The position numbers were made by a program, and so were the translations under genes. DNA of 64,000 bases, from NCBI RefSeq assembly GCF_947241125.1, contig NZ_OX365700.1, positions 1,302,001 through 1,366,000 of the forward strand, read 5' to 3'. The notes below the pieces were generated by a model, which did not search any database, had not been told where the DNA came from, and saw only the letters and a program-made list of their open reading frames with translations. This DNA comes from Nitrospira tepida (GTDB lineage: Bacteria > Nitrospirota > Nitrospiria > Nitrospirales > Nitrospiraceae). This document shows positions 1 to 64,000 of the stretch, one piece after another (position 1 is the stretch's first letter; every line of letters starts with the position of its first letter).

Positions 1-78
1 CGGCTGGAGGAAAAGCTCGGCGCGCTCGGGGGCATCATCCAACGGCAGAAGGGCTCCCAGAGTGTCAAGATCGCTTAA
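1..78 (+). CDS. murA: 3' end of UDP-GlcNAc 1-carboxyvinyltransferase (MurA), partial
   Basis: Only the last 25 codons and a TAA stop lie in the window. The visible tail begins RLEEKLGALGG, which fits the typical MurA ending (a run like 'ERLEEKL-ALGA' followed by a short basic tail). MurA catalyses the first committed step of peptidoglycan synthesis in the cytoplasm, and murA directly before hisG is a common arrangement. The next gene starts 19 bases after the stop, so the two are probably cotranscribed. Identity rests on a very short stretch. Confidence 0.5.
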   Translation, partial: RLEEKLGALGGIIQRQKGSQSVKIA

Positions 79-97
79 CCACCGGCGCGCAAACGTC

Positions 98-817
98 ATG
101 TTGACCATTGCCTTATCCAAAGGGAAGCTGCTGGGGCAAACGTTGCCCCTGTTCGCCGAGGCCGGCTATCCCACGAAGGACCTGACCGAAGACAGCCGTA
201 GGCTGGTGTTCACCTATGGGGATCGTGGCATCACCTATCTGATCGTCAGACCCAGTGACGTGCCGGCCTATGTCGAGCATGGAGCGGCGGATATCGGAGT
301 CGTCGGCAAGGATGTGTTGCTGGAGCAGAACCCGGATGTCTATGAGCCGGTGGATCTCAAAATCGGCGCCTGCCGGCTGTCCGTGGCGGCGCTCCGTGGC
401 CAGGAGTCGCGGAGCCGGCTATCGTCCAAGGTCCGGGTCGCGACGAAGTATCCCACCATTACGGAGCGGTACTTCAATCAAAAGGGCATTCCGGTCGAAA
501 TCATCAAACTGTACGGCTCGATCGAATTGGCGCCGGTACTGGGCTTGGCCGATCGCATCGTCGATCTGGTTGAAACGGGCAATACGTTGAAAGCGCACGA
601 TCTCGTGGAAATCGACGTGATCGCCCGCTCGACCGCTCGGCTGATCGTCAATCGGGCCAGCCTGAAGCTCAAGTACCAGGCGGTGATGTCGTTGCTTGAA
701 GCGTTGCGGAGGACTCGGCCCGGTGATGGGAAAATGGTCGCCGCCGGCCGAGGCGGGAAACGGCCTCGATCCGCAGAGCGCGGCGCCCTTGCCGGCCGAG
801 ATCGGAGTCTTGCATGA
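98..817 (+). CDS. hisG: ATP phosphoribosyltransferase, short form (HisG)
   Basis: HisG condenses ATP and PRPP, the first step of histidine synthesis. At 239 residues it is the short form, which in characterised bacteria works as a hetero-octamer with HisZ; no hisZ is in this window. The N-terminus MLTIALSKGKL, the VVGKDVLLE segment near residue 67 and the ETGNTLKAHDL motif near residue 173 are typical. The ATG at 98 is chosen because family homology starts there, although an in-frame GTG exists 36 bases upstream. The last ~27 residues are a basic, low-complexity tail not expected in the family core. The stop overlaps the hisD start (ATGA). Confidence 0.95.
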   Translation: MLTIALSKGKLLGQTLPLFAEAGYPTKDLTEDSRRLVFTYGDRGITYLIVRPSDVPAYVEHGAADIGVVGKDVLLEQNPDVYEPVDLKIGACRLSVAALRGQESRSRLSSKVRVATKYPTITERYFNQKGIPVEIIKLYGSIELAPVLGLADRIVDLVETGNTLKAHDLVEIDVIARSTARLIVNRASLKLKYQAVMSLLEALRRTRPGDGKMVAAGRGGKRPRSAERGALAGRDRSLA

Positions 818-2097
818 AGGTGATTGCCTATTCAGACCGGGGCTTCAAGGCCGCGCTTGAGAAGGTCGTGCAGCGGGGGCGGCAGGACACCGGGGCGGTC
901 GAGCCGGCCGTGCGGACGATCCTCAAGGCGGTCGAGCGCGGCGGCGATCGGGCAGTGCTGCGCTATGCAAAGAAATTCGATCGGGTGAGCCTCACGCCGG
1001 ACGCGATGCGCGTCACGCCGGAGGAGATCAAGGAAGCCTATTACAAGATCCGCAAGGAGGACGGCGATGCGCTCAGGCTGGCCGCGCAGCGGATCGCGAC
1101 GTTCCACGAGCGACAGCGGACCAAGACCTGGATGTATCAGGAACAGGGGGCGACATTAGGGCAGGCCGTGCTGCCCTTGGATGTCGTCGGGCTCTACGTG
1201 CCGGGTGGAAAGGCGGTGTATCCTTCCACCGTGTTGATGGCCGCCATTCCCGCCAAGGTCGCAGGGGTGCGGCGGGTAACGATGTGCACGCCCTCCGGAC
1301 AGGCCGGCATCAACCCGTACTTGTTGGTGGCGGCTGATATTGCCGGGGTCGATGAAATCTACAGGGTCGGGGGAGTGCAGGCCGTGGCCGCAATGGCCTA
1401 TGGGACCAAGACGATCGCCAAGGTGGACAAGATTGTCGGCCCGGGAAATATCTATGTCGCCACCGCGAAGAAGCTCCTCTACGGCGTGGTCGGCATCGAC
1501 ATGATGGCCGGACCGAGCGAGCTGTTGGTGCTGGCCGATGAGTCGGCGAACCCGTCCCACGTGGCGGCGGATCTGCTCTGCGAAGCCGAGCATGACGAGC
1601 ATGCCAAGGTCTATCTAGTGACGCCGTCCCGTAAAATGGCGGACAATGTGGCGCGAGCCGTGCAAGCCCAGGTGAAGCAGTTGTCGCGGACCGCCATCGC
1701 CGCCAAGGCGATCAGCCGGCACGCAGTGGCGTTTGTCGTCGAATCGATGGAACGGGCGATCGACGTGGCGAACGAGATTGCCGCCGAGCACCTGTCGGTC
1801 GCGACCGAGCGACCCTTCGATTATCTGGAGCGCATTCGTCATGCCGGGGCTTTGTTCCTAGGGCGCTATACGCCGCCGGCCGTCGCGGATTATATCGCGG
1901 GGCCGAACCACGTGCTGCCCACCGGCGGGACGGCGCGGTTCTTTTCCGCCCTCTCGGTGAACGACTATGTGAAGATCAGCAACATCGTGTCCTTCACCAA
2001 GGAGGAGCTGCAGCGGGTGAAGGACCCTCTGGTCAGGCTGGCCCATATCGAAGGGTTTGACGCGCATGCCAAGTCGGCAGAAAGCAGGTTTCTATGA
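814..2097 (+). CDS. hisD: Histidinol dehydrogenase
   Basis: HisD oxidises L-histidinol to L-histidine in two NAD-dependent steps, the last reactions of the pathway. The 427-residue length is normal. Clear family landmarks are [12 protein letters not shown] near residue 130, the [12 protein letters not shown] segment near 210, the AEHDEHA stretch that provides a zinc ligand, and [10 protein letters not shown] carrying the catalytic Glu/His pair. It overlaps hisG by ATGA at the front and hisB by ATGA at the back, so translation is probably coupled through the three genes. Confidence 0.97.
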
Positions 2098-2696
2098 AGA
2101 AGAACGGAGCGCCGCGGCAGGCCGGCATTCACCGGGCCACGAAAGAAACGGACATTCGCGTCGAATGGACGCTGGATGGGAACGGCGAGAGCAAGATCGA
2201 CACGGGCATCCGCTTCCTCGACCATATGCTTGAATTGTGGGCGAAGCACGGGTTCTTCGACCTCACCGTCCAGGCCAAGGGCGATCTCGACATCGACGAG
2301 CACCACACCGTCGAGGACGTCGGGATCGTTATGGGCAAGGCCCTGCATCAAGCCTTGGGGGAGAAGGCTGGGATCAAGCGCTTCGGGTTTGCCTCGGCGC
2401 CGCTCGATGAAACCTTGGCGCAGGTGACGGTGGATCTCAGCGGCCGGCCCTATCTCGTCTACAACGTGACCCTGCCGGACCGGAAGATCAAGTCCTTCGA
2501 CCTGGGTCTCTTCGAGGATTTTTTTCAGGCCTTCGTCACGCACGGTGGGCTGAACCTGCATGTGAATCTGATGTACGGCCGCAATCCCCATCACATCATG
2601 GAGGCGATTTTCAAGGCGCTGGCCAAGGCCCTCGACCAGGCGACCTCCATTGATCCGCGGGTCTCCGGCGTGCTATCCACCAAGGGCAGTTTGTAG
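2094..2696 (+). CDS. hisB: Imidazoleglycerol-phosphate dehydratase
   Basis: HisB dehydrates imidazole-glycerol phosphate to imidazole-acetol phosphate. This is the stand-alone dehydratase (200 residues), without the N-terminal HAD phosphatase domain seen in enterobacterial HisB. Metal-binding histidine motifs are [10 protein letters not shown] near residue 67 and [11 protein letters not shown] near 163. The N-terminal [13 protein letters not shown] fits the family start. The histidinol-phosphatase step must therefore be supplied by another gene, which is not seen here. Confidence 0.96.
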
Positions 2697-2729
2697 TCCG
2701 TTCATCGCTCGACCCTGGCCTGTCTCAGC

Positions 2730-3374
2730 ATGATCGCCATCATCGACTATGGGATGGGCAATCTGCGCAGCGTGCAGAAGGCCTTCGAAACCGTCGGCTG
2801 TCCGGCGGTGGTCACGCGCTCGCCGCAAGTCATTCGCGACGCGAGCCATGTCGTGTTACCAGGCGTCGGCGCCTTCGCTGACTGCATGAAGAATCTGGAC
2901 CACTACGGGCTGATTCAGCCGATCCGCGCCGCCATCCAAAGCGGCAAGCCGTTTCTCGGCATTTGCCTGGGATTCCAGGTGCTCTTTTCAGAGAGCGAAG
3001 AGTTCGGCCTGCACAAGGGATTAGATATCCTGTCCGGTCGTGTCCTCCGGTTTCCCTGGACCTGCAAGCCGTCGGTGGACAGCCGGCCAGCCGGCTCTGC
3101 CGGATTGAAAGTGCCGCACATGGGGTGGAATCAGATCACGATCGAGCGCCGCGCCCCGCCGTTGGCCGAGATCGAGAACGGGGCCAGCCTGTACTTCGTG
3201 CATTCCTACTATGTGGCGCCGGCCGATCCATCGGTGATCGCGACCACGACCACCTACGGCCTGTCGTTTGCCTCAAGTATTTGGCGGGACAATGTCGTGG
3301 CTTGCCAGTTCCATCCGGAAAAGAGCCAGTCGGTCGGGTTGCGGATCGTCAAGAATTTCGGGGCCTGGCAATGA
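2730..3374 (+). CDS. hisH: Imidazole glycerol phosphate synthase, glutaminase subunit
   Basis: HisH hydrolyses glutamine and channels ammonia to HisF. The class I glutamine amidotransferase triad is visible: the nucleophile Cys79 in FLGICLGFQ, and His195 and Glu197 in QFHPEKSQ. The start MIAIIDYGMGNLRSV is canonical. Residues around 105-115 (SRPAGSAGL) form a slightly longer loop than in many homologues. The gene overlaps the next one by ATGA. Its partner hisF lies about 1.5 kb downstream, separated by a lipoprotein gene and hisA. Confidence 0.96.
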   Translation: MIAIIDYGMGNLRSVQKAFETVGCPAVVTRSPQVIRDASHVVLPGVGAFADCMKNLDHYGLIQPIRAAIQSGKPFLGICLGFQVLFSESEEFGLHKGLDILSGRVLRFPWTCKPSVDSRPAGSAGLKVPHMGWNQITIERRAPPLAEIENGASLYFVHSYYVAPADPSVIATTTTYGLSFASSIWRDNVVACQFHPEKSQSVGLRIVKNFGAWQ

Positions 3375-4144
3375 GCGGGGAATGCGCCAGTAGAAGGGTC
3401 TCATGGGCATTCAGACTCGTGCTCTATGCGGCTGTGGCGGGATTTGTGGTCGTGGGAAGCGGATGCGGACCGACCAAGGTCAAGACGGAAACGTCTCCCT
3501 ATGCCGAGCGTTATCACATCAAGTCGGTCGCGGTGCTGCCGTTCCAGACCCTGGAGACTCCTCAGGTGGTGGACGATCGAGCCAATCAACTGTCGGTCCC
3601 GACAAGCGCCAGACGATCCAATATAACGGTCGCTATCCCGCCCGACACCCAACCGACCGAGCAGGCCACGACCGTCGTGCCTCCGGCAGCGGCCGAGATT
3701 GTCACCCGTTTGGTTTGGGACCGGCTCAGCAATCGGCCGGGGTTGACCCTGCGGTCGCTGCAGGAGGGCGAACGGGCCTGGAAGGAGAGCGCAGCCGAAT
3801 CCCAGGGTGACGAACCCCAACACCTCGCGCCCAAGATCGCCACACAACTGGGTGTGGATGCGGTCGTGTTCGGCAAGGTGCTGGTGTATCGGGAACGGGT
3901 CGGCAGCAAGCTGGGAGCCGACCCGGCCGTGGTGGGATTTGAGCTGCGCCTCGTCGGGTCGGACGGGGTCACTCTCTGGGTGGGCAACTATTACGAGAAG
4001 CAGAGGCCGATGAATGAAGACCTGTGGGGGTTTATCGAGCGAAAGGGCGCGTTTGTCACCGCGCAAGAGCTGGCGGCCTATGGGGTCGAGAAGGTGCTCA
4101 AGGAGTTTCCATACGGCGGACAAGGCTCGACGAATCGAGGGTGA
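3371..4144 (+). CDS. Predicted lipoprotein inside the his operon (LpoB/CsgG-like N-terminal motif), function unknown
   Basis: The protein has 257 residues. It starts with a basic n-region (ASRRVSWAFR), a hydrophobic stretch and a cysteine in VGSGCGP near residue 32, which reads as a lipoprotein signal peptide, though the -3 position is not the usual Leu. After the Cys the chain continues HIKSVAVLPFQTLE, a motif shared by small envelope lipoproteins of the LpoB/CsgG/GNA1162 kind. A later segment (LGVDAVVFGKVLVYRER) fits the same alpha/beta fold. The ATG overlaps the hisH stop and hisA follows 6 bases later, so it is translated within the operon although no role in histidine synthesis is evident. 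Confidence 0.75.
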   Translation: MSGECASRRVSWAFRLVLYAAVAGFVVVGSGCGPTKVKTETSPYAERYHIKSVAVLPFQTLETPQVVDDRANQLSVPTSARRSNITVAIPPDTQPTEQATTVVPPAAAEIVTRLVWDRLSNRPGLTLRSLQEGERAWKESAAESQGDEPQHLAPKIATQLGVDAVVFGKVLVYRERVGSKLGADPAVVGFELRLVGSDGVTLWVGNYYEKQRPMNEDLWGFIERKGAFVTAQELAAYGVEKVLKEFPYGGQGSTNRG

Positions 4145-4150
4145 TGGTCC

Positions 4151-4873
4151 ATGCGGGTGATTCCGGCGATTGACATCAAAGACGGCCGTTGCGTCCGGTT
4201 GCGGCAGGGCGACATGGCTCAAGAAACGGTCTATTCGGACGATCTGGCCTCCGTGGCGCGCGGGTGGCAGCAGAAAGGCGCGACCTGGCTCCACGTGGTC
4301 GATTTGAACGGGGCCGTCGATGGAAAGCCGAGCAACGACACCCATATCGAAGGGATCGTGAAGGCCGTCGATCTCTCGGTGCAGGTCGGCGGTGGCATTC
4401 GATCGATCGAGACCGTGCGGCGCTATTTCCGGATCGGGGTGGCGCGGGTGGTGCTTGGCACAGTAGCGCTGACAGACCGGCCGTTTCTCGAACAGGCTTG
4501 TCGCGAGTTCCCGGGGCGGGTATTGGTAGGGGTTGATGCCCGCAACGGAAAGGTAGCCGTGAAAGGATGGACTAGTGTCTCCGAGACATCGGCAGTCGAA
4601 CTGATCCGGAGCTTGGAGGGACTGAAGCTGGCGGGGGTCGTCTATACGGACATTGCGCGCGACGGCATGCTCGCAGGCCCCAACCTCCCGGCCTTGAAAG
4701 AGGTCGCCGATCATGCGCCATGCCCGGTTATCGCCTCGGGCGGCGTCACGCGCATGGAGGATCTCGTGGCGATTCAAAGCTTGGGCCCTCGTCTTGAGGC
4801 GGCGATCGTCGGCAAGGCGCTCTATGACGGCAAGCTTGATTTTGCCGAAGCGATCCGCGCGGTGCGATCATAG
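4151..4873 (+). CDS. hisA: Phosphoribosylformimino-5-aminoimidazole carboxamide ribotide isomerase
   Basis: HisA is a (beta/alpha)8 barrel catalysing the Amadori rearrangement of ProFAR to PRFAR. The two catalytic aspartates are in place: Asp8 in MRVIPAIDIKDG and Asp129 in VGVDARNGK. Phosphate-binding glycine motifs VGGGIRS (near 79) and ASGGVTR (near 198) are intact. Length (240 residues) is normal. It begins 6 bases after the lipoprotein stop and is followed 22 bases later by hisF. Confidence 0.97.
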   Translation: MRVIPAIDIKDGRCVRLRQGDMAQETVYSDDLASVARGWQQKGATWLHVVDLNGAVDGKPSNDTHIEGIVKAVDLSVQVGGGIRSIETVRRYFRIGVARVVLGTVALTDRPFLEQACREFPGRVLVGVDARNGKVAVKGWTSVSETSAVELIRSLEGLKLAGVVYTDIARDGMLAGPNLPALKEVADHAPCPVIASGGVTRMEDLVAIQSLGPRLEAAIVGKALYDGKLDFAEAIRAVRS

Positions 4874-4895
4874 GACCTCGCTCTAGCTCTCAGCC

Positions 4896-5693
4896 ATGCT
4901 CACCAAACGCATCATTCCCTGTTTGGACGTCAAGGACGGCCGAGTCGTCAAGGGCGTGAGTTTTGTCAACCTGCGCGACGCGGGGGACCCCGTCGAGATC
5001 GCCAAGCTGTATGATCGCGAAGGCGCGGACGAACTCTGTTTTCTCGACATCACCGCGTCCCATGAGGCCCGCGCGATCATCCTGGATGTGGTCGCGCACA
5101 CGGCCGAGCAGGTGTTCATGCCATTGACGGTCGGCGGAGGCATCCGCAGCCTGGACGACATCCGCGCGCTCCTGACCGCGGGCGCTGATAAGGTCAGCAT
5201 CAATACCGCGGCTGTCGCGTCGCCAGAATTCGTCAAGGCCGCGGCAAGCCGGTTCGGCACGCAATGTATCGTGGTCGCGATCGATGCGAAGCGCGCCGGT
5301 TCGGGCCATCCGAATGTCTGGGAGGTCTACACCCACGGAGGGCGTCGTCACACCGGTCTCGATGTCATCGAGTGGGCCAAGCGGATGGAGGCCTATGGGG
5401 CCGGCGAGATTCTCCTGACGAGCATGGATCGGGACGGGACGCAGGCTGGGTACGACATTGAACTGACAAGGGCCGTGTCCCGGGCTGTCTCGATTCCGGT
5501 CATTGCGTCCGGCGGAGTCGGCACCTTGGAGCACCTCTACCAGGGATTGACCGAAGGGATGGCCGACGCGGTGCTGGCGGCTTCAATTTTTCACTACCGG
5601 ACCTATACGATCCCGGAGGCCAAGGCCTACCTGGCCGAGCGTGGGGTGCCGGTGCGCCTGGCCACAGAGGCCAAGCCAGTAGGCCTGCGATAA
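4896..5693 (+). CDS. hisF: Imidazole glycerol phosphate synthase, cyclase subunit
   Basis: HisF uses ammonia from HisH to convert PRFAR into imidazole glycerol phosphate and AICAR. The start [20 protein letters not shown] places the catalytic Asp11, and the second aspartate lies in [10 protein letters not shown] near 128. Phosphate sites [10 protein letters not shown] and ASGGVGTLE are present. It is 265 residues, about ten longer than the usual 250-258; the extra residues are a C-terminal tail (TEAKPVGLR). Confidence 0.97.
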
Positions 5694-5728
5694 GTGGAAG
5701 GCTTGCGGTAGCGGATCAGAATCGGAAC

Positions 5729-6442
5729 ATGCAGAGCATGCAGAACATGGAGAACATGGCGGACGGCGAGCAAGAGGTGCAGTTCGATGACCGGGGGCTC
5801 ATCCCGGCGATCGTCCAGGATTGGCGGGACGGGTCCGTGCTGATGCTGGGGTATATGAATCGGGAGGCGTTGGATCGGACCAGATCCACCCGCTCCGTGC
5901 ATTTTTGGAGTCGCTCCCGGCAGCGACTGTGGGAAAAGGGGGAAACCTCGGGCCATCGGTTGATCGTGAAGGACCTCTTTATCGATTGCGATCAGGATAC
6001 GATTCTGGTGAAGGCCGAACCGGTTGGCCCGACCTGCCACACAGGCAAGCAGAGCTGCTTTTTCACCGAGTTGAAGGGAAGCGAGGGGCAGGATCGGAAC
6101 CCGTCCGCCGCGTTGGGCGGAATCTTGGAACGGATCGCGGAAACCGTCCGCGACCGGCGCGCGAACCCACGCGCCGGGTCTTACGTGTCCAAACTGCTGG
6201 AAGGAGGGCCGGATCGGTTCCTCAAGAAGGTCGTCGAAGAGGCCGGGGAGGTTCTGCTCGCCGGCAAGAACGCCAAGCGGGAGGAGATTGTCTACGAGGT
6301 GGCCGATCTGCTCTTCCACACCCTGATCGTCCTGGAAGCCAACGAGATCCCCCTCAGCGATGTCTACCGGGAACTGGCTGCCCGCCATGGCAAGTCTGGG
6401 CTTCGTCCGGCTCACCCCGGGGAAGGAGGCGCCGGTGAGTGA
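5729..6442 (+). CDS. hisI: Bifunctional phosphoribosyl-AMP cyclohydrolase / phosphoribosyl-ATP pyrophosphatase
   Basis: A HisIE fusion. Residues ~12-115 are the cyclohydrolase, with zinc/magnesium motifs DCDQD and GPTCHTGKQSCF. Residues ~125-215 are the MazG-like pyrophosphatase, with KKVVEEAGEVLLA and YEVADLLFH. The two domains catalyse steps 3 and 2 of the pathway. Start choice is uncertain: four ATGs occur in the first ten codons, embedded in near-repeats of CATGCAGA, and none has a strong ribosome-binding site; the first is given. The 3' end overlaps the HIT gene by 8 bases. Confidence 0.94.
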   Translation: MQSMQNMENMADGEQEVQFDDRGLIPAIVQDWRDGSVLMLGYMNREALDRTRSTRSVHFWSRSRQRLWEKGETSGHRLIVKDLFIDCDQDTILVKAEPVGPTCHTGKQSCFFTELKGSEGQDRNPSAALGGILERIAETVRDRRANPRAGSYVSKLLEGGPDRFLKKVVEEAGEVLLAGKNAKREEIVYEVADLLFHTLIVLEANEIPLSDVYRELAARHGKSGLRPAHPGEGGAGE

Positions 6443-6779
6443 CTGTCTCTTTTGCCGTATTGCAGCGGGAAGCCTTCCCGCCAAGATCGTCCATCAGGAC
6501 CCGCAATGTGTGGCCTTTGAGGACCTCCACCCCCAGGCGCCCACGCATGTCCTCGTGATTCCCAGGAAGCATGTGAGTTCCCTCCGTGAGTGCGGCCCGG
6601 AGGACCAGGCCATCCTGGGCCATCTGCTGCTGGCTTGCGCCGCCGTGGCCCGCCAAAAGGGCTTAGGCGAACATGGCTATCGGATCGTGGCGAACAGCGG
6701 TCGGGACGGCGGCCAGACCGTGTTTCACCTTCACTTCCATCTGCTCGGCGGGCGGGCCATGACCTGGCCGCCGGGATAG
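6435..6779 (+). CDS. HIT family nucleotide hydrolase (HinT-like)
   Basis: A 114-residue histidine-triad protein. The triad HLHFHLLGG near residue 100 is the catalytic His-x-His-x-His motif, and CLFCRIAAG near the N-terminus is the zinc/HIT family start. HinT-type proteins hydrolyse adenosine phosphoramidates such as AMP-NH2 and acyl- or lysyl-AMP. GTG at 6435 is chosen because a perfect GGAAGGAGG lies 5 bases upstream and homology begins at VSDCLFC. It overlaps the hisIE stop and is the last gene of the his transcript. Confidence 0.93.
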   Translation: MSDCLFCRIAAGSLPAKIVHQDPQCVAFEDLHPQAPTHVLVIPRKHVSSLRECGPEDQAILGHLLLACAAVARQKGLGEHGYRIVANSGRDGGQTVFHLHFHLLGGRAMTWPPG

Positions 6780-6902
6780 CATGATGGTGAACAAGTCCGC
6801 CTCCAGCGCCATCGGTTGCCTCAGCGAGGGTCCATGTGCCTGCGACGGTTCTGCCGGCGGATGCCGGCCGCGCTTCACCGCGGTCCACGGTTCGTCCTCT
6901 CA

Positions 6903-6932
6903 TTGACAGTGATCCCCATCGTTTGTTAGCCT
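6903..6932 (+). promoter_or_regulatory. Possible sigma-70 promoter for dnaG-rpoD
   Basis: A perfect -35 hexamer TTGACA (6903-6908) is followed after 18 bases by TAGCCT (6927-6932), a weak -10. It sits in the ~250-base gap between the HIT gene and dnaG, the only gap in this stretch large enough for a promoter. The -10 is poor, so this is tentative. Confidence 0.35.
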
Positions 6933-7031
6933 GAACGGTCAATTCTTGCCTCTATTTCACTAAGACCGGGGTGAGCCTCTGAGGACTGTAGGCTGGCTCC
7001 GGGCTCGCACAGCTCGGAAGGTTCGCTCGCG

Positions 7032-8834
7032 GTGAGTCGAGGCCCGATTTCAGACGCCATCCTGGCCCAAATCAAGGAACGGCTCGACATCATTGATGTG
7101 GTGTCGGGTCACATGACCCTGACGCGCACGGGACAGAACTTCAAGGCCTGTTGTCCCTTCCACGACGACCGCACCCCCTCCTTCACGGTCAGTCCCGGGA
7201 AGCAACTGTTTCACTGCTTCGGCTGTGGGGCCAGCGGTGACGCCATCGCCTTTTTCATGAAGGTGTCCGGCCTCACGTTTCCCGAAGCCATGAGGGAGCT
7301 AGGGCGCCGGGTGGGCGTACAGGTCCCCGAGACCTCGGCGGCTGAAACCGATCAGGATGCACAGCGACGCAGGCGGTTGGAGGCGGTCAACCAAGCTGCC
7401 GCCGCGCATTTCCGGCATACATTGAGCGAGCCGGCCATCGGGAAGCCGGGGCGCGACTATTTGGAATCCCGCGGCATCGACCAAGTCGTCGCGGACCAGT
7501 TCGGCCTCGGCTATGCCGCACCGGATTGGGAGCGGTTGGTCCGCTCCCTCATGAAGGACGGATTCTCGGAGGCCGAGATCTGTGAGGCTGGCCTGGCGGT
7601 TCCCCGCAACAGCGGGGCCCGCGCCCAGGGTGCCGGCAGCTACGACCAGTTCCGGGGGCGGGTGATCTTTCCGATTACCGATCTCCGGCGCCGAGTGGTC
7701 GGGTTCGGCGGAAGGGTGGTCGGGCCGGGCGAGCCCAAATATCTCAACTCCAGAGATACGCCGCTCTTTAAGAAGGGCCAGACCCTCTATGCGCTCGATG
7801 CAGCCTATGAAGCGGCCGGCCGCCAACAGACCCTGATCATCGTCGAGGGCTATTTCGATGTGATTGCGCTCCACCAAGCCGGCATCCGGACAGCGGTCGC
7901 TACATTGGGGACGGCATTGACCCCCGAGCATGTGCGCACGGTGCGCCGCTATGCAAAGCAGGTGGTGCTATTGTTCGACCCCGATGCAGCCGGTGTGCGC
8001 GCGGCGTTGCGCACGTTGAATTTGTTCGTGGACACAGGTTTGGCGGTGAACGTGGTCAGCCTGCCGGACGGGCATGACCCCGACACCTTTGTTCGGGCTC
8101 ATGGCGCGGAGGGATTCGGTCGGTTGCTGGAGCAGGCTCCGAGCCTATGGGATTTCGCGCTCGATCAGAGTTTGCGACGGGCTGTTTCCGGCCGGATCGA
8201 GGAAAAGGTGCGCGCGGCGGACGCCGTGGTGGAGATTATTCAGAAGATCAGCCATCCCGTCGAAAAGGCCGAGCGACTGCGGCAGGCGGCGGAGCGGCTG
8301 GGTATCAACGAGCAGCGGCTGGCCGAGCGATACCTCTCTGTTGAGAGGGCCGGCCGAGCGACCCGTCGCCCCTCCTTTCATGCGGCGGCGCCCGTGCTCC
8401 AAAAGAACATCAACCCGGAGGAGCGGGAACTGATCCATCTGCTCTTGCAAGGCCAGTGTTCGTCCAAGGACCTTGGCCGATTGCGGCCTGATTCGTTTGT
8501 CGATCCCGCCACTCGTGCGATCGCAGAGGCGGCGCTCCGGCATCGCGGGGCGGACGGACGGTTGCTGCTCCGGCCGTTGCTGGACGAGTTGCTCGGGGTT
8601 GATTCAACCCGGGTCCTGGCGGCCGAGCTGTCGGTGAAGGAACGCCATGATGAAGATGCGCAGGCATCGATCCGTGGATGCCTGGAGAAGCTGGACCGAA
8701 GGCGTCACGAGCGGCTGCTCGCCGAATTGGTCGCCCAACTCAAGGAAGCCAGCCAAGCAGGCCGTACCGACGAGGTGCGGACATTGAACGAGCGAGTCAA
8801 CGAGTTACGATTGCAGAAGGCCGCGTATCGGTAG
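7032..8834 (+). CDS. dnaG: DNA primase
   Basis: DnaG makes RNA primers for replication. The 600-residue chain shows the N-terminal CHC2 zinc-binding domain (CCPFHDDRTPSF ... FHCFGCGASGD, residues ~36-65), the RNA polymerase/Toprim core (IIVEGYFDVIALH near 270 and LLFDPDAAG near 315) and a C-terminal helicase-binding region. The start is GTG at 7032, with GGAAGG about ten bases upstream, and homology begins at once. rpoD follows 30 bases after the stop, the classical macromolecular-synthesis arrangement (here without rpsU in view). Confidence 0.97.
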   Translation: MSRGPISDAILAQIKERLDIIDVVSGHMTLTRTGQNFKACCPFHDDRTPSFTVSPGKQLFHCFGCGASGDAIAFFMKVSGLTFPEAMRELGRRVGVQVPETSAAETDQDAQRRRRLEAVNQAAAAHFRHTLSEPAIGKPGRDYLESRGIDQVVADQFGLGYAAPDWERLVRSLMKDGFSEAEICEAGLAVPRNSGARAQGAGSYDQFRGRVIFPITDLRRRVVGFGGRVVGPGEPKYLNSRDTPLFKKGQTLYALDAAYEAAGRQQTLIIVEGYFDVIALHQAGIRTAVATLGTALTPEHVRTVRRYAKQVVLLFDPDAAGVRAALRTLNLFVDTGLAVNVVSLPDGHDPDTFVRAHGAEGFGRLLEQAPSLWDFALDQSLRRAVSGRIEEKVRAADAVVEIIQKISHPVEKAERLRQAAERLGINEQRLAERYLSVERAGRATRRPSFHAAAPVLQKNINPEERELIHLLLQGQCSSKDLGRLRPDSFVDPATRAIAEAALRHRGADGRLLLRPLLDELLGVDSTRVLAAELSVKERHDEDAQASIRGCLEKLDRRRHERLLAELVAQLKEASQAGRTDEVRTLNERVNELRLQKAAYR

Positions 8835-8864
8835 GGAACAGGGGATCGGAGTTGAGGAGTCGGT

Positions 8865-10667
8865 ATGCCGAAACAGGAATTCATGAGTGAAGTCAAGAAG
8901 CTGATCTCGATGGGGAAGGAGAAGGGGTTTCTCACCTACGAGGAGCTGAACAGCACCTTGCCCCCCGATGTCGTGTCGCCGGATCAGCTCAATACGCTGG
9001 TCACGATGTTCGGAGAGATGGATATCGACATCGTGGAATCGGCCGACGCTCAACGCCAGCCCAAGGCGGCCGAATCCAGGGAAGCCGAGGAGGAAGACGA
9101 AGGCGACGCGAGCGAAGAAAACGAACGGGAAATCGACCTGACCCCTGGCGCGCTCAGCCGCACGGACGACCCGGTCCGCCTCTACCTGAAGGAAATGGGG
9201 AGCGTGGCCCTACTCAGCCGCGAAGGCGAAATCGAGATCGCCAAGCGCATCGAGGAAGGCAAAATGGAAATTGCCTCGATCGTCTACGGCCTGCCGATGA
9301 CGATCGAGTATATCCTGGCCCTTCGCGAGCAGTTGAAGCTGGACAAGGTCAAGGTGCGGGAGATCGTTCCGATCTCTGAGGAGGAGTTCGAGGAAGAAGA
9401 AGAGGGGGGCGAGCGGGACGACACCGAATTGCGGGTGCGGACCTTGGAGGCCCTCAACGAGGTTCGGAAGGTCTCGACCGCCTATCGCGGCCTCTGCGCC
9501 AAGGCCAAGCAGATCGGGAACGATCCGGCGGAGCAGAAGAAGGTCAAGAAACATATCGAGACCGTGCGCGGGCAGTTGGTCGAGAAGATCGAGGCGGTCA
9601 ATCTGCATGCGGTCTTGAAGGACCGGATGGTCCAGCGCGTGAGGGATGTCGCGCACCAGATCCGCGCGGCCGAGCGGGAAATCAGCCACTGCCAACGGCG
9701 GACGGGCATCAGCGGAGAGGCGGGCCAGGAAGCCCTGCGCCGGCTCGGCCGCACCAGACAGGATTTCCTCGCGGTAAAGCGGAAGACCGGGATCTCGGAA
9801 GAGACCCTGCTCGACATCAAAAAGGTCTATCAAGCGGCCAAGGCCCGGATCCGCCAGATCGAAACCGAGGAAGCGTTGGTGTCCGCGGAGGAAATCAAGG
9901 ACGCCGTCAAGCATTTGGACCAGGCGGACGAGAAGGTCAAGCGGGGCAAGGCGGAGCTGGTCGAGGCGAACCTGCGGCTGGTCGTCAGCATCGCCAAGAA
10001 ATACACCAACCGCGGACTTCAGTTTCTGGACCTGATCCAGGAAGGCAACATCGGCCTCATGAAGGCCGTGGACAAGTTCGAATACCGCCGGGGCTACAAG
10101 TTCAGCACCTACGCCACCTGGTGGATCCGGCAGGCCATCACCCGCGCGATCGCGGACCAGGCGCGGACGATCCGCATTCCCGTGCACATGATTGAAACGA
10201 TCAACAAACTCATCCGCACCTCGCGGCATCTCGTCCAAAAGCTGGGGCGCGAACCGATGCCGGAGGAAATTGCCGAACGGATGGACATGCCGTTGGACAA
10301 GGTGCGCAAGATCCTCAAGATCGCGCGCGAGCCCATTTCGCTGGAGACGCCGATCGGGGAGGAAGAGGACAGCCATCTCGGCGACTTTATCGAAGACAAG
10401 AAGGCCGTCTCGCCGCTGGAGGCCGCCATTCGCTATGATTTGCAGCGGCAGATCAACAGCGCGTTGGAGACCCTGACGCCGCGCGAAGAGAAGGTGTTGC
10501 GCAAGCGGTTCGGCATCGGCGAAGCGACCGACCATACATTGGAAGAGGTCGGCCAGGACTTCGAGGTGACCCGCGAGCGGATCCGGCAGATCGAGGCCAA
10601 GGCGCTGCGCAAGCTCCGCCACCCCAGCCGGAGCAAGAAATTGCGCAGCTTCGTCGAAAGCTTGTAA
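8865..10667 (+). CDS. rpoD: RNA polymerase primary sigma factor
   Basis: The housekeeping sigma-70, 600 residues. Region 1.1 is at the N-terminus, and region 1.2 starts at [13 protein letters not shown] (~102). An acidic non-conserved region ([11 protein letters not shown]) follows. Regions 2-4 are complete: [16 protein letters not shown] and [11 protein letters not shown] in region 2, [19 protein letters not shown] in region 3, and the helix-turn-helix [17 protein letters not shown] in region 4. Presence of regions 1.1 and the non-conserved segment marks it as primary rather than alternative sigma. Confidence 0.97.
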
Positions 10668-10699
10668 ACTACCGGTCACGTCCGGGAACGCGACAGGCT

Positions 10700-10776
10700 G
10701 GGCCCATAGCTCAGGTGGTTAGAGCGGCTGACTCATAATCAGTTGGTCCTAGGTTCAAGTCCTAGTGGGCCCACCA
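10700..10776 (+). tRNA. tRNA-Ile2 (anticodon CAU, lysidine-modified)
   Basis: A full cloverleaf can be drawn: 7-bp acceptor stem (10700-10706 with 10766-10772), D-stem GCTC/GAGC, anticodon stem GCTGA/TCAGT with loop CTCATAA (anticodon CAT at 10734-10736), T-stem CTAGG/CCTAG, discriminator A and an encoded CCA (10774-10776). The CAU anticodon could mean Met, but the C4-G69 and C5-G68 pairs and the GACTCATAATC and TTGGTC segments match E. coli tRNA-Ile2, the TilS substrate, rather than elongator or initiator Met. It lies 32 bases after rpoD. Confidence 0.9.
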
Positions 10777-10842
10777 CCGGAGCCGGGCCCGTGCCGGCGA
10801 CGGCCGGATGTCGGGCGCCGTGAACGAGACCCCAGGAGACCG

Positions 10843-11619
10843 TTGAATCCTCATCTCCCTCGCCTGATCGAACTGCAGGCTATCGACCTCCGGATCGCGG
10901 AGATCAAGCACCAGCGCCGTCTGATTCCGGACCGGCTCGCCGCCGCCCGCGCCCCCTTGCATTCGGCCACGGAGGCTTTGAAGCAGGCCGGCGCCTCGGT
11001 CGAGGCCTTGACCAAAGAACGCCGGACCTGCGAACGGGATCTGGACGCGCAGGAATCGCACATCGAAAAAATGAAAGCCCGCACCGGCGAGATCAAGACC
11101 AACAAGGAATACCAGGCCCACCTGTTCGAGATCGAGATGGCGAACAAGAAGAAGGGCGAGGTCGAGGAAAAGATTCTGGGTCTGATGGAAACGATCGAGC
11201 AGCTCCAGCGCGAGATGGCCGCGGCGCAGGCCAGGGTCCGGGAGGCGGAAGCGGCCTTCGAACGGGAACAACGGCTGCTGGATGAGTCGGACGCGGCCTT
11301 GAGCAAGGAATTGGCCGTGCTGGACGAGCAGCAGCGCGGCGCGGCGGCGGCAGTGCCGCGCGATTTACTGGAGCGATACGAAAAGCTCAAGGTTCAGCGG
11401 AAGGACCACGCGCTCGCATCCGTCCGGGACGGAACGTGCCAGGGCTGCCGATTGCAACTCCCGCCGCAATTGGTCGCCGAGGTCAAACGTTCGGACGAGC
11501 TTCAGGTGTGCGGCTATTGCCATCGGATCCTCTATTGGGAGGGAGAGTTGCCCGCGGAGGCTCCGGCCGCAGCCGGGTCTCCCCATGATTACGACGACGA
11601 AGCCGGCGAGTCCTTGTGA
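10843..11619 (+). CDS. Coiled-coil protein with C-terminal C4 zinc ribbon (COG1579 family)
   Basis: A 258-residue protein. Residues ~10-180 are heptad-rich and highly charged (long coiled coil), and the C-terminus holds a zinc ribbon with CQGC at ~201 and CGYC at ~225 (zf-RING_7 type). Family members are widespread, predicted nucleic-acid-binding proteins of unknown role. The start is taken as TTG at 10843, preceded by AGGAG; an in-frame ATG at 10765 lies inside the tRNA gene and is unlikely. The 3' end overlaps the convergent RNase H gene by 31 bases. Confidence 0.8.
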   Translation: MNPHLPRLIELQAIDLRIAEIKHQRRLIPDRLAAARAPLHSATEALKQAGASVEALTKERRTCERDLDAQESHIEKMKARTGEIKTNKEYQAHLFEIEMANKKKGEVEEKILGLMETIEQLQREMAAAQARVREAEAAFEREQRLLDESDAALSKELAVLDEQQRGAAAAVPRDLLERYEKLKVQRKDHALASVRDGTCQGCRLQLPPQLVAEVKRSDELQVCGYCHRILYWEGELPAEAPAAAGSPHDYDDEAGESL

Positions 11620-12275
11620 GGCTGGCGCAGGTCGCGAAGGATCGTCTCGGTGGTTCGGAAATGAAGTTTGGCCACCCTGGCCAGCCCGGTTTCGCCGTGC
11701 TTCTTGACCACCATCCTCGCCGCCAACTCCACCGCGTTCGACGCGCCTTTTGGGAGTGTCGTGCCGACCTCCTCCGACAAACGGCGTAATCTCCTCAGAA
11801 ACTCGGCCCGCGCCAGGATCGATGCGGCGGCCACCGCGAGATCCGCCTCGGCCTTGGGCTGTTGCACCAGCCGGATGGCTTTTCCCTTCTCCATTAGGGC
11901 GCGCTGGACGTACCGTTCATCTCCGAATTGATCCGCGATTGCCAATTCGCACGAGACCTGTTCGAGCAGGTTTTCCAAGGCCCTGGCATGACCCCAGGCC
12001 AGGAGGCGGTTGAGGTTCTTGATCTTGGTATAGAGAGCGTTGTACCGCTCGGGTCCGATGGCGACGACCCGATGGGGGCAGATCAGGCGGATATCCCCGG
12101 CCATCTCCAGGATGCGGCCGTCGGAAATGCGCTTGCTGTCTCTCACCTGGAGCAGCGTGAGATCGGCTTCCCGATCCGGGGACACGAAGGCGGCGGCGAT
12201 CACCAGGGGGCCGAAGTAGTCGCCTTTGCCCGATTCGTCGATGCCGATGCGAGGGATCGAATGAAACCCGAGCAT
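11589..12275 (-). CDS. Ribonuclease HII/HIII family (type 2 RNase H)
   Basis: This enzyme cleaves the RNA strand of RNA/DNA hybrids. The catalytic start IGIDESGKGDYFGPLV near residue 11 has the GDYFGP signature more typical of RNase HIII than of HII; other acidic residues are in RDSKRIS and KAEADLAVAAASILAR. It is 228 residues, lacking the N-terminal TBP-like domain of Bacillus-type HIII. ATG at 12275 is preferred over an upstream in-frame TTG (12317) because family homology begins there, although the ribosome-binding site is weak. It runs convergent to, and overlaps, the zinc-ribbon gene. Confidence 0.88.
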   Translation of the reverse strand: MLGFHSIPRIGIDESGKGDYFGPLVIAAAFVSPDREADLTLLQVRDSKRISDGRILEMAGDIRLICPHRVVAIGPERYNALYTKIKNLNRLLAWGHARALENLLEQVSCELAIADQFGDERYVQRALMEKGKAIRLVQQPKAEADLAVAAASILARAEFLRRLRRLSEEVGTTLPKGASNAVELAARMVVKKHGETGLARVAKLHFRTTETILRDLRQPHKDSPASSS

Positions 12276-12396
12276 GGGAGGAGATCCGCGAGGCGGGCCT
12301 GCTTGCAGGTCGCGCAACGGTCGCGTACTCTAACAAAGGCTCTGACAGGGGTCAATGAAGAGCGCGCGCATTGTTCCACGTACGAGGGGAAGGCAC

Positions 12397-13272
12397 ATGA
12401 AGGGAGATCCAAGACCGGCCTGCTTCGGAACGAGATGGCTGGCCACCTGGCTGCTGGCGGTCTCCGCGGGTTTGGTCGGCTGTGTGACGAATCCGTATAC
12501 GGACCGGTGGCAATTGATGATGGTCTCCTCCGGTCAGGAAATGCAGTTGGGCGCGCAAGCCTATCAGCAGGTGCTCCAAGATCCCAAGGTCAAGCTCTCG
12601 ACCGATCCCCGGGAGGTCGAGCCGGTCAAGCGGGTGGCAGCCCGCGTGATCGAGGCTGCCAAAAAATCCAAATACGCCGACCTGGCCAATCAGTTTCAGT
12701 GGGAGGTCAGCGTGATCAAGGACGATCAGACCTTGAATGCTTTCGCCCTGCCGGGAGGAAAGATCGCCGTCTATACCGGGATCTTCGCCGTATCGAAGAA
12801 TGAAGCGGGGCTGGCTGCGGTCATGGGGCATGAAGTCGTGCACGCGCTGGCCAGACACGGCGGCGAACGCATGAGCCAGAACGTGGTGGCGCAGGGGGCG
12901 CTGACGGTCGCGAACGTCGGGCTGGCCGTGGCCGGTGTCGATCCCATTCTTGGAAACGGCGCCATGGCCGCGCTTGGGGTGGGAGCGCAGGTGGGCGTGC
13001 TGTTGCCGTTCAGCCGCAAGCACGAGTCCGAAGCGGACTATATCGGCATGTTGCTTGCCGCACAGGCCGGCTATGATCCCCGCGAGGCCGTGCGAGTCTG
13101 GGAACGGATGGCGCAACTTTCGAAGGAAACGCCGTCCGAATTTTTGTCCACCCACCCGGCCCACGAAACCCGCATCAAACAGTTGCAGGAATGGCTGCCG
13201 GAGGCCTTGCCGCTCTGCCCGGCCCAGGGTTGTGGGTCTGGCGCGGAGTTGCCGCCGATCGGGCACCGGTAG
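12397..13272 (+). CDS. M48-family metalloprotease lipoprotein (LoiP/YcaL-like)
   Basis: The 291-residue protein starts with a signal peptide ending in LVGC (lipobox), so it is probably anchored in the envelope facing the periplasm. The zinc protease motif HEVVHALARHGG is near residue 148, and the third ligand lies in HESEADYIG. The FALPGGKIAVYTGIF stretch is typical of the M48C group that includes LoiP/YcaL and BepA in outer-membrane quality control. ATG at 12397 is preferred over 12355 because GAGGGGAAGG lies just upstream and the signal peptide starts here. Confidence 0.92.
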   Translation: MKGDPRPACFGTRWLATWLLAVSAGLVGCVTNPYTDRWQLMMVSSGQEMQLGAQAYQQVLQDPKVKLSTDPREVEPVKRVAARVIEAAKKSKYADLANQFQWEVSVIKDDQTLNAFALPGGKIAVYTGIFAVSKNEAGLAAVMGHEVVHALARHGGERMSQNVVAQGALTVANVGLAVAGVDPILGNGAMAALGVGAQVGVLLPFSRKHESEADYIGMLLAAQAGYDPREAVRVWERMAQLSKETPSEFLSTHPAHETRIKQLQEWLPEALPLCPAQGCGSGAELPPIGHR

Positions 13273-13444
13273 ATGCCTGCCGGAGAGCGGTCTTCGCTGT
13301 TCGTCATCACTCAGACCCATCGCGCAGATCTCCGGGGCCTGTTCCCGTCGCCGCACGCTTCTGATCTGATTCCCAACTCAAGCTGATGCGGTCGACGTCC
13401 GACAAGCGAGAGGGGCGCGTGGGTCCTGTTGCGCGCAACCGCTC

Positions 13445-14617
13445 ATGAAGCGAATCCTGCTCGTTGATGGCGACCCTGCCGCACTGCGCCTGCTCCAACA
13501 GGAGTTGGCGGTCCTGCGCGAGGCATGCGACCTGAGTTTCGTCGCAGGCGCAGCCGAGGCGCTCGCGCTCCTGGAACAGTCCACCTACGATGTCGTGTTG
13601 ACCGACATCCATTTGGGCGGCATGGGCGGTCTGGAGTTGCTGGCCGAGGTGAAGCGCCGCTATCCGCAGGTCGTGCGGCTTGCCTATTCGGGGTGCGCGC
13701 ATCAGGATCTGGTGGTGCGCGGGCTTGCGGTCGCCCACCAGGTCCTTCCGAAACCGTTGAGTGCTGAACTGGTGTGGGGGACGGTCTCCCGCGCCTGCGC
13801 GCTGCGGGACCAACTCGGCAGCGCCGCGCTGTTGACACTGGTCAGCGGTCTCCATCGGTTGCCCAGTCTTCCGTCGGTCTATGAAGAGTTGGTGACGGTT
13901 GCGCGAGACGACAGCAGCACCATCGACCAAGCCGCGCGGATCATCGTCAAGGATGCCGGCCTGGCAGCCCATCTCCTGCACATCGTGAATTCGGTCTTTT
14001 TCAATCTCAGGCGGACCGTGGTCAGCCCCGCCCACGCCGTCGCTCTGCTGGGCCTTGAGACCGTGAGCGCGTTGGTGCTCAGCGCAAGCGTGCACCAAAC
14101 CTTGCAGACGGCCGAGTCAGACCGGGCCACGGTGGCCTCGCTTCAACGGCACGGACTGGCCGTCGCCCAGTCCGCCCGGCAGTTCGTCTCGATGGAGGAA
14201 GTCGGGCGCCTGGCCCTGGATCAGGCCTTTACGGCCGGTCTCCTGCATGACCTGGGACGGCTGGTGCTGGAAACCCAGATGCCGGCGGAATGCCGGGCCG
14301 TTCGGCAGTTGATGGAAGGTGAGCGGTTGACGGACGTGGAGGCGGAACGAGTTGTGTTGCATGCCACCCATGCGCAGGTCGGCGGCTATGTGCTCGCCCT
14401 ATGGGGATTAGGAGCGGCCGTCGTGGAGGCGGTCGTCTTTCATCATGAACCTCGGTCGGCGCATCGGAGAGAATTCAGCGTCTTGACGGCCGTGCATGTC
14501 GCCGACGGCTGCGCGCAGGCTGAACGGTCCGGCATGGAGTCCGGCAAGGTGGATCACGAGTATCTGGCCGAGATCGGGTTCGCCGACCGGTTCGCGCAGT
14601 GGAAGGCGGCGGTCTGA
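13445..14617 (+). CDS. Response regulator with HDOD output domain (copy 1)
   Basis: Residues 1-115 are a CheY-like receiver: acidic residues at 8-10, phospho-acceptor Asp54 in LTDIHLGG, Lys103 in VLPKPL. Residues ~140-340 are an HDOD domain (LPSLPSVYEEL ... DAGLAAHLLHIVNS ... AVALLGLETV), with the degenerate HD segment LLHDLGRLVLE. HDOD proteins usually act as signalling scaffolds rather than hydrolases. The partner kinase is not in the window. The next gene is a close paralogue with the same architecture, so this is a tandem duplication. Confidence 0.9.
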   Translation: MKRILLVDGDPAALRLLQQELAVLREACDLSFVAGAAEALALLEQSTYDVVLTDIHLGGMGGLELLAEVKRRYPQVVRLAYSGCAHQDLVVRGLAVAHQVLPKPLSAELVWGTVSRACALRDQLGSAALLTLVSGLHRLPSLPSVYEELVTVARDDSSTIDQAARIIVKDAGLAAHLLHIVNSVFFNLRRTVVSPAHAVALLGLETVSALVLSASVHQTLQTAESDRATVASLQRHGLAVAQSARQFVSMEEVGRLALDQAFTAGLLHDLGRLVLETQMPAECRAVRQLMEGERLTDVEAERVVLHATHAQVGGYVLALWGLGAAVVEAVVFHHEPRSAHRREFSVLTAVHVADGCAQAERSGMESGKVDHEYLAEIGFADRFAQWKAAV

Positions 14618-14711
14618 GGAATGGTTGTCCTCAAGATCGTCCCCGGTCCGGCCGACAACGAGAGAACGGCATCCTTGCAATGGAGAGGGGAAGCGCAGTG
14701 GGGGACGGAGA

Positions 14712-15893
14712 GTGAAGAAACTACTGTTTGTGGACGATGAACAACCGGTCCTGGACTTCCTGCGCCTGTCCCTATCGAGTTTGGCGACGGACTGGGACAT
14801 GGAGTTCGTGCCTGAGGCCGAGGCCGCATTGCGCATTCTGACCCACGGGACCGTGGATGTCGTGGTGGCCGACATCCATCTGGCCGGCACGAGCGGGATT
14901 CACCTGCTGCAAGAGGTGAAGAAACGATCGCCGCAGACGGTGCGCATTGCGTTTACCGGGGCGATGCCGCAGGAATCCGCCCGCCGGGCCCTCAAGATCG
15001 CCCATCAGGTGTTGCCCAAGCCTTTGACGCCGGCGATGTTGCGCGCCTCGATGGCCCGGGCCTGCGCGCTGCGGGATCAGGTGACCGGCTCGGCGCTGGA
15101 ACGGCTGGTTGCGCAGATCCGACAACTCCCCACCTTGCCGTCCCTGTACGAGGAACTGCTCGGCGTATTGGAGTCGCCGGATTCATCGGCCGAGCGGGTG
15201 GCGACCGTCATCGCGAAAGACGCCGGGATGGCAGCCAGCATTTTGAAAGTCGCCAATTCGGCCTACTACAACATCCGCCAGCCGGTGGCGAACGTGACCC
15301 AGGCGGTGGCGGTGCTCGGCATCGAAAACGTCAAATCGCTGGTCCTGGGATGCCAGGTCTATCGGCAGGTCAAGGAACCGGCAGCGTCCGGTTCTTCCAT
15401 CGAGGAAGTCTGGCGGCATGGGTTTGCCGTCGCCACACAGGCGAGGGCGATTGCGTCGCTGGAAGACGCCGGAGGGCTGGGCATCGAGAGCGCCTTCCTG
15501 GCCGGCCTGCTCCACGATGTGGGGCGGATCGTGCTGCAAACCAACCTTCCGCGGGAATACGAGACCGTGCGGAGATATACGCGGGAACGCCGGGTGTCCT
15601 TGTCCGCGGCGGAGTTGGACGTGTTTGGCGCGACCCATGCGCAGTTGAGCGCCCATTTGCTCGGTCTCTGGGGATTGCGGGACACGATCGTCGAGGCCGT
15701 GGCGTTCCACCATGAGCCAGCCTTGTGCCCGGTCAAAGGCTTTTCTATCCTGGCCGCCGTGCATGTGGCCGATGCGCTTGATCATGAGCGGCATCCGAGC
15801 CGAGCCCATGATTCCCTGCTGGATCAGCAATATCTCGCACAGGCTGGTTTGGAAGCCCTATTGCCCCGATGGCGGGCCGCGCTGGCGGCCTGA
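14712..15893 (+). CDS. Response regulator with HDOD output domain (copy 2)
   Basis: 393 residues, collinear with the preceding gene: receiver with Asp54 in VADIHLAG and Lys103 in VLPKPL, then an HDOD domain (LPTLPSLYEEL ... DAGMAASILKVANS ... AVLGIENVKS) with LLHDVGRIVLQ. The start is GTG at 14712 behind GGGGACGGAG; the receiver begins VKKLLFVDDE. Compared with copy 1, the receiver DDE triad is canonical (copy 1 has DGD). Copy 1 ends 94 bases upstream and the two are probably cotranscribed. Confidence 0.9.
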   Translation: MKKLLFVDDEQPVLDFLRLSLSSLATDWDMEFVPEAEAALRILTHGTVDVVVADIHLAGTSGIHLLQEVKKRSPQTVRIAFTGAMPQESARRALKIAHQVLPKPLTPAMLRASMARACALRDQVTGSALERLVAQIRQLPTLPSLYEELLGVLESPDSSAERVATVIAKDAGMAASILKVANSAYYNIRQPVANVTQAVAVLGIENVKSLVLGCQVYRQVKEPAASGSSIEEVWRHGFAVATQARAIASLEDAGGLGIESAFLAGLLHDVGRIVLQTNLPREYETVRRYTRERRVSLSAAELDVFGATHAQLSAHLLGLWGLRDTIVEAVAFHHEPALCPVKGFSILAAVHVADALDHERHPSRAHDSLLDQQYLAQAGLEALLPRWRAALAA

Positions 15894-15941
15894 CCAACCC
15901 GCCTGACTCGCCCGATCGCGCAAGCCGCCTCCTTGGCGTCG

Positions 15942-15972
15942 TTTGCAGCGTCTCCCTCATCACTCGTATACT
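15942..15972 (+). promoter_or_regulatory. rnpB: Promoter of rnpB
   Basis: TATACT at 15967-15972 is a near-consensus -10, and the 5' end of the RNase P RNA deduced from its P1 helix (15979) lies exactly 7 bases beyond it. The -35 is weak (TTTGCA at 15942-15947, 19-base spacer). The agreement between -10 and RNA start supports the call. Confidence 0.6.
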
Positions 15973-15978
15973 ACGGCA

Positions 15979-16399
15979 CGCGTTGGAGAAAGCCGGGTGA
16001 TCGCCGGTGGGCGCAAGTCCGTCGGAGGAAAGTCCGGACTCCAGGGGCAGGGCGCTGGGTAACACCCAGGCGGAGCGATCCGACACCGGCACCACAGAAA
16101 TCAAACCGCCGATGGGCTGTGCGGAGTGTCTTATGACCCGCGCAGATCAGGTAAGGGTGAAACGGTGAGGTAAGAGCTCACCGCGTTGGTGGCGACATCA
16201 ACGGCACGGTAAGCGTCGCCCGGAGCAAGGCCAAATAGGGGGACGACGGCATCCATGTGCCGCTAGGCTGGCCCGGCCGAGGTCCTCGGGTAGGTCGCTT
16301 GAGGTGCGGGGCAACCCGCATCCTAGAGAAATGATCATCCCCGGCTGGGTGTTTCACTCAGGCGGGACAGAATCCGGCTTATAGGCTTTCTCCAACGCG
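15979..16399 (+). ncRNA. rnpB: RNase P RNA (catalytic RNA, type A)
   Basis: About 421 nt. Conserved blocks occur in the order of bacterial type A RNase P RNA: GGAGGAAAGTCCGGACTCC (16022-16040), GGCAGGGCGCTGGGTAAC, an ACAGAAA block, AAACCGCCGATGG, AGGTAAGGGTGAAACGGTG, GTAAGAGCTCACCG, GGAGCAAGGCCAAATAGG, GGGTAGGTCGCTTGAG and, near the end, GACAGAATCCGGCTTAT. The ends are set by a perfect 16-bp P1 helix (15979-15994 with 16384-16399). It processes tRNA 5' leaders with the RnpA protein. The last 65 nt overlap the 3' end of a gene on the opposite strand. Confidence 0.96.
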
Positions 16400-16658
16400 C
16401 CCATGCGCTGGCCCGCGTGATAGCTCGCCGCAGAGCCGGTTGCGTCACTGTTCCACTCGAAATCTCCGTCCCGTCGAGGAGGACCACCGGAACCCGATCG
16501 CCGTAGCGCTGAAGAAGGTCGGCGTCCTCCTCGATGTTGCATTTGGAGATGTCCAGACATAATTCGTCCTGAAGTCGATAGGCCATTCTCTCCACCACCT
16601 CACAGAGGTGACAGCCTGGACGTGAAACGATCGTGAGACGGGTCTTCTTGGTTGGCAT
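16335..16658 (-). CDS. Glutaredoxin-like thiol-disulfide protein
   Basis: A 107-residue thioredoxin-fold protein: beta strand TRLTIVSRPG, then the CHLC active-site motif near residue 16, the strand ISKCNIEED, and the cis-Pro segment RVPVVLLDG near 60. It belongs with the small glutaredoxin-like (DUF836-type) proteins. ATG at 16658 is chosen because homology starts at MPTKKTRLTIV. The C-terminal ~20 codons (basic, RRAITRASAWARWRK onwards) are read from the strand opposite the 3' part of rnpB, including one arm of its P1 helix, so those residues are constrained by the RNA. Confidence 0.78.
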   Translation of the reverse strand: MPTKKTRLTIVSRPGCHLCEVVERMAYRLQDELCLDISKCNIEEDADLLQRYGDRVPVVLLDGTEISSGTVTQPALRRAITRASAWARWRKPISRILSRLSETPSRG

Positions 16659-16727
16659 GGCAGGCTGCACCTTATCATGCGGACCAGGTGGAAAGGACCC
16701 TGCCCAGGCCGAGTGAAGATCCCTGTA

Positions 16728-16757
16728 TTGACCCACGGGCGGAGCGAATGATAGTAT
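16728..16757 (+). promoter_or_regulatory. Probable promoter of the ilvBNC-psd-pssA operon
   Basis: TTGACC (16728-16733), an 18-base spacer and TAGTAT (16752-16757) form a reasonable sigma-70 promoter about 113 bases before ilvB. I see no T-box core sequence in the following ~105-base leader, in contrast to leuA further on. Confidence 0.45.
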
Positions 16758-16870
16758 GTCAACCCTTAAGCTCTTCTTTTTTCAACGAGAAATTGACAGT
16801 CTGCAACTCACTTGTGGAAGAGCCGTATCGGTCTATCCCGGCTGTTTCACTTGAGGGGGAGGATTTATAG

Positions 16871-18646
16871 ATGAAGCTCACAGGAGCGGAGATTTTCATT
16901 GAATCACTCAAGCGCGAGGGGGTGAAGACCATCTTTGCCCTCCCGGGCGGCGTGGTGTTGAAGATCTTCGACATGCTGCACCAGCAGAGCGATCTCGAAG
17001 TGATTCTGGCTCGACACGAGCAAGGCGCCGGGCACATGGCCGAGGGCTATGCCAAGGCGACGGGACGGGCAGGCGTGGCGCTCGTGACGTCGGGGCCCGG
17101 CATGACGAACGTCATCACCGCTTTGGCCGACGCCTATATGGATTCGGTGCCTCTGGTCTGCTTCAGCGGGCAGGTGCCGACCAGTTTGATCGGCAACGAT
17201 GCGTTCCAAGAGGCCGACAACGTCGGGCTCAGCCGGCCCTGCACGAAATACAATTTTCTCGTGAAGGACGTGAACGACTTGGCCGTGACGATCAAGGAGG
17301 CGTTTTATATCGCCACGACCGGCCGGCCTGGCCCGGTGCTGGTGGACATCCCGAAAGACGTGTCCATGAACAAGGCCGACTTTAACTACCCGTCGTCCGT
17401 GTCGATCCGCGGCTATAACCCGACCTATGACGGCAACAAATGGCAGATCAAGCAGGCGGCCGAAGCCATCATGAAGGCGAAAAAGCCGATCCTCTATGTC
17501 GGCGGCGGCGCAACCTATTCGGGCGCGTCAAAGGAGTTGCTCGAACTGGCCGAGCTGACGCAGATTCCGGTCGATATGACCTTGATGGGGTTGGGCGTGT
17601 TTCCAGGGGAGCATCCTCTTTCAATGGGCATGTTGGGCATGCACGGCACCTATTGGGCGAACATGGCCATGCATTATTCCGATCTCGTCATCGCCGTGGG
17701 GGCCCGGTTCGACGACCGGGTCACGGGCAAGGTGTCGGAGTTCTGTCCCTTTGCCAAGATCGTTCATATCGACATCGATCCGACCTCGATTCGCAAGAAC
17801 ATCCACGTCGATATTCCGATCGTGGGCGACTGCAAGCGCGTGCTGCAGGAACTCAATCAGATCCTGCGGGCGACGGTCAACGGCGAGCAAAAGGACCTGC
17901 GCAAGCCCTGGTGGGACCAGATCAAGGAATGGCAGCAGGCGCATCCCTTGACCTATGAGCAGGACCCGAACGGCAAGATCAAGCCGCAGCATGTGATCAA
18001 GCGGCTTTATGAATTGACGAAAGATCGGGATCCGATCGTGTCGACGGACGTCGGGCAACACCAGATGTGGACCGCTCAGTACTTCAAGTTGGCCAAACCC
18101 AATCGGTGGCTGACCTCCGGTGGGCTGGGCACGATGGGCTTCGGATTCCCGGCGGCGATGGGCGCGCAAGCGGCCTTCCGGGACCGGCTGGTGCTCTGCG
18201 TGGCCGGAGACGGCAGCGTCCAGATGAACACCCAGGAATTGGCCACGGCGGTGGCCCACAAGCTGCCGGTGAAAATCATCGTCATCAATAACGGATTCCA
18301 CGGGATGGTCCGGCAGTGGCAGGATCTGTTCTACGAGGGGCGGTACGCCTGCAGCGATCTCGGCACCTCGCCAGATTTCGTGAAGTTGGCCGAAGCCTAT
18401 GGAGCCGTGGGCCTTCGGGCGTCGAAGGTGTCCGAGTTGGACGGGGCGATCCGGGAGACAATCGAGATCGACAGACCGGTGATCCTGGACGTGCCGACCT
18501 ATCCGTTCGAGAATTGCTATCCGATGATCCCGGCGGGCGGATGCAACCACGAAATGATCCTGAGCGACTCGCCCGAACTCAAGAAAAAACAGGAAGCGGT
18601 CGGGAAGGTCCTGCCGGAAGACAAGGATACGGTGCTCACCGCCTAG
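16871..18646 (+). CDS. ilvB: Acetolactate synthase, large (catalytic) subunit
   Basis: This ThDP- and FAD-dependent enzyme makes acetolactate or acetohydroxybutyrate, the first common step of Val/Leu/Ile synthesis. At 591 residues, it has the catalytic Glu50 in ARHEQGAGHMAEGYA, the SGPGMTNV stretch, and the ThDP motif GDGSVQMNTQEL ... INNGFHGMVRQWQ near 455-480. A strong GGGGGAGGA lies 7 bases before ATG. It is followed by the regulatory subunit ilvN, separated by an 89-base hairpin-forming repeat. Confidence 0.97.
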   Translation: MKLTGAEIFIESLKREGVKTIFALPGGVVLKIFDMLHQQSDLEVILARHEQGAGHMAEGYAKATGRAGVALVTSGPGMTNVITALADAYMDSVPLVCFSGQVPTSLIGNDAFQEADNVGLSRPCTKYNFLVKDVNDLAVTIKEAFYIATTGRPGPVLVDIPKDVSMNKADFNYPSSVSIRGYNPTYDGNKWQIKQAAEAIMKAKKPILYVGGGATYSGASKELLELAELTQIPVDMTLMGLGVFPGEHPLSMGMLGMHGTYWANMAMHYSDLVIAVGARFDDRVTGKVSEFCPFAKIVHIDIDPTSIRKNIHVDIPIVGDCKRVLQELNQILRATVNGEQKDLRKPWWDQIKEWQQAHPLTYEQDPNGKIKPQHVIKRLYELTKDRDPIVSTDVGQHQMWTAQYFKLAKPNRWLTSGGLGTMGFGFPAAMGAQAAFRDRLVLCVAGDGSVQMNTQELATAVAHKLPVKIIVINNGFHGMVRQWQDLFYEGRYACSDLGTSPDFVKLAEAYGAVGLRASKVSELDGAIRETIEIDRPVILDVPTYPFENCYPMIPAGGCNHEMILSDSPELKKKQEAVGKVLPEDKDTVLTA

Positions 18647-18650
18647 GGAA

Positions 18651-18727
18651 AGTGCTGAGTCCCGAGTGCTAGGTGCTGAGGTAACAGCTTTTTCATTCGC
18701 GGCACTCAGCACTGAGCACCCAGCACT
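18651..18727. repeat. Imperfect inverted repeat built from AGTGCTGAG units
   Basis: The ilvB-ilvN gap holds AGTGCTGAGT-, GAGTGCTAG- and GGTGCTGAG-like units on the left (18651-18680) and CTCAGCACTGAGCACCCAGCACT on the right in the opposite orientation (18705-18727), able to fold into a long imperfect hairpin. The same unit recurs at 58146-58169. It resembles a dispersed REP-like intergenic element. Confidence 0.6.
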
Positions 18728-18735
18728 GTTGACGT

Positions 18736-20354
<1,619 letters not shown>

Positions 20355-20361
20355 GCGTTCG

Positions 20362-21012
20362 ATGGCTGATCGCGCGGTCGGAATACCAATCGTCCGGGAG
20401 GGGATGCCGTTTGTAGCCGGGGCGGCCGTCCTGACGGGCGGGGCCTGGCTGGCCGGTTGGACGATCCCGACCTGCCTCTTCGGCACGCTCACGCTCTTTA
20501 CCGCGTGGTTTTTCAGGAATCCGGCCAGGCAGGTCCCGACACAAGCGGGGATCGTGGTCGCTCCGGGGGACGGAAAAGTCATCGCCGTCGACCGGGAATT
20601 CGAGCCGCGCTATATCAAAGACGCGAGCATCCGTGTGAGCATCTTTCTGAACGTGTTTGACGTGCACGTGAACCGGATTCCCTGCGCTAGCGCCGTCGAA
20701 GATATTGTGTACCAGCCCGGCAAGTTCATCGCGGCGAACAAGCCGGAAGCGACGATCCAGAACGAGCAGAATGCCCTTTGCCTCAAGACGGCGGAAGGCG
20801 CCAAGGTCCTCTGCGTCCAAGTGGCCGGCCTCATTGCGCGCCGGATCGTGTGCTGGCTTACGGCGGGTGCGCGGGTGACAACCGGGGAACGATACGGGTT
20901 GATCCGGTTCGGTTCGCGCATGGATCTCTATCTCCCGGCGGCGAGCTCGATCCGGGTGTCCGTCGGGGATCGCGTGAAGGGCGGGGAAACGATCGTGGGA
21001 GAACTCCGATGA
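20362..21012 (+). CDS. psd: Phosphatidylserine decarboxylase proenzyme, short type
   Basis: This enzyme converts phosphatidylserine to phosphatidylethanolamine at the inner membrane. The 216-residue short form carries two hydrophobic segments near the N-terminus (PFVAGAAVLTGGAWLAGW, LFGTLTLFTAWFF), the SIFLNVFDVHVNR motif near 95, and the self-cleavage site FGS followed by RMDLYLP near 185, where Gly-Ser cleavage generates the pyruvoyl group. It overlaps pssA by ATGA, matching the usual psd-pssA pair. Confidence 0.95.
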   Translation: MADRAVGIPIVREGMPFVAGAAVLTGGAWLAGWTIPTCLFGTLTLFTAWFFRNPARQVPTQAGIVVAPGDGKVIAVDREFEPRYIKDASIRVSIFLNVFDVHVNRIPCASAVEDIVYQPGKFIAANKPEATIQNEQNALCLKTAEGAKVLCVQVAGLIARRIVCWLTAGARVTTGERYGLIRFGSRMDLYLPAASSIRVSVGDRVKGGETIVGELR

Positions 21013-21809
21013 AAACGAACGGCATGCGCGGCGCCTTTGCCAAGGGCAATCGAAAACGACAGGCCATGTACCTGATTCCCAACCTGTGCACGACCGGGAA
21101 TTTGTTCTGCGGCGTGTTCGCTGTCCTCTCGGTCTTCAACGGCGACCATTTGGCTGCCGCGATCGCGATTCTCGTCGCGATGATCTTCGACATGCTGGAC
21201 GGCAAGCTGGCCAGGCTGACGCACAGCACCGGCCAGTTCGGCGTCGAGTTCGATTCGCTGTCGGACGTCGTGTCATTCGGAGTGGCCCCGGGCCTGCTGA
21301 TCTATTCCTTCGCCTTGACCGAGCACGGCATGTTCGGCGTCGCGGTGATGTTCGCCTACGTGGCGATGGGAGCGGTGCGGCTGGCCCGGTTCAATGCTAC
21401 GGTCGCCACCGCGGACAGCAAGTACTTTACAGGGCTGGCGATTCCGGCTGCGGCGGGAGTGATCGCCTCGCTGGTCATTTTCGATCTTCACATCACGAAG
21501 ATGGGGTCCGAGGTCAAGCCGATCCTGATCCTGATCATCACGCTCAGCCTCGCGTTCCTGATGGTCAGCACGCTCAAGTATCGCAGCTTCAAGGATCTCA
21601 AATTCAGGCGAGGGCAGCACTTCACCTATCTCGTGTGGGGCATTCTCGCGCTGATGTTGATTGTGGCCTGGCCTCAGGTTATGTTATTCGTCACATTTGC
21701 TGGATATGCGGTGTCGGGCCCGTTGGCCCGTGTGGTAGCCCTGCTGACAAAAACAGCGGGCAAGCGGGGCACCAGGCCGGAAACGCCCGTGATGGAACAT
21801 CGAGAGTAG
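21009..21809 (+). CDS. pssA: CDP-diacylglycerol-serine O-phosphatidyltransferase
   Basis: PssA makes phosphatidylserine, the substrate of the preceding gene's product. The CDP-alcohol phosphotransferase signature is complete: DMLDGKLARLTHSTGQFG continuing to VEFDSLSD (residues ~60-85). Several hydrophobic helices follow, consistent with an integral membrane enzyme of 266 residues. The ATG overlaps the psd stop. The leuA T-box begins immediately after the stop. Confidence 0.95.
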   Translation: MKTNGMRGAFAKGNRKRQAMYLIPNLCTTGNLFCGVFAVLSVFNGDHLAAAIAILVAMIFDMLDGKLARLTHSTGQFGVEFDSLSDVVSFGVAPGLLIYSFALTEHGMFGVAVMFAYVAMGAVRLARFNATVATADSKYFTGLAIPAAAGVIASLVIFDLHITKMGSEVKPILILIITLSLAFLMVSTLKYRSFKDLKFRRGQHFTYLVWGILALMLIVAWPQVMLFVTFAGYAVSGPLARVVALLTKTAGKRGTRPETPVMEHRE

Positions 21810-21812
21810 CGG

Positions 21813-22054
21813 CGTTGACGAGGAGTAGTACGCGACAGCGGCCGATTTGAGAGAGCTGGTGGACGGTGCAAACCAGCCGGTCGCCCGCAGAACTCGCCTC
21901 CGAGCCGAATCTGTGAAGCCAGTAGCAGATTCCGGGTGGCCCACGTGACGGGCGACAATGAAGGATGGAGGGCCGGCCAGCCGGCTCGCCATCGAATCAG
22001 GGTGGTACCACGGAGCGCGAAAGCCTTCGTCCCTGGGGGGATGAAGGCTTTTTT
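21813..22054 (+). promoter_or_regulatory. T-box riboswitch, leucine-specific, controlling leuA
   Basis: The leader shows T-box landmarks in order: AGTAGTA near the base of stem I (21824-21830), the GAGAGAGCTGGTGGACGGTG distal stem I motif (from 21849), GAACTC with specifier codon CTC (Leu) at 21893-21895, and the antiterminator core AGGGTGGTACCACGG (21999-22013), whose TGGT can pair with an ACCA tRNA end, followed by an intrinsic terminator. Uncharged tRNA-Leu(GAG) would stabilise the antiterminator and permit leuA transcription. T-boxes of this specificity in front of leuA are known outside the Firmicutes. The exact 5' boundary is uncertain. Confidence 0.93.
22021..22054 (+). terminator. Intrinsic terminator of the leuA T-box
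   Basis: AAGCCTTC (22021-22028) plus TCCC pairs with GGGA plus GAAGGCTT (ending 22050), followed by a run of T (22049-22054). Formation of the antiterminator would sequester the TCCC part with the upstream AGGG, giving the usual mutually exclusive structures. Confidence 0.9.
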
Positions 22055-22172
22055 GTTTCAGGAGGCTGATAGAGGGAAGGATTCCTGGAGGTGTTTCTCC
22101 GCCGGCGCCAACGAAGAGAGGCGGCGCCTGAAGAGCCGGCGGATCACGCCAAGCGAGGGATGGAGGTGCGCC

Positions 22173-23726
22173 ATGGACAGCCTGCGGATGATCCGAATTT
22201 TTGATACCACGTTGCGGGACGGCGAACAGTCGCCCGGCGCGAGCATGAACGTCGAAGAAAAGGTCATGGTCGCCAAGCAACTGGCCCGTCTGGGGGTGGA
22301 TGTGATCGAGGCGGGGTTCGCCTACAGCTCGCCGGGTGATTTCGAGGCAGTCCGCCGGATCGCCAACGAGGTGGAGGGCCCGACCATTTGCAGTCTGGCG
22401 CGGGCCCGCCCGGAAGACATCGATCGGGCCTGGGAAGCCTTGAAGGGGGCTCCCAAGGTGAGGATTCATACGTTTCTGTCCACCTCCGACATTCACCTCA
22501 AACATCAGTTCAGGATGACCCGTGCGGAGGCCAAGAGGCGGGCGGTCGAGATGGTCCATCACGCCAGGAGCTACGTGGAGGACGTGGAGTTTTCCCCCAT
22601 GGACGCGAGCCGGTCGGACCCCGAGTATCTGTATGAAGTGATCGAGGCCGTCATCGCCGCCGGCGCCGGCACGGTCAATATCCCCGACACGGTGGGCTAT
22701 GCGGTCCCCTGGGAATTCGGCGGGTTGATCCGCGGCATTCGCGAGAGGGTGCCGAACAGTGCTCAGGCCGTGATCTCTGTCCATTGCCATAACGACCTCG
22801 GGCTGGCGGTGGCCAACTCGTTAGCCGCGATCCTGGAAGGGGCGGGCCAGGTCGAATGCACCATCAACGGCATCGGCGAGCGGGCCGGCAACACGTCGCT
22901 CGAAGAGATCGTCATGGGACTGCGCACCAGACGGGCGTTCTACGGGGCCGACACCAGGGTCAACACCGAAGAAATTCTGAAGGCCAGCCGGTTGGTCAGC
23001 AAGATCACCGGCATGATCGTGCAGCCCAACAAGGCGATCGTCGGGGCCAACGCCTTCGCCCATGCCTCCGGCATTCACCAGGACGGGCTGCTGAAGGACA
23101 AGACGACCTACGAGATCATGAGGCCGGAATCGATCGGGCTGGTGGACAGTAAGATGGTCATGGGCAAATTGTCGGGCCGGCACGCATTCCGGCAACGGCT
23201 CGAAGAACTGGGCTATCGCTTGTCCGACGAGGAGCTGAATCAGGCCTTCGAGCGGTTTAAGCGGTTGGCCGATCAGAAAAAGGACATTTATGAGGAAGAT
23301 CTGGAGAGCATCGTCTCCGATGAGCTGGCCAAAATCGCCGAACGGGTGACGCTCCGGTCCTTGCACGTAGAGAGCGGCACGAATCAACAGCCGACGGCGA
23401 CGATCGAGCTGAGTCTCGACGGGCAAGTCGTCAAGCAGACAGGCCATGGCGACGGGCCGGTGGACGCGGTCTTTCGGACGATGGCGGCCATGACCGGCAC
23501 CAAGGCCAAGCTCCTGATGTATGCGGTCAAGGCGATCACCGGCGGCACCGATGCGCTGGGCGAAGTCTCGGTCCGGCTGGAGGAAGGCGGACGGGTGGTG
23601 TCCGGCCACGGGTCGGACACGGACATTATCGTGGCGTCCGGCCGTGCCTATCTCAACGCGCTCAATAAACTGGCCTATTGGGCCAGCAAGGATGCCGCAG
23701 GCCTCCAGAAGGTCAGCTTGATTTGA
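22173..23726 (+). CDS. leuA: 2-isopropylmalate synthase
   Basis: LeuA condenses 2-oxoisovalerate and acetyl-CoA, committing carbon to leucine. The 517-residue chain has the TIM-barrel start [18 protein letters not shown] (metal-binding Asp), the [13 protein letters not shown] motif near 205, the GIGERAGN motif, and a C-terminal LeuA dimer domain (from ~360) that normally binds feedback inhibitor leucine. ATG at 22173 has GGAGGTG just upstream. Expression depends on the T-box about 120 bases ahead; leuC and leuD are not in the window. Confidence 0.97.
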
Positions 23727-23770
23727 TGGACGATCGACGGGTAGAGTGACGTTCTTTTAGGGGTGCCGGA

Positions 23771-24133
23771 GTGGTGACCGTTCAACTTTCCGACTGCGTG
23801 GAGTTTCTGGCCGGAGACCATACGAGCCTTCGGGAACTGCTCCATCCGGGCAAGCAGGACCTGAAGCTGGGGTACAGCTTGGCGCATGGGCGCCTGGCTC
23901 CGGGCAAGCGCTCCAAATGGCACAGGCTGGCGTCCTCGGAAGTCTATTACTTTCTGGGCGGGACCGGGCTGTTTTTGATCGACCAGGAAAGCCGGCCGGT
24001 TGGCGCCGGGAGCGTCGTGTACGTCCCGCCGCAGGCGACGCAAAGCCTGTCGAATACGGGCACGGATGAGATCGAATTCCTCTGTCTGGTAGATCCGGCC
24101 TGGCGGCCGGAGGATGAGGAAATCTGCGAGTAA
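23771..24133 (+). CDS. Small single-domain cupin protein
   Basis: A 120-residue cupin. The beta-barrel motifs are APGKRSKWHRLASSEVYYFLGGTG (motif 1, with a reduced set of metal-ligand histidines) and GSVVYVPPQATQSLSNTG (motif 2). Such small cupins can be isomerases, dioxygenases or sugar-binding proteins, and I cannot assign a substrate. It lies between leuA and leuB in the same direction, so it is presumably under the T-box too. The start is GTG (GTGGTGACC), with the second GTG also possible. Confidence 0.8.
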   Translation: MVTVQLSDCVEFLAGDHTSLRELLHPGKQDLKLGYSLAHGRLAPGKRSKWHRLASSEVYYFLGGTGLFLIDQESRPVGAGSVVYVPPQATQSLSNTGTDEIEFLCLVDPAWRPEDEEICE

Positions 24134-24200
24134 TGGTTCGAGCGAGGCGTGGCGACAGGCGCAATGCAAGGCAACTGTGTGACGACGGCGGGAGCGTAGC

Positions 24201-25271
24201 ATGAAGGCAAAAATCGCAGTCTTAGCTGGTGACGGAGTCGGCCGGGAGGTGGTTCCCGAGGCGGTCAAGGTGCTCAAGGCGGTGGCCGAACGGCACGGGC
24301 ATGCCTTCGATTTTGTTTCGGCCGATGTCGGCGGACAGGCTATCGATAAGATCGGCGTCCCGTTGCCGCAGGAGACGCTTACCCTCGCCAAGCAGAGCGA
24401 CGCGGTGCTGCTGGGGGCGGTCGGCGGGCCCAAGTGGGAAGGTCTCGATTACAGCCTGCGGCCCGAACGGGCCCTGCTTGGACTGAGAGAAGCGCTGGGC
24501 CTGTACGCGAACCTGAGGCCGGCCAAACTCTACATGGCTCTGGCTGACGCATCGACCCTCAAGAAAGAAGTCATCGAGGGCATCGACATCTTGGTAGTCC
24601 GCGAGTTGATCGGCGGCATCTACTTCGGCAAGCCGAAAGGGATCGAAAAGATCGGCGGAGTCGAACGGGGCGTGAACACGGAAGTGTACACGACCGACGA
24701 GATCAAGCGGATCGCCAAAGTCGCCTTCGAAGCGGCGCGCAAGCGCCGGCGCAAGGTCACCTCGGTGGATAAGGCCAATGTGTTGGAGTCGTCGGAGTTG
24801 TGGCGTCGCGTCGTGACGGAGCTGCAGAAGGGCTATCCGGACGTCGAGTTGAATCATATGTATGTGGACAACTGCGCCATGCAGTTGGTGCGCAACCCCA
24901 AACAGTTCGACGTGCTGCTTTGCAACAACATGTTCGGCGATATTCTGAGCGATGAGGCGGCCATGCTCACCGGCTCGATCGGCATGTTGCCCTCGGCGAG
25001 CATCGGAGCACAAGTGGGCTTGTACGAGCCGATTCACGGGAGCGCCCCGGATATCGCGGGGAAGGGCGTGGCCAATCCCATTGCGACCATCGCCTCCGCG
25101 GCCATGCTGCTGTCCTACAGCTTTCAGTTGGAGAAGGAAGGCGCCGCTATCGAAACCGCCATCGTGCGGACCCTGGACCTGGGCTACCGGACCAAGGACA
25201 TCCACAGTGCGGGAACGCGGCTGGTGGGAACCGGCGAAATGACCGACGCGATCATCCGCAATCTGGGCTGA
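24201..25271 (+). CDS. leuB: 3-isopropylmalate dehydrogenase
   Basis: LeuB oxidatively decarboxylates 3-isopropylmalate with NAD+. At 356 residues it has [16 protein letters not shown] at the N-terminus, [10 protein letters not shown] near 73, the substrate-binding arginines in [31 protein letters not shown], the metal-binding [14 protein letters not shown] and the NAD motif [15 protein letters not shown]. The stop overlaps the next gene's ATG by one base (TGATG). Confidence 0.97.
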
Positions 25272-26509
25272 TGCAGGCTGGCGAGGCGATGAATAGCTCA
25301 GTCTCTCTTGATTCCGGCATCATCACCACGATCGCGGGCGTGGGAGAATCGGGCTGCTCCGGTGATGGAGGGCCAGCATTGCTGGCTCGGCTCAACGAGC
25401 CCAAGCAGGTCGCGGTCGATGTTCACGGAAACCTCTATATCGCGGATGCGGAGAATCACCTCATCCGAAAAGTAGAGGCTGCAACCGGCGTCATCACGAC
25501 CGTGGCGGGCCGCGGGGAATCCGGCGCGTCTATCCCGTCTGCCGGAAGCGATCACGTCTCCGAGGTGACGGACGGCGCCGATGAGGACCCCCTATCCGAT
25601 CCGGTGCCGCAAACCGAAGGGCGCTTCGCTCAACTGGCGGACCTCGGCGGCACTGTCCGATTCGTGGTCGGCAAGGCCCAGGACGGAAGCGCGCACTATG
25701 CTGGAGACGAGGGGCCGGCCGTCAAGGCGCGGCTGAATTTTCCCTCCGCGGTGGCAGTCGATGCGGACGGGACCCTTTTTATCGCGGATACGATGAATCA
25801 CCGGGTGCGGCGTGTCGATGCCCGGACTGGCATCATCACGACGATCGCGGGAACCGGCCAACGCCGATTTTCCGGCGAGGGAGGACCGGCGGTGAAGGCG
25901 GCCTTGAACGAGCCGGCCGCGCTTGCGCTCGACGGTCGCGGCGGGTTGTATGTCGCCGATCAGAGCAACAATCGCGTCCGCCGGATCGATCTGGCCACGG
26001 GCGTCATTGTCACGGTGGCCGGGACCGGAGAGGCCGGTTATACCGGCGACGGCATGCCGGCGATTGAGGCGGGGCTCGCCGGGCCCAGTGGACTCGCCTG
26101 GGGCGAGGATGGCACACTCTATGTGGCCGATACGTTCAACGGTCGCATCAGAGCGGTGGACTCCGTGACCGGCGTCATTCGCACGGTCGCAGGTGACGGC
26201 GGCGAGTATCGCTATCAAGGGGTGCCCAACGAATGGTCCACGAGCCTCTCGCGCCCATACGGAATTGCCGTAGACCGGGAGGGGCACCTGTTGATTACCG
26301 ATTCCGACAGCCATCTGTTGCGCCGCTGGGATCGGCGTAAGAAGATCATTACGCGCCTCGTCGGAACAGGACAGGCCCGATTCGGCGGGGACGGCGGGCC
26401 GGCCTCCGATGCCAGCCTGAATTACCCGTTTGGGGTTGCCATCGATGGAGCGGGCCATGTCTATATCGCGGACACGTTCAACCATCGAATACGCAAGCTG
26501 ATCGTGTAG
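25271..26509 (+). CDS. NHL-repeat beta-propeller protein, probably six blades, cytoplasmic
   Basis: A 412-residue protein made of NHL/TolB-like repeats. Six copies of a turn like TGDGGPA followed by LN-P (near residues 35, 140, 200, 255, 310 and 370) alternate with strands such as GNLYIADAENHLIRKV and GTLFIADTMNHRVRRV. About 45 residues between blades 1 and 2 are irregular and acidic. There is no signal peptide, unlike most such bacterial proteins. It starts on the leuB stop codon and precedes asd, so it is embedded in an amino-acid operon; its ligand is unknown. Confidence 0.85.
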   Translation: MQAGEAMNSSVSLDSGIITTIAGVGESGCSGDGGPALLARLNEPKQVAVDVHGNLYIADAENHLIRKVEAATGVITTVAGRGESGASIPSAGSDHVSEVTDGADEDPLSDPVPQTEGRFAQLADLGGTVRFVVGKAQDGSAHYAGDEGPAVKARLNFPSAVAVDADGTLFIADTMNHRVRRVDARTGIITTIAGTGQRRFSGEGGPAVKAALNEPAALALDGRGGLYVADQSNNRVRRIDLATGVIVTVAGTGEAGYTGDGMPAIEAGLAGPSGLAWGEDGTLYVADTFNGRIRAVDSVTGVIRTVAGDGGEYRYQGVPNEWSTSLSRPYGIAVDREGHLLITDSDSHLLRRWDRRKKIITRLVGTGQARFGGDGGPASDASLNYPFGVAIDGAGHVYIADTFNHRIRKLIV

Positions 26510-26549
26510 CGACAGGAGTCCGTCGATCCCGATCAGGAAGGACTCGACC

Positions 26550-27563
26550 ATGTTGAAGACCAAACCCGCCTATACCGTCGCAGTCGTCGGCGCCACCGGC
26601 GCGGTCGGCGCGGAAATGATTGAAGTGCTCGAAGAACGCGCGTTCCCGGTGGAGCGGCTCGTGCCGCTGGCTTCAAGCCGCTCGGCCGGCGGGACGGTCG
26701 GATTCCGGGGGACGGATGTGCCGGTGCTGGAACTCACGAAGGAGTCGTTCGCGGGGGTGGACATCGCCCTGTTTTCCGCCGGCAGCGACGTGAGCCGCGA
26801 GTACGCGCCGGTCGCGGTCAAGGCCGGGGCGCTGGTCATCGACAACAGCGCGGCTTGGCGCATGGAGCCGACGGTTCCGTTGGTCGTGCCGGAAGTGAAT
26901 CCGGCGGACGCGGCTCGCCACCAGGGCATCATCGCCAACCCGAACTGCTCGACGATCCAAATGGTGGTCGCCCTGAAACCCCTGCATGACGCCGCCAAGA
27001 TCACGCGGATCGTCGTGACCACGTTTCAGTCCGTCTCCGGAACCGGGAAGGATGCCATGGACGAATTGCTGGCCGAATGCAAGGCGCTGCTCAGCTTCAA
27101 GGAACCGGAGCCGAAAGTGTATCCGTATCAGATTGCGTTCAATTGCCTGCCGCAGATCGATGATTTTCTGCCGACCGGGTACACGAAGGAAGAAATGAAG
27201 ATGGTGCATGAGACCAGAAAAATCATGGGAGACCAGGCTATCCGGGTCACGGCGACCACGGTGCGCGTGCCGGTCTACGTCGGGCATTCGGAATCCGTCA
27301 ACATCGAAACCGAGCGGAAATTGACCGCCAACGACGCCCGCGCTTTGCTGGCGTCGGCTCCCGGCATTCAGGTCTATGACGACCCCGCCCATCGACTCTA
27401 TCCGATGCCGCTCGATGTGGCGGGCAAGGACGACGTCTATGTCGGCCGTATTCGCGAAGACGAATCGACCGCCCACGGCCTCAATCTGTGGGTGGTGGCG
27501 GATAATCTGAGAAAGGGCGCCGCCCTCAACGCCGTCCAAATTGCGGAACTGCTGATCCGGTAA
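26550..27563 (+). CDS. asd: Aspartate-semialdehyde dehydrogenase
   Basis: Asd reduces aspartyl phosphate to aspartate semialdehyde, the branch point to Lys/DAP, Thr, Met and Ile. At 337 residues it has VGATGAVGAEMIEVLEER (NADP-binding), the catalytic Cys in IIANPNCSTIQMV near 133, the SVSGTGKDAMDEL loop and VYVGHSESVNIE with the substrate-binding His. It is placed between the leu genes and the DUF2905-spoIID-queA group with small gaps. Confidence 0.97.
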   Translation: MLKTKPAYTVAVVGATGAVGAEMIEVLEERAFPVERLVPLASSRSAGGTVGFRGTDVPVLELTKESFAGVDIALFSAGSDVSREYAPVAVKAGALVIDNSAAWRMEPTVPLVVPEVNPADAARHQGIIANPNCSTIQMVVALKPLHDAAKITRIVVTTFQSVSGTGKDAMDELLAECKALLSFKEPEPKVYPYQIAFNCLPQIDDFLPTGYTKEEMKMVHETRKIMGDQAIRVTATTVRVPVYVGHSESVNIETERKLTANDARALLASAPGIQVYDDPAHRLYPMPLDVAGKDDVYVGRIREDESTAHGLNLWVVADNLRKGAALNAVQIAELLIR

Positions 27564-27567
27564 CGCC

Positions 27568-27822
27568 ATGGACGGGTTCGGCTGGCTGGGGAGGGTGCTC
27601 ATACTCGGGGGCATCTTGCTCGTTGCCTTGGGCGGCTTGCTTGTGCTGGCAGGGAAACTGCCGGGCCTCGGCGACTCGGGCGGATGGTTCGGGCGTCTGC
27701 CCGGCGATCTCTATATCAAGCGGGACAACTTCACGTTCTATGCTCCGCTCACGACCGGCCTGATCGTCAGCGTGGTCCTGAGCCTCTTGTGGTTCATCCT
27801 TTCCATCCTGTTCAAGCGATGA
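27568..27822 (+). CDS. DUF2905 family small membrane protein
   Basis: 84 residues with two transmembrane helices (VLILGGILLVALGGLLVLAG and TTGLIVSVVLSLLWFILSIL) separated by the characteristic GRLPGDLYIKRDNFTFYAPL loop, which is the DUF2905 signature. Function is unknown. It starts 4 bases after asd and overlaps the spoIID-like gene by ATGA. Confidence 0.9.
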   Translation: MDGFGWLGRVLILGGILLVALGGLLVLAGKLPGLGDSGGWFGRLPGDLYIKRDNFTFYAPLTTGLIVSVVLSLLWFILSILFKR

Positions 27823-29060
27823 CCCCGCTTCCCTCCAGATGGCTCCTTGGAAGCTGGCTGCTTGCCATTATGGCAGCCGGGATGCCGCCGGTCGCAGAGG
27901 CCGCCTCCGGGGTCACCATCCGGGTCTTGTTGACGGCGGAGGCCAGCCAGGTCGAGGTGCAGGCTGAGGGCGCCCTCCTGGTTTCGGGGGCCGATGGCCG
28001 GGAACGTCATCTGCCATCTCCCGTGATGGTCACAGCGGGGAATACGGGGCTTCTCTTGTCCGGCGCCGCCTCGTCCTCGGATCGACTGACGGTTCATGGG
28101 GGGCGCACCGGTCTTGTGGTCGGACTGGTCCAAACCACGGCTGCTGCGGGAAAGGCTCCGGCCGGTAGCCATGCCGGGGTCGGGACTCTCACCAAGTGGA
28201 CCCTGTCGGGCGGTTTGCAGGTCATTCAACATGGGCGGCAGTTGATGGTCGTGAACGACGTCGATCTGGAGGATTACACCAAGGGAGTGGTTCCAGGTGA
28301 GGTCAGCGCCGGGTGGCATTCTGAAGTGCTGAAGGCGCAGGCTGTGGCGGCCAGGACATATGCCCTCTATCAGCGGACGATGAGCGCCGGCCGCGACTAC
28401 GATGTGGTAGCGGGCGTGCAAGATCAGGTCTATCAAGGCAGGCAAGGGGTCGATGAGCGGATCCTGCGGGCGGTGGAGGAGACCAAGGGGCTCGCGGTGG
28501 GATTTCAGGGGAGACCGATCTATGCCGCCTTCTCCTCCACCGCCGCCGGACCGACGGAAGACGCGCTGAACGTCTGGTCGAAAGACTTGCCCTATCTGCG
28601 GGGCGTGGATTGCCCCTTCGACATGAAGTCCCCCTATTATCGGTGGCGCGTCGCCGTCCCGATCGACAAGCTCGAACGGGCGCTCCGGCAACAGGGAATC
28701 GGAGTCGGCGTTGTCGCCACGGTCACCCCCTTCGGGTACAGCCGGGCCGGACGGGTGACTCGCATCAGAATCCTCCATTCCGGCGGGGAACTGCTGCTCC
28801 GCGGGGAAGACCTCCGGAAGATCGTCGGCTATTCGATCCTGCCCAGCGCGCGATTCGAGGTCGAAGCGGTCGGGGCCGATGTCGTCTTCAACGGGTTCGG
28901 GGCTGGGCACGGCGTGGGGTTGTGCCAATGGGGAGCCAAGGAGATGGCGGAACTCGGATATTCGTTCAGCACGATCCTCTCTTATTACTATCCCGGAACC
29001 GACCTCATGCGCGTCGATCAGCTTGACCTGTCTCCCCAGATTCCGTCCAACCAGTCGTAA
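27819..29060 (+). CDS. SpoIID/LytB-domain protein, secreted
   Basis: 413 residues with a Sec signal peptide (RWLLGSWLLAIMAAGMPPVAEAA). The SpoIID domain spans ~130-390: VNDVDLEDYTKGVVPGEVS, LKAQAVAARTYALYQ, the FSSTAAGPTEDA segment and FNGFGAGHGVGLCQWGA near the end. In sporulators SpoIID is a lytic transglycosylase of peptidoglycan; LytB enhances amidase activity. In this Gram-negative setting it is probably a periplasmic peptidoglycan-remodelling enzyme. It overlaps DUF2905 (ATGA) and queA (TAATG). Confidence 0.9.
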   Translation: MTPLPSRWLLGSWLLAIMAAGMPPVAEAASGVTIRVLLTAEASQVEVQAEGALLVSGADGRERHLPSPVMVTAGNTGLLLSGAASSSDRLTVHGGRTGLVVGLVQTTAAAGKAPAGSHAGVGTLTKWTLSGGLQVIQHGRQLMVVNDVDLEDYTKGVVPGEVSAGWHSEVLKAQAVAARTYALYQRTMSAGRDYDVVAGVQDQVYQGRQGVDERILRAVEETKGLAVGFQGRPIYAAFSSTAAGPTEDALNVWSKDLPYLRGVDCPFDMKSPYYRWRVAVPIDKLERALRQQGIGVGVVATVTPFGYSRAGRVTRIRILHSGGELLLRGEDLRKIVGYSILPSARFEVEAVGADVVFNGFGAGHGVGLCQWGAKEMAELGYSFSTILSYYYPGTDLMRVDQLDLSPQIPSNQS

Positions 29061-30103
29061 TGTGGCTCTCCGAGTTTGAGGTTCCGTTCGATCCCTTGCT
29101 GATCGCGTCTCAGCCGGTCGAACCACGACACAATGCCCGCCTCCTGGTGCTTCGGCGAGGTCGGCCCGGCGGCGGATCGGACCGGCGAGCCGATCTGGCC
29201 CATCATCAGGTGCGGGATCTGCCCACACTCTTGCAGGCCGGGGATCTGCTGGTGGTCAACGATACCAAGGTGTTGCCCGCCCGGCTTCACGGGCGGAAGG
29301 TTGAGACCGGCGGTCGGGTGGATCTGCTCTGTGTGCGACCGATCGGCCCTTTCCGCTGGGACGTGTTGCTGAAGGGTCGCGTCAAACCGGGGCAGGTGCT
29401 CGAATTGACCGAAGGGACGCGCGCAGTCGTCGTCGAGCGGCATGACGAGCGCGCCGTGATTGAAGTCGCGTCGCAGACGCCGCTTGCCGCCATCATGGAA
29501 GCCTCCGGTGAGATCCCGTTGCCGCCTTACATCAAGCGGCCACCCTGCCCGGATGATCGCCATTGGTACCAGACGGTGTTTGCCCGGGAGGAGGGAGCGA
29601 TCGCGGCCCCAACCGCCGGCCTGCACTTTACCAAGGAGTTGATGGAATGGCTGGGCGCGGCCGGCATCGGCTGGGCGACGGTGACGCTGCATGTTGGGCT
29701 CGGGACCTTCAAGCCCGTCACCGTCGAACGGATTGAAGATCACGACATGGAGGCGGAAGCCTGTCTGGTGTCCGAACGGACCGTTCAGGCTGTTCGCGAC
29801 ACCAAAAACCGGGGTGGGCGGGTCGTGGCCGTGGGGACGACGGTCGTACGGGCCCTGGAATCGGCGGTGAACGAAGAAGGGGCGCTCGCACCGGCTTCAG
29901 GCAGCACGAACCTCTTCATCACGCCGGGGTATCGATTCCGCGCGGTGGATGCGCTGTTGACGAACTTTCACCTCCCCCGCACCACCTTGCTGATGCTCGT
30001 GGCGGCGTTCTGCGGGATCGACGACCTCCGTTGCGCCTATCGCGCGGCGGTCGAAGAACGGTATCGATTCTATAGCTACGGCGACGCGATGCTGATTCTC
30101 TGA
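29060..30103 (+). CDS. queA: S-adenosylmethionine:tRNA ribosyltransferase-isomerase
   Basis: QueA transfers the ribosyl part of SAM to preQ1 in tRNA, making epoxyqueuosine. 347 residues; motifs LLVVNDTKVLPARLHG, PLPPYIKR near 155, AAPTAGLHFT near 185 and STNLFITPGYRFR with LLTNFHLPRTTLLMLV near the C-terminus are diagnostic. The ATG shares its A with the preceding stop. It is the last gene of the T-box-led run; the next gene is on the other strand. Confidence 0.97.
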   Translation: MWLSEFEVPFDPLLIASQPVEPRHNARLLVLRRGRPGGGSDRRADLAHHQVRDLPTLLQAGDLLVVNDTKVLPARLHGRKVETGGRVDLLCVRPIGPFRWDVLLKGRVKPGQVLELTEGTRAVVVERHDERAVIEVASQTPLAAIMEASGEIPLPPYIKRPPCPDDRHWYQTVFAREEGAIAAPTAGLHFTKELMEWLGAAGIGWATVTLHVGLGTFKPVTVERIEDHDMEAEACLVSERTVQAVRDTKNRGGRVVAVGTTVVRALESAVNEEGALAPASGSTNLFITPGYRFRAVDALLTNFHLPRTTLLMLVAAFCGIDDLRCAYRAAVEERYRFYSYGDAMLIL

Positions 30104-30121
30104 GGAAGGCGAGCAAGCGAG

Positions 30122-30817
30122 CTACAGCAACTCCTTGTGGATCTTGACCGGAATCTTCGACTTCAAAGCCTGCCCGTACGCGACCATGGCGCGCTGCTGC
30201 TTCTGAAAGAGGAAATCCTGGAAGATCGTGTCCTTGTTGGAACCCTTGCCGGCTTCGCCCTGCGGTTGCCTGGCGGCCAGGGAGTGGGCCTCGCTGATCT
30301 CTTCAGGCGTGAGCGCGACAGAATCTCGGACCAGGGTTCGGGCCTTGTTGGCGAGCAACTCGGTGGTCTGCATCGCTTCAAAGGTTGCCGGGGTCAGGCG
30401 GTTGGCGGCAAGAATTCTCCGGTAGAGATCGGGATCGAACTTGCCATCCCGCTGGAAATCGGGCCGGCTGACGATGTACTCGCGCAGGTCCTCGGGCGTC
30501 ACCGTCAGGTTCAGGTCGCGCGCGACCTGAAGCCACAATCGCGTGTCGATCAGTTGATCGAGCACCATCTGCTTGATGGTCTCCTCCTTGACCTCGCCCT
30601 GGAGGTTGTCTCGATAGAAGCGATAGGCGTTCTCGTATCCCCGGCGAAACTCGTCGAGCGGAATCTTCTGGTCGCCGACCATGGCGATCTCATTGGACGC
30701 CTGCTCGCTGAATCCCCACCAGCCCATCGTGATGATGAACGCCACCGCCAACACGCCCATGATGGTCTTGAGGATCCATGGATGGTCATGACTCACTTCG
30801 CGCAGCAGTTTGATCAT
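30122..30817 (-). CDS. Membrane-anchored SurA-N-domain protein (PpiD-like chaperone without PPIase domain)
   Basis: 231 residues: one N-terminal transmembrane helix (ILKTIMGVLAVAFIITMGWWGF) followed by a SurA N-terminal chaperone domain (IPLDEFRRGYENAYRFYRD ... QLIDTRLWLQVARDLNLTVTPEDLREYI). No parvulin PPIase domain follows; the C-terminus ends in KSKIPVKIHKELL, a phrase seen at the ends of full-length family members. It is probably a periplasmic holdase tethered to the inner membrane. ATG at 30817 is preferred because AAGGAG lies upstream and the homologous start is MIKLLREVS. Confidence 0.82.
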   Translation of the reverse strand: MIKLLREVSHDHPWILKTIMGVLAVAFIITMGWWGFSEQASNEIAMVGDQKIPLDEFRRGYENAYRFYRDNLQGEVKEETIKQMVLDQLIDTRLWLQVARDLNLTVTPEDLREYIVSRPDFQRDGKFDPDLYRRILAANRLTPATFEAMQTTELLANKARTLVRDSVALTPEEISEAHSLAARQPQGEAGKGSNKDTIFQDFLFQKQQRAMVAYGQALKSKIPVKIHKELL

Positions 30818-30894
30818 GTCGTGGTCGTCTCCTTGCCAGCTCAAAAGATGATTCTACTGAATCTTCGTCGGGGCAAGCAAGGCGGGCCGGTCTG

Positions 30895-30913
30895 CCCTAT
30901 TCTCCGGCTAAGC
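30895..30913. repeat. Left terminal inverted repeat of the IS
   Basis: The 19 bases starting CCCTATTCTCC and ending CTAAGC are the exact reverse complement of 32414-32432; complementarity stops at both edges (30894 versus 32433, and 30914 versus 32413). Confidence 0.95.
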
Positions 30914-31030
30914 TCCCAACCGTGATGGACACGGAATCGGTCTGGACGCATGAGCAGCAGGCGACCGCATGGCATCAGCCTTGCGAGGTGATTCACCCAA
31001 TGGGTGATTCGCCAACCAAGGAGGAGGTTG

Positions 31031-32419
31031 ATGCCTGAGAAGCCGTTTGCGAGTCCTCGGCTGCCGTTCGAGATTGACGACCGCATTGATCCCCGTCTGG
31101 TCACCGCGCATGCGGGCGTGCCCTTGGTGATCGAGCTGTTTCGCCGCGTCGGAGCGGCGCAGGTCGTCAATGAGCAGGTCCGGATCAAACAGCGGCAGCG
31201 CGGCGTGACGTCGGCGCAGTGGGTGGAGACGCTGATCGCGCTGTGGGCGGCGGGCGGGGACCGCTGCCAGGACCTCACGACCCTGCGCGCCGATGCCGCA
31301 CTGGCCGCCCTGCTGGGCTATGAGCTGCCCGCGGCCACCACGATGCGCGACTTCTTGGAGGCGTGTCATGTCGAGGATCTCCCGTTGCTGCGTGCTGGCG
31401 AGCAGACGGCCGTGCCCGAGGAGTCGGCGCCCTTGGCGGGCGTGGGGGCCGCGAACCGGCGCATCCTCGCCGCGGTGCAGCAGCAGATGCCGCAGCGCAC
31501 CGCCACGCTGGATGTGGATGCCACGATCCTGGAAGCCCACAAGCGCACGGCGACGGTGACGTACGAGGGCACGTCGGGCTATCAACCCGTCGTGGTCGTC
31601 TGGGCCGAGCAGGACCTGGTCGTCCACGACGAATTCCGGGATGGGAACGTGCCGGCGGGCTGCGGCAACGTGCGCATCCTGGAGCGGGCCGTGGCGGCGT
31701 TGCCAGCCGGCGTGGAGCAGCTCTTCGTCCGGGGCGACAGCGCCCTGTATGAACAGGAGGTGCTGGCGTGGTGCGAGGAGCCGGCGCGAGGGATCGGCTA
31801 CGCAATCAGCGCGGACATGAGCCCGCCGTTGCGGGCCGAGATCGAGCGGCTGCCGGAGACCGCCTGGCAACCAGACCGCGACGAGCCGGATATGATCCGC
31901 GAGTGGGCCGAGGTGCCCTCTGTCCCCGATGATAAGGACTACCGGAAGGGTCGGCCTTGCGCGCGGCGCTACTTGGCGATTCGCGCGCGACACCGCCAAG
32001 GCGAGCTGTTCGCGGATGGCAGCACCGCGAAACACTTCGCGATCGTGACCAACCGGGAGGGCGACGGTCGCTCCCTGATCCGCTGGCACCGAGAGAAGGC
32101 CGGGACGGTGGAGCATGTGCATCATGTCCTCAAGAACGAGTTGGCGGCAGAGGCCCTGCCCAGTGGGAAGTTTGGCGCCAATGCCGCCTGGTTCCGGCTC
32201 AACGTGCTCACGTATAACCTGCTCAGCGCGTTGAAGCGCCTCGCGCTACCCGGAGATTTCTCCGACGCCCGGGCGAAGCGGCTGCGATTTCTGGTGTTCA
32301 ATACGGTCGGCACAGTCATCCATCATGCCCGCCGCACGCTCTTGCGCCTCACAGCAGCGGTCCAACAGACCCTTTTGGCCTTGGCGCGAAGCAAAATCCT
32401 GGCGCTCAGCCCTGCTTAG
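31031..32419 (+). CDS. IS1380-family transposase
   Basis: A 462-residue DDE transposase. Landmarks are TLDVDATILEAHKR (first catalytic Asp, about residue 163), ATVTYEGTSGYQP, LFVRGDSALYEQEVLAWCEE (second Asp) and the C-terminal VEHVHHVLKNELAAEALPSG with NAAWFRLNVLTYNLL (Glu region), all typical of IS1380. ATG at 31031 is chosen for the AAGGAGGAGG directly upstream. The reading frame is uninterrupted and its stop overlaps the right inverted repeat. Confidence 0.95.
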   Translation: MPEKPFASPRLPFEIDDRIDPRLVTAHAGVPLVIELFRRVGAAQVVNEQVRIKQRQRGVTSAQWVETLIALWAAGGDRCQDLTTLRADAALAALLGYELPAATTMRDFLEACHVEDLPLLRAGEQTAVPEESAPLAGVGAANRRILAAVQQQMPQRTATLDVDATILEAHKRTATVTYEGTSGYQPVVVVWAEQDLVVHDEFRDGNVPAGCGNVRILERAVAALPAGVEQLFVRGDSALYEQEVLAWCEEPARGIGYAISADMSPPLRAEIERLPETAWQPDRDEPDMIREWAEVPSVPDDKDYRKGRPCARRYLAIRARHRQGELFADGSTAKHFAIVTNREGDGRSLIRWHREKAGTVEHVHHVLKNELAAEALPSGKFGANAAWFRLNVLTYNLLSALKRLALPGDFSDARAKRLRFLVFNTVGTVIHHARRTLLRLTAAVQQTLLALARSKILALSPA

Positions 32420-32432
32420 CCGGAGAATAGGG
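32414..32432. repeat. Right terminal inverted repeat of the IS
   Basis: 19-bp perfect partner of 30895-30913. It contains the transposase stop codon (TAG at 32417-32419). Confidence 0.95.
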
Positions 32433-32496
32433 GTCTGGCGGTTCGCCTGGAGGGGGCCTCGCCTGTGGAACCAGCCTGAAAAATCCAGCCGTTTGT

Positions 32497-32525
32497 TTGT
32501 GATGGTCGGAGGGATTTGTTATACT
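32497..32525 (+). promoter_or_regulatory. Promoter upstream of the RDD-mreBCD operon
   Basis: TTGTGA (32497-32502), exactly 17 bases, then TATACT (32520-32525): a good sigma-70 match. It sits 65 bases outside the right end of the IS, so it belongs to the host. The predicted start of transcription (~32532) is only a few bases before the first possible codon of the next gene. Confidence 0.6.
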
Positions 32526-32535
32526 GCCGGTCGAG

Positions 32536-33015
32536 TTGCAAGGTGACGGAGTCCTCCAGGAAGAACGGGCGCGAAGCCATCTACTGACCGAAGTCTACCC
32601 TAAAGCTCACGTCGTCAACCGTGGGTTGGCTCGAAGCGCGGACCTCCTGATTGCAGCCACAATCGACCAGGCGGTTCCGCCAATTGGGTTCTTCGCGGGG
32701 CTGGCCTATCTGTTGGCGGCCGATGGGTTGTCGGGGGGGCGCAGCCTCGGCAAGCGGCTGGTGGGACTCCGAACGTGGAGCCTTCGGCGCCGCGAGGCCG
32801 CCTCGTTTGGCGAGTCGATCGTCCGTAATCTTCCGGTCGCGCTGGTCTTTCTGCTTTATCAGGTTCCGTACATCGGTTGGCTGCTCTCGCTCGCCGTCCT
32901 GATCGTTGAAGGCCTGCTCGTCCTCGGAAACGACCGCGGGCTCCGGTTCGGGGATATTCTGGCCCAAACACAAGTCGTGGACGCCGATCAGCTCGACATG
33001 CCGGACAGTCGATGA
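32536..33015 (+). CDS. RDD-family membrane protein
   Basis: Up to 159 residues. The RDD signature is split between ARSADLLIAATID near residue 33 and SLGKRLVGLRTW near 70, with two or three hydrophobic helices (IGFFAGLAYLLAADG, LPVALVFLLYQVPYIGWLLSLAVLIVEGLLVLG). The family is loosely linked to ion or small-molecule transport. Start is uncertain: the TTG at 32536 lies almost at the predicted transcription start and has no ribosome-binding site, so translation may begin later. It precedes mreB by 67 bases in the same direction. Confidence 0.72.
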   Translation: MQGDGVLQEERARSHLLTEVYPKAHVVNRGLARSADLLIAATIDQAVPPIGFFAGLAYLLAADGLSGGRSLGKRLVGLRTWSLRRREAASFGESIVRNLPVALVFLLYQVPYIGWLLSLAVLIVEGLLVLGNDRGLRFGDILAQTQVVDADQLDMPDSR

Positions 33016-33070
33016 AACGAACAGGGCGGACGCCATGCGCCGATCCCGACAGGCTGTGGCCGGAGGATAA

Positions 33071-34132
<1,062 letters not shown>

Positions 34133-34146
34133 CGGTTCCATCCGGA

Positions 34147-35034
34147 ATGCGGATGGCAATGGTGCGCCTGACATACGGCTCCAGGCGGTGGTTCCTGGGG
34201 CTGGTGACCCTCCTGCTGTTCCTCCTCCTGTTGCTGCCGGCTCAGACTCAAGGGATTCTGCTCCAGTTCGGCGGGCCGCTCGGCCATGTTTTGGCCTGGC
34301 CTCTGGAAGCCTGGTCCTCTCTGACCACCGCCGTGACGGACCTCTGGGACGGGTATGTGGCGCTCCGCTACGTCTACGAAGAGAACCAGCGGTTGGAGCG
34401 TGAAACGGCGCTGCTCCGCGAACAGAACAATCAATTGCGGGAAGCGGCGGCCGCCGGACAACGGCTGGCCGCCCTGCTGGAGTTCAAGGAACGGGCCGGG
34501 TTCGACACGGTGGCGGCCCGCGTCATCGGGAAAGACGCCACGAACTGGTATCAGGCCGTGTTATTGGATAAGGGTGAATCGGAAGGCATCCAACCGGAAA
34601 TGGGGGTGATGACGCCCGCGGGGGTCGTCGGCCGGGTGGTGAAGACGACCGGCTCCACGGCCGTCGTGTTGCTCCTGACGGACCCCAATAACGCCCTGGC
34701 CGCGCTGTTGCAACGGACGCGAGATGAAGGCATTGTCGAAGGCACGCCTCAACGGTCCATCCGAATGAAATACATTCCGCTCCTCTCGGGCGTCCGAACA
34801 GGGGATTGGATCGTGACCTCCGGATTGGTCGGCGGGTTTCCCCGTGGGTTGCCCGTGGGCGTGGTGACGAAGATCGAAAAGGAGGAAGGCGAAGGCTTTC
34901 AGGTCGCGGAAGTCGAACCGGCGGCCGATTTCTCGAAATTGGAGGAAGTCCTCGTCATCACCAAACTGCCCGACGCGCCAGAGTCCGATACCTTCCAACT
35001 CGCCCCCAAGAGAACGCCAAAGACGACCCCATGA
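34147..35034 (+). CDS. mreC: Rod shape-determining protein MreC
   Basis: MreC is an inner-membrane protein whose periplasmic domain activates PBP2/RodA. The 295 residues contain one transmembrane helix (FLGLVTLLLFLLLLLPA), a coiled coil (YEENQRLERETALLREQNNQL) and the beta-barrel domain with VIGKDATNWYQAVLLDKG, VMTPAGVVGRVV and SGVRTGDWIVTSGLVGGFP. Two further in-frame ATGs within five codons leave the exact start open. The stop overlaps mreD (ATGA). Confidence 0.95.
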   Translation: MRMAMVRLTYGSRRWFLGLVTLLLFLLLLLPAQTQGILLQFGGPLGHVLAWPLEAWSSLTTAVTDLWDGYVALRYVYEENQRLERETALLREQNNQLREAAAAGQRLAALLEFKERAGFDTVAARVIGKDATNWYQAVLLDKGESEGIQPEMGVMTPAGVVGRVVKTTGSTAVVLLLTDPNNALAALLQRTRDEGIVEGTPQRSIRMKYIPLLSGVRTGDWIVTSGLVGGFPRGLPVGVVTKIEKEEGEGFQVAEVEPAADFSKLEEVLVITKLPDAPESDTFQLAPKRTPKTTP

Positions 35035-35540
35035 AATTCTGGGTGTATCTGAGTCTCTGTTTCCTGCTGGTGCCGCTTCAGACCACGGTGTTGGGCCGCG
35101 CCAGCACCACCTTGGTCGAACCGGACCTTATTCTGGTGGCGGTCTGCCTGATCGGGTTGTTGACGGATGAGCTCGAAGGGGCCTTGATGGGCATCCTGCT
35201 CGGGTTTATCCAGGACCTGTTCTCAGCGGGAGTGGCGTTTCCGAATTTGGTGACGAAGGGAGTCTTAGGCATCTTGGCCGGCCTGATCGGCCGGCAGGTC
35301 GTCCAGGTGTCGTCGACCGTTGTAGCCATGGCCGTGGTCCTGCTGTCCGCGCTGAGCGGGTTGGCCTTTCTGTATCTGGCCCGCGGCCACGCGCTGTGGG
35401 ATGCGGTGCTCGCGGTGCCGACGCTCTTGCTGCCCCAGGCCCTGTTGGACGCGATCTTGGCCGTCGCCGTGTTTTGGGGCGTCCGGCAGGTGGCGGCCAG
35501 ATACTATTCCTTCCACCCTTCGGTGTTGCGAGAGGATTGA
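35031..35540 (+). CDS. mreD: Rod shape-determining protein MreD
   Basis: A 169-residue integral membrane protein with about five helices. The N-terminal FLLVPLQTTVLGR and VEPDLILVAVCLIGLLTDELEGALMG match MreD, as does GFIQDLFSAG. It is part of the elongasome and its position between mreC and mrdA supports the call. The ATG overlaps the mreC stop. Confidence 0.93.
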   Translation: MKFWVYLSLCFLLVPLQTTVLGRASTTLVEPDLILVAVCLIGLLTDELEGALMGILLGFIQDLFSAGVAFPNLVTKGVLGILAGLIGRQVVQVSSTVVAMAVVLLSALSGLAFLYLARGHALWDAVLAVPTLLLPQALLDAILAVAVFWGVRQVAARYYSFHPSVLRED

Positions 35541-35575
35541 AGCCTCGCCTGTCGGGTTTCGGGGAGAGAGTTCCC

Positions 35576-37450
35576 ATGAGTTACGGGACGTCGGATGCGG
35601 AACTGGGGGAAATCCAGCGACGGCTGGCGATCCTGCGCATCGGGCTGTTATTGGTCGTGGTCCTCTTGGGAGTCCGTCTCTGGTATCTCCAGGTGCGCGA
35701 CGGGGTCTACTATCGCGACCTGTCGGAGAACAATCGAACTCGAACCGTGCTGTTGGAACCGGCGCGGGGCCTCATCTATGACCGTAACGGCGTGCTGTTG
35801 GCCAACAACGTCCCCAGCTTCACCCTGTACGTCACGTTGGAAGACGTCAAGGACCGGGCCGAGTTGGCGGCGCGCCTGAGCGTGTTGATCGGCCTTGATC
35901 CGGAGCTGATCGAAAAGAAACTCTCCGTCAAGGGACCCAAGCTGCTTCCGCGCAAGGTCAAGGATCGCCTGACGCTCAGAGAAGCGACGTTGATCGAATC
36001 GCATCGCTTGCAGCTCCCGGGCGTGATGATTCAGGTCGAATCGCAACGCAACTATCCGGAAGGAGTCGTGGGCGGACACCTGATCGGCTATGTGGGGGAG
36101 GTGTCGGCGGAGCAATTGGAGCGAGGGGACTCGGAAGACCTGCATCAAGGGAGTTTGGTCGGCCAATATGGGGTGGAGAAGACCTTCGATCGCCTGCTCC
36201 GCGGGCGGTCAGGGCAGAAGAGCGTGGAGGTCGACGCGCTCGGCCACGCGAAACGAACCGTCTTCGTGGACAAGCCGCGATCGGGCGATGACCTCTATTT
36301 GACGATCGATGCCCGCCTGCAAAAGCTGGCTGAGCAGCTCCTGGGCGAGGAGGACGGGGCGATCGTCGCGCTCGATCCGACCTCGGGGGAAGTCTTGGCG
36401 TTGGCCAGCCGCCCCGCGTTCGACCCGAACCTGATGTCTCGCGAATTGACGGCCAAGCAGTGGGAAGAGATCGTCCAGAACGAGCGCCGGCCGCTGACGA
36501 ATCGGGCGATCCAAGGGCAGTATCCGCCGGGATCGACGTTCAAGATCGTCATGGCCGCCGCGGCGCTCGAAAGCCATACGGTGTCGCCGGCCACGCCCGT
36601 GTACTGCAACGGCGGGTATCAGTTCGGCAAGCGGCTCTTCCGCGATTGGAAAGCAGGCGGCCATGGATCGGTCGATCTGCATGAAGCCATCGTGCATTCC
36701 TGCGACGTGTATTTCTATACGGTGGGACAGCGGATGGGCATCGACACCATCGCCCAGTTCGCCCGGATGTTCGGGCTGGGGCGGGAGACCGGCATCGAAC
36801 TGCCCTCGGAACGGGTCGGGATTGTGCCGTCCACCGCCTGGAAAGAGCGGGTGAGGGGCGAACCCTGGTATCCGGGCGAGACGATTTCGGTCGCCATCGG
36901 ACAGGGATATGTGACGGTGACGCCTCTCCAAATGGCGAGCCTGGTCGGGGCGGTGGCCAACAACGGCGTGTTGTTTCGGCCTCGGTTGATTCAGGCTGTG
37001 CTGGACCGGACCACCGGGCAATGGCAGGAGACGCCGACCCTGCCCAAAGAAACCCTGCCCATCAAGGCGGAGACCTTGAAGGCCATCCAGAAGGGCCTGG
37101 CCGATGTGGTCAGCCGGGGAACGGCGACCCGCGCCAAGTCACCGATCGTGAACATCGCGGGCAAGACCGGTACGGCGCAGACGGCCGCCCTTCGGACAGG
37201 ACCGGAGAAGGACATTCCCAAGAAATTTCGGGACCACGCGTGGTTCGTGTCGTATGCGCCGGTCGAGTCTCCGCGGATCGCCGTTGTCGTGCTGGCCGAA
37301 CACATGGGCCATGGCGGCTCGGCCGCCGCCCCCCTGGCCAAGGAAGTCATTGAAGCCTATTTCACCATGGCGCCGAAGGCGCCGGTCGTCATGGGCGGAA
37401 TCATGACGCCTCCCACCCAGCGAAATGAGCCGATCCAGGAGCCCCGCTGA
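35576..37450 (+). CDS. mrdA: Penicillin-binding protein 2 (peptidoglycan transpeptidase)
   Basis: The elongation-specific DD-transpeptidase. 624 residues: one N-terminal transmembrane helix (ILRIGLLLVVVLLGVRLWYLQ), a dimerisation/pedestal domain from ~60 (RGLIYDRNGVLLANNVPS), then the transpeptidase with nucleophile Ser320 in PPGSTFKIV, the SxN-equivalent SCD in VHSCDVYFY and KTG in NIAGKTGTAQT. ATG at 35576 is chosen for GGGGAGAGAG upstream and because the transmembrane helix follows. The stop and the rodA start share a base (TGATG). Confidence 0.96.
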   Translation: MSYGTSDAELGEIQRRLAILRIGLLLVVVLLGVRLWYLQVRDGVYYRDLSENNRTRTVLLEPARGLIYDRNGVLLANNVPSFTLYVTLEDVKDRAELAARLSVLIGLDPELIEKKLSVKGPKLLPRKVKDRLTLREATLIESHRLQLPGVMIQVESQRNYPEGVVGGHLIGYVGEVSAEQLERGDSEDLHQGSLVGQYGVEKTFDRLLRGRSGQKSVEVDALGHAKRTVFVDKPRSGDDLYLTIDARLQKLAEQLLGEEDGAIVALDPTSGEVLALASRPAFDPNLMSRELTAKQWEEIVQNERRPLTNRAIQGQYPPGSTFKIVMAAAALESHTVSPATPVYCNGGYQFGKRLFRDWKAGGHGSVDLHEAIVHSCDVYFYTVGQRMGIDTIAQFARMFGLGRETGIELPSERVGIVPSTAWKERVRGEPWYPGETISVAIGQGYVTVTPLQMASLVGAVANNGVLFRPRLIQAVLDRTTGQWQETPTLPKETLPIKAETLKAIQKGLADVVSRGTATRAKSPIVNIAGKTGTAQTAALRTGPEKDIPKKFRDHAWFVSYAPVESPRIAVVVLAEHMGHGGSAAAPLAKEVIEAYFTMAPKAPVVMGGIMTPPTQRNEPIQEPR

Positions 37451-38571
37451 TGATTTCCCGCATGATCGACGAACGGCGGTTCGATCCCTTCGACTGGCAA
37501 TTCATCGCCGTGATCGGCGCCGTGCTGGCGATCGGAGTCTTGTCGATCTACAGCGTAACCTACACTCAGCCTGGGGCCAGCCTGCCGTTCTATCTCAAAC
37601 AGATCATCTGGATCGGGCTCGGCGCCGTCGCGTTCATGTTGATGCTGGCGGTCGATTATCACAAGATCGCGCGGCTCTCGTACGTGCTGTATGCGATCGT
37701 GCTGGTCTTGCTGGTCGTGGTCCTGTTCATGGGCAAGAGCAGCCGGGGCGCGCAGCGCTGGATTCCGATCGGGCCGTTTGCCTTTCAGCCTTCGGAGTTC
37801 GCGAAGCTGGTCCTCATCCTGGTGTTGGCCAGTTACTATGCGGCCGCCCCTCGGAGCGGGTGGATACAGCGGGTGCTGATTCCCGGCGCCATCATGCTTC
37901 CGGGGTTGCTCCTGATCCTCAAGCAACCGGACCTGGGCAGCGGGTTGAGCTTCCTGGCCGTCTATGCGGCCATGCTCCTCGTGGTCGGCATGCGTTCCAA
38001 AGCGCTCGGGATCATTCTGTTGTTTTCGCTCATGTTGTTCCCGTTCGCCTGGGAGGTCATGTGGAACTCCCTGCACGACTATCAGCGGCAGCGGATCATG
38101 ACGTTCGTCGATCCAGCCTACGATCCGGGCGGAAAAGGGTACCATGCCTTGCAATCCAAGATCGCGATCGGGTCCGGCGAGCTGTTGGGCAAGGGGCTGT
38201 ACGGCGGGACGCAAAGCCAGCTCAAATTTCTGCCGGAAGGCCATACCGATTTCGTGTTCGCGGTGTTTGCGGAGGAATGGGGATTCGCCGGAGTCGTCGT
38301 CCTGCTGGCGCTGTTTTTGATCTTGATTTTACTGTCGGTGGAGATCGCGCTCCGCGCCAAGGATCTGTTGGGCTCGCTCTTGGCGGCGGGGGTGGTGGCC
38401 ATGCTGTGTTTCTGCATGGTCGTGAACATCGGCATGACTGCAGGCATGTTTCCGATCGTGGGGATCCCCCTTCCGCTGGTCAGTTACGGTGGGAGCGCGA
38501 CGGTGACCACGCTGGCGGCCCTGGGCCTGCTGTTGAATGTGAAGCGGCGCCGGTTGGCGCTGTTCTATTAG
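37450..38571 (+). CDS. rodA: Peptidoglycan glycosyltransferase RodA (SEDS family)
   Basis: RodA polymerises glycan strands in partnership with PBP2, whose gene it directly follows. 373 residues, about ten transmembrane helices. SEDS landmarks are the RWIPIGPFAFQPSEFAKL stretch near 102, KQPDLGSGL near 158 carrying a conserved Asp, and FVFAVFAEEWGFAG and the C-terminal PLPLVSYGGSATVT. It ends the cell-shape cluster. Confidence 0.96.
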   Translation: MISRMIDERRFDPFDWQFIAVIGAVLAIGVLSIYSVTYTQPGASLPFYLKQIIWIGLGAVAFMLMLAVDYHKIARLSYVLYAIVLVLLVVVLFMGKSSRGAQRWIPIGPFAFQPSEFAKLVLILVLASYYAAAPRSGWIQRVLIPGAIMLPGLLLILKQPDLGSGLSFLAVYAAMLLVVGMRSKALGIILLFSLMLFPFAWEVMWNSLHDYQRQRIMTFVDPAYDPGGKGYHALQSKIAIGSGELLGKGLYGGTQSQLKFLPEGHTDFVFAVFAEEWGFAGVVVLLALFLILILLSVEIALRAKDLLGSLLAAGVVAMLCFCMVVNIGMTAGMFPIVGIPLPLVSYGGSATVTTLAALGLLLNVKRRRLALFY

Positions 38572-38713
38572 CCCGCCTTGGGTGGAAATATCACGACTCT
38601 CGTGAAGACTGCGGGTGAGGGATTTTTGCATCGGTAGCCTCTACAATAGAGGGGCCGCTGGGATCGAACGGATCGCGGCGGTCTTCGGGGATTATTCGAG
38701 CGACTTGCGCGGC

Positions 38714-38786
38714 CGGAGAGCCACGACAGGCCTGATGTGTTCCGATTGCCTGTCTGGTGCGCCCCGTCAGGGATGCGGGCTCTCCG
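38714..38786 (+). promoter_or_regulatory. Structured RNA leader in front of rng (nested stems, three-way junction-like)
   Basis: A 9-bp outer stem (CGGAGAGCC at 38714-38722 with GGCTCTCCG at 38778-38786) encloses a 7-bp hairpin (GACAGGC 38725-38731 with GCCTGTC 38748-38754) and a small CCC-GTCA-GGG hairpin (38763-38772). The whole element ends 17 bases before the AGGAG of rng. It matches no RNA class I recognise and could be an RNase G autoregulatory site or a small RNA. The fold was made by eye. Confidence 0.45.
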
Positions 38787-38818
38787 CGGCGATCAAACTT
38801 TAGTGAGGAGTGTGACCC

Positions 38819-40327
38819 ATGGGATTGGAGATTGCGATTAATGTGGCGCGGGAGGAAACCCGCGTCGCGGTGCTCGACAACGGCGTCGTGACCGATCTGT
38901 TTAACGATCGGGCCAAGCACCAGGATTTCGTCGGAAATATTTACAAGGGGCGGGTGGCGAAGGTGCTGCCAGGCATGCAGGCGGCCTTCATCGATCTCGG
39001 ACTGGACAAATCGGCCTTCATGCATGCGTCGGATGTCTGCACCGATGCGGGGCCGGGGGATACGTTGTTCGACAGCGAGGACGACGATCAAGCCCCGGAA
39101 ATGCCGCGTCCCAAGCGACAGGGAGTCAAGCCGATCGAGCAGCTCCTGGCCGAAGGGCAGGACATCATGGTCCAGATTTCGAAAGGTCCGATCGGCACCA
39201 AAGGGCCGCGGGTCACCGGCTACGTGTCCCTCCCCGGACGCTATCTGGTGTTCATGCCGAACGTGGAGCACATCGGCGTCTCGCGGCGCATCGCCAAGGA
39301 CGAGGAGCGCGCCCGGCTCAAGGACATCATGAAGCATCTGCGCAAGCCGGGCTGCGGGTACATCGTCCGGACGGTGAGCGAGGGGGTGAAGGAAGACGAG
39401 TTGCGGGCCGACGTCGAGTTTCTCCATGTCTTGTGGCAGGACATTCTGACCAAACGCGACCAGTCGCCGGCGCCCGCGCTGTTGCATTCGGATCTGTCTC
39501 TGAGTTTCAGGGTCGTCCGGGACATGTTTTCGAAGAAGGTGGACCGGTTGTTGATCGATTCCCGGACGGAATATGAAGCGATCCGGGATTTCGTCAACCG
39601 CTTTCTTCCCGAACTGACGTCGCGGATTCAGCCCTACGAGAAACAGGATCCGCTGTTCGAGCATCTCGGCATCGAGCAGGAGATCGCGCGGGCGCTGAGC
39701 CGGAAGGTGTGGCTCAAGTCGGGCGGCCATATTGTGATCGACCATACCGAGGCCATGACCGTGATCGACGTCAATACCGGCCGGTTCGTCGGCAAGCGGG
39801 ACCAGGAAGAGACCATTTTGCGGAATAACCTGGAAGCCGCCAAGGAGATCGCCTATCAAGTGCGGCTGCGGGGCATCGGCGGCATCATCATCGTCGATTT
39901 CATCGATATGGAGCGGGAGCGCAATCGGGACAAGGTGTACCATGCGCTGGTCGATGCGATGTCCGCCGATAAAGCCAGAACGCGAATATCCCGGATCTCC
40001 GACCTGGGATTGATCGAAATTTCCCGCGAGCGGGTCCGCGAGGATCTGCTGCGCGCGATGTCGGAACCCTGCCATTACTGCGACGGGCGGGGCTACACGA
40101 AGTCGCCGACCTCCGTCGCCTATGAGATCTTCAAGGAAATGCGCAAGCTCGGGCGTTCGCCGGACCACCAGCGCATCGTGGTGGGCGCCAATCCAGCCGT
40201 GGCCGATGTCCTTCAGGATCAGGAACGGCAAGGATTGGAAGAACTCGAGCGGGCTTCCTCGTGCAAAATCATCGTCACTCCCGATGCCAGCCTGCACATC
40301 GAGCAGTTCGACATCGCGACACTCTGA
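38819..40327 (+). CDS. rng: Ribonuclease G (RNase E/G family endoribonuclease)
   Basis: A cytoplasmic endonuclease for rRNA maturation and mRNA decay. The 502 residues correspond to the RNase E/G catalytic core without a long degradosome tail: S1 domain (VGNIYKGRVAKVLPGMQAAFIDLG, ~38-130), RNase H-like and DNase I-like parts with the catalytic acidic residues in MTVIDVNTGRFVGKR and GIIIVDFIDM, and the zinc-link cysteines in CHYCDGRGY. AGGAG lies 10 bases before ATG. A ~245-base leader with marked secondary structure separates it from rodA. Confidence 0.95.
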   Translation: MGLEIAINVAREETRVAVLDNGVVTDLFNDRAKHQDFVGNIYKGRVAKVLPGMQAAFIDLGLDKSAFMHASDVCTDAGPGDTLFDSEDDDQAPEMPRPKRQGVKPIEQLLAEGQDIMVQISKGPIGTKGPRVTGYVSLPGRYLVFMPNVEHIGVSRRIAKDEERARLKDIMKHLRKPGCGYIVRTVSEGVKEDELRADVEFLHVLWQDILTKRDQSPAPALLHSDLSLSFRVVRDMFSKKVDRLLIDSRTEYEAIRDFVNRFLPELTSRIQPYEKQDPLFEHLGIEQEIARALSRKVWLKSGGHIVIDHTEAMTVIDVNTGRFVGKRDQEETILRNNLEAAKEIAYQVRLRGIGGIIIVDFIDMERERNRDKVYHALVDAMSADKARTRISRISDLGLIEISRERVREDLLRAMSEPCHYCDGRGYTKSPTSVAYEIFKEMRKLGRSPDHQRIVVGANPAVADVLQDQERQGLEELERASSCKIIVTPDASLHIEQFDIATL

Positions 40328-40402
40328 CGGCGCCGGTAACGCGGCGTCGTTGAACCATGGGATGCGTGCTGGTTGCCGTGCAGCGTCATCGCAGGTCCGG
40401 GC

Positions 40403-41524
40403 GTGAACGACGAATCGTTACAGGCCTGGCTGACGTTGCGGGCCATCGAGCGTATCGGTCCGGCGACGTTGGCGCAACTTGCCGGAGCCTTCGGCTCGCC
40501 GGAAGCGGTCCTTTCAGCCTCGGCCGACGTGTTACGGGAACGGGGATGCAGCCCGGCGCTGGCCGCCGCCATTGTCCGCGGAGTGGATCTCCGCACGGCC
40601 GAACAGATCGAGCGAGAGATCGCGCAGATCCATCAGCTCCGGATCACCGTGCTCTCCTGTCTGGACGGGGAGTACCCGGAGCGGCTCAGGCACATTGCCG
40701 ATCCTCCCCCGTTGCTCTATCTGGCCGGGAGGTTGGATCCCGCTGATGCGCATGCCGTGGCAATCGTCGGCTCGCGCCGGTCGACGCCGCAGGGCCGCGC
40801 CGTCACGGAACAACTCAGCCGCGACCTGGCGCAGGCCGGGTTCACCATCGTCAGCGGATTGGCGCGCGGGATCGACGCGGCGGCCCATCGTGGCGCGCTG
40901 GAGGCCGGAGGGCGAACGATCGCCGTCTTGGGCTGCGGGATCGACCGCACCTATCCGCCGGAGCATGAGAAGTTGCGCCGGGACATCGAAGCGCAGGGAG
41001 CGGTCCTGTCGGAACTGGCGCTTGGGGCTCCTCCGCACAGCTATCATTTTCCTCGACGGAACCGTATCATCAGCGGCCTCTCGTTGGGCGTTGTCGTGAC
41101 AGAGGCGGCGATGGACAGCGGATCGTTGATCACCGCGCGTTTGGCCGGAGAACAGGGCCGGGAAGTCTTTGCGCTTCCCGGGTCGGTTCGAGCCGGGACC
41201 AGTCGCGGCCCGCATCGGCTGATCAAGGACGGGGCCAAGCTGGTCGAGAACGCGCAGGACGTGATCGATGAACTGTTGCCTCAATTGGACGAGCCGATGC
41301 GCCGGCGGCTTGCCGCGCCGCAGAACCTTTCAATAAAGCCGATCTCCCCGTTGTCGGAGGACGAAGCGCGCGTGATCGCGGCGCTGTCGGCCGATCCTCT
41401 GCACATCGATGAGCTCGCGCTTCGGATCCAACTTGGCCCGGCTTCGGTGTCGGCCGCGCTCCTCTCGCTCGAGATGAAGGGGCTCATTCAACAATTACCC
41501 GGGCAATTTGTTCTTCGGTTATAA
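40403..41524 (+). CDS. dprA: DNA-processing protein DprA
   Basis: DprA loads RecA on incoming single-stranded DNA during natural transformation. 373 residues: a short N-terminal helix-hairpin region, the Rossmann-like DprA core (AIVGSRRSTPQGRAV, IVSGLARGIDAAAHRGAL, VLGCGIDRTYPPEH, FPRRNRIISGLS, SGSLITARLA), and a C-terminal winged helix (LIQQLPGQFVLRL). The start is taken as GTG at 40403; a TTG 30 bases upstream is also possible, and neither has a strong ribosome-binding site. Confidence 0.93.
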   Translation: MNDESLQAWLTLRAIERIGPATLAQLAGAFGSPEAVLSASADVLRERGCSPALAAAIVRGVDLRTAEQIEREIAQIHQLRITVLSCLDGEYPERLRHIADPPPLLYLAGRLDPADAHAVAIVGSRRSTPQGRAVTEQLSRDLAQAGFTIVSGLARGIDAAAHRGALEAGGRTIAVLGCGIDRTYPPEHEKLRRDIEAQGAVLSELALGAPPHSYHFPRRNRIISGLSLGVVVTEAAMDSGSLITARLAGEQGREVFALPGSVRAGTSRGPHRLIKDGAKLVENAQDVIDELLPQLDEPMRRRLAAPQNLSIKPISPLSEDEARVIAALSADPLHIDELALRIQLGPASVSAALLSLEMKGLIQQLPGQFVLRL

Positions 41525-41525
41525 T
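41495..41525 (+). promoter_or_regulatory. Possible promoter of topA
   Basis: A perfect -10 TATAAT (41520-41525) overlaps the dprA stop codon, with a weak TTACCC (41495-41500) 19 bases upstream. topA starts about 130 bases later. The -35 is poor. Confidence 0.35.
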
Positions 41526-41655
41526 TGACGCCGAGCGCGATGACCCGGACTATTTCTCCTGAGATAGTTGAGAGAACCATGGAAGATGGAGTAGAAGGTA
41601 AGGACGGAGTCCCCTTGAGGGAGTGGTTGTTCAACACCGACGCAAAAGGGTGTGC

Positions 41656-43989
41656 ATGGCCAAGTCGCTGATCATCGTCGAGTCCCCTGCAAAGGCCAAG
41701 ACCATCACCAAGTATCTCGGGCGCGGGTATACGGTCATGGCCTCGGTCGGTCACGTCAAGGACCTTCCGACCAGCAAGCTCGGCGTGGATATCGAACGAG
41801 AGTTTACTCCCCACTACGTCACGATCAAGGGCAAGGCCAAGGTCCTGTCCGACATCAAGAAGAAGGCGGAGGAAGTGGATAAGGTTTACTTGGCCCCGGA
41901 CCCCGACCGGGAAGGTGAGGCCATTGCCTGGCATATCGCGCAGGAGATCGGCGGCAAGTCCAAGAAGAAGAACAACGAACGGATTTTCCGCGTGCTGTTC
42001 AATGAAATCACCGAGTCGGCGATCAAGCGGGCGCTCCAATCACCCGGACAGATCGACATGAAGCTGGTGAACGCCCAGCAGGCCCGCCGCGTGCTTGATC
42101 GGATCGTGGGCTATCAAGGGAGCCAGTTATTGTGGAAGAAGGTCCGGCGGGGGCTCAGCATGGGGCGGGTGCAGTCCGTCGCGGTCAAGCTTATCTGCGA
42201 GCGCGAAAAAGAACGGGAAGCCTTCAGGCCGGAAGAATACTGGTCCGTTACGGCGACGCTCCAGGGCGCCAATCCCCCGGCATTCGACGCCAAGCTGCAT
42301 TCGATCAACGGGCAGGAGGCGTCGATTTCCTCGGCCCAGGAGGCGGAACGTGTGGTCGCCGCCGTGCAAGGAAGAGAATTCGTCGTCCGTTCCGTTGAGC
42401 GGAAGGAAAAGAGGCGGAACCCCGTCGCGCCGTTCATTACCAGCCGGCTCCAGCAGGAAGCGGCCCGCAAGCTGCGGTTCACGCCGAAGAAGACCATGGC
42501 GCTCGCGCAACAACTGTACGAAGGCATCGAGGTCGGCTCGGAAGGGCCTGTGGGCCTGATCACCTACATGCGGACGGACTCGACGCGGATTGCCCAGGAA
42601 GCGATGGAAGCCGCGCGGGAGCTGATCCGGGAGCGGTTCGGGCCCGACTATCTGCCGGCGGCGCCGAACGTGTATAAGACGCAGAAGGCGGCGCAGGAGG
42701 CTCACGAGGCGATTCGTCCGACCTCTGTCTTTCGCGATCCGGAGTCCATCCGGCAATATTTGGAGCCGGACGTCTACCAGCTCTACAAGCTGATCTGGAA
42801 TCGATTCGTCGCGTCGCAGATGACGCCCGCAATTTTGGATGTCACCCGCGTGGATACCGCCCCTGTGGGAGTGCCGGACGACTATATTTTCCGCGCCACC
42901 GGCACCGTCGTGAAGTTCCCCGGTCACACGGCGGTTTATTTAGAGGGAAAGGATTCGGACGTGCCGGCTCAAAATCAGAAAAGCGGCGAAGAAACGGAGG
43001 ACGCGCCGGACGGGCACTTGCCGCGGCTGGAGGAGGGCGAGCGGCTGCGATTGGTGTCCCGAGAAGGGGTGGAGAGCGGCGTGCTTCCGAAGCAGCATTT
43101 CACGCAGCCGCCTCCTCGGTACAATGAAGCGCTGCTCATCCGAGAACTCGAGGAGAAGGGAATCGGCCGCCCCTCCACCTATGCGACGATCATCTCAACC
43201 ATCCAGGACCGCAAGTATGTCGAGAAGGTAGAAGGCCGGTTCATTCCGACCGAGACGGGCCGCACGGTGAATGACTTTCTCGAGAAGGGGTTTCCGGATC
43301 TGCTCAACGTGGACTTCACGTCTCAAATGGAGCAGGAGCTGGACGAGGTCGAGGAGGGCAACAAGGAATGGGTGGACGCGGTTCGTGACTTCTACAATCC
43401 CTTCACGCGCGACATGCAGGTCGCGGAACAGATTCCCGGGCCCAAGGAAATCGTCGAACCGCCCACGAACATCCCCTGCGACCGGTGCGGACGCATGATG
43501 ATCATCAAGTGGGGGCGCAACGGCAAGTTCCTGGCCTGCCCCGGCTACAACGAAGATCCGCCTTGCAAGAACACCCAGAATTTTGAGCGCCTGCCGGACG
43601 GCACCATCAAGATCGTCCCGAAAGAGGAGGTCACGACCGGCGAGCGATGCGACAAGTGCGGCAGCCCGATGGTGATCAAGAGCGGGCGCTTCGGGAAATT
43701 CCTCGCCTGCTCCGGCTATCCGGGCTGCAAAACGACCCGGGCGCTCTCGGTCGGCGTCAAATGCCCGGCCCCGGGCTGCGACGGCGATTTGGTCCAAAAG
43801 CGAACGCGAAAGGGGCGGGTGTTCTACGCCTGCTCGCGCTATCCCAAATGCGAGTACGCCTTGTGGGACCGTCCGGTTCAGAAGGCGTGCCCCAGTTGCA
43901 GCGCCCCGTTTCTGGTCGAGAAAGTCGGCAAGGATGCCACCACCGTCCGCTGCGTCAACGCCGACTGCGGATACAAGGAAGCCAGCTAA
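41656..43989 (+). CDS. topA: DNA topoisomerase I
   Basis: TopA relaxes negative supercoils. 777 residues: Toprim domain at the N-terminus (LIIVESPAKAKTITKYLG, APDPDREGEAIAWHIA), catalytic Tyr304 in GLITYMRTDSTR, and four C-terminal zinc ribbons (from ~610: CDRCGRM, CDKCGSPM, CPAPGCDG and CPSCSAPF). ATG at 41656 is used because homology starts MAKSLIIVES. dprA directly upstream of topA is a common bacterial arrangement. Confidence 0.96.
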   Translation: MAKSLIIVESPAKAKTITKYLGRGYTVMASVGHVKDLPTSKLGVDIEREFTPHYVTIKGKAKVLSDIKKKAEEVDKVYLAPDPDREGEAIAWHIAQEIGGKSKKKNNERIFRVLFNEITESAIKRALQSPGQIDMKLVNAQQARRVLDRIVGYQGSQLLWKKVRRGLSMGRVQSVAVKLICEREKEREAFRPEEYWSVTATLQGANPPAFDAKLHSINGQEASISSAQEAERVVAAVQGREFVVRSVERKEKRRNPVAPFITSRLQQEAARKLRFTPKKTMALAQQLYEGIEVGSEGPVGLITYMRTDSTRIAQEAMEAARELIRERFGPDYLPAAPNVYKTQKAAQEAHEAIRPTSVFRDPESIRQYLEPDVYQLYKLIWNRFVASQMTPAILDVTRVDTAPVGVPDDYIFRATGTVVKFPGHTAVYLEGKDSDVPAQNQKSGEETEDAPDGHLPRLEEGERLRLVSREGVESGVLPKQHFTQPPPRYNEALLIRELEEKGIGRPSTYATIISTIQDRKYVEKVEGRFIPTETGRTVNDFLEKGFPDLLNVDFTSQMEQELDEVEEGNKEWVDAVRDFYNPFTRDMQVAEQIPGPKEIVEPPTNIPCDRCGRMMIIKWGRNGKFLACPGYNEDPPCKNTQNFERLPDGTIKIVPKEEVTTGERCDKCGSPMVIKSGRFGKFLACSGYPGCKTTRALSVGVKCPAPGCDGDLVQKRTRKGRVFYACSRYPKCEYALWDRPVQKACPSCSAPFLVEKVGKDATTVRCVNADCGYKEAS

Positions 43990-44053
43990 ACACTCCGCCG
44001 GTTCCCGCCTTCTCCGTTCATCGCCTTCCGTTTTGTCATCGCCGATTCTTGGT

Positions 44054-44073
44054 GGCGAGACTCACGTCTCGCC
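44054..44073. repeat. Perfect 8-bp hairpin in the topA-bfr gap
   Basis: GGCGAGAC (44054-44061), a 4-base loop and GTCTCGCC (44066-44073), 64 bases after the topA stop. There is no T-run, so it is not a standard intrinsic terminator; it may still mark the end of the topA transcript. Confidence 0.45.
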
Positions 44074-44145
44074 GCATGAACGCCGGACAACGGCGTGATC
44101 TTGAGAACAATTTTCAGTGCTAGTAACTTATACCTATGAAAGCTA

Positions 44146-44174
44146 TTGACCTGTGCGGTCATTCTGTCGATAAT
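44146..44174 (+). promoter_or_regulatory. Promoter of the bacterioferritin pair, with a Fur-like half site
   Basis: TTGACC (44146-44151), a 17-base spacer and GATAAT (44169-44174). The -10 is also the beginning of GATAATGAT (44169-44177), identical to the first nine bases of the classical Fur box, although the second half is not conserved. Regulation by Fur is therefore possible but unproven. Confidence 0.55.
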
Positions 44175-44226
44175 GATTTCATGCCGCGCGTCTTCCATTC
44201 CATTTTAGACAAGGAGGCCGGATGCC

Positions 44227-44703
44227 ATGAAAGCGAAAGAGGGCGTGATCGATATTCTCAACAAGGTGTTGACAGCGGACCTGACCGCCATCAATCAGTA
44301 TTTCGTGCATGCCAAAATGTGCGAGAACTGGGGATACGAACGGCTCCACCACAAAGTGCGCGAGCGGAGCATCGACGAGATGAAGGACGCCGAGAAGTTG
44401 ATCGAGCACATCCTCTACCTGGAAGGCGTGCCGAACGTCCAGCGCCTGAACACGGTGAACGTCGGCGAGGAAGTGCCCGAGCAATTCAAGCTGGATCTCA
44501 AGGCGGAGCAGGACATGCTCAAGCTGCTGAGCGACGGCGTGGTGCATTGCACCAAAGTCGGTGATTTCACGACCCGGCACATGCTCGAAGACATGGCCAA
44601 AGATGTGGATGACCACATCGATTGGATCGAGACACAGATGGAAACGATCAAGCAGATCGGCCTGGAGAATTACTTGGCCGAACAAATCAAGAAGGACGGC
44701 TGA
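44227..44703 (+). CDS. bfr: Bacterioferritin subunit 1 (heme-ligand Met52 type)
   Basis: 158 residues, four-helix bundle of the Bfr family (ADLTAINQYFVHAKMCENWGYERL; TTRHMLEDMAKDVDDHIDWIE). Against E. coli Bfr numbering it keeps the heme-binding Met52, Glu51, Glu94 and His130, but has Asp18 for Glu18, Asp54 for His54 and Val127 for Glu127, so its ferroxidase centre is altered. AAGGAGG lies 8 bases before ATG. It is followed by a second bfr gene and likely forms mixed 24-mers for iron storage in the cytoplasm. Confidence 0.93.
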   Translation: MKAKEGVIDILNKVLTADLTAINQYFVHAKMCENWGYERLHHKVRERSIDEMKDAEKLIEHILYLEGVPNVQRLNTVNVGEEVPEQFKLDLKAEQDMLKLLSDGVVHCTKVGDFTTRHMLEDMAKDVDDHIDWIETQMETIKQIGLENYLAEQIKKDG

Positions 44704-44732
44704 CCCATCGACAGCCGATCGGAGGATCGAAC

Positions 44733-45212
44733 ATGAAAGCGAAAGAAGGCGTCGTTGATCGACTCAACAAGATCCTAACGGCTGAGCTGACGGCCGTCCA
44801 TCAATACTTGCTGCATGCGGCCTTGTGCGGCAATTGGGGGTATGAGCGGTTGGAGCACCATTTGAAGGAAACGGCCACGGAAGAGGTCGGGCATGCCTCC
44901 GGGTTGATCGATCATATTCTGTATCTCGACGGAGCGCCGAACGTCGAGCGACTGGACCATGTCGCGTCCGGGGCGACCGTCGCCGAGCTGTTCAAGGCCG
45001 ATCTCAAGTTCGAACTGGACGACGTGCAGCTCCTGCGCGAGGCGATCGCCCATTGCGCCAAAGTGGGCGATTTCACGACGCGGCATCTGCTCGAACATAT
45101 GGTCATCGACTCCGAAGAGCATGTCGATTGGTTCGAAACGCAACTGGAAGCGGTCAAGCAGGTCGGGCTTGAGCGTTACCTGGCCGAACAACTGCGCAAA
45201 GAAGGCTCGTAA
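44733..45212 (+). CDS. bfr: Bacterioferritin subunit 2 (ferroxidase type)
   Basis: 159 residues, sharing the MKAKEGV start with the upstream paralogue. Ferroxidase ligands Glu18, Glu51, His54, Glu94 and His130 are present; position 127 is Ser, with Glu at 128 and 129. Met52, the heme ligand, is replaced by Val. It therefore has what subunit 1 lacks and lacks what subunit 1 has. GGAGGA precedes ATG, 29 bases after the first gene. A strong terminator hairpin follows. Confidence 0.93.
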   Translation: MKAKEGVVDRLNKILTAELTAVHQYLLHAALCGNWGYERLEHHLKETATEEVGHASGLIDHILYLDGAPNVERLDHVASGATVAELFKADLKFELDDVQLLREAIAHCAKVGDFTTRHLLEHMVIDSEEHVDWFETQLEAVKQVGLERYLAEQLRKEGS

Positions 45213-45227
45213 GGAGGTTGCGCGCCG

Positions 45228-45262
45228 GGGACCCGGAAGGTCGCTTCCGGGTCCCTCTGTGT
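45228..45262 (+). terminator. Terminator of the bfr operon
   Basis: A perfect 12-bp stem (GGGACCCGGAAG 45228-45239 with CTTCCGGGTCCC 45244-45255) with a 4-base loop, followed by a weak T-rich tail (TCTGTGTT), 15 bases after the second bfr stop. Confidence 0.75.
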
Positions 45263-45296
45263 TGACAGGAGCAAGGCAGGACTCACCGGCGCTTTA

Positions 45297-45831
45297 TAGC
45301 GCCATCCTCATCCCCACGTAATACAAATGTTCTCCCGGAAGCGGGACCCGGGAGGCGCTCACGTTCATGCGGGATTCAGTCACGTTGTCCGTTCCCGCGT
45401 ACACTTGCACCTCGTTCCTAAGCAGATAGTCGAACTGAAGAGCGAGGCGGTGTAGGTTCGTCGATGTTTGGGTTCCAGCTTCGGATTGCCGACGATCCCG
45501 ATGCCGCCACCCTCGAGGAAAAAGGACGAGATATCGGTCAGCGTGGGACTGCGGAACCCGCGGGTATAGGTGAAGCGGCCGCGGAAGTTGCCGGGCTTGA
45601 GCAAAACGTGGTTTTGGGCGAGAAAAACCCGCCGTATTCGCTGTTGGTCGTGTAGCGCCCGCCCAAGATGACGTCCATCCAGGGGAACACGGCGATTTCA
45701 TCCTGCGCCCATCCTGCCGATTCGGTCAGCTCGAGGTTGCCGGGGCGAAGGGATTGGCCTCGCTGTTTGCGGATGTCGTGTTCTCCGCCGAATGTCAACA
45801 GGTGGTGCAGTGGGCGAGGCGGCATCAGCAT
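45297..45831 (-). pseudogene. Decayed C-terminal fragment of a TonB-dependent receptor
   Basis: Reading the minus strand, three frames carry consecutive pieces of one outer-membrane receptor barrel. First is HHLLTFGGEHDIRKQRG to GGRYTTNSEYGGFFSPK, then LLKPGNFRGRFTYTRGFRSPTL to NPKLEPKHRRTYTAS, then FDYLLRNEVQVYAG to EHLYYVGMRMAL and a stop. Frameshifts fall near 45610 and 45440. The plug and N-terminal barrel are missing. The remnant abuts, and is partly read through by, the AraC-type gene, which suggests a deletion joined the two. It is not closely similar to the intact receptor at 47724-50096. Confidence 0.85.
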
Positions 45832-46477
45832 GCCTCACGTGGATTGTGCGACAGCCTCCGTTCGTCTGGGATGACAAGCCGGAATCTTGTGGACAAGCTG
45901 GATGCGGCAGCCGGGTTCTGAATTGTCTTGGCGAGCAGCCGACGACTTTCTTGAAGAAGTGGCTGAACGCGAATTGATCCGAGAAGCCCAATAATTCCGC
46001 GACGTCGGCCATCGATGCGCGACTGTCCTCCAACAGGCGCCGTGCTTCCTGAATCCGGAGATGCTTCAGCCATTGCGAAAACGGCTCTCCCATGACTTTC
46101 CGAAACAATTCGGAGCAGTATTTTTCTGAGTATCCAAGAAATGCGGACAGATCCTTCAATGTCAAGCCGCGATGGAGGTTGTCGGTCATGAACATGCGAA
46201 TGCGCTCACGCAACGTCGTCGGCGGATGGTCCCGGGGCGCGATTTGTTCCGTTAATTGCATCGCAAGGCGAGAGACGATGTGCCCCAGTTCCTGTCTCGT
46301 GCGCGCCTCAGCCAGTTGCGCCGCCCATTCGGGCGAATGGCGGCGCAATTCGTCAAGCCAACTGGCCCAGGCTTGGGCCTTGTTTCGGTACAGCGCCCTG
46401 CTGGTTAGGTGCGGCATCGAAACTTCATCGGAGATGAATGACAGGAATGAACCATCTTGCTCTCTGAACTCTTGCAT
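45698..46477 (-). CDS. AraC-family transcriptional regulator with aberrant C-terminal tail
   Basis: 259 residues. Residues ~90-195 form the two helix-turn-helix AraC domain (LTLKDLSAFLGYSEKYCSELFRK ... LLEDSRASMADVAELLGFSDQFAFSHFFKK ... SPRQFRTRL). The N-terminal ~85 residues are helical, without a recognisable sugar-binding cupin. The last ~60 residues are Arg/Pro-rich and read out of frame through the decayed TonB receptor, so the natural stop was probably lost in a deletion. AraC regulators next to siderophore receptors usually activate them; here the target has decayed. No clear ribosome-binding site is visible. Confidence 0.8.
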   Translation of the reverse strand: MQEFREQDGSFLSFISDEVSMPHLTSRALYRNKAQAWASWLDELRRHSPEWAAQLAEARTRQELGHIVSRLAMQLTEQIAPRDHPPTTLRERIRMFMTDNLHRGLTLKDLSAFLGYSEKYCSELFRKVMGEPFSQWLKHLRIQEARRLLEDSRASMADVAELLGFSDQFAFSHFFKKVVGCSPRQFRTRLPHPACPQDSGLSSQTNGGCRTIHVRHADAASPTAPPVDIRRRTRHPQTARPIPSPRQPRADRIGRMGAG

Positions 46478-46642
46478 TTATGACCATCGGCACAAAGGGT
46501 GGGCGGGGGACCCATCGGAGGGCTCGGGCGCCTCGCCCGGGAGGCGGAGGGGCACGACTCCGCCTCTTTCAGAAGTGAAGGCGGCCATGTTGGACGGCGG
46601 TCGATCATTCATATGGATCCTCGGGTGGCTCATCCGGGATAC

Positions 46643-47341
46643 CTAATGGGATTCGGAGCAGGTCGGGTCGGCCAGGGTGAGCGTCGAGACGATCTGCAAA
46701 AACCGCTCAACCAGCCCGGGATCCAGTTGCGCGCCGGCGACGATTTGCAGAAGCGCGCTCGCCGTTGCGGTACTGGAGGCGGAGGGGCTCAAGGAGTGTG
46801 AGCGATAGACGTCGAACGTATCGGCGACGGCCAAGATCCGGGACCCCAGCGGGATGAACTCGCCGCGCAGCCCATAGGGGTATCCGCAGCCGTCCCACCG
46901 TTCATGGTGGTGGGCGATCCACAGCGCCGGCCGCTTCAAGAACGAAATCGGCTCCAAAAGTTCGGCCCCGGCTCGAGGGTGATTTTGGTACCGGGCGAAT
47001 TCCTGGGGCGAGAGTTCGCGGTGCTCCTTCACGAGGTCCGGCGGGAGTGTCAACAGGCCGATATCGTGAAGGAGCGCGGCCAGGGTAAGGTCTCGGAGTT
47101 CGTCGCAGGAAAGGCCCAGCGCCAGGCCCAGCCGGTGAGCAAGGTCGGCCGTGCGTCGGCCGTGACCTTGGTGGCGCGGGGAAACCCGATCGATCAAGGT
47201 TTCCAGCTCCCGGATCACGCGCGAAATGGCGCTCCAATGGATGCCGCAGGACGGCCGTCCAAAATCCAGCGCTTTCAAATCGCTCAGGATGCTCAGCATG
47301 TTGCCTCTTCCCACCGGGTATCTCTGGTTGTCGCGTGACAT
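46643..47341 (-). CDS. HD-GYP domain protein (predicted cyclic-di-nucleotide phosphodiesterase)
   Basis: 232 residues. The HD-GYP signature is present: AALLHDIGLLTLP (HD pair), QNHPRAGAELL, IAHHHERWDGCGYPYGLRG (GYP motif) and PLGSRILAVADTFDVYRS. These enzymes hydrolyse cyclic di-GMP. There is no receiver or sensor domain, only a ~60-residue N-terminal segment. ATG at 47341 is preferred, because GAGGA lies 7 bases upstream and the longer alternatives begin inside or before a minus-strand terminator (47370-47405). Confidence 0.87.
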   Translation of the reverse strand: MSRDNQRYPVGRGNMLSILSDLKALDFGRPSCGIHWSAISRVIRELETLIDRVSPRHQGHGRRTADLAHRLGLALGLSCDELRDLTLAALLHDIGLLTLPPDLVKEHRELSPQEFARYQNHPRAGAELLEPISFLKRPALWIAHHHERWDGCGYPYGLRGEFIPLGSRILAVADTFDVYRSHSLSPSASSTATASALLQIVAGAQLDPGLVERFLQIVSTLTLADPTCSESH

Positions 47342-47369
47342 GGATGCGTCCTCTTCAAGTTCAGTCATG

Positions 47370-47405
47370 AAAAAAAGCCCACGACCGCATGACACGATCG
47401 TGGGC
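47370..47405 (-). terminator. Intrinsic terminator on the minus strand
   Basis: On the minus strand GCCCACGA (47405-47398) pairs with TCGTGGGC (47384-47377) and is followed by seven T (complement of the A-run 47370-47376). It would end transcription from the Com-like gene (47480-47662) just ahead of the HD-GYP gene. Confidence 0.8.
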
Positions 47406-47479
47406 TCTGGGTTCACAACCTCTGGCCTCTCGACATTGGGCCGCCGTTCAGCCGGCGCCCACGTCTGTCTGCCGGACGG

Positions 47480-47662
47480 TTAGGACGCGGTCGCCGGAGA
47501 GGCTCTGCCTCTCGGCACCGCGATCCGTACGAGACGCCGGCACCGCTTGCACTTGACCTCGATGCTGCCGTTCACCCAGCGGGCGACAAGCTGTCCGCAA
47601 TTGCAGCGAATGTCCTCACCATGGTCGATGTGGCTGCTGTCCCGAACGGCCCGTTGAATCAT
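47480..47662 (-). CDS. Small Com-like zinc-ribbon protein
   Basis: 60 residues with four cysteines in two knuckles: IRCNCGQLVARWVNG and VEVKCKRC-like (IEVKCKRCRRLVRIAV), i.e. CxC ... CxxC about 19 residues apart. The layout resembles the Mu phage Com translational regulator and its chromosomal relatives, which bind RNA. It lies alone between the TonB receptor and the HD-GYP gene with its own terminator, and no phage genes are near. The start lacks a strong ribosome-binding site. Confidence 0.65.
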   Translation of the reverse strand: MIQRAVRDSSHIDHGEDIRCNCGQLVARWVNGSIEVKCKRCRRLVRIAVPRGRASPATAS

Positions 47663-47723
47663 GGTGCTGAGCCTTTCCGTCTATCCGATCTATCCAGATC
47701 GGTCGGCGAATCTCCTCAGAACG

Positions 47724-50096
47724 TCAAAACGTCCACTTGGCTCCGGCCTGCCAGAGCGCCGGCAAGCCCGCATAAATCCCGCGGGTGCGATCGACGATGA
47801 ACGTTTGATCCAGCATGTTCTTGCCGACGAAGAAGAACGTGGTCTTGATCGGCTTCACATATTGGTTGATCGCGGCGTTGAGCACGCACCAGCCCTGGAT
47901 CAGCCCGCGCTGTCCGTTCGGCGTGGGAGTGACCGTATTCCGGTCGTCCCCGAACATGTCACTCAGACATTGGGTTTCCAGCCGAGCGCTGAATCCAAAC
48001 GGCCGATGGGTATACCCCAATCCGGCCGTCAGCATATGTCGGGGAGAATAGGGCAGCCGGTTGCCGCTCACGCTGACGGTGGCCGCTTCTCCCGGGAGCA
48101 GGGCGGCTCCGGTGATGGAGCTGTTCCGGGTCCCTCGGAATTCCGCATCGGCCACCCAGGTATAGTTGATGTCGAAGATCACGTCCTGATCTCGGTTCTG
48201 GCCGGTCACGGCGTCCAAGAGATCCAATTTGGTGGCGAATTCGATTCCGCGATGCATGGTCTTGCCCGCGCTGGTGAGCGTGGCGCCGACCCCTCCCGCC
48301 ACCGATTGGGAGATGATCTGGTTCTCGAAGTCCAGCCAGAAGAAGGTCAACTCATAGCCGGACCAGGGAGTCGGGTTGCCCCTGGTTCCGATCTCATAGG
48401 TCCAGCTCAACTCGGGATCCAGGTCGACCACTGCGCCGGTCCCCGTGACCGTGTCGGAAATCTGCGGCGGCGACATGCCGCGGTGCACCCCTGCGAAGAC
48501 CATATGGTTCTTGTTGAACGAATAGGTGGCGCCGATGCCCGGCAAGACCTCGGTAAAATGGTTTTTGCCGAACGCCCCGTCGCCGTTGTTGGCCAGCCGG
48601 TTGTTCTGATCGAAGTTGATATGCTCAACCCGGAACCCCGGCGTGAGGGTAAATTGGCCCATGATCAACCGTTCTTGGAAAAACATGGCATAGGCGTTCG
48701 TCGTGCGGAGATTGCTCTCTCCCAAGCAGGTCGTGGCGCCAGGCGTATTGTTGAAGCAACCGAAGGGGGTTCCGACGCCCGATGCGAAATTCCGAAACTG
48801 GATACGGTCGGATTGTTCCCACATATAACGGGCCCCGAAATCCGCTTCCGCGCTGATGCCGAACAGCTTGTGGATATAGTGGAACCGTGGCTCGATGCCG
48901 TAGACCCAGTATTCCCGGGCGTTGGTGAACCGCTGGTTTGCCGGGACGACGGCAAAGGAGGTGGCGGGCAAGGAATTGCCGAGCTGAACGCCGCCCACGG
49001 GGTTCCCGTTGACATCCACGCCCTGCTGGGCTTGCCTCGTCCAGTCACGTGCGATGTAGTGGCCGAAGAAATTGGTGGTCGAGGTCAGGTTGGCCGTGAA
49101 CATGTGGTTGACGGCAACATGGAAGCCGATGCGCGTGAAGTCAAAGTTGTCATTGTTGAACGGCGTGGTGCGAGGGTCTTGCGTCGCATACATGGCCTCG
49201 GTCAGGCCTTGATAGCCGATGCCGGAATCCTCCCGATAGTAGTTGAACTTGGCCAGGATCTGGGTCCGATCGCTCAGCTCGTGCACGGTTTTGAAGGTCA
49301 GGTCATCGACCTTGGCCCGGACGTTGGTAAACCGAGGCGTATCGCTTTGATAGTGGGTGTAGTCAACCAAATATCCGGTCTTGCCCCAGGTGCCCCCGTA
49401 GTCAAAATGAGTGTTGATGTAATTCAAATTGCCGCCCCAGAACTGAAAATTGCCCTGAGGCGTGGTGGGCGGCATGCGCGTAATCAGGTTCATCACGCCG
49501 CCGATGTTCTGTGGTCCGAAGAGCAACTGCCCGCTGCCCTTCAGGACCTCGATCCGGTCGAACCGGAAGATCGGAGGAAAGTAATAGGACGAGGGGTCGC
49601 CGTAGGGCATCAGCATGATCGGCACCCCGTCTTCCATGATGTGCACCTTGCGGCTGCGGGTCGGGTCAAGTCCCCTGATCCCGATGTTCGGCCTGATTCC
49701 CAATCCATCCTCGTCCCGCACGTTGACGCCCGGCACCTCGCGCAGGGCCTCGTTGATGGTGAAGCGATGGTTCTGCTCGATGGATTCTTTCGTGATGACG
49801 CGTCCGGAGCCCGGAATATGCTCCAACGCATCAGGAGCGGTCCCGATGACCTCCGTCAGGGGGATCTTGATGGGCTTTTCCTCCTCTTTAGCTTGAGCTG
49901 GCTCCTCGCCACGAGCGTCCTCGCTTTTCGGAGATCCCTCCGACTGCTCCGTGGCCGATGGCGACTGCGCAAAGGCGTGAGGCGTGAGTCCCGAAGGCAT
50001 CGCGAGCGCCCACGACAGGGTCGCCGCTGCCACAAGTTTGATATTAAAATTAGTTCCTATTCTCAATAAGCACCTACAAAAAGAACGTTCACACAT
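47724..50096 (-). CDS. TonB-dependent outer-membrane receptor (FecA-like, ferric chelate)
   Basis: 790 residues. After a signal sequence (ending TPHAFAQ near 43) and a charged linker comes a TonB-box-like segment and the plug domain (EVIGTAPDALEHIPGSGRVI, EALREVPGVNVRDEDG, PNIGIRGLDPTRSRKVHIMEDG, LKGSGQLLFGPQNIGGVMNLIT), then a 22-strand barrel ending in KWTF with the terminal aromatic residue. The plug resembles FecA-type receptors for ferric citrate and related chelates; substrate is not certain. AGGAGG lies 7 bases before ATG. tonB, exbD and exbB lie upstream on the same strand. Confidence 0.93.
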   Translation of the reverse strand: MCERSFCRCLLRIGTNFNIKLVAAATLSWALAMPSGLTPHAFAQSPSATEQSEGSPKSEDARGEEPAQAKEEEKPIKIPLTEVIGTAPDALEHIPGSGRVITKESIEQNHRFTINEALREVPGVNVRDEDGLGIRPNIGIRGLDPTRSRKVHIMEDGVPIMLMPYGDPSSYYFPPIFRFDRIEVLKGSGQLLFGPQNIGGVMNLITRMPPTTPQGNFQFWGGNLNYINTHFDYGGTWGKTGYLVDYTHYQSDTPRFTNVRAKVDDLTFKTVHELSDRTQILAKFNYYREDSGIGYQGLTEAMYATQDPRTTPFNNDNFDFTRIGFHVAVNHMFTANLTSTTNFFGHYIARDWTRQAQQGVDVNGNPVGGVQLGNSLPATSFAVVPANQRFTNAREYWVYGIEPRFHYIHKLFGISAEADFGARYMWEQSDRIQFRNFASGVGTPFGCFNNTPGATTCLGESNLRTTNAYAMFFQERLIMGQFTLTPGFRVEHINFDQNNRLANNGDGAFGKNHFTEVLPGIGATYSFNKNHMVFAGVHRGMSPPQISDTVTGTGAVVDLDPELSWTYEIGTRGNPTPWSGYELTFFWLDFENQIISQSVAGGVGATLTSAGKTMHRGIEFATKLDLLDAVTGQNRDQDVIFDINYTWVADAEFRGTRNSSITGAALLPGEAATVSVSGNRLPYSPRHMLTAGLGYTHRPFGFSARLETQCLSDMFGDDRNTVTPTPNGQRGLIQGWCVLNAAINQYVKPIKTTFFFVGKNMLDQTFIVDRTRGIYAGLPALWQAGAKWTF

Positions 50097-50219
50097 TGTT
50101 TCCTCCTCTCGGAAACATCTAACCGTTAAGGGTGAGCTGCAAGAAAAGCGGCTGCGGACAGGTTGTCATGAAGCCGGTCGGGTGCCATGTGCCCGGGCAC
50201 CCGGTTGTGGAACCAGACT

Positions 50220-50669
50220 TCACTTGAAGACCACCTTCCTGAGACCGCCGGCTGGTAATTCGACTTCACCAAAATCGGACTCCCCTTTGAACTTCCCATC
50301 AATGGCCAGGCCGAATTCGCCGGTCTTGCCGTTGGTCAGGGTGATGAGCAGCGTTGGGAGCCCTTTGTCGGACGCGGGCTTGATGTCGATCTGTTTGATC
50401 GTGTCGAACTTGACGTTCACGGTCGCCGTGCCTCGCTTGACGGGAACGTGTCTCAGCTCGTGAGGGACGAACGCTGTTTCGCTGACCTTCTCCTCCCAGT
50501 AGAAGTGGACATTCTTGACCTCGCTCTCGATGCCCTGGGCATCGGTCACGGTGGCGGAGAAGACCTTGTCGTTCTTCGATTCGGCGGAAGCCGTCCCAGT
50601 GAGACCGCACAGGAACGCAAGGATGATTCCTGGAACCATAAGTGCCCGAACAAACCGTGTCTGTCTCAC
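50220..50669 (-). CDS. Small periplasmic protein of unknown function between tonB and the receptor
   Basis: 149 residues. GTG at 50669 is chosen because GGAGGGG lies 4 bases upstream and it gives a proper signal peptide (RQTRFVRALMVPG, hydrophobic core, cleavage after TASA). The mature part is beta-rich, without cysteines (KVFSATVTDAQGIESEVKNV; LPTLLITLTNGKTGEFGL; FGEVELPAGGLRKVVFK). I do not recognise the family. Its place between tonB and the TonB receptor suggests an accessory role in iron-chelate uptake or envelope sensing. Confidence 0.75.
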   Translation of the reverse strand: MRQTRFVRALMVPGIILAFLCGLTGTASAESKNDKVFSATVTDAQGIESEVKNVHFYWEEKVSETAFVPHELRHVPVKRGTATVNVKFDTIKQIDIKPASDKGLPTLLITLTNGKTGEFGLAIDGKFKGESDFGEVELPAGGLRKVVFK

Positions 50670-50823
50670 GTTACCCCTCCACGTCAGCAAGCTTGCTGCA
50701 AGATGAATGATAATGAGGACCAAGGTTCTCTCACTGCACTCTGCCTAGATTGGATGATGCGCCAATTCAATCGTGCACGCCCTCTATTAACCGGCTCTCC
50801 TACCCCTACGCCCTTTCGTGCCA

Positions 50824-51957
50824 TTAGCGACGGAGGGAATAGCTGATCGGCACTTGAACCATCACTTGCGGCTTGCCAAGCGGATGCTTCAAATGCAGCG
50901 GCGACGCTTTCCTCAGAATCTCGACCGCATCCTTGTCCAGAATCGCATGGCCGGAGCTTGAGACGACATCGACTGAAAGCAGCTCTCCGTCGTCCTTGAT
51001 CACGGCCCGCAGGATGACCTTGCCTTCCCAACGGTTCAACCGCGCCAGGTGCGGGTAATGTTTCAATTGCTCGACGCGGCCCCACAGGGCCTCCACAAGC
51101 CACCCATAGTCCGCCTTCGTCGCGGGCGCCGAGCGCACGGGGACCTGTTTGGTCTCAGTTGGCTCTCCCACAGCCTGGGGGACCAGCTTCGCCTCCTGGA
51201 CAGGCGACAGTTGCTGTTGGACGACCGGCGCCGTCTGGGCGACCTCTGAAACAGTGGGAGTGGAGACGGGCGGCGCTTCGATCGCCTGTGTGGCAGGCGC
51301 CTCGACGATTGGTTGCGAAACCACAGGACGGGTCGGGACCGCCGCGACCACAGGTTCCGTGACAACATCCTGGGATTCCGTGACGACTTCCTTGGCTACG
51401 GGGCTCGCAGACTGTGTGGACACCACCGGCACTTCCTTCACCTCCGCCGATTCCCTGACCTCGGCGGTGCTGTGAGCCGCGACCGGAACCGTTTCCGCCG
51501 ACGTCAGCTCGACCAGTTCTTGCGTTCGCTCGACGGTCTGAACCGCTTGGATGACCGGAGCCACAGACTGAGGGGTGGAGGTGGTGACCGGGGTCTGGAG
51601 CTGCACGGCCGTCACGCTCTGGTGCCTCACGATCTGTTGGACGGGCTGGATCGTCTTGACGACATGGGTGACGGGATGGGCGACAGGTTGAGGCCGCACG
51701 GGCTTTACGGGAGGCTGCTTCGGAGCCGGGGGCTGCGGGGTCCGGGCCGGCGGGGTCGGTTCCGGTGCCGGTTGGGGGTCCGGCGCCTGCACCGTGGAAA
51801 CCTCCCAATGGAAGATTTCCGGGGAGGGCTCCGGCTTGAGGTTCGTCATCATGGCGAAGGCGGCTCCAAGGGCCAGGCTATGGACCAGCACGGAGGTGGT
51901 CCAGCCATGGGTATGTCGGACCGCGTTGGCGCGCGGAGCCAGGCTCATCGAGCTCAT
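50824..51957 (-). CDS. tonB: TonB energy-transducing protein
   Basis: TonB transmits the proton-motive force from ExbBD to outer-membrane receptors. 377 residues: cytoplasmic start, one transmembrane helix (TTSVLVHSLALGAAFAMM, ~20-37), a very long Pro/Val/Thr/Glu-rich periplasmic spacer (~45-280, longer than the ~100 residues of E. coli TonB), and the C-terminal TonB domain (HLARLNRWEGKVILRAVIKDDG ... VVSSSGHAILDKDAVEILRKASP). The ATG overlaps the exbD stop. Confidence 0.95.
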   Translation of the reverse strand: MSSMSLAPRANAVRHTHGWTTSVLVHSLALGAAFAMMTNLKPEPSPEIFHWEVSTVQAPDPQPAPEPTPPARTPQPPAPKQPPVKPVRPQPVAHPVTHVVKTIQPVQQIVRHQSVTAVQLQTPVTTSTPQSVAPVIQAVQTVERTQELVELTSAETVPVAAHSTAEVRESAEVKEVPVVSTQSASPVAKEVVTESQDVVTEPVVAAVPTRPVVSQPIVEAPATQAIEAPPVSTPTVSEVAQTAPVVQQQLSPVQEAKLVPQAVGEPTETKQVPVRSAPATKADYGWLVEALWGRVEQLKHYPHLARLNRWEGKVILRAVIKDDGELLSVDVVSSSGHAILDKDAVEILRKASPLHLKHPLGKPQVMVQVPISYSLRR

Positions 51958-52334
51958 GACTTGACGACCTCAAGACTGACCTGACGGAACCCCAGGCCGC
52001 GAATCTCATCCACGACGGTCACGAACCTGTCCAGGATGGTCACGCGATCGGCCCGTACGACCACCAGCGATTCTCTGGGATGGCCGTTCATCGCAATCCT
52101 GAGTCCCCCCCCCTCTTCCTGCACCGGCTGGTCGTTCAAATACAGCCGCCCGTCCGCGGTCAGGGTGACGATCAGCGGGACGTCCTGCTTATCGCCTGAT
52201 TCTTTCGCCTTGGCCAGATCGACGGGGATCTGGCCGGTCGTGATGAAGGTCGCGGTCGTGAGCACGATCACCAGCAGAACCAGCATCACATCGACGAGCG
52301 GGATGACGTTGATCTGGTTCAGTTCACGATCCAT
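51954..52334 (-). CDS. exbD: Biopolymer transport protein ExbD
   Basis: 126 residues: short cytoplasmic N-terminus (MDRELNQINVIPLVDVMLVLLVIVL), one transmembrane helix with the proton-relay Asp in LVDVMLVLL (residue 15), and a periplasmic domain with SLVVVRADRVTILDRFVTVVDE. It overlaps exbB by 11 bases and tonB by ATGA, so the three are translationally coupled. Confidence 0.95.
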   Translation of the reverse strand: MDRELNQINVIPLVDVMLVLLVIVLTTATFITTGQIPVDLAKAKESGDKQDVPLIVTLTADGRLYLNDQPVQEEGGGLRIAMNGHPRESLVVVRADRVTILDRFVTVVDEIRGLGFRQVSLEVVKS

Positions 52335-52749
52335 GCTGGACCTGATAGAGCGTCAACAGCTCGCTGACTTTCCGTCTCAGGACATTGTTCATCACGACGC
52401 AGGGGATCGCGACCAGCAGGCCGACGGCGGTGGCCTTGAGGGCCAGGCTGAGGCCGATCATGATCGCGCTCACGGCGATCGTCTTCGAGGTCCCCATCGT
52501 GTGAAAGGTCAACATGATACCCAACACCGTTCCCAGGAGCCCGATGTACGGCGCGTTAGCCGCGACCGTCCCGATGACCACCAGCCGCTTGGTCAGCGCA
52601 ATCTCAAAGACTTGGCGGTTTGGAAATTGCGTCAGATCAACCTGGCGATAGAACAGCCATCGCTCCACGGCGACCGCGACGCACCAAAGACTGAGCGCAA
52701 GGAGCAAACCAATCACACCGTAATCGACCGTTTCTTTCAGAACTTCCAT
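52324..52749 (-). CDS. exbB: Biopolymer transport protein ExbB
   Basis: 141 residues, the short ExbB type: helix 1 VIGLLLALSLWCVAVAVERWLFY, then the conserved GTVAANAPYIGLLGTVLGIMLTFHTMG and GLSLALKATAVGLLVAIPCVVMNNVL forming helices 2 and 3. With ExbD it makes the proton-driven motor for TonB. GAGGG lies 8 bases ahead of the start. It is the first gene of exbB-exbD-tonB-(periplasmic protein)-receptor. Confidence 0.95.
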   Translation of the reverse strand: MEVLKETVDYGVIGLLLALSLWCVAVAVERWLFYRQVDLTQFPNRQVFEIALTKRLVVIGTVAANAPYIGLLGTVLGIMLTFHTMGTSKTIAVSAIMIGLSLALKATAVGLLVAIPCVVMNNVLRRKVSELLTLYQVQHGS

Positions 52750-52827
52750 AGCCAGTACCCTCGATTCGCGAAGCGACCATCAGCGAACAATAGGACTCGC
52801 AGCCTTGCTGCGGGCCTACTTCTGAAG

Positions 52828-52844
52828 TTGATAACTGTTATCAA
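52828..52844 (-). promoter_or_regulatory. Fur-box-like operator upstream of exbB
   Basis: TTGATAAC-T-GTTATCAA is a perfect 17-base palindrome about 80 bases before the exbB start, close to the Fur core TGATAAT-ATTATCA. Together with a fur gene 4 kb away it suggests iron repression of the exbBD-tonB-receptor operon. Confidence 0.65.
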
Positions 52845-52987
52845 TAACATAGGCGTGGAGGCCCAGTCAATACGATCTTATCGGCCCGGGCCGCCCATTG
52901 TGGCGAGTCGGGACCAAGGGAGGAACAGGCGGACACTGTCCGGAGGGAGGGAAGGCGGAACCATGCTCGCGTTCGATGTGGAGGCTG

Positions 52988-54184
52988 CTAGAGCCGGCTT
53001 CCGGTGGTTCCGCCGGTCGCCGGAGGTTGCGGCCTATCAGTCGGCTGCGATGCCGGGCCGTCCTGTTGCGTGAACAGCACCGTGTGGGTCGCCTGAATCT
53101 GCAAGGCCACCGACGTTCCCGGCGGATAAATCGCCGTCGAGGGCTCGGCGCTATGGATGAGATGGCCAGACGGCAACTGAATGCTGTACAGGTTTTCCGA
53201 TCCCCTGAATTGACGCGACAGGATCCGGGCCTTCCCCTGCGGATCCGGAGAGAGGCGAATATCGTCGGGCCGGATCATGACGACCACCGGCGTGCCGGGC
53301 GGAAACCCTTCGTGGTTGGGAAAATCTCCCAGGTCGGTGGTCACCCGCCCGTCCTGTGCGACGCCCGGGATAAAGTCGGCTTGGCCCACGAAGTCCGCCA
53401 CGAAGCGAGTGGCGGGGAGATGGTAGATCATTTCCGGCTTGTCGAGCTGTTCCAGCCGGCCTTTGTTCAGGACCGCGATCCGGTCGGCGATGGCGAAGGC
53501 CTCCTCGTGGTCGTGGGTCACTAGAATGGTCGTGGTCTTGGTCCGTTTCAGCAGGCCGTGCAACTCTTGCCGCATCTTGGAGGTCATATCCGGGTCCAGA
53601 TTGCTGAACGGCTCGTCGAGCAACAGGACGACGGGATCATGGGCGAGCGCCCGGGCCAGCGCGACCCGCTGTTGCTGGCCGCCGGAGAGTTCATGCGGGT
53701 AGCGATGTTCGAAGCCGGCCAGCCCCGTCAACTCCAACATGGTTGTCACGCGGGCTTTCCGCTGGCCGCCGGCCAGCTTCGTCAGTCCAAATGCGATATT
53801 GTCCGCCACGCGGAGATGTGGGAACAGCGCATATTCCTGAAACACCATGCCGACGCCGCGCTGTTCGGTCGGCACTTGGACGGACGGGGAGGACACGAGC
53901 CTGCCGGCCAGATAGATCTCTCCCGCCGCAATCGGTTCGAACCCCGCGATGGCCCGCAGCGTCGTCGTTTTCCCGCAGCCGGACGGTCCCAAGAGACAAA
54001 CGATGTCTCCCGCTCCCACCGTCAAGGAGACGTCGGTGATGGCCGGCTTACCGGTTTCATAGGCGCAGGAGACATGGCGAAGCTCCAGGACCGGAAGGCG
54101 GTCGGCGGACTGGCCCTCTTCCGTCGCCTTATTGGTCGGCCGGTCCCGCGGCGATACCGAGTCGGATGCAGACGTCATAGACAT
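52988..54184 (-). CDS. fbpC: Ferric iron ABC transporter ATP-binding protein FbpC
   Basis: 398 residues. The ABC ATPase occupies ~30-260: Walker A LLGPSGCGKTTT, Q-loop MVFQEYALFPH, signature ELSGGQQQRVALARAL, Walker B VVLLLDEPFSNLD and H-loop LVTHDHEEAF. The C-terminal TOBE/OB-like regulatory domain follows (PVVVMIRPDDIRL ... ILSRQFRGSENLYSIQLPSG). Membership in the Fe3+ (FbpABC/AfuABC) family rests on this layout and on the neighbouring permease and binding-protein genes. The extended N- and C-terminal ~25 residues are low complexity. Confidence 0.93.
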   Translation of the reverse strand: MSMTSASDSVSPRDRPTNKATEEGQSADRLPVLELRHVSCAYETGKPAITDVSLTVGAGDIVCLLGPSGCGKTTTLRAIAGFEPIAAGEIYLAGRLVSSPSVQVPTEQRGVGMVFQEYALFPHLRVADNIAFGLTKLAGGQRKARVTTMLELTGLAGFEHRYPHELSGGQQQRVALARALAHDPVVLLLDEPFSNLDPDMTSKMRQELHGLLKRTKTTTILVTHDHEEAFAIADRIAVLNKGRLEQLDKPEMIYHLPATRFVADFVGQADFIPGVAQDGRVTTDLGDFPNHEGFPPGTPVVVMIRPDDIRLSPDPQGKARILSRQFRGSENLYSIQLPSGHLIHSAEPSTAIYPPGTSVALQIQATHTVLFTQQDGPASQPTDRPQPPATGGTTGSRL

Positions 54185-54205
54185 GGCTGTTGCATGAACG
54201 AGAAA

Positions 54206-55795
54206 TCACCTCGCCCGCCAGTCCCGCGCCACCAGGAGTCCCAAAGCCGGCAGACTGAACAGGACGATCAACAGGGCCGGGGCGGCGGCCAAGGTATAGA
54301 GTTCTTCGCTGGCTTCCAGCCAGACGCGCACGGCCAGGGTATCGAACCCCACCGGGCGCAGCAAGAGCGTGGCCGGCAGCTCCTTCATACATTGCAGGAA
54401 CATGAGAATCCAAGCCCCGAAAAATCCATTGCGGATGAGCGGAAGCGTCACGCGTTTCATGGTGCTCCAGAAGGTGCTGCCCAGACTCCTGGCCACCTCT
54501 TCCAGATTCGGGGTGACCTGCTGAATCGCCGGCTCCAACGACTGCAGTCCGACCGGCAGGAAATGCAGGATGTAGGCAAGGATGAGCACCGAGACCGAGC
54601 CGTACCAGGCCGGGACCAAGGCCATAACAATGACCAGCAAGGCCAGGGCCGCCACCGGACCGGGGAGCACATAGCCGGCATAGGAGGCGTGCAAGCAGAG
54701 ATGATTGAGCCAATGTGGCCGACGGGTGCTGAGATAGGCGACGGGCGTCCCGAGCAGCACGGCGCCGGTTGCGGCCGTCGCGGAAAGAAAGACACTGTTC
54801 CAGGCGAAGTCGAGGAAGCGGCTGTCCAGCACACCCTCCTGGAGCGCGCCGGCGCTCCAGACGACCAACAGCCAGGCCGGGATGCCGAAGGATAGGGCGA
54901 AGACTCCTCCGACGTACAACAACAGACCCAGCCGCCGTCCCAGGCCGGGGCGCTGCCGCGCCGCTTGGCGGAATCGTCCCGTGGTCTGGTAGAACCGGCT
55001 GCGCCGCCTGAACCACCGTTCGGTCAAGAGGAACACGAGCGCAAAGAGGACCAGCAGCAGGCTCAACACGCTGGCGGCGGCGTAATTGTACCGTCCCGTC
55101 ATCTGTTGATAGACCGCATAGGTCAGGGTCTGATAGCGCAACAGCGACACCGCGCCGAAGTCCGAGACGACGTAGAGGACCACCAGCGAGAGACCGGCAA
55201 AGATCGCCGGGCGGAGGAGCGGTACTGTGACCCGGAAAAAGGTCGGCCAGCGGCCGACGCCGCAGGCCCGCGCCACCTCTTCGAAGGAGAGGTTCATGTT
55301 CAGCAGGGCGGCGCGACAGAGCAAATAGACAAAGGGAAAGGTATCGAGCGTCATCACGAGCGTGACGCCGGTGAGACTTTGCGGCGCGAACACGTGACTC
55401 TCGGGTCCCGCAACCACCTGCCAGAGCCGATCCATCGGCCCCCCGATTGAGAGCAGGTAGGAATAGACATAGGCCAACACATAGGTTGGCATCGCCAGCG
55501 GGAGGATCAGGGCCCATTCCCAGACCGGCCGTCCGGGAAACTCAAACCGTGTGATGAGCCAGGCGAGAGACAGGCCGAGCAGCAGCGTAGCTGCGGACAC
55601 CGTCACGGCGAGCGAGCCGGTGTTGACCAGCAATTCGGGTAATCTGGTCCGCCACAACCGGGTCCACAGGGCCGGTTCGCTGGTCGCGGCCTGGATCAGC
55701 ACATAGCCTAGCGGAAGGGAAAGCGCGCCTGCGATCAGCAGGACCAGCAGTTGGAGGGGCGACGGCAAGTGGCGACGGAGGACTGCCGCGGGCAT
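54206..55795 (-). CDS. fbpB: Ferric iron ABC transporter permease FbpB
   Basis: 529 residues, about 12 transmembrane helices in two homologous halves, as in FbpB/SfuB-type fused permeases. EAA-like loops appear as SFEEVARACGVGRWPTFFRVTVPLLRP (first half) and NLEEVARSLGSTFWSTMKRVTLPLIRN (second half), which dock the ATPase. It lies 12 bases after fbpA and 21 bases before fbpC, all one direction. Confidence 0.93.
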   Translation of the reverse strand: MPAAVLRRHLPSPLQLLVLLIAGALSLPLGYVLIQAATSEPALWTRLWRTRLPELLVNTGSLAVTVSAATLLLGLSLAWLITRFEFPGRPVWEWALILPLAMPTYVLAYVYSYLLSIGGPMDRLWQVVAGPESHVFAPQSLTGVTLVMTLDTFPFVYLLCRAALLNMNLSFEEVARACGVGRWPTFFRVTVPLLRPAIFAGLSLVVLYVVSDFGAVSLLRYQTLTYAVYQQMTGRYNYAAASVLSLLLVLFALVFLLTERWFRRRSRFYQTTGRFRQAARQRPGLGRRLGLLLYVGGVFALSFGIPAWLLVVWSAGALQEGVLDSRFLDFAWNSVFLSATAATGAVLLGTPVAYLSTRRPHWLNHLCLHASYAGYVLPGPVAALALLVIVMALVPAWYGSVSVLILAYILHFLPVGLQSLEPAIQQVTPNLEEVARSLGSTFWSTMKRVTLPLIRNGFFGAWILMFLQCMKELPATLLLRPVGFDTLAVRVWLEASEELYTLAAAPALLIVLFSLPALGLLVARDWRAR

Positions 55796-55807
55796 GAATA
55801 ATGTGTG

Positions 55808-56887
55808 CTACCGAAGCCCGACGTCTTCGATCAGGGCCATCGTCGGCTCCCGGAGTTCGGCAAGCTTGGCGAGGGGGACGAGCGATGCCCGGAAGGAGGT
55901 TCGAGAGACGAGCGCAGGATCGGGCTTGACGTCCGGATGCAGGGGATATTCCTTATTGAGTTCCGCGAACAGCTTTTGGCCGGATTGGGCGACGAGAAAC
56001 TCTGCCAGCAGACGGGCGCTCTCCAAGCGACGGCTGGCCTTGGTGACGCCCATGCCGGCGACGTTCATGATCGCCCCCATCCCGCCGGCCTGTTGATCCG
56101 GCATGATGGCGGCGATCGGAGCCGAAGGGTTGGCATCCAGGTGGCGATAGATATAGTAGTGGTTGACGATCCCGGCCGCGACCTCGCCTTTGGCGACCGC
56201 GTCCACGATCTGCGAGCTTTTCCCATAGACCCTCGTGCCGGCGTTCTGCTTGAGGCCGGCCAGGAACTCCTTGGTCCGCTGATCGCCGTACGTTTCCTTG
56301 ATGACGGAGACGCCGGCCTGGAGGTACTCACTGCCGGCGTTCGGAATCGCGACCTTGTCCTTCCATTTCGGCCGGGCGAGATCCAAGAGAGAGGCAAGGT
56401 CCTCCGGCTTCACGAGGGTCCGGTTGTAGACGATCACCCAGAACCGACCGGAGAGTCCGATCCAGCTCTGATCGGCAGCCCGGTATTGGGAGGGAATCGC
56501 CCGGTCGACCTCGGGCAGGCTGAGCGGACGGAGCAACCCCAATTCTCGGGCCCGTTCGAGGCTGCCCGCATCGTTGGTGATCAGCACGTCGGCCGGCGTT
56601 CGGTCCCCTTCGACCTGCAGGCGGTTGATCAGTTCCGTCGTGCCGGAGGACAGCAGCTCAATCTGGATTCCGGTCTGGCTTTGGAACGCGTCCAACACGG
56701 GCTTGATCAGACGCTCGGCTCTCCCGGAATAGACCACCAGCTTGTCCTTGTCGGCTGCCCAAACTGCGGTGGTCGAGGCCGATTGGAGACAGATCGCGAT
56801 GCAGAGTCCCCAGAGCCACGGAAGCCGTCGGAACAGGGTGCGTCTCTCGCAAACAGGCCTCGACATCTGTTGAAGAGGATGCATCAT
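55808..56887 (-). CDS. fbpA: Ferric iron-binding periplasmic protein FbpA
   Basis: 359 residues with a Sec signal peptide (LFRRLPWLWGLCIAICLQSASTTAVWA). The mature protein starts KLVVYSGRAERLIKPVL, typical of the FbpA/thiamin-type extracellular binding family; the tyrosine pair in VNHYYIYRH near 255 corresponds to the Fe3+-coordinating tyrosines. The start is uncertain between adjacent ATGs at 56887 and 56884, and the upstream in-frame extension overlapping fur is not used. It follows fur by 32 bases, so fur-fbpA-fbpB-fbpC form one transcript. Confidence 0.92.
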   Translation of the reverse strand: MMHPLQQMSRPVCERRTLFRRLPWLWGLCIAICLQSASTTAVWAADKDKLVVYSGRAERLIKPVLDAFQSQTGIQIELLSSGTTELINRLQVEGDRTPADVLITNDAGSLERARELGLLRPLSLPEVDRAIPSQYRAADQSWIGLSGRFWVIVYNRTLVKPEDLASLLDLARPKWKDKVAIPNAGSEYLQAGVSVIKETYGDQRTKEFLAGLKQNAGTRVYGKSSQIVDAVAKGEVAAGIVNHYYIYRHLDANPSAPIAAIMPDQQAGGMGAIMNVAGMGVTKASRRLESARLLAEFLVAQSGQKLFAELNKEYPLHPDVKPDPALVSRTSFRASLVPLAKLAELREPTMALIEDVGLR

Positions 56888-56919
56888 CGTCCGTGAGTGA
56901 TCGATAACAAGGCGGCCGG

Positions 56920-57369
56920 TCAATTCCGGCACTTGGAACAGAGGCCGTAGAGTTCGAGTTTGTGGGTCTTGATGGTGAAGCCGTGTCCACTGGCCACTTC
57001 CTCCTGCAGCCGCTCGATGTCTTCGTTTTCGAATTCCACGATCTTGCCGCATCCGGTGCAGATGAGGTGATCGTGGTGGCCCTTGTGCGACACGTTGTCG
57101 TACTGGGTCTGCGACCCGAAGTGCCGGGCCTGCGCGAACCCGACTTCACAGAAGAGGTTGAGCGTGCGGTAAATCGTCGCCAGGCCGAGGTGGGGATCTT
57201 TCTTGGCAAGCTGGTGGTACATTTCCTCCGCCGTGATGTGCTCCTTCTTCAGAAACTCGATCAAGATCAGCTCGCGTTGGCGGGTAAGCTTGAGATTGTG
57301 CTTGGAAAGGTGGTGCCGGAGCGCCTCCATTTCCTTGACGGGCTTTGCCGTAAGCGATCGATTCGGCAT
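56920..57369 (-). CDS. fur: Ferric uptake regulator Fur
   Basis: 149 residues. DNA-binding winged helix (LTRQRELILIEFLKKEHITAEEMYHQL ... LGLATIYRTLNLFCEVG) is followed by the metal-binding dimerisation domain (SHKGHHDHLICTGCGKIVEFEN) and a C-terminal LCSKC, giving the two structural-zinc Cys pairs. Fur represses iron uptake genes when Fe2+ is plentiful; here it heads the fbp operon and likely regulates exbB and bfr. ATG at 57369 lacks a ribosome-binding site; an internal Met14 is an alternative. A weak promoter (57378-57407) would place the transcript start almost at the first codon. Confidence 0.95.
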   Translation of the reverse strand: MPNRSLTAKPVKEMEALRHHLSKHNLKLTRQRELILIEFLKKEHITAEEMYHQLAKKDPHLGLATIYRTLNLFCEVGFAQARHFGSQTQYDNVSHKGHHDHLICTGCGKIVEFENEDIERLQEEVASGHGFTIKTHKLELYGLCSKCRN

Positions 57370-57462
57370 GACAGGACATTTAAGAACGAAACAGGTAATC
57401 CGGTCAAGAGGCTAGACAGCCAGAGCCAAAGGAACCGGGATGCACCTTCCTGCTCGGCGTGG

Positions 57463-57491
57463 TTGACGCCTCTGGACGCCGCCGTTATAGT
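57463..57491 (+). promoter_or_regulatory. Promoter of the Panacea-like gene
   Basis: TTGACG (57463-57468), a 17-base spacer and TATAGT (57486-57491): a good sigma-70 match in the divergent gap between fur and the next plus-strand gene, about 85 bases before its start. Confidence 0.6.
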
Positions 57492-57576
57492 GCACCCCTT
57501 TCCTGCCGGATCGCTCCTGCCAGCCAGACGGGCCAGTAGCGACAGGATCGATCATAGAACGGAAGGGACATGCGGG

Positions 57577-58140
57577 ATGCGCCAGGCCAGCCACATGACC
57601 ATCGACCGGGCGCTGCTGCTGTACGTGCTGCACCTTGCGGAGCCGCATGGACTGCTGAACGACGTGAAGTTGCAACAACTCTGTTTCCTCTGCGAATTGC
57701 AGTTGTTCAGCAAAGGCATCAGGGCCCTGCACTTCGAGTATTTTCGATTTGCCTATGGCGCCTTCAGCAAGGACCTCGACAATGACCTGATGTCGCTGCG
57801 ACGAAAGGAGCGGGTCGAGAACTTTGCCGTCACCGAGCAGGTGGTGGAAGAGGTCGTCCCGTTGCTGACCAAAGGAACCGAATCGAACGAGACGCAGAAG
57901 AAGGTGTTCGAGCTGATGCAGGCCGTCATCGGCCACTACGGCCCCCAGGACACGAGCCAGATCATCAAGTCTGTGGAGGATGTGGAACTGACGACGCCTG
58001 AAAACCCGGAACACAAAATTCCCATTCGCGATATCGTCTTTCACACGACGATCCTGGTCCCCCACCGGATCGAGGTCAAGGAAGAGTTCACCTTCCCTCC
58101 GGCCACGCTGGCCAAGCTCAATCAATTGATGGGGTACTAA
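57577..58140 (+). CDS. Panacea/SocA-like (DUF4065-related) protein
   Basis: 187 residues. The N-terminal half (LLLYVLHLAEPHGLLNDVKLQQLCFLCELQLF and ALHFEYFRFAYGAFSKDLDNDL) resembles the Panacea/DUF4065 fold, in which a helix such as KLQKLLYLAQ precedes an A-YGPV-like motif. Panacea domains serve as antitoxins or ClpXP adaptors (SocA). No toxin-like partner gene is adjacent, so the role here is open. ATG at 57577 is chosen with GGAAGGG 9 bases upstream. It has its own promoter and stands alone. Confidence 0.6.
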   Translation: MRQASHMTIDRALLLYVLHLAEPHGLLNDVKLQQLCFLCELQLFSKGIRALHFEYFRFAYGAFSKDLDNDLMSLRRKERVENFAVTEQVVEEVVPLLTKGTESNETQKKVFELMQAVIGHYGPQDTSQIIKSVEDVELTTPENPEHKIPIRDIVFHTTILVPHRIEVKEEFTFPPATLAKLNQLMGY

Positions 58141-58145
58141 CTAAA

Positions 58146-58169
58146 AGTGCTGAGTGCTCAGTGCTGAGT
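58146..58169. repeat. AGTGCTGAGT repeat, second copy
   Basis: Two AGTGCTGAGT units separated by GCTC, directly after the Panacea-like gene stop. The same unit builds the hairpin at 18651-18727. Its position in convergent or intra-operon gaps fits a dispersed intergenic repeat family. Confidence 0.55.
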
Positions 58170-58229
58170 AGTTCGGAGTCCTTACGCAGCCTTTTGCTGC
58201 AGGATCCTTTCCTCTCCTGAGCAGCCTAC

Positions 58230-59762
58230 TTACAGTCGATATAACTCGCCGTACTTCTGCTCCACATAGGTCAGCCAGGGGTCCGGGGTAAGGGAGCGGC
58301 CCGTGACCCGCTGAACTAAATGATCGGCGGTGAACATGCGCCCCCAGTGATGAATCTTTTGCCCGAGCCACTGGCGGAGGCCCGTGAGCCGTCCCGCCTC
58401 GATCTCCTGTTCCAACCCCGGCAGCTCCTGCTTGGCCTGGTTGAAGAATTGGACTGAATAGAGATTGCCGAGCGTGTAGGTGGGGAAATAGCCGAACGCG
58501 CCCATCGACCAATGGATGTCCTGCAACACGCCCTCCGCATCGGTTTCGGGGACGACATCGAGGTAGGATTTCATTTTTTCGCGCCAGACTTCCGATAGGT
58601 CTTCAAGCTTAAGGCGTCCTTCGATCAAGTCCTGCTCGATTTCAAACCGCAACATGATATGCAGGTTGTAGGTCAACTCGTCCGCCTCCACCCGGATCAA
58701 CGAGGGCTGCACCTTGTTGATCGCGACGTAGAAGCGGTCGAGCGGCACCTTGCTCAATTGCTCGGGAAACGTCTGTTGCAACAGCGGATAGAAGCCTCGC
58801 CAGAAGGGGCGAGACCGGCCGACGCAATTCTCCCACAGCCGGGACTGGCTTTCATGGATGCCCAGCGAGATCGTGTCGCCGAGCGGGGTGCCGTAATGGC
58901 GAGGGTCCAATCCTTGATCGTAGAGCCCGTGCCCCCCTTCATGGATGCAACTGAACAAGCAGGAAGCCAGGTCCCGCTCGAACACTCTGGTGGTGACCCG
59001 CACGTCGGTTGGATGAAACGAGGTCGTAAAGGGATGGGCGGACAGGTCCAGGCGCCCTCGCTCGAAGTCATACCCCATCGCGGTCAAAACCAGCCGGCCG
59101 AATTCCACCTGACGGGCCGGGTCGTAGGATTCATGAAGAACGCCGTCGTCGATCGACACCGGGCTGGCCAGCACGGCCTTGAGCAAGGGGACCAGCCGCG
59201 CTTTCAATTTCTCGAACAGGGGAGCCAGTTGGCCAACGGTGGAACCGGGCTCATAGTGGTCGAGCAGGGCGTCATAGGGAGAATGGGCGTAGCCGAGATA
59301 GCCGGCTTCTTCCTTCTTCAGCGCAAGGATGGTCGTGAGGTTCGGGAGAAACCGCTTGAAGTCGTTCTTGGTTCGGGCTTCAACCCAGACCTGCTGGGCC
59401 AGGGAACATTCGCGGCCCAGCCGGACGACGAAATCGGACGGAAGCTTCTTGGCCCGGCTGAAATCCCGCCACACTTCGCGGAGCAGCGATCGCGCGGACT
59501 CATCCCAGGAATCTGCGGAACATGGCTGAAGCTCGCCGGTCTGGAGATCCACCCACTGGCCGAGCAACCGCTCGATATCCGGGGATACCAGGCGATCATG
59601 TGCCAGCCCCTGCAGGGTGGCGATCTGATCGGCCCGAGCCGTACCGCCTCCGGCCGGCATGTAGGTTTCCATATCCCAGGATAATAATGAAGCCGCGCTG
59701 TTGATCTGCTGGATCGTGAGAAGCTGTGTGCGTAACGGATCAAGCGTGCTGAGTGTTGCCAC
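58230..59762 (-). CDS. Carboxypeptidase Taq (M32 metallopeptidase)
   Basis: A 510-residue zinc carboxypeptidase of family M32, broad-specificity, cytoplasmic. The active-site HEGGHGLYDQG is near residue 260 and is followed by the family segments GIHESQSRLWENCVGRS and RVEADELTYNLHIMLRFEIE. GTG at 59762 is chosen because GGAGGAGG lies 6 bases upstream and the family start STLDPLRTQLLTIQQIN follows; a longer upstream extension has no support. It runs convergent to the Panacea-like gene and divergent from the methyltransferase. Confidence 0.95.
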   Translation of the reverse strand: MATLSTLDPLRTQLLTIQQINSAASLLSWDMETYMPAGGGTARADQIATLQGLAHDRLVSPDIERLLGQWVDLQTGELQPCSADSWDESARSLLREVWRDFSRAKKLPSDFVVRLGRECSLAQQVWVEARTKNDFKRFLPNLTTILALKKEEAGYLGYAHSPYDALLDHYEPGSTVGQLAPLFEKLKARLVPLLKAVLASPVSIDDGVLHESYDPARQVEFGRLVLTAMGYDFERGRLDLSAHPFTTSFHPTDVRVTTRVFERDLASCLFSCIHEGGHGLYDQGLDPRHYGTPLGDTISLGIHESQSRLWENCVGRSRPFWRGFYPLLQQTFPEQLSKVPLDRFYVAINKVQPSLIRVEADELTYNLHIMLRFEIEQDLIEGRLKLEDLSEVWREKMKSYLDVVPETDAEGVLQDIHWSMGAFGYFPTYTLGNLYSVQFFNQAKQELPGLEQEIEAGRLTGLRQWLGQKIHHWGRMFTADHLVQRVTGRSLTPDPWLTYVEQKYGELYRL

Positions 59763-59847
59763 AATCGACCTCCTCCGGCATGATGGCGAGCAACTGATCG
59801 AGAACCCGCCGTGTTCCGAAGAAAGTGTTTCATAACGGAGGTCTGAA

Positions 59848-60510
59848 ATGGAAGATCTGGTGCGTTCCGACATCGAAGCCTATGCGGAACAACATTCCAT
59901 GGAGGAGTCGGCGGTCTGTCGCAAGCTTCGGGAGGAAACCGAGCGGACGATGGAGCTGGCCAGGATGCTGGTCGGCCCGTTGGAGGCCGCGTTTCTCAAG
60001 ATGATGGCCAAGCTGGTCGTCGCCAGGCGGGTGCTGGAGATCGGCATGTTCACCGGCTACAGCGCGCTCTCAATGGCGGAAGTGTTGCCGCCGGACGGCG
60101 AGGTCATCACCTGCGAGATCGACCCCGAACCGATCGCCGTGGCGCGGCGCTATTTTGCGAAGAGCGCGCACGGCAGGAAGATCAAGATCCGGGAGGGGCC
60201 GGCGCTGGAGACGTTGCGGGAGGTTCGCGGGCCGTTCGACCTGATCTTCATCGACGCCGACAAACAGAACTACATCCAGTACTACAAGCTGGCACTGGAG
60301 CTGATCGCGCCCTCCGGGGTAATCCTGATCGACAACGTGCTCTGGTCGGGGGATGTGCTCATGCAGCCTCCGCCGGACGACCGGACCAAAACCATCCAAG
60401 ACCTGAACCGGCTGGTCGCAGAAGATCCACGCGTGAGCGCGGTGCTTCTGACGATTCGGGACGGCGTGCTGGTGGTCAAGCCGGAGCCGGGCGAGAATTC
60501 AATCAAATGA
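59848..60510 (+). CDS. SAM-dependent O-methyltransferase (family 3, CCoAOMT-like)
   Basis: 220 residues, Rossmann-fold methyltransferase. VLEIGMFTGYSALSMAEVLP is motif I (SAM binding), CEIDPEPIAVARRYF follows, and FIDADKQNYIQYYKLAL holds the metal-binding Asp of the catechol/caffeoyl-CoA methyltransferase group; LIDNVLWSGDV provides the next acidic/Asn ligands. The physiological substrate is unknown. GGAGG lies 6 bases before ATG. The stop directly abuts the stop of the convergent lipoprotein gene. Confidence 0.92.
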   Translation: MEDLVRSDIEAYAEQHSMEESAVCRKLREETERTMELARMLVGPLEAAFLKMMAKLVVARRVLEIGMFTGYSALSMAEVLPPDGEVITCEIDPEPIAVARRYFAKSAHGRKIKIREGPALETLREVRGPFDLIFIDADKQNYIQYYKLALELIAPSGVILIDNVLWSGDVLMQPPPDDRTKTIQDLNRLVAEDPRVSAVLLTIRDGVLVVKPEPGENSIK

Positions 60511-60912
60511 TCAGGCCTTTACGTCGGCCCGCCAGGCAATGGTCGCCGGGCACCACTGCCAGATGCCGAGGCTGATGATGCGGGTCAGCGCAGCCGGGAT
60601 GCAGGCGGTCCGGCCCACTTCGACATGCCGGTTCACCAGCTTGGAGGGCTCGCCGCAGCGTTTGAGGTAGTCGTCCGCCTTGACGTCGTTGAGGTTCCAG
60701 TGGGGGACAAAGAAGGCCACGACCGGAATGGGGAGCACGGCCAGGGAGGAATCGTCGATCCATTCCGATCCCGAGCAGTGGGCCGCGTTGCTGACGGGCT
60801 GTTTGACATCGTCATGGATCAGCGCCTTGCTGCAGCCACTCGCCACGAGCGCCCAGGCCAGCACGATCGAAAGCGCGATGGAGGGATGACGAGGTTGGTT
60901 CAATGGGCTCAT
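60511..60912 (-). CDS. Small predicted lipoprotein, function unknown
   Basis: 133 residues. A signal peptide ends in the lipobox LVASGC near residue 27. The mature part has several further cysteines (AHCSGSEW, LKRCGEP, RTACIP, QWCPAT) and a hydrophobic stretch LAVLPIPVVAFFVPHW. I recognise no family. AAAGGAAA lies 5 bases before ATG. The gene abuts the methyltransferase gene tail-to-tail with no spacing. Confidence 0.7.
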   Translation of the reverse strand: MSPLNQPRHPSIALSIVLAWALVASGCSKALIHDDVKQPVSNAAHCSGSEWIDDSSLAVLPIPVVAFFVPHWNLNDVKADDYLKRCGEPSKLVNRHVEVGRTACIPAALTRIISLGIWQWCPATIAWRADVKA

Positions 60913-61042
60913 CGGCGTTTCCTTTCTTGGGACGTTAGATCAAAGACTAGGCGCGGATCTCAAGCCCGTCAAGGCGGGTGATCACCTCACCGGCCGGAAA
61001 TAATCCTTGACGGTTCGTCATGGCGCTGTTATCCCCAGCGTC

Positions 61043-61948
61043 ATGGCCTCTCCTTCTGTGGCAATTGCCTATGCCTCGTTGACCCTGGCGGCGGTGGTCT
61101 GGGGCGGGTCGATCGTCGGACAGAAGTATGCCCTGGCCTCGTTTTCGGCGGTGGAGGTGTCGGTCTTGCGGGGCCTCGGCGCGCTCGCCATCCTGATCCC
61201 GCTCTGGTGGCTGCAAGAGGGCCGGTCGATCCGGCTCGCCGGCCGCGACCGTCGGTTGCTGGTGCTGTTGGGGTTGGCCGTTCTGGGCAATCACCTGTTG
61301 ACCCTCTTCGGGCTGCGTTACATCGGCGCGGCGGCGGCGGGGGTGATCATCGGGGCCAGTCCGGCCATCACGGCCCTGTTGTCGTCGTTGCTAATCAAGG
61401 ACGTGCCCTTTCGAAAGGTCGCCGCCGGCAGCGCCCTGTCCTTTGCCGGGGTGGCGCTCGTGTCGGGAGGAGGCGGGGAGAACGCCACAGGCGACAATCC
61501 CTGGCTGGGCGGCACGCTGGTGCTGCTGGGCTTAGTCAGTTGGGCGCTCTATACGATCGGGAGCGGATCGGTCATGGATCGTCTGTCGCCCTTGACCATT
61601 AACTGGACCACCCTGCTCATTTCGATCGTCCTGCAGATCCCGTTGTTGTGGTCCGACCCAAAAGTGATGCAGGAGGGTTGGGCCGCGGTCTCTTCTGGCG
61701 GATGGGTGGCGCTCGGCTACCTGATCGTCTTTGCCACGGCCTTGGGCCAGCAGGCCTGGCTGTTTGGGGTTCAGGGAGTCGGCCCCTCCCGAGCCGGGGT
61801 CTTTGTGAACCTGATCCCTGTTTCCGCTTTGTTGCTGTCCGCCCTGATCCTGGGGGAATCGGTTGGGCCGAGGGAAGCCCTGGGAATCGTCCTGATCCTG
61901 ACCGGCGTGTGGCTTGTGGGCTATCAGACCAAGGAAACCTCCGCCTAG
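61043..61948 (+). CDS. EamA/DMT-family transporter
   Basis: 301 residues with ten predicted transmembrane helices in two EamA repeats (LTLAAVVWGGSIVGQKYAL ... FGLRYIGAAAAGVIIGASPAITALLSS; then LLGLVSWALYTIGSGSVMD ... PSRAGVFVNLIPVSALLLSALILGE). The family exports amino acids and other metabolites; substrate unknown. ATG at 61043 is preferred over a TTG 36 bases upstream because the first helix begins right after it, but the ribosome-binding site is weak. Confidence 0.9.
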   Translation: MASPSVAIAYASLTLAAVVWGGSIVGQKYALASFSAVEVSVLRGLGALAILIPLWWLQEGRSIRLAGRDRRLLVLLGLAVLGNHLLTLFGLRYIGAAAAGVIIGASPAITALLSSLLIKDVPFRKVAAGSALSFAGVALVSGGGGENATGDNPWLGGTLVLLGLVSWALYTIGSGSVMDRLSPLTINWTTLLISIVLQIPLLWSDPKVMQEGWAAVSSGGWVALGYLIVFATALGQQAWLFGVQGVGPSRAGVFVNLIPVSALLLSALILGESVGPREALGIVLILTGVWLVGYQTKETSA

Positions 61949-62017
61949 ATAAGATGGACGAGCCGACAAGACCCGCCTGCTATACTTTCTCCCATGACGA
62001 CGTACGCGGGAGGACGT

Positions 62018-62305
62018 ATGGACAGGAAAACAATGCTGGTAACAGGGTTCATGGCAGGGCTCGTTTTGGTCGTCGGCCTGCCGAACAGTCTCTGGGCGAA
62101 GGCTCAGCCGGTGGACCGGCATGACTGCCATCGGGTCAAGAGCGGCTATGTCTGTGACAAGGGGCCGCTGGCCGGCAAATCGTTCGCCTCGCGCCAGGCG
62201 ATGATCAATGCCTTGCGCAAGGATAGCGCTCCCGCCAATGTCCAACCGGTGCGGGAGCAGCCCCCCACCAAGAAGAAACCGTCGAAAGCCACAGCCTCAC
62301 GGTAG
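62018..62305 (+). CDS. Small secreted protein with a Cys pair
   Basis: 95 residues. ATG at 62018 is chosen for GGGAGG 5 bases upstream and because a signal peptide begins there (RKTMLVTGFMAGLVLVVGLPNSLWA). The mature protein has DCHRVKSGYVCDKGPLAGKSFASRQAMINAL, a pair of cysteines ten residues apart probably forming a disulfide, then a Lys/Pro-rich tail. No family recognised. Confidence 0.7.
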   Translation: MDRKTMLVTGFMAGLVLVVGLPNSLWAKAQPVDRHDCHRVKSGYVCDKGPLAGKSFASRQAMINALRKDSAPANVQPVREQPPTKKKPSKATASR

Positions 62306-62453
62306 CATTCCTCCTTCAATTCTTCCCTCCTCGTTGAGCGGGCCAGCCGCCTTGCGTCCGTCGAACGGCGTAACGACGGACGGTCGCTCGCTTTGTGCCT
62401 CGCCACGCCGCGCAAGTCTGCGCTATCATGGGGCCCCTCACCCAGGAGACCTC

Positions 62454-62852
62454 ATGATCGAACAACGGATCGAAGAAGTGGCGCGCGTCAACCAGGCGTT
62501 TTACGAGGCCTTCGAGAGCCTCGATATCACGCAGATGGACAAGATCTGGCTCCAGCAGGACTATGTCACCTGTATCCACCCGGGCTGGGGACTCCGCTCC
62601 GGCTGGCCGGCGGTGCGGGATTCCTGGGTGCTGATTTTCAACCATACCTTCGACATGAAGTTCGAGCTGACCGATGTCGAGGTCCAGGTCGCCGGCGATG
62701 TGGCCTGGGTGATTTGCACGGAGAACCTGACCACCAAGCAGGATGAGACGACGGTGCAGACCCGCATCCTGGCGACGAATCTGTTTGAGCGAGTGGGGGA
62801 TGAGTGGCTGATGATCCACCATCACGGCAGCCCGGTGATGGGGGGAGGGTGA
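62454..62852 (+). CDS. SnoaL/NTF2-like domain protein
   Basis: 132 residues, cone-shaped alpha+beta fold of the SnoaL_3 type: helical start (EEVARVNQAFYEAFESLDITQMDKIW), then CIHPGWGLRSGWPAVRDSW, and strands ending RILATNLFERVGDEWLMIHHHGSPV. Such proteins often bind small hydrophobic ligands or act on nitro/keto substrates; a specific role is not evident. AGGAG lies 5 bases before ATG. Confidence 0.88.
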   Translation: MIEQRIEEVARVNQAFYEAFESLDITQMDKIWLQQDYVTCIHPGWGLRSGWPAVRDSWVLIFNHTFDMKFELTDVEVQVAGDVAWVICTENLTTKQDETTVQTRILATNLFERVGDEWLMIHHHGSPVMGGG

Positions 62853-62870
62853 TCAGGCTCATGCCCTCCC

Positions 62871-63341
62871 GTGCTCGCAGAGGCCGCACGATCGGAATGT
62901 GCTCCCTCGATGCGCGCAGTCGGAGGACATGAGCCTGCTCACCAGACTGATAGAGGAGCGTAGAAAAAGGCGAAGGGGTGAAACTCAGTCTGGGGGGGGG
63001 GTGGCTGAAGCGGCCATATAGGCTCGTGTGCTCGTGCAACGCGCGCCCTCAGAAGGGCCTCGTTGGACACGCGCAGTGGGAGCCTACATGGCCGCTTCGC
63101 CCGAGCGGAAGGGACCAGGAAAGAGGAGCAAGTCGGGGGGGGTGGATCTGAAGGGAAGCGGACGTGGCGGTCGGTCTACATTCTGTGCTCGCAGAACGCG
63201 CACACCTCGGAAGGGTGCTCGTCCGATGCGCGCAATTGAAGGCAGACCGAACCGCCGCTAGAAGAGGAAAAGCGAAAGGACGGACTCCGGCTACTCTCGC
63301 TCGACGGCCGCAGTTGGGGACCCATCGTCCTGCCGTCCTCA
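62871..63341 (+). repeat. Three tandem copies of a 157-bp repeat with a conserved hairpin
   Basis: Copies start at 62871, 63028 and 63185, exactly 157 bases apart. Each begins GTGCTCG-, has a GCGCGCA-like block around +40 to +50, and a hairpin near +14 to +35. The hairpin stem differs but stays paired: GCAC/GTGC in copy 1, GCCC/GGGC in copy 2 and CACC/GGTG in copy 3, with GGAA or AGAA in the loop. The second half of each unit contains purine-rich and poly-G stretches and is less conserved. No gene is apparent in it. Confidence 0.7.
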
Positions 63342-63550
63342 AGGACCGAGCGTGTCGAGTTTAAAGTGACATAGTACTTTTTGCGAGGTTCAAGTAGACT
63401 TGCCTCCCAGCGGAGTGTTGAGGGTACTGTAGGTATGCTGCACGGGGAAGCTGCAGCAGACTTATTGGTTGGTAGCAGTGAGGCGCTTGTCTTTATAAAT
63501 AGATCGAGAGTTATTTCGCTGAACCTTGTTTAAGGAACGGGGCTATTGCC
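63342..63550. other. Gap of lower GC before the terminal gene
   Basis: About 210 bases after the last repeat, visibly richer in A+T than the preceding DNA. A possible -10 (TATAAA at 63494-63499) with a weak TTGGTA 19 bases upstream may serve the following gene. I see nothing else in it. Confidence 0.4.
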
Positions 63551-64000
63551 GTGGCCAAAAAAATAGTCATACATACAGTTCATGGTACGTGGCCCAACGG
63601 CCCATGGGGATGGCGGCATTGGAAGCCATTCAGAGGATTATTCGGATCCGGTAGCAGTTGGTATGAGCCAGATTCCGATTTCTGCAAAACAGTGAAACAA
63701 AAAACTCATGCGCAACTTGCATTTGTGCCATTCAAGTGGGACGGTTGCAATTCATTTAAAGCGCGTGATCGAGCAGCATATGATCTTCGTGAACATCTAA
63801 AACGATGGTTTAGTCAAGAGGGAGAAGCTAAGCACGTAATCGTGGCACATAGCCATGGAGGAACCGTCGCGATCGCAGCAACCGCGAATCCGAATAGGCC
63901 CATCGTGCAAACATACTCGGAGGACGGTAGCGCGGTGACAAACCCGCTTGCGGGAATTATCACCCTCGCAACTCCTTTCCTGGTATGGCGTCCCCATCGT
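63551..64000 (+). CDS. Alpha/beta hydrolase (lipase/esterase-like), 5' part, runs off the window
   Basis: 150 codons are visible, starting GTG GCC at 63551. The chain begins AKKIVIHTVHGTWPNG (strand plus HG oxyanion motif) and has the nucleophile elbow HVIVAHSHGGTVAIAA (G/A-x-S-x-G, serine near residue 108), followed by ITLATPF, as in PGAP1/lipase-like hydrolases. Catalytic Asp and His should lie beyond the window. Codon use (AGA, ATA, CTA) and lower GC differ from all neighbours, suggesting horizontal acquisition. No clear ribosome-binding site besides GGAACGGGG further upstream. Confidence 0.75.
   Translation, partial: MAKKIVIHTVHGTWPNGPWGWRHWKPFRGLFGSGSSWYEPDSDFCKTVKQKTHAQLAFVPFKWDGCNSFKARDRAAYDLREHLKRWFSQEGEAKHVIVAHSHGGTVAIAATANPNRPIVQTYSEDGSAVTNPLAGIITLATPFLVWRPHR

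Follow-up and report, generated by a model that had tools for sequence, protein, structure and literature searches.

A hairpin array behind a SnoaL-like gene

The window, by which we mean the whole 64,000-nucleotide stretch of DNA that was analysed, covers positions 1302001-1366000 of the complete 4.73 Mb genome of Nitrospira tepida. It contains a SnoaL-like gene on the forward strand (62454..62852), with a slot at its 3' end that holds an array of hairpin elements, all on the + strand. The left arm of copy 1 (62848..62944; core orientation +) overlaps the stop codon of the gene; this copy scores 99.2 bits (E 2.2e-18) against R1, a covariance model of the hairpin element, with a DNA fold z of -3.9. 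Copy 2 (63005..63101) scores 82.4 bits, with a fold z of -6.1, and copy 3 (63162..63260) scores 75.8 bits, with a fold z of -3.1. A fourth element (~63295-63341) is a right-half remnant (TCTCGCTCGACGGCCGCAGTTGGGGACC...), identified by reading the right-half core motif in the sequence. In other genomes, too, this gene is followed by similar piles of full elements and right halves. As the initial annotation had stated, the array lies at the edge of a lower-GC region, with GC dropping from 0.64 to ~0.47 just downstream.

The conserved inner core spans 62871..62920 in copy 1 and recurs at +157 and +314 in copies 2 and 3. Judged by the starts of the TGCTC core (62872, 63029, and 63186), the copies are spaced exactly 157 and 157 bases apart, as had been reported. 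They had also been called a tandem repeat, a description that we do not uphold: the spacers are not homologous, and their similarity does not exceed that of shuffled sequence (as high in 59, 81, and 405 of 500 shuffles). The 157 bp therefore do not form a repeat unit, and Tandem Repeats Finder saw no array at the hairpin copies. We reject tandem duplication of a 157-bp unit, and the 157-base spacing is probably a coincidence. Core identity among the three copies is only 51-63%.

Another conserved block of non-coding sequence (AGTAGACTTGCC...GTGCTGAGG...TGCACGGGGAAGCTGCAGCAGA) lies at 63388-63470 of the window and also at L086:9835(-), L010:2774(+), and L094:6699(+). This block, which has no Rfam match, was found in the window genome and in G009, and in three of four cases it adjoins hairpin arrays and lies upstream of a gene. 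Elsewhere in the window, a short 9-bp tandem repeat (GAACATGCA, 3.8 copies) occupies 5725-5758.

Pairing is conserved over a long, variable stem

Each window copy forms a hairpin of 97-99 nt, with an inner core (TGCTCGCAGAG..GCGCGCAGT) atop an outer stem of ~22 bp. The apical stems described in the initial annotation (GCAC/GTGC, GCCC/GGGC, and CACC/GGTG, with GGAA/AGAA loops) are present, but pairing extends much further, through an outer stem that also pairs in each copy. The sequence of this outer stem is different in every copy, yet self-complementary, with arms that are 91% and 95% complementary in the window copies.

For a covariation test, 12 genomic copies were aligned without structure information. 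Compensatory changes on both sides occurred in 29 of 38 pairs, and 87% of paired cells could pair, compared with 70% in shuffled and 33-44% in slid alignments; none of 500 shuffles matched the observed covariation. The earlier proposal that pairing is kept by compensatory change is therefore borne out. It also holds among true orthologues, where loss of pairing had been named as evidence against it: 14 elements of one clade at the SnoaL slot align readily and keep their pairing, with two-sided changes in 8 of 35 pairs, including C-G to G-C in five core sequences as well as A-U to C-G swaps.

Arms can also be replaced wholesale. This was seen in comparisons of sister loci that are 91-92% identical, and in one 91% pair the arms differ completely. 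Part of the copy-to-copy covariation therefore reflects turnover of family members rather than stepwise compensation. In one sister pair the arms evolve faster than the flanks. We considered whether the variable arms are pre-existing target palindromes and rejected this reading because the arms follow a consensus common to the family, and because a single arm type has turned up repeatedly at one slot, in lineages that are separate.

Several variants of the element were seen. One subfamily has a longer apical part and measures ~120 nt; another has short arms (GCGCGTGGGATG) and reappears at the SnoaL slot of separate lineages. Loci noted for these two subfamilies are L095:12335-12454, L029:1762-1882, L204, and L235. 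Recent copies additionally bear a 3' tail and, at the 5' end, a short leader rich in purines. Across 112 copies, the 12 nt just 5' of the hairpin are purine-rich on the sense strand and often AAGGAG-like (77% pyrimidine on the antisense strand).

The family is specific to Nitrospiraceae

A blastn search of the window genome matched 21 places. The covariance-model search suggested by the initial annotation turned up many further copies, both in the window genome and in relatives. R1 gave 39 matches in the window genome; the hairpin is nearly palindromic, and some of these matches are pairs of hits, one per strand, to a single hairpin. Matches were found in 23 of 24 other Nitrospiraceae genomes, with 1-86 each (24 of 25 including the window genome), and in only 1 of 16 genomes from other families of the same order. 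G001, G006, G011, G020, and G022 have 0-2 copies each. Relatives fetched through a conserved neighbouring gene were nearly all labelled Nitrospira or other Nitrospiraceae/Nitrospirae. The hairpin family is Nitrospiraceae-specific. Further repeat families (AGGATGCTGAAAAAG, GCAAGGCCGCAGC, and GGTACGTTGAG) occur at loci of G009 and G016 (L098 14351-14447, L102, and others), some of them near hairpin copies.

Elements occupy positions directly behind genes

In 54 of the 67 copies for which both neighbours were called, the upstream gene runs in the direction of the core strand, and the left end of the element falls between -6 and +32 nt from the stop codon of the upstream gene in 37 of 62 copies; gene calls for these counts were made with a simple codon score. 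The SnoaL-like gene has a single orthologue in 56 of 60 Nitrospiraceae genomes sampled, and elements fill its slot at 27 of 80 orthologous loci, with no difference in orientation among them. Across 401 kb of flanking sequence at SnoaL loci, 29 of 30 hits fall in the slot. On the gene tree, occupancy takes 8 changes against a shuffled mean of 26.8; it tracks the tree, so much of it reflects vertical inheritance. At a second slot, behind a methyltransferase gene, an element lies near the stop codon in only 3 of 30 orthologues. No recurrent protein gene that might be an autonomous partner adjoins the copies; the adjoining genes are ordinary orthologous ones.

Elements nest in one another and replace one another

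In a sample of 112 distinct copies, the left half of another element lies at most 60 nt upstream in 14, compared with a background of 0.37% (odds ratio 39, p 1e-16). New copies nest in the apical loops of resident, older copies. For one recent subfamily, two sister species and a third genome share the same junction (...GGCCTCAGAAGG / ...AGCCCTGTTGG) while the host arms differ. The point of insertion in the host loops is after GGCCTCAGAAGG; the inserts begin with a purine-rich leader of variably short length, and their tail ends near GAGGGnnCCnATA. The window genome has the tail AACGAGCAAGCTTGGAGGGAGCATCATAG at the same place. In one orthologous host hairpin, two sister species carry independent loop inserts (L161/L140).

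Slots also change occupants. Locus L235 holds an old 120-nt element. In the sister species, at L239, a new 97-nt element occupies the slot, with the right half of the old one after it. The junction letters vary, with no clean target-site duplication, and none of the loci compared formed an empty/filled pair with exact junctions. From nesting and slot turnover, we conclude that the elements behave as mobile units.

The antisense strand carries the conserved fold

Cells of the outer stem that depart from Watson-Crick pairing are strongly asymmetric. Read on the sense (core) strand of the 112 copies, 180 are A.C and 45 are G.T, and of 48 arm clusters, 40 lean toward A.C and 3 toward G.T (p 3e-9); a slid control gave a ratio of 0.80. 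An A.C cell on the sense strand is a G.T or G.U wobble on the other strand, so the excess of A.C indicates that it is the strand antisense to the upstream gene whose pairing has been maintained. Folding energies lean the same way: the antisense strand folds more strongly in 106 of 112 copies as DNA and in 86 of 112 as RNA. The asymmetry is weaker among the SnoaL-slot orthologues (27 to 46, p 0.03). It is present in all genomes. Mutational strand bias was rejected as its cause, since the asymmetry appears in both chromosome orientations and the sense-strand flanks are G-rich (skew +0.19), the reverse of what a G-to-A bias would give.

Because the kept fold is that of the antisense strand, the element is not a 3' UTR hairpin of the upstream gene's mRNA. 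Both a 3' UTR hairpin and a terminator were rejected, the wobbles being on the wrong strand and a T tract being absent. At least six T in the 12 nt after the hairpin were found in 1 of 112 copies on the sense strand and 19 of 112 on the antisense strand. A window scan found no intrinsic-terminator T tract near the array, and no consensus promoter was found there on the antisense strand.

Comparison with known classes and candidate enzymes

No Rfam family matched the hairpins at gathering score, in agreement with the earlier statement that no known class was recognised, and the papers searched held no description of the family. In N. moscoviensis, generic palindromes number in the thousands according to a tool paper, whose consulted passages do not name this family (PMC12306157). 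REP elements are described as short palindromes of 14-40 nt (PMC12306157), and they have a GTAG or CGTC foot (PMC3733652). The Nitrospiraceae hairpins resemble the RAYT (TnpA_REP)-associated REP, BIME, and REPIN sequences in being extragenic, dispersed palindromic repeats, present in tens of copies at gene 3' ends, and in that one strand is probably processed as single-stranded DNA. They differ in their length of ~97 nt, their copy-specific outer stem and conserved apical core, their habit of nesting in their own apical loops, the absence of a conserved foot (GTAG lies nearby in 13 of 112 copies and CGTC in 3 of 112; the commonest feet are GCGG and AGGG), and the lack of correlation with Y1_Tnp.

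Integron attC sites carry R boxes (GTTRRRY / RYYYAAC) at the hairpin base. Like attC sites, the elements are hairpins directly behind ORFs whose structure is conserved above their sequence, and their antisense, or bottom, strand folds more stably than the top (by DNA energies, in the 106 copies noted above). Unlike attC sites, they lack R boxes, both of which are present in 0 of 112 copies; their conserved part is apical, not basal; their hosts are resident chromosomal genes, not mobile cassettes; and copy-rich genomes have no integrase. The MITE-like intergenic repeats of bacteria (ERIC, Correia/NEMIS, BOX, and RUP) are, by general description, likewise family-restricted, non-coding, ~100 nt long, foldable, and dispersed; the hairpin elements differ from them in that no terminal inverted repeats or target duplication were seen, and in their strong copy-to-copy covariation and self-nesting. 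Group IIC introns target hairpins near gene ends, a point of likeness, but most copy-rich genomes have no reverse transcriptase and the window array has no Rfam intron match. The family works partly like REP or attC hairpins but falls outside the tested definitions of both.

None of three candidate enzymes fits as the mobiliser, since none correlates with copy number. Y1_Tnp genes are present in the window genome, with no core motif near them; no Y1_Tnp match was found in the copy-rich genomes G009 (86 copies, 99% complete), G004, G013, G015, G018, G021, and G023, whereas G011 has Y1_Tnp and zero hairpin copies. Reverse transcriptase (PF00078) occurs in 5 of 25 genomes, not including G009 or G014. 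Integron integrase (TIGR02249) exceeds the cut-off only in G000 (the window genome) and G024 among the 25 genomes and is absent from copy-rich genomes such as G009. Two further observations concern this enzyme: repeated C-terminal fragments of it occur at G014:C48 and C176, and the window genome has an intact integrase gene 3 kb from a hairpin copy (G000:2945518 and 2948499).

Discussion

The initial annotation had proposed a structured RNA or a structured DNA/recombination element. Our results support that proposal and narrow it, through the mobile behaviour of the copies and the fold of the antisense strand. We think that the hairpins are probably non-autonomous mobile elements whose substrate is a folded antisense single strand. 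The observations behind this reading are the nesting, the shared junction, the orientation, the turnover, and the strand asymmetry. The working form would be one folded single strand, the antisense one, as ssDNA or RNA, and a putative enzyme would deliver it into exposed hairpin loops or the 3' ends of genes. Copies have inserted directly after stop codons, their core strand running in the sense of the gene, and into apical loops of residents, where one recent subfamily uses a single point. Delivery into exposed loops would make resident copies the landing sites for new ones. At a fixed slot, turnover leaves the right half of the old element behind. Compensatory changes would be kept because only a folded strand could move (or be read). 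Whether this amounts to a previously undescribed transposition, in which a folded antisense strand of ~100-130 nt homes into resident apical loops and replaces left halves through an enzyme that is neither a Y1 transposase, an integron integrase, nor a reverse transcriptase, is a more tentative matter, and we regard it as rather unlikely.

A structured RNA of the host is a possible but doubtful alternative, in which an antisense transcript at the 3' ends of certain genes takes on a fold with a regulatory or stabilising role, is under selection, and exists in several copies through old duplications. Selection on RNA classically leaves wobble pairs that are strand-specific, and a large clade has retained the SnoaL slot, with compensatory changes among its orthologues. 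A host RNA would sit poorly, however, with copy numbers of 0 to 86 among genomes of a single family, with nesting and replacement by unrelated arms, with arms that are wholly different between 91% identical sister loci, and with an antisense strand that has no consensus promoter and, at the window array, no nearby terminator. Passive palindromes, in which template switching during replication copies one arm onto the other so that pairing persists without function or transposition, would account for two-sided changes as single events and for arms that evolve faster than their flanks. We consider them very unlikely, as they leave unexplained the dispersed homologous cores, the fixed orientation behind stop codons, the nesting at one junction, and the strand asymmetry of mismatches.

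Two further readings invoke known systems. Ordinary REP elements with a REP-associated Y1 transposase (RAYT/TnpA_REP) as their mobiliser would fit extragenic, palindromic, high-copy sequences at gene 3' ends in a genome that has Y1_Tnp genes; against them stand the seven copy-rich genomes without Y1_Tnp, the reverse case of G011, the Y1 genes of the window genome with no core motif nearby, and the length and unconserved foot of the hairpin, and we judge this explanation improbable. That the hairpins are attC-like sites of an integron or another tyrosine-recombinase system is hardly credible: their place behind ORFs, their conservation of structure more than sequence, and their better-folding bottom strand would suit such sites, but the absent R boxes, the apical position of the conserved part, the restriction of integrase above the cut-off to G000 and G024, and the resident chromosomal genes that act as hosts would not.

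Wobble-pair asymmetry, as used here, gives a simple way to tell from sequence which of a repeat's strands folds. Nitrospira are dominant in nitrite oxidation and comammox, and most of the genomes sampled from their family carry, directly behind gene ends, a hairpin family that matches no curated RNA family. If these elements are mobile, as argued here, they represent a palindrome that spreads by using the loops of its own relatives as landing sites.
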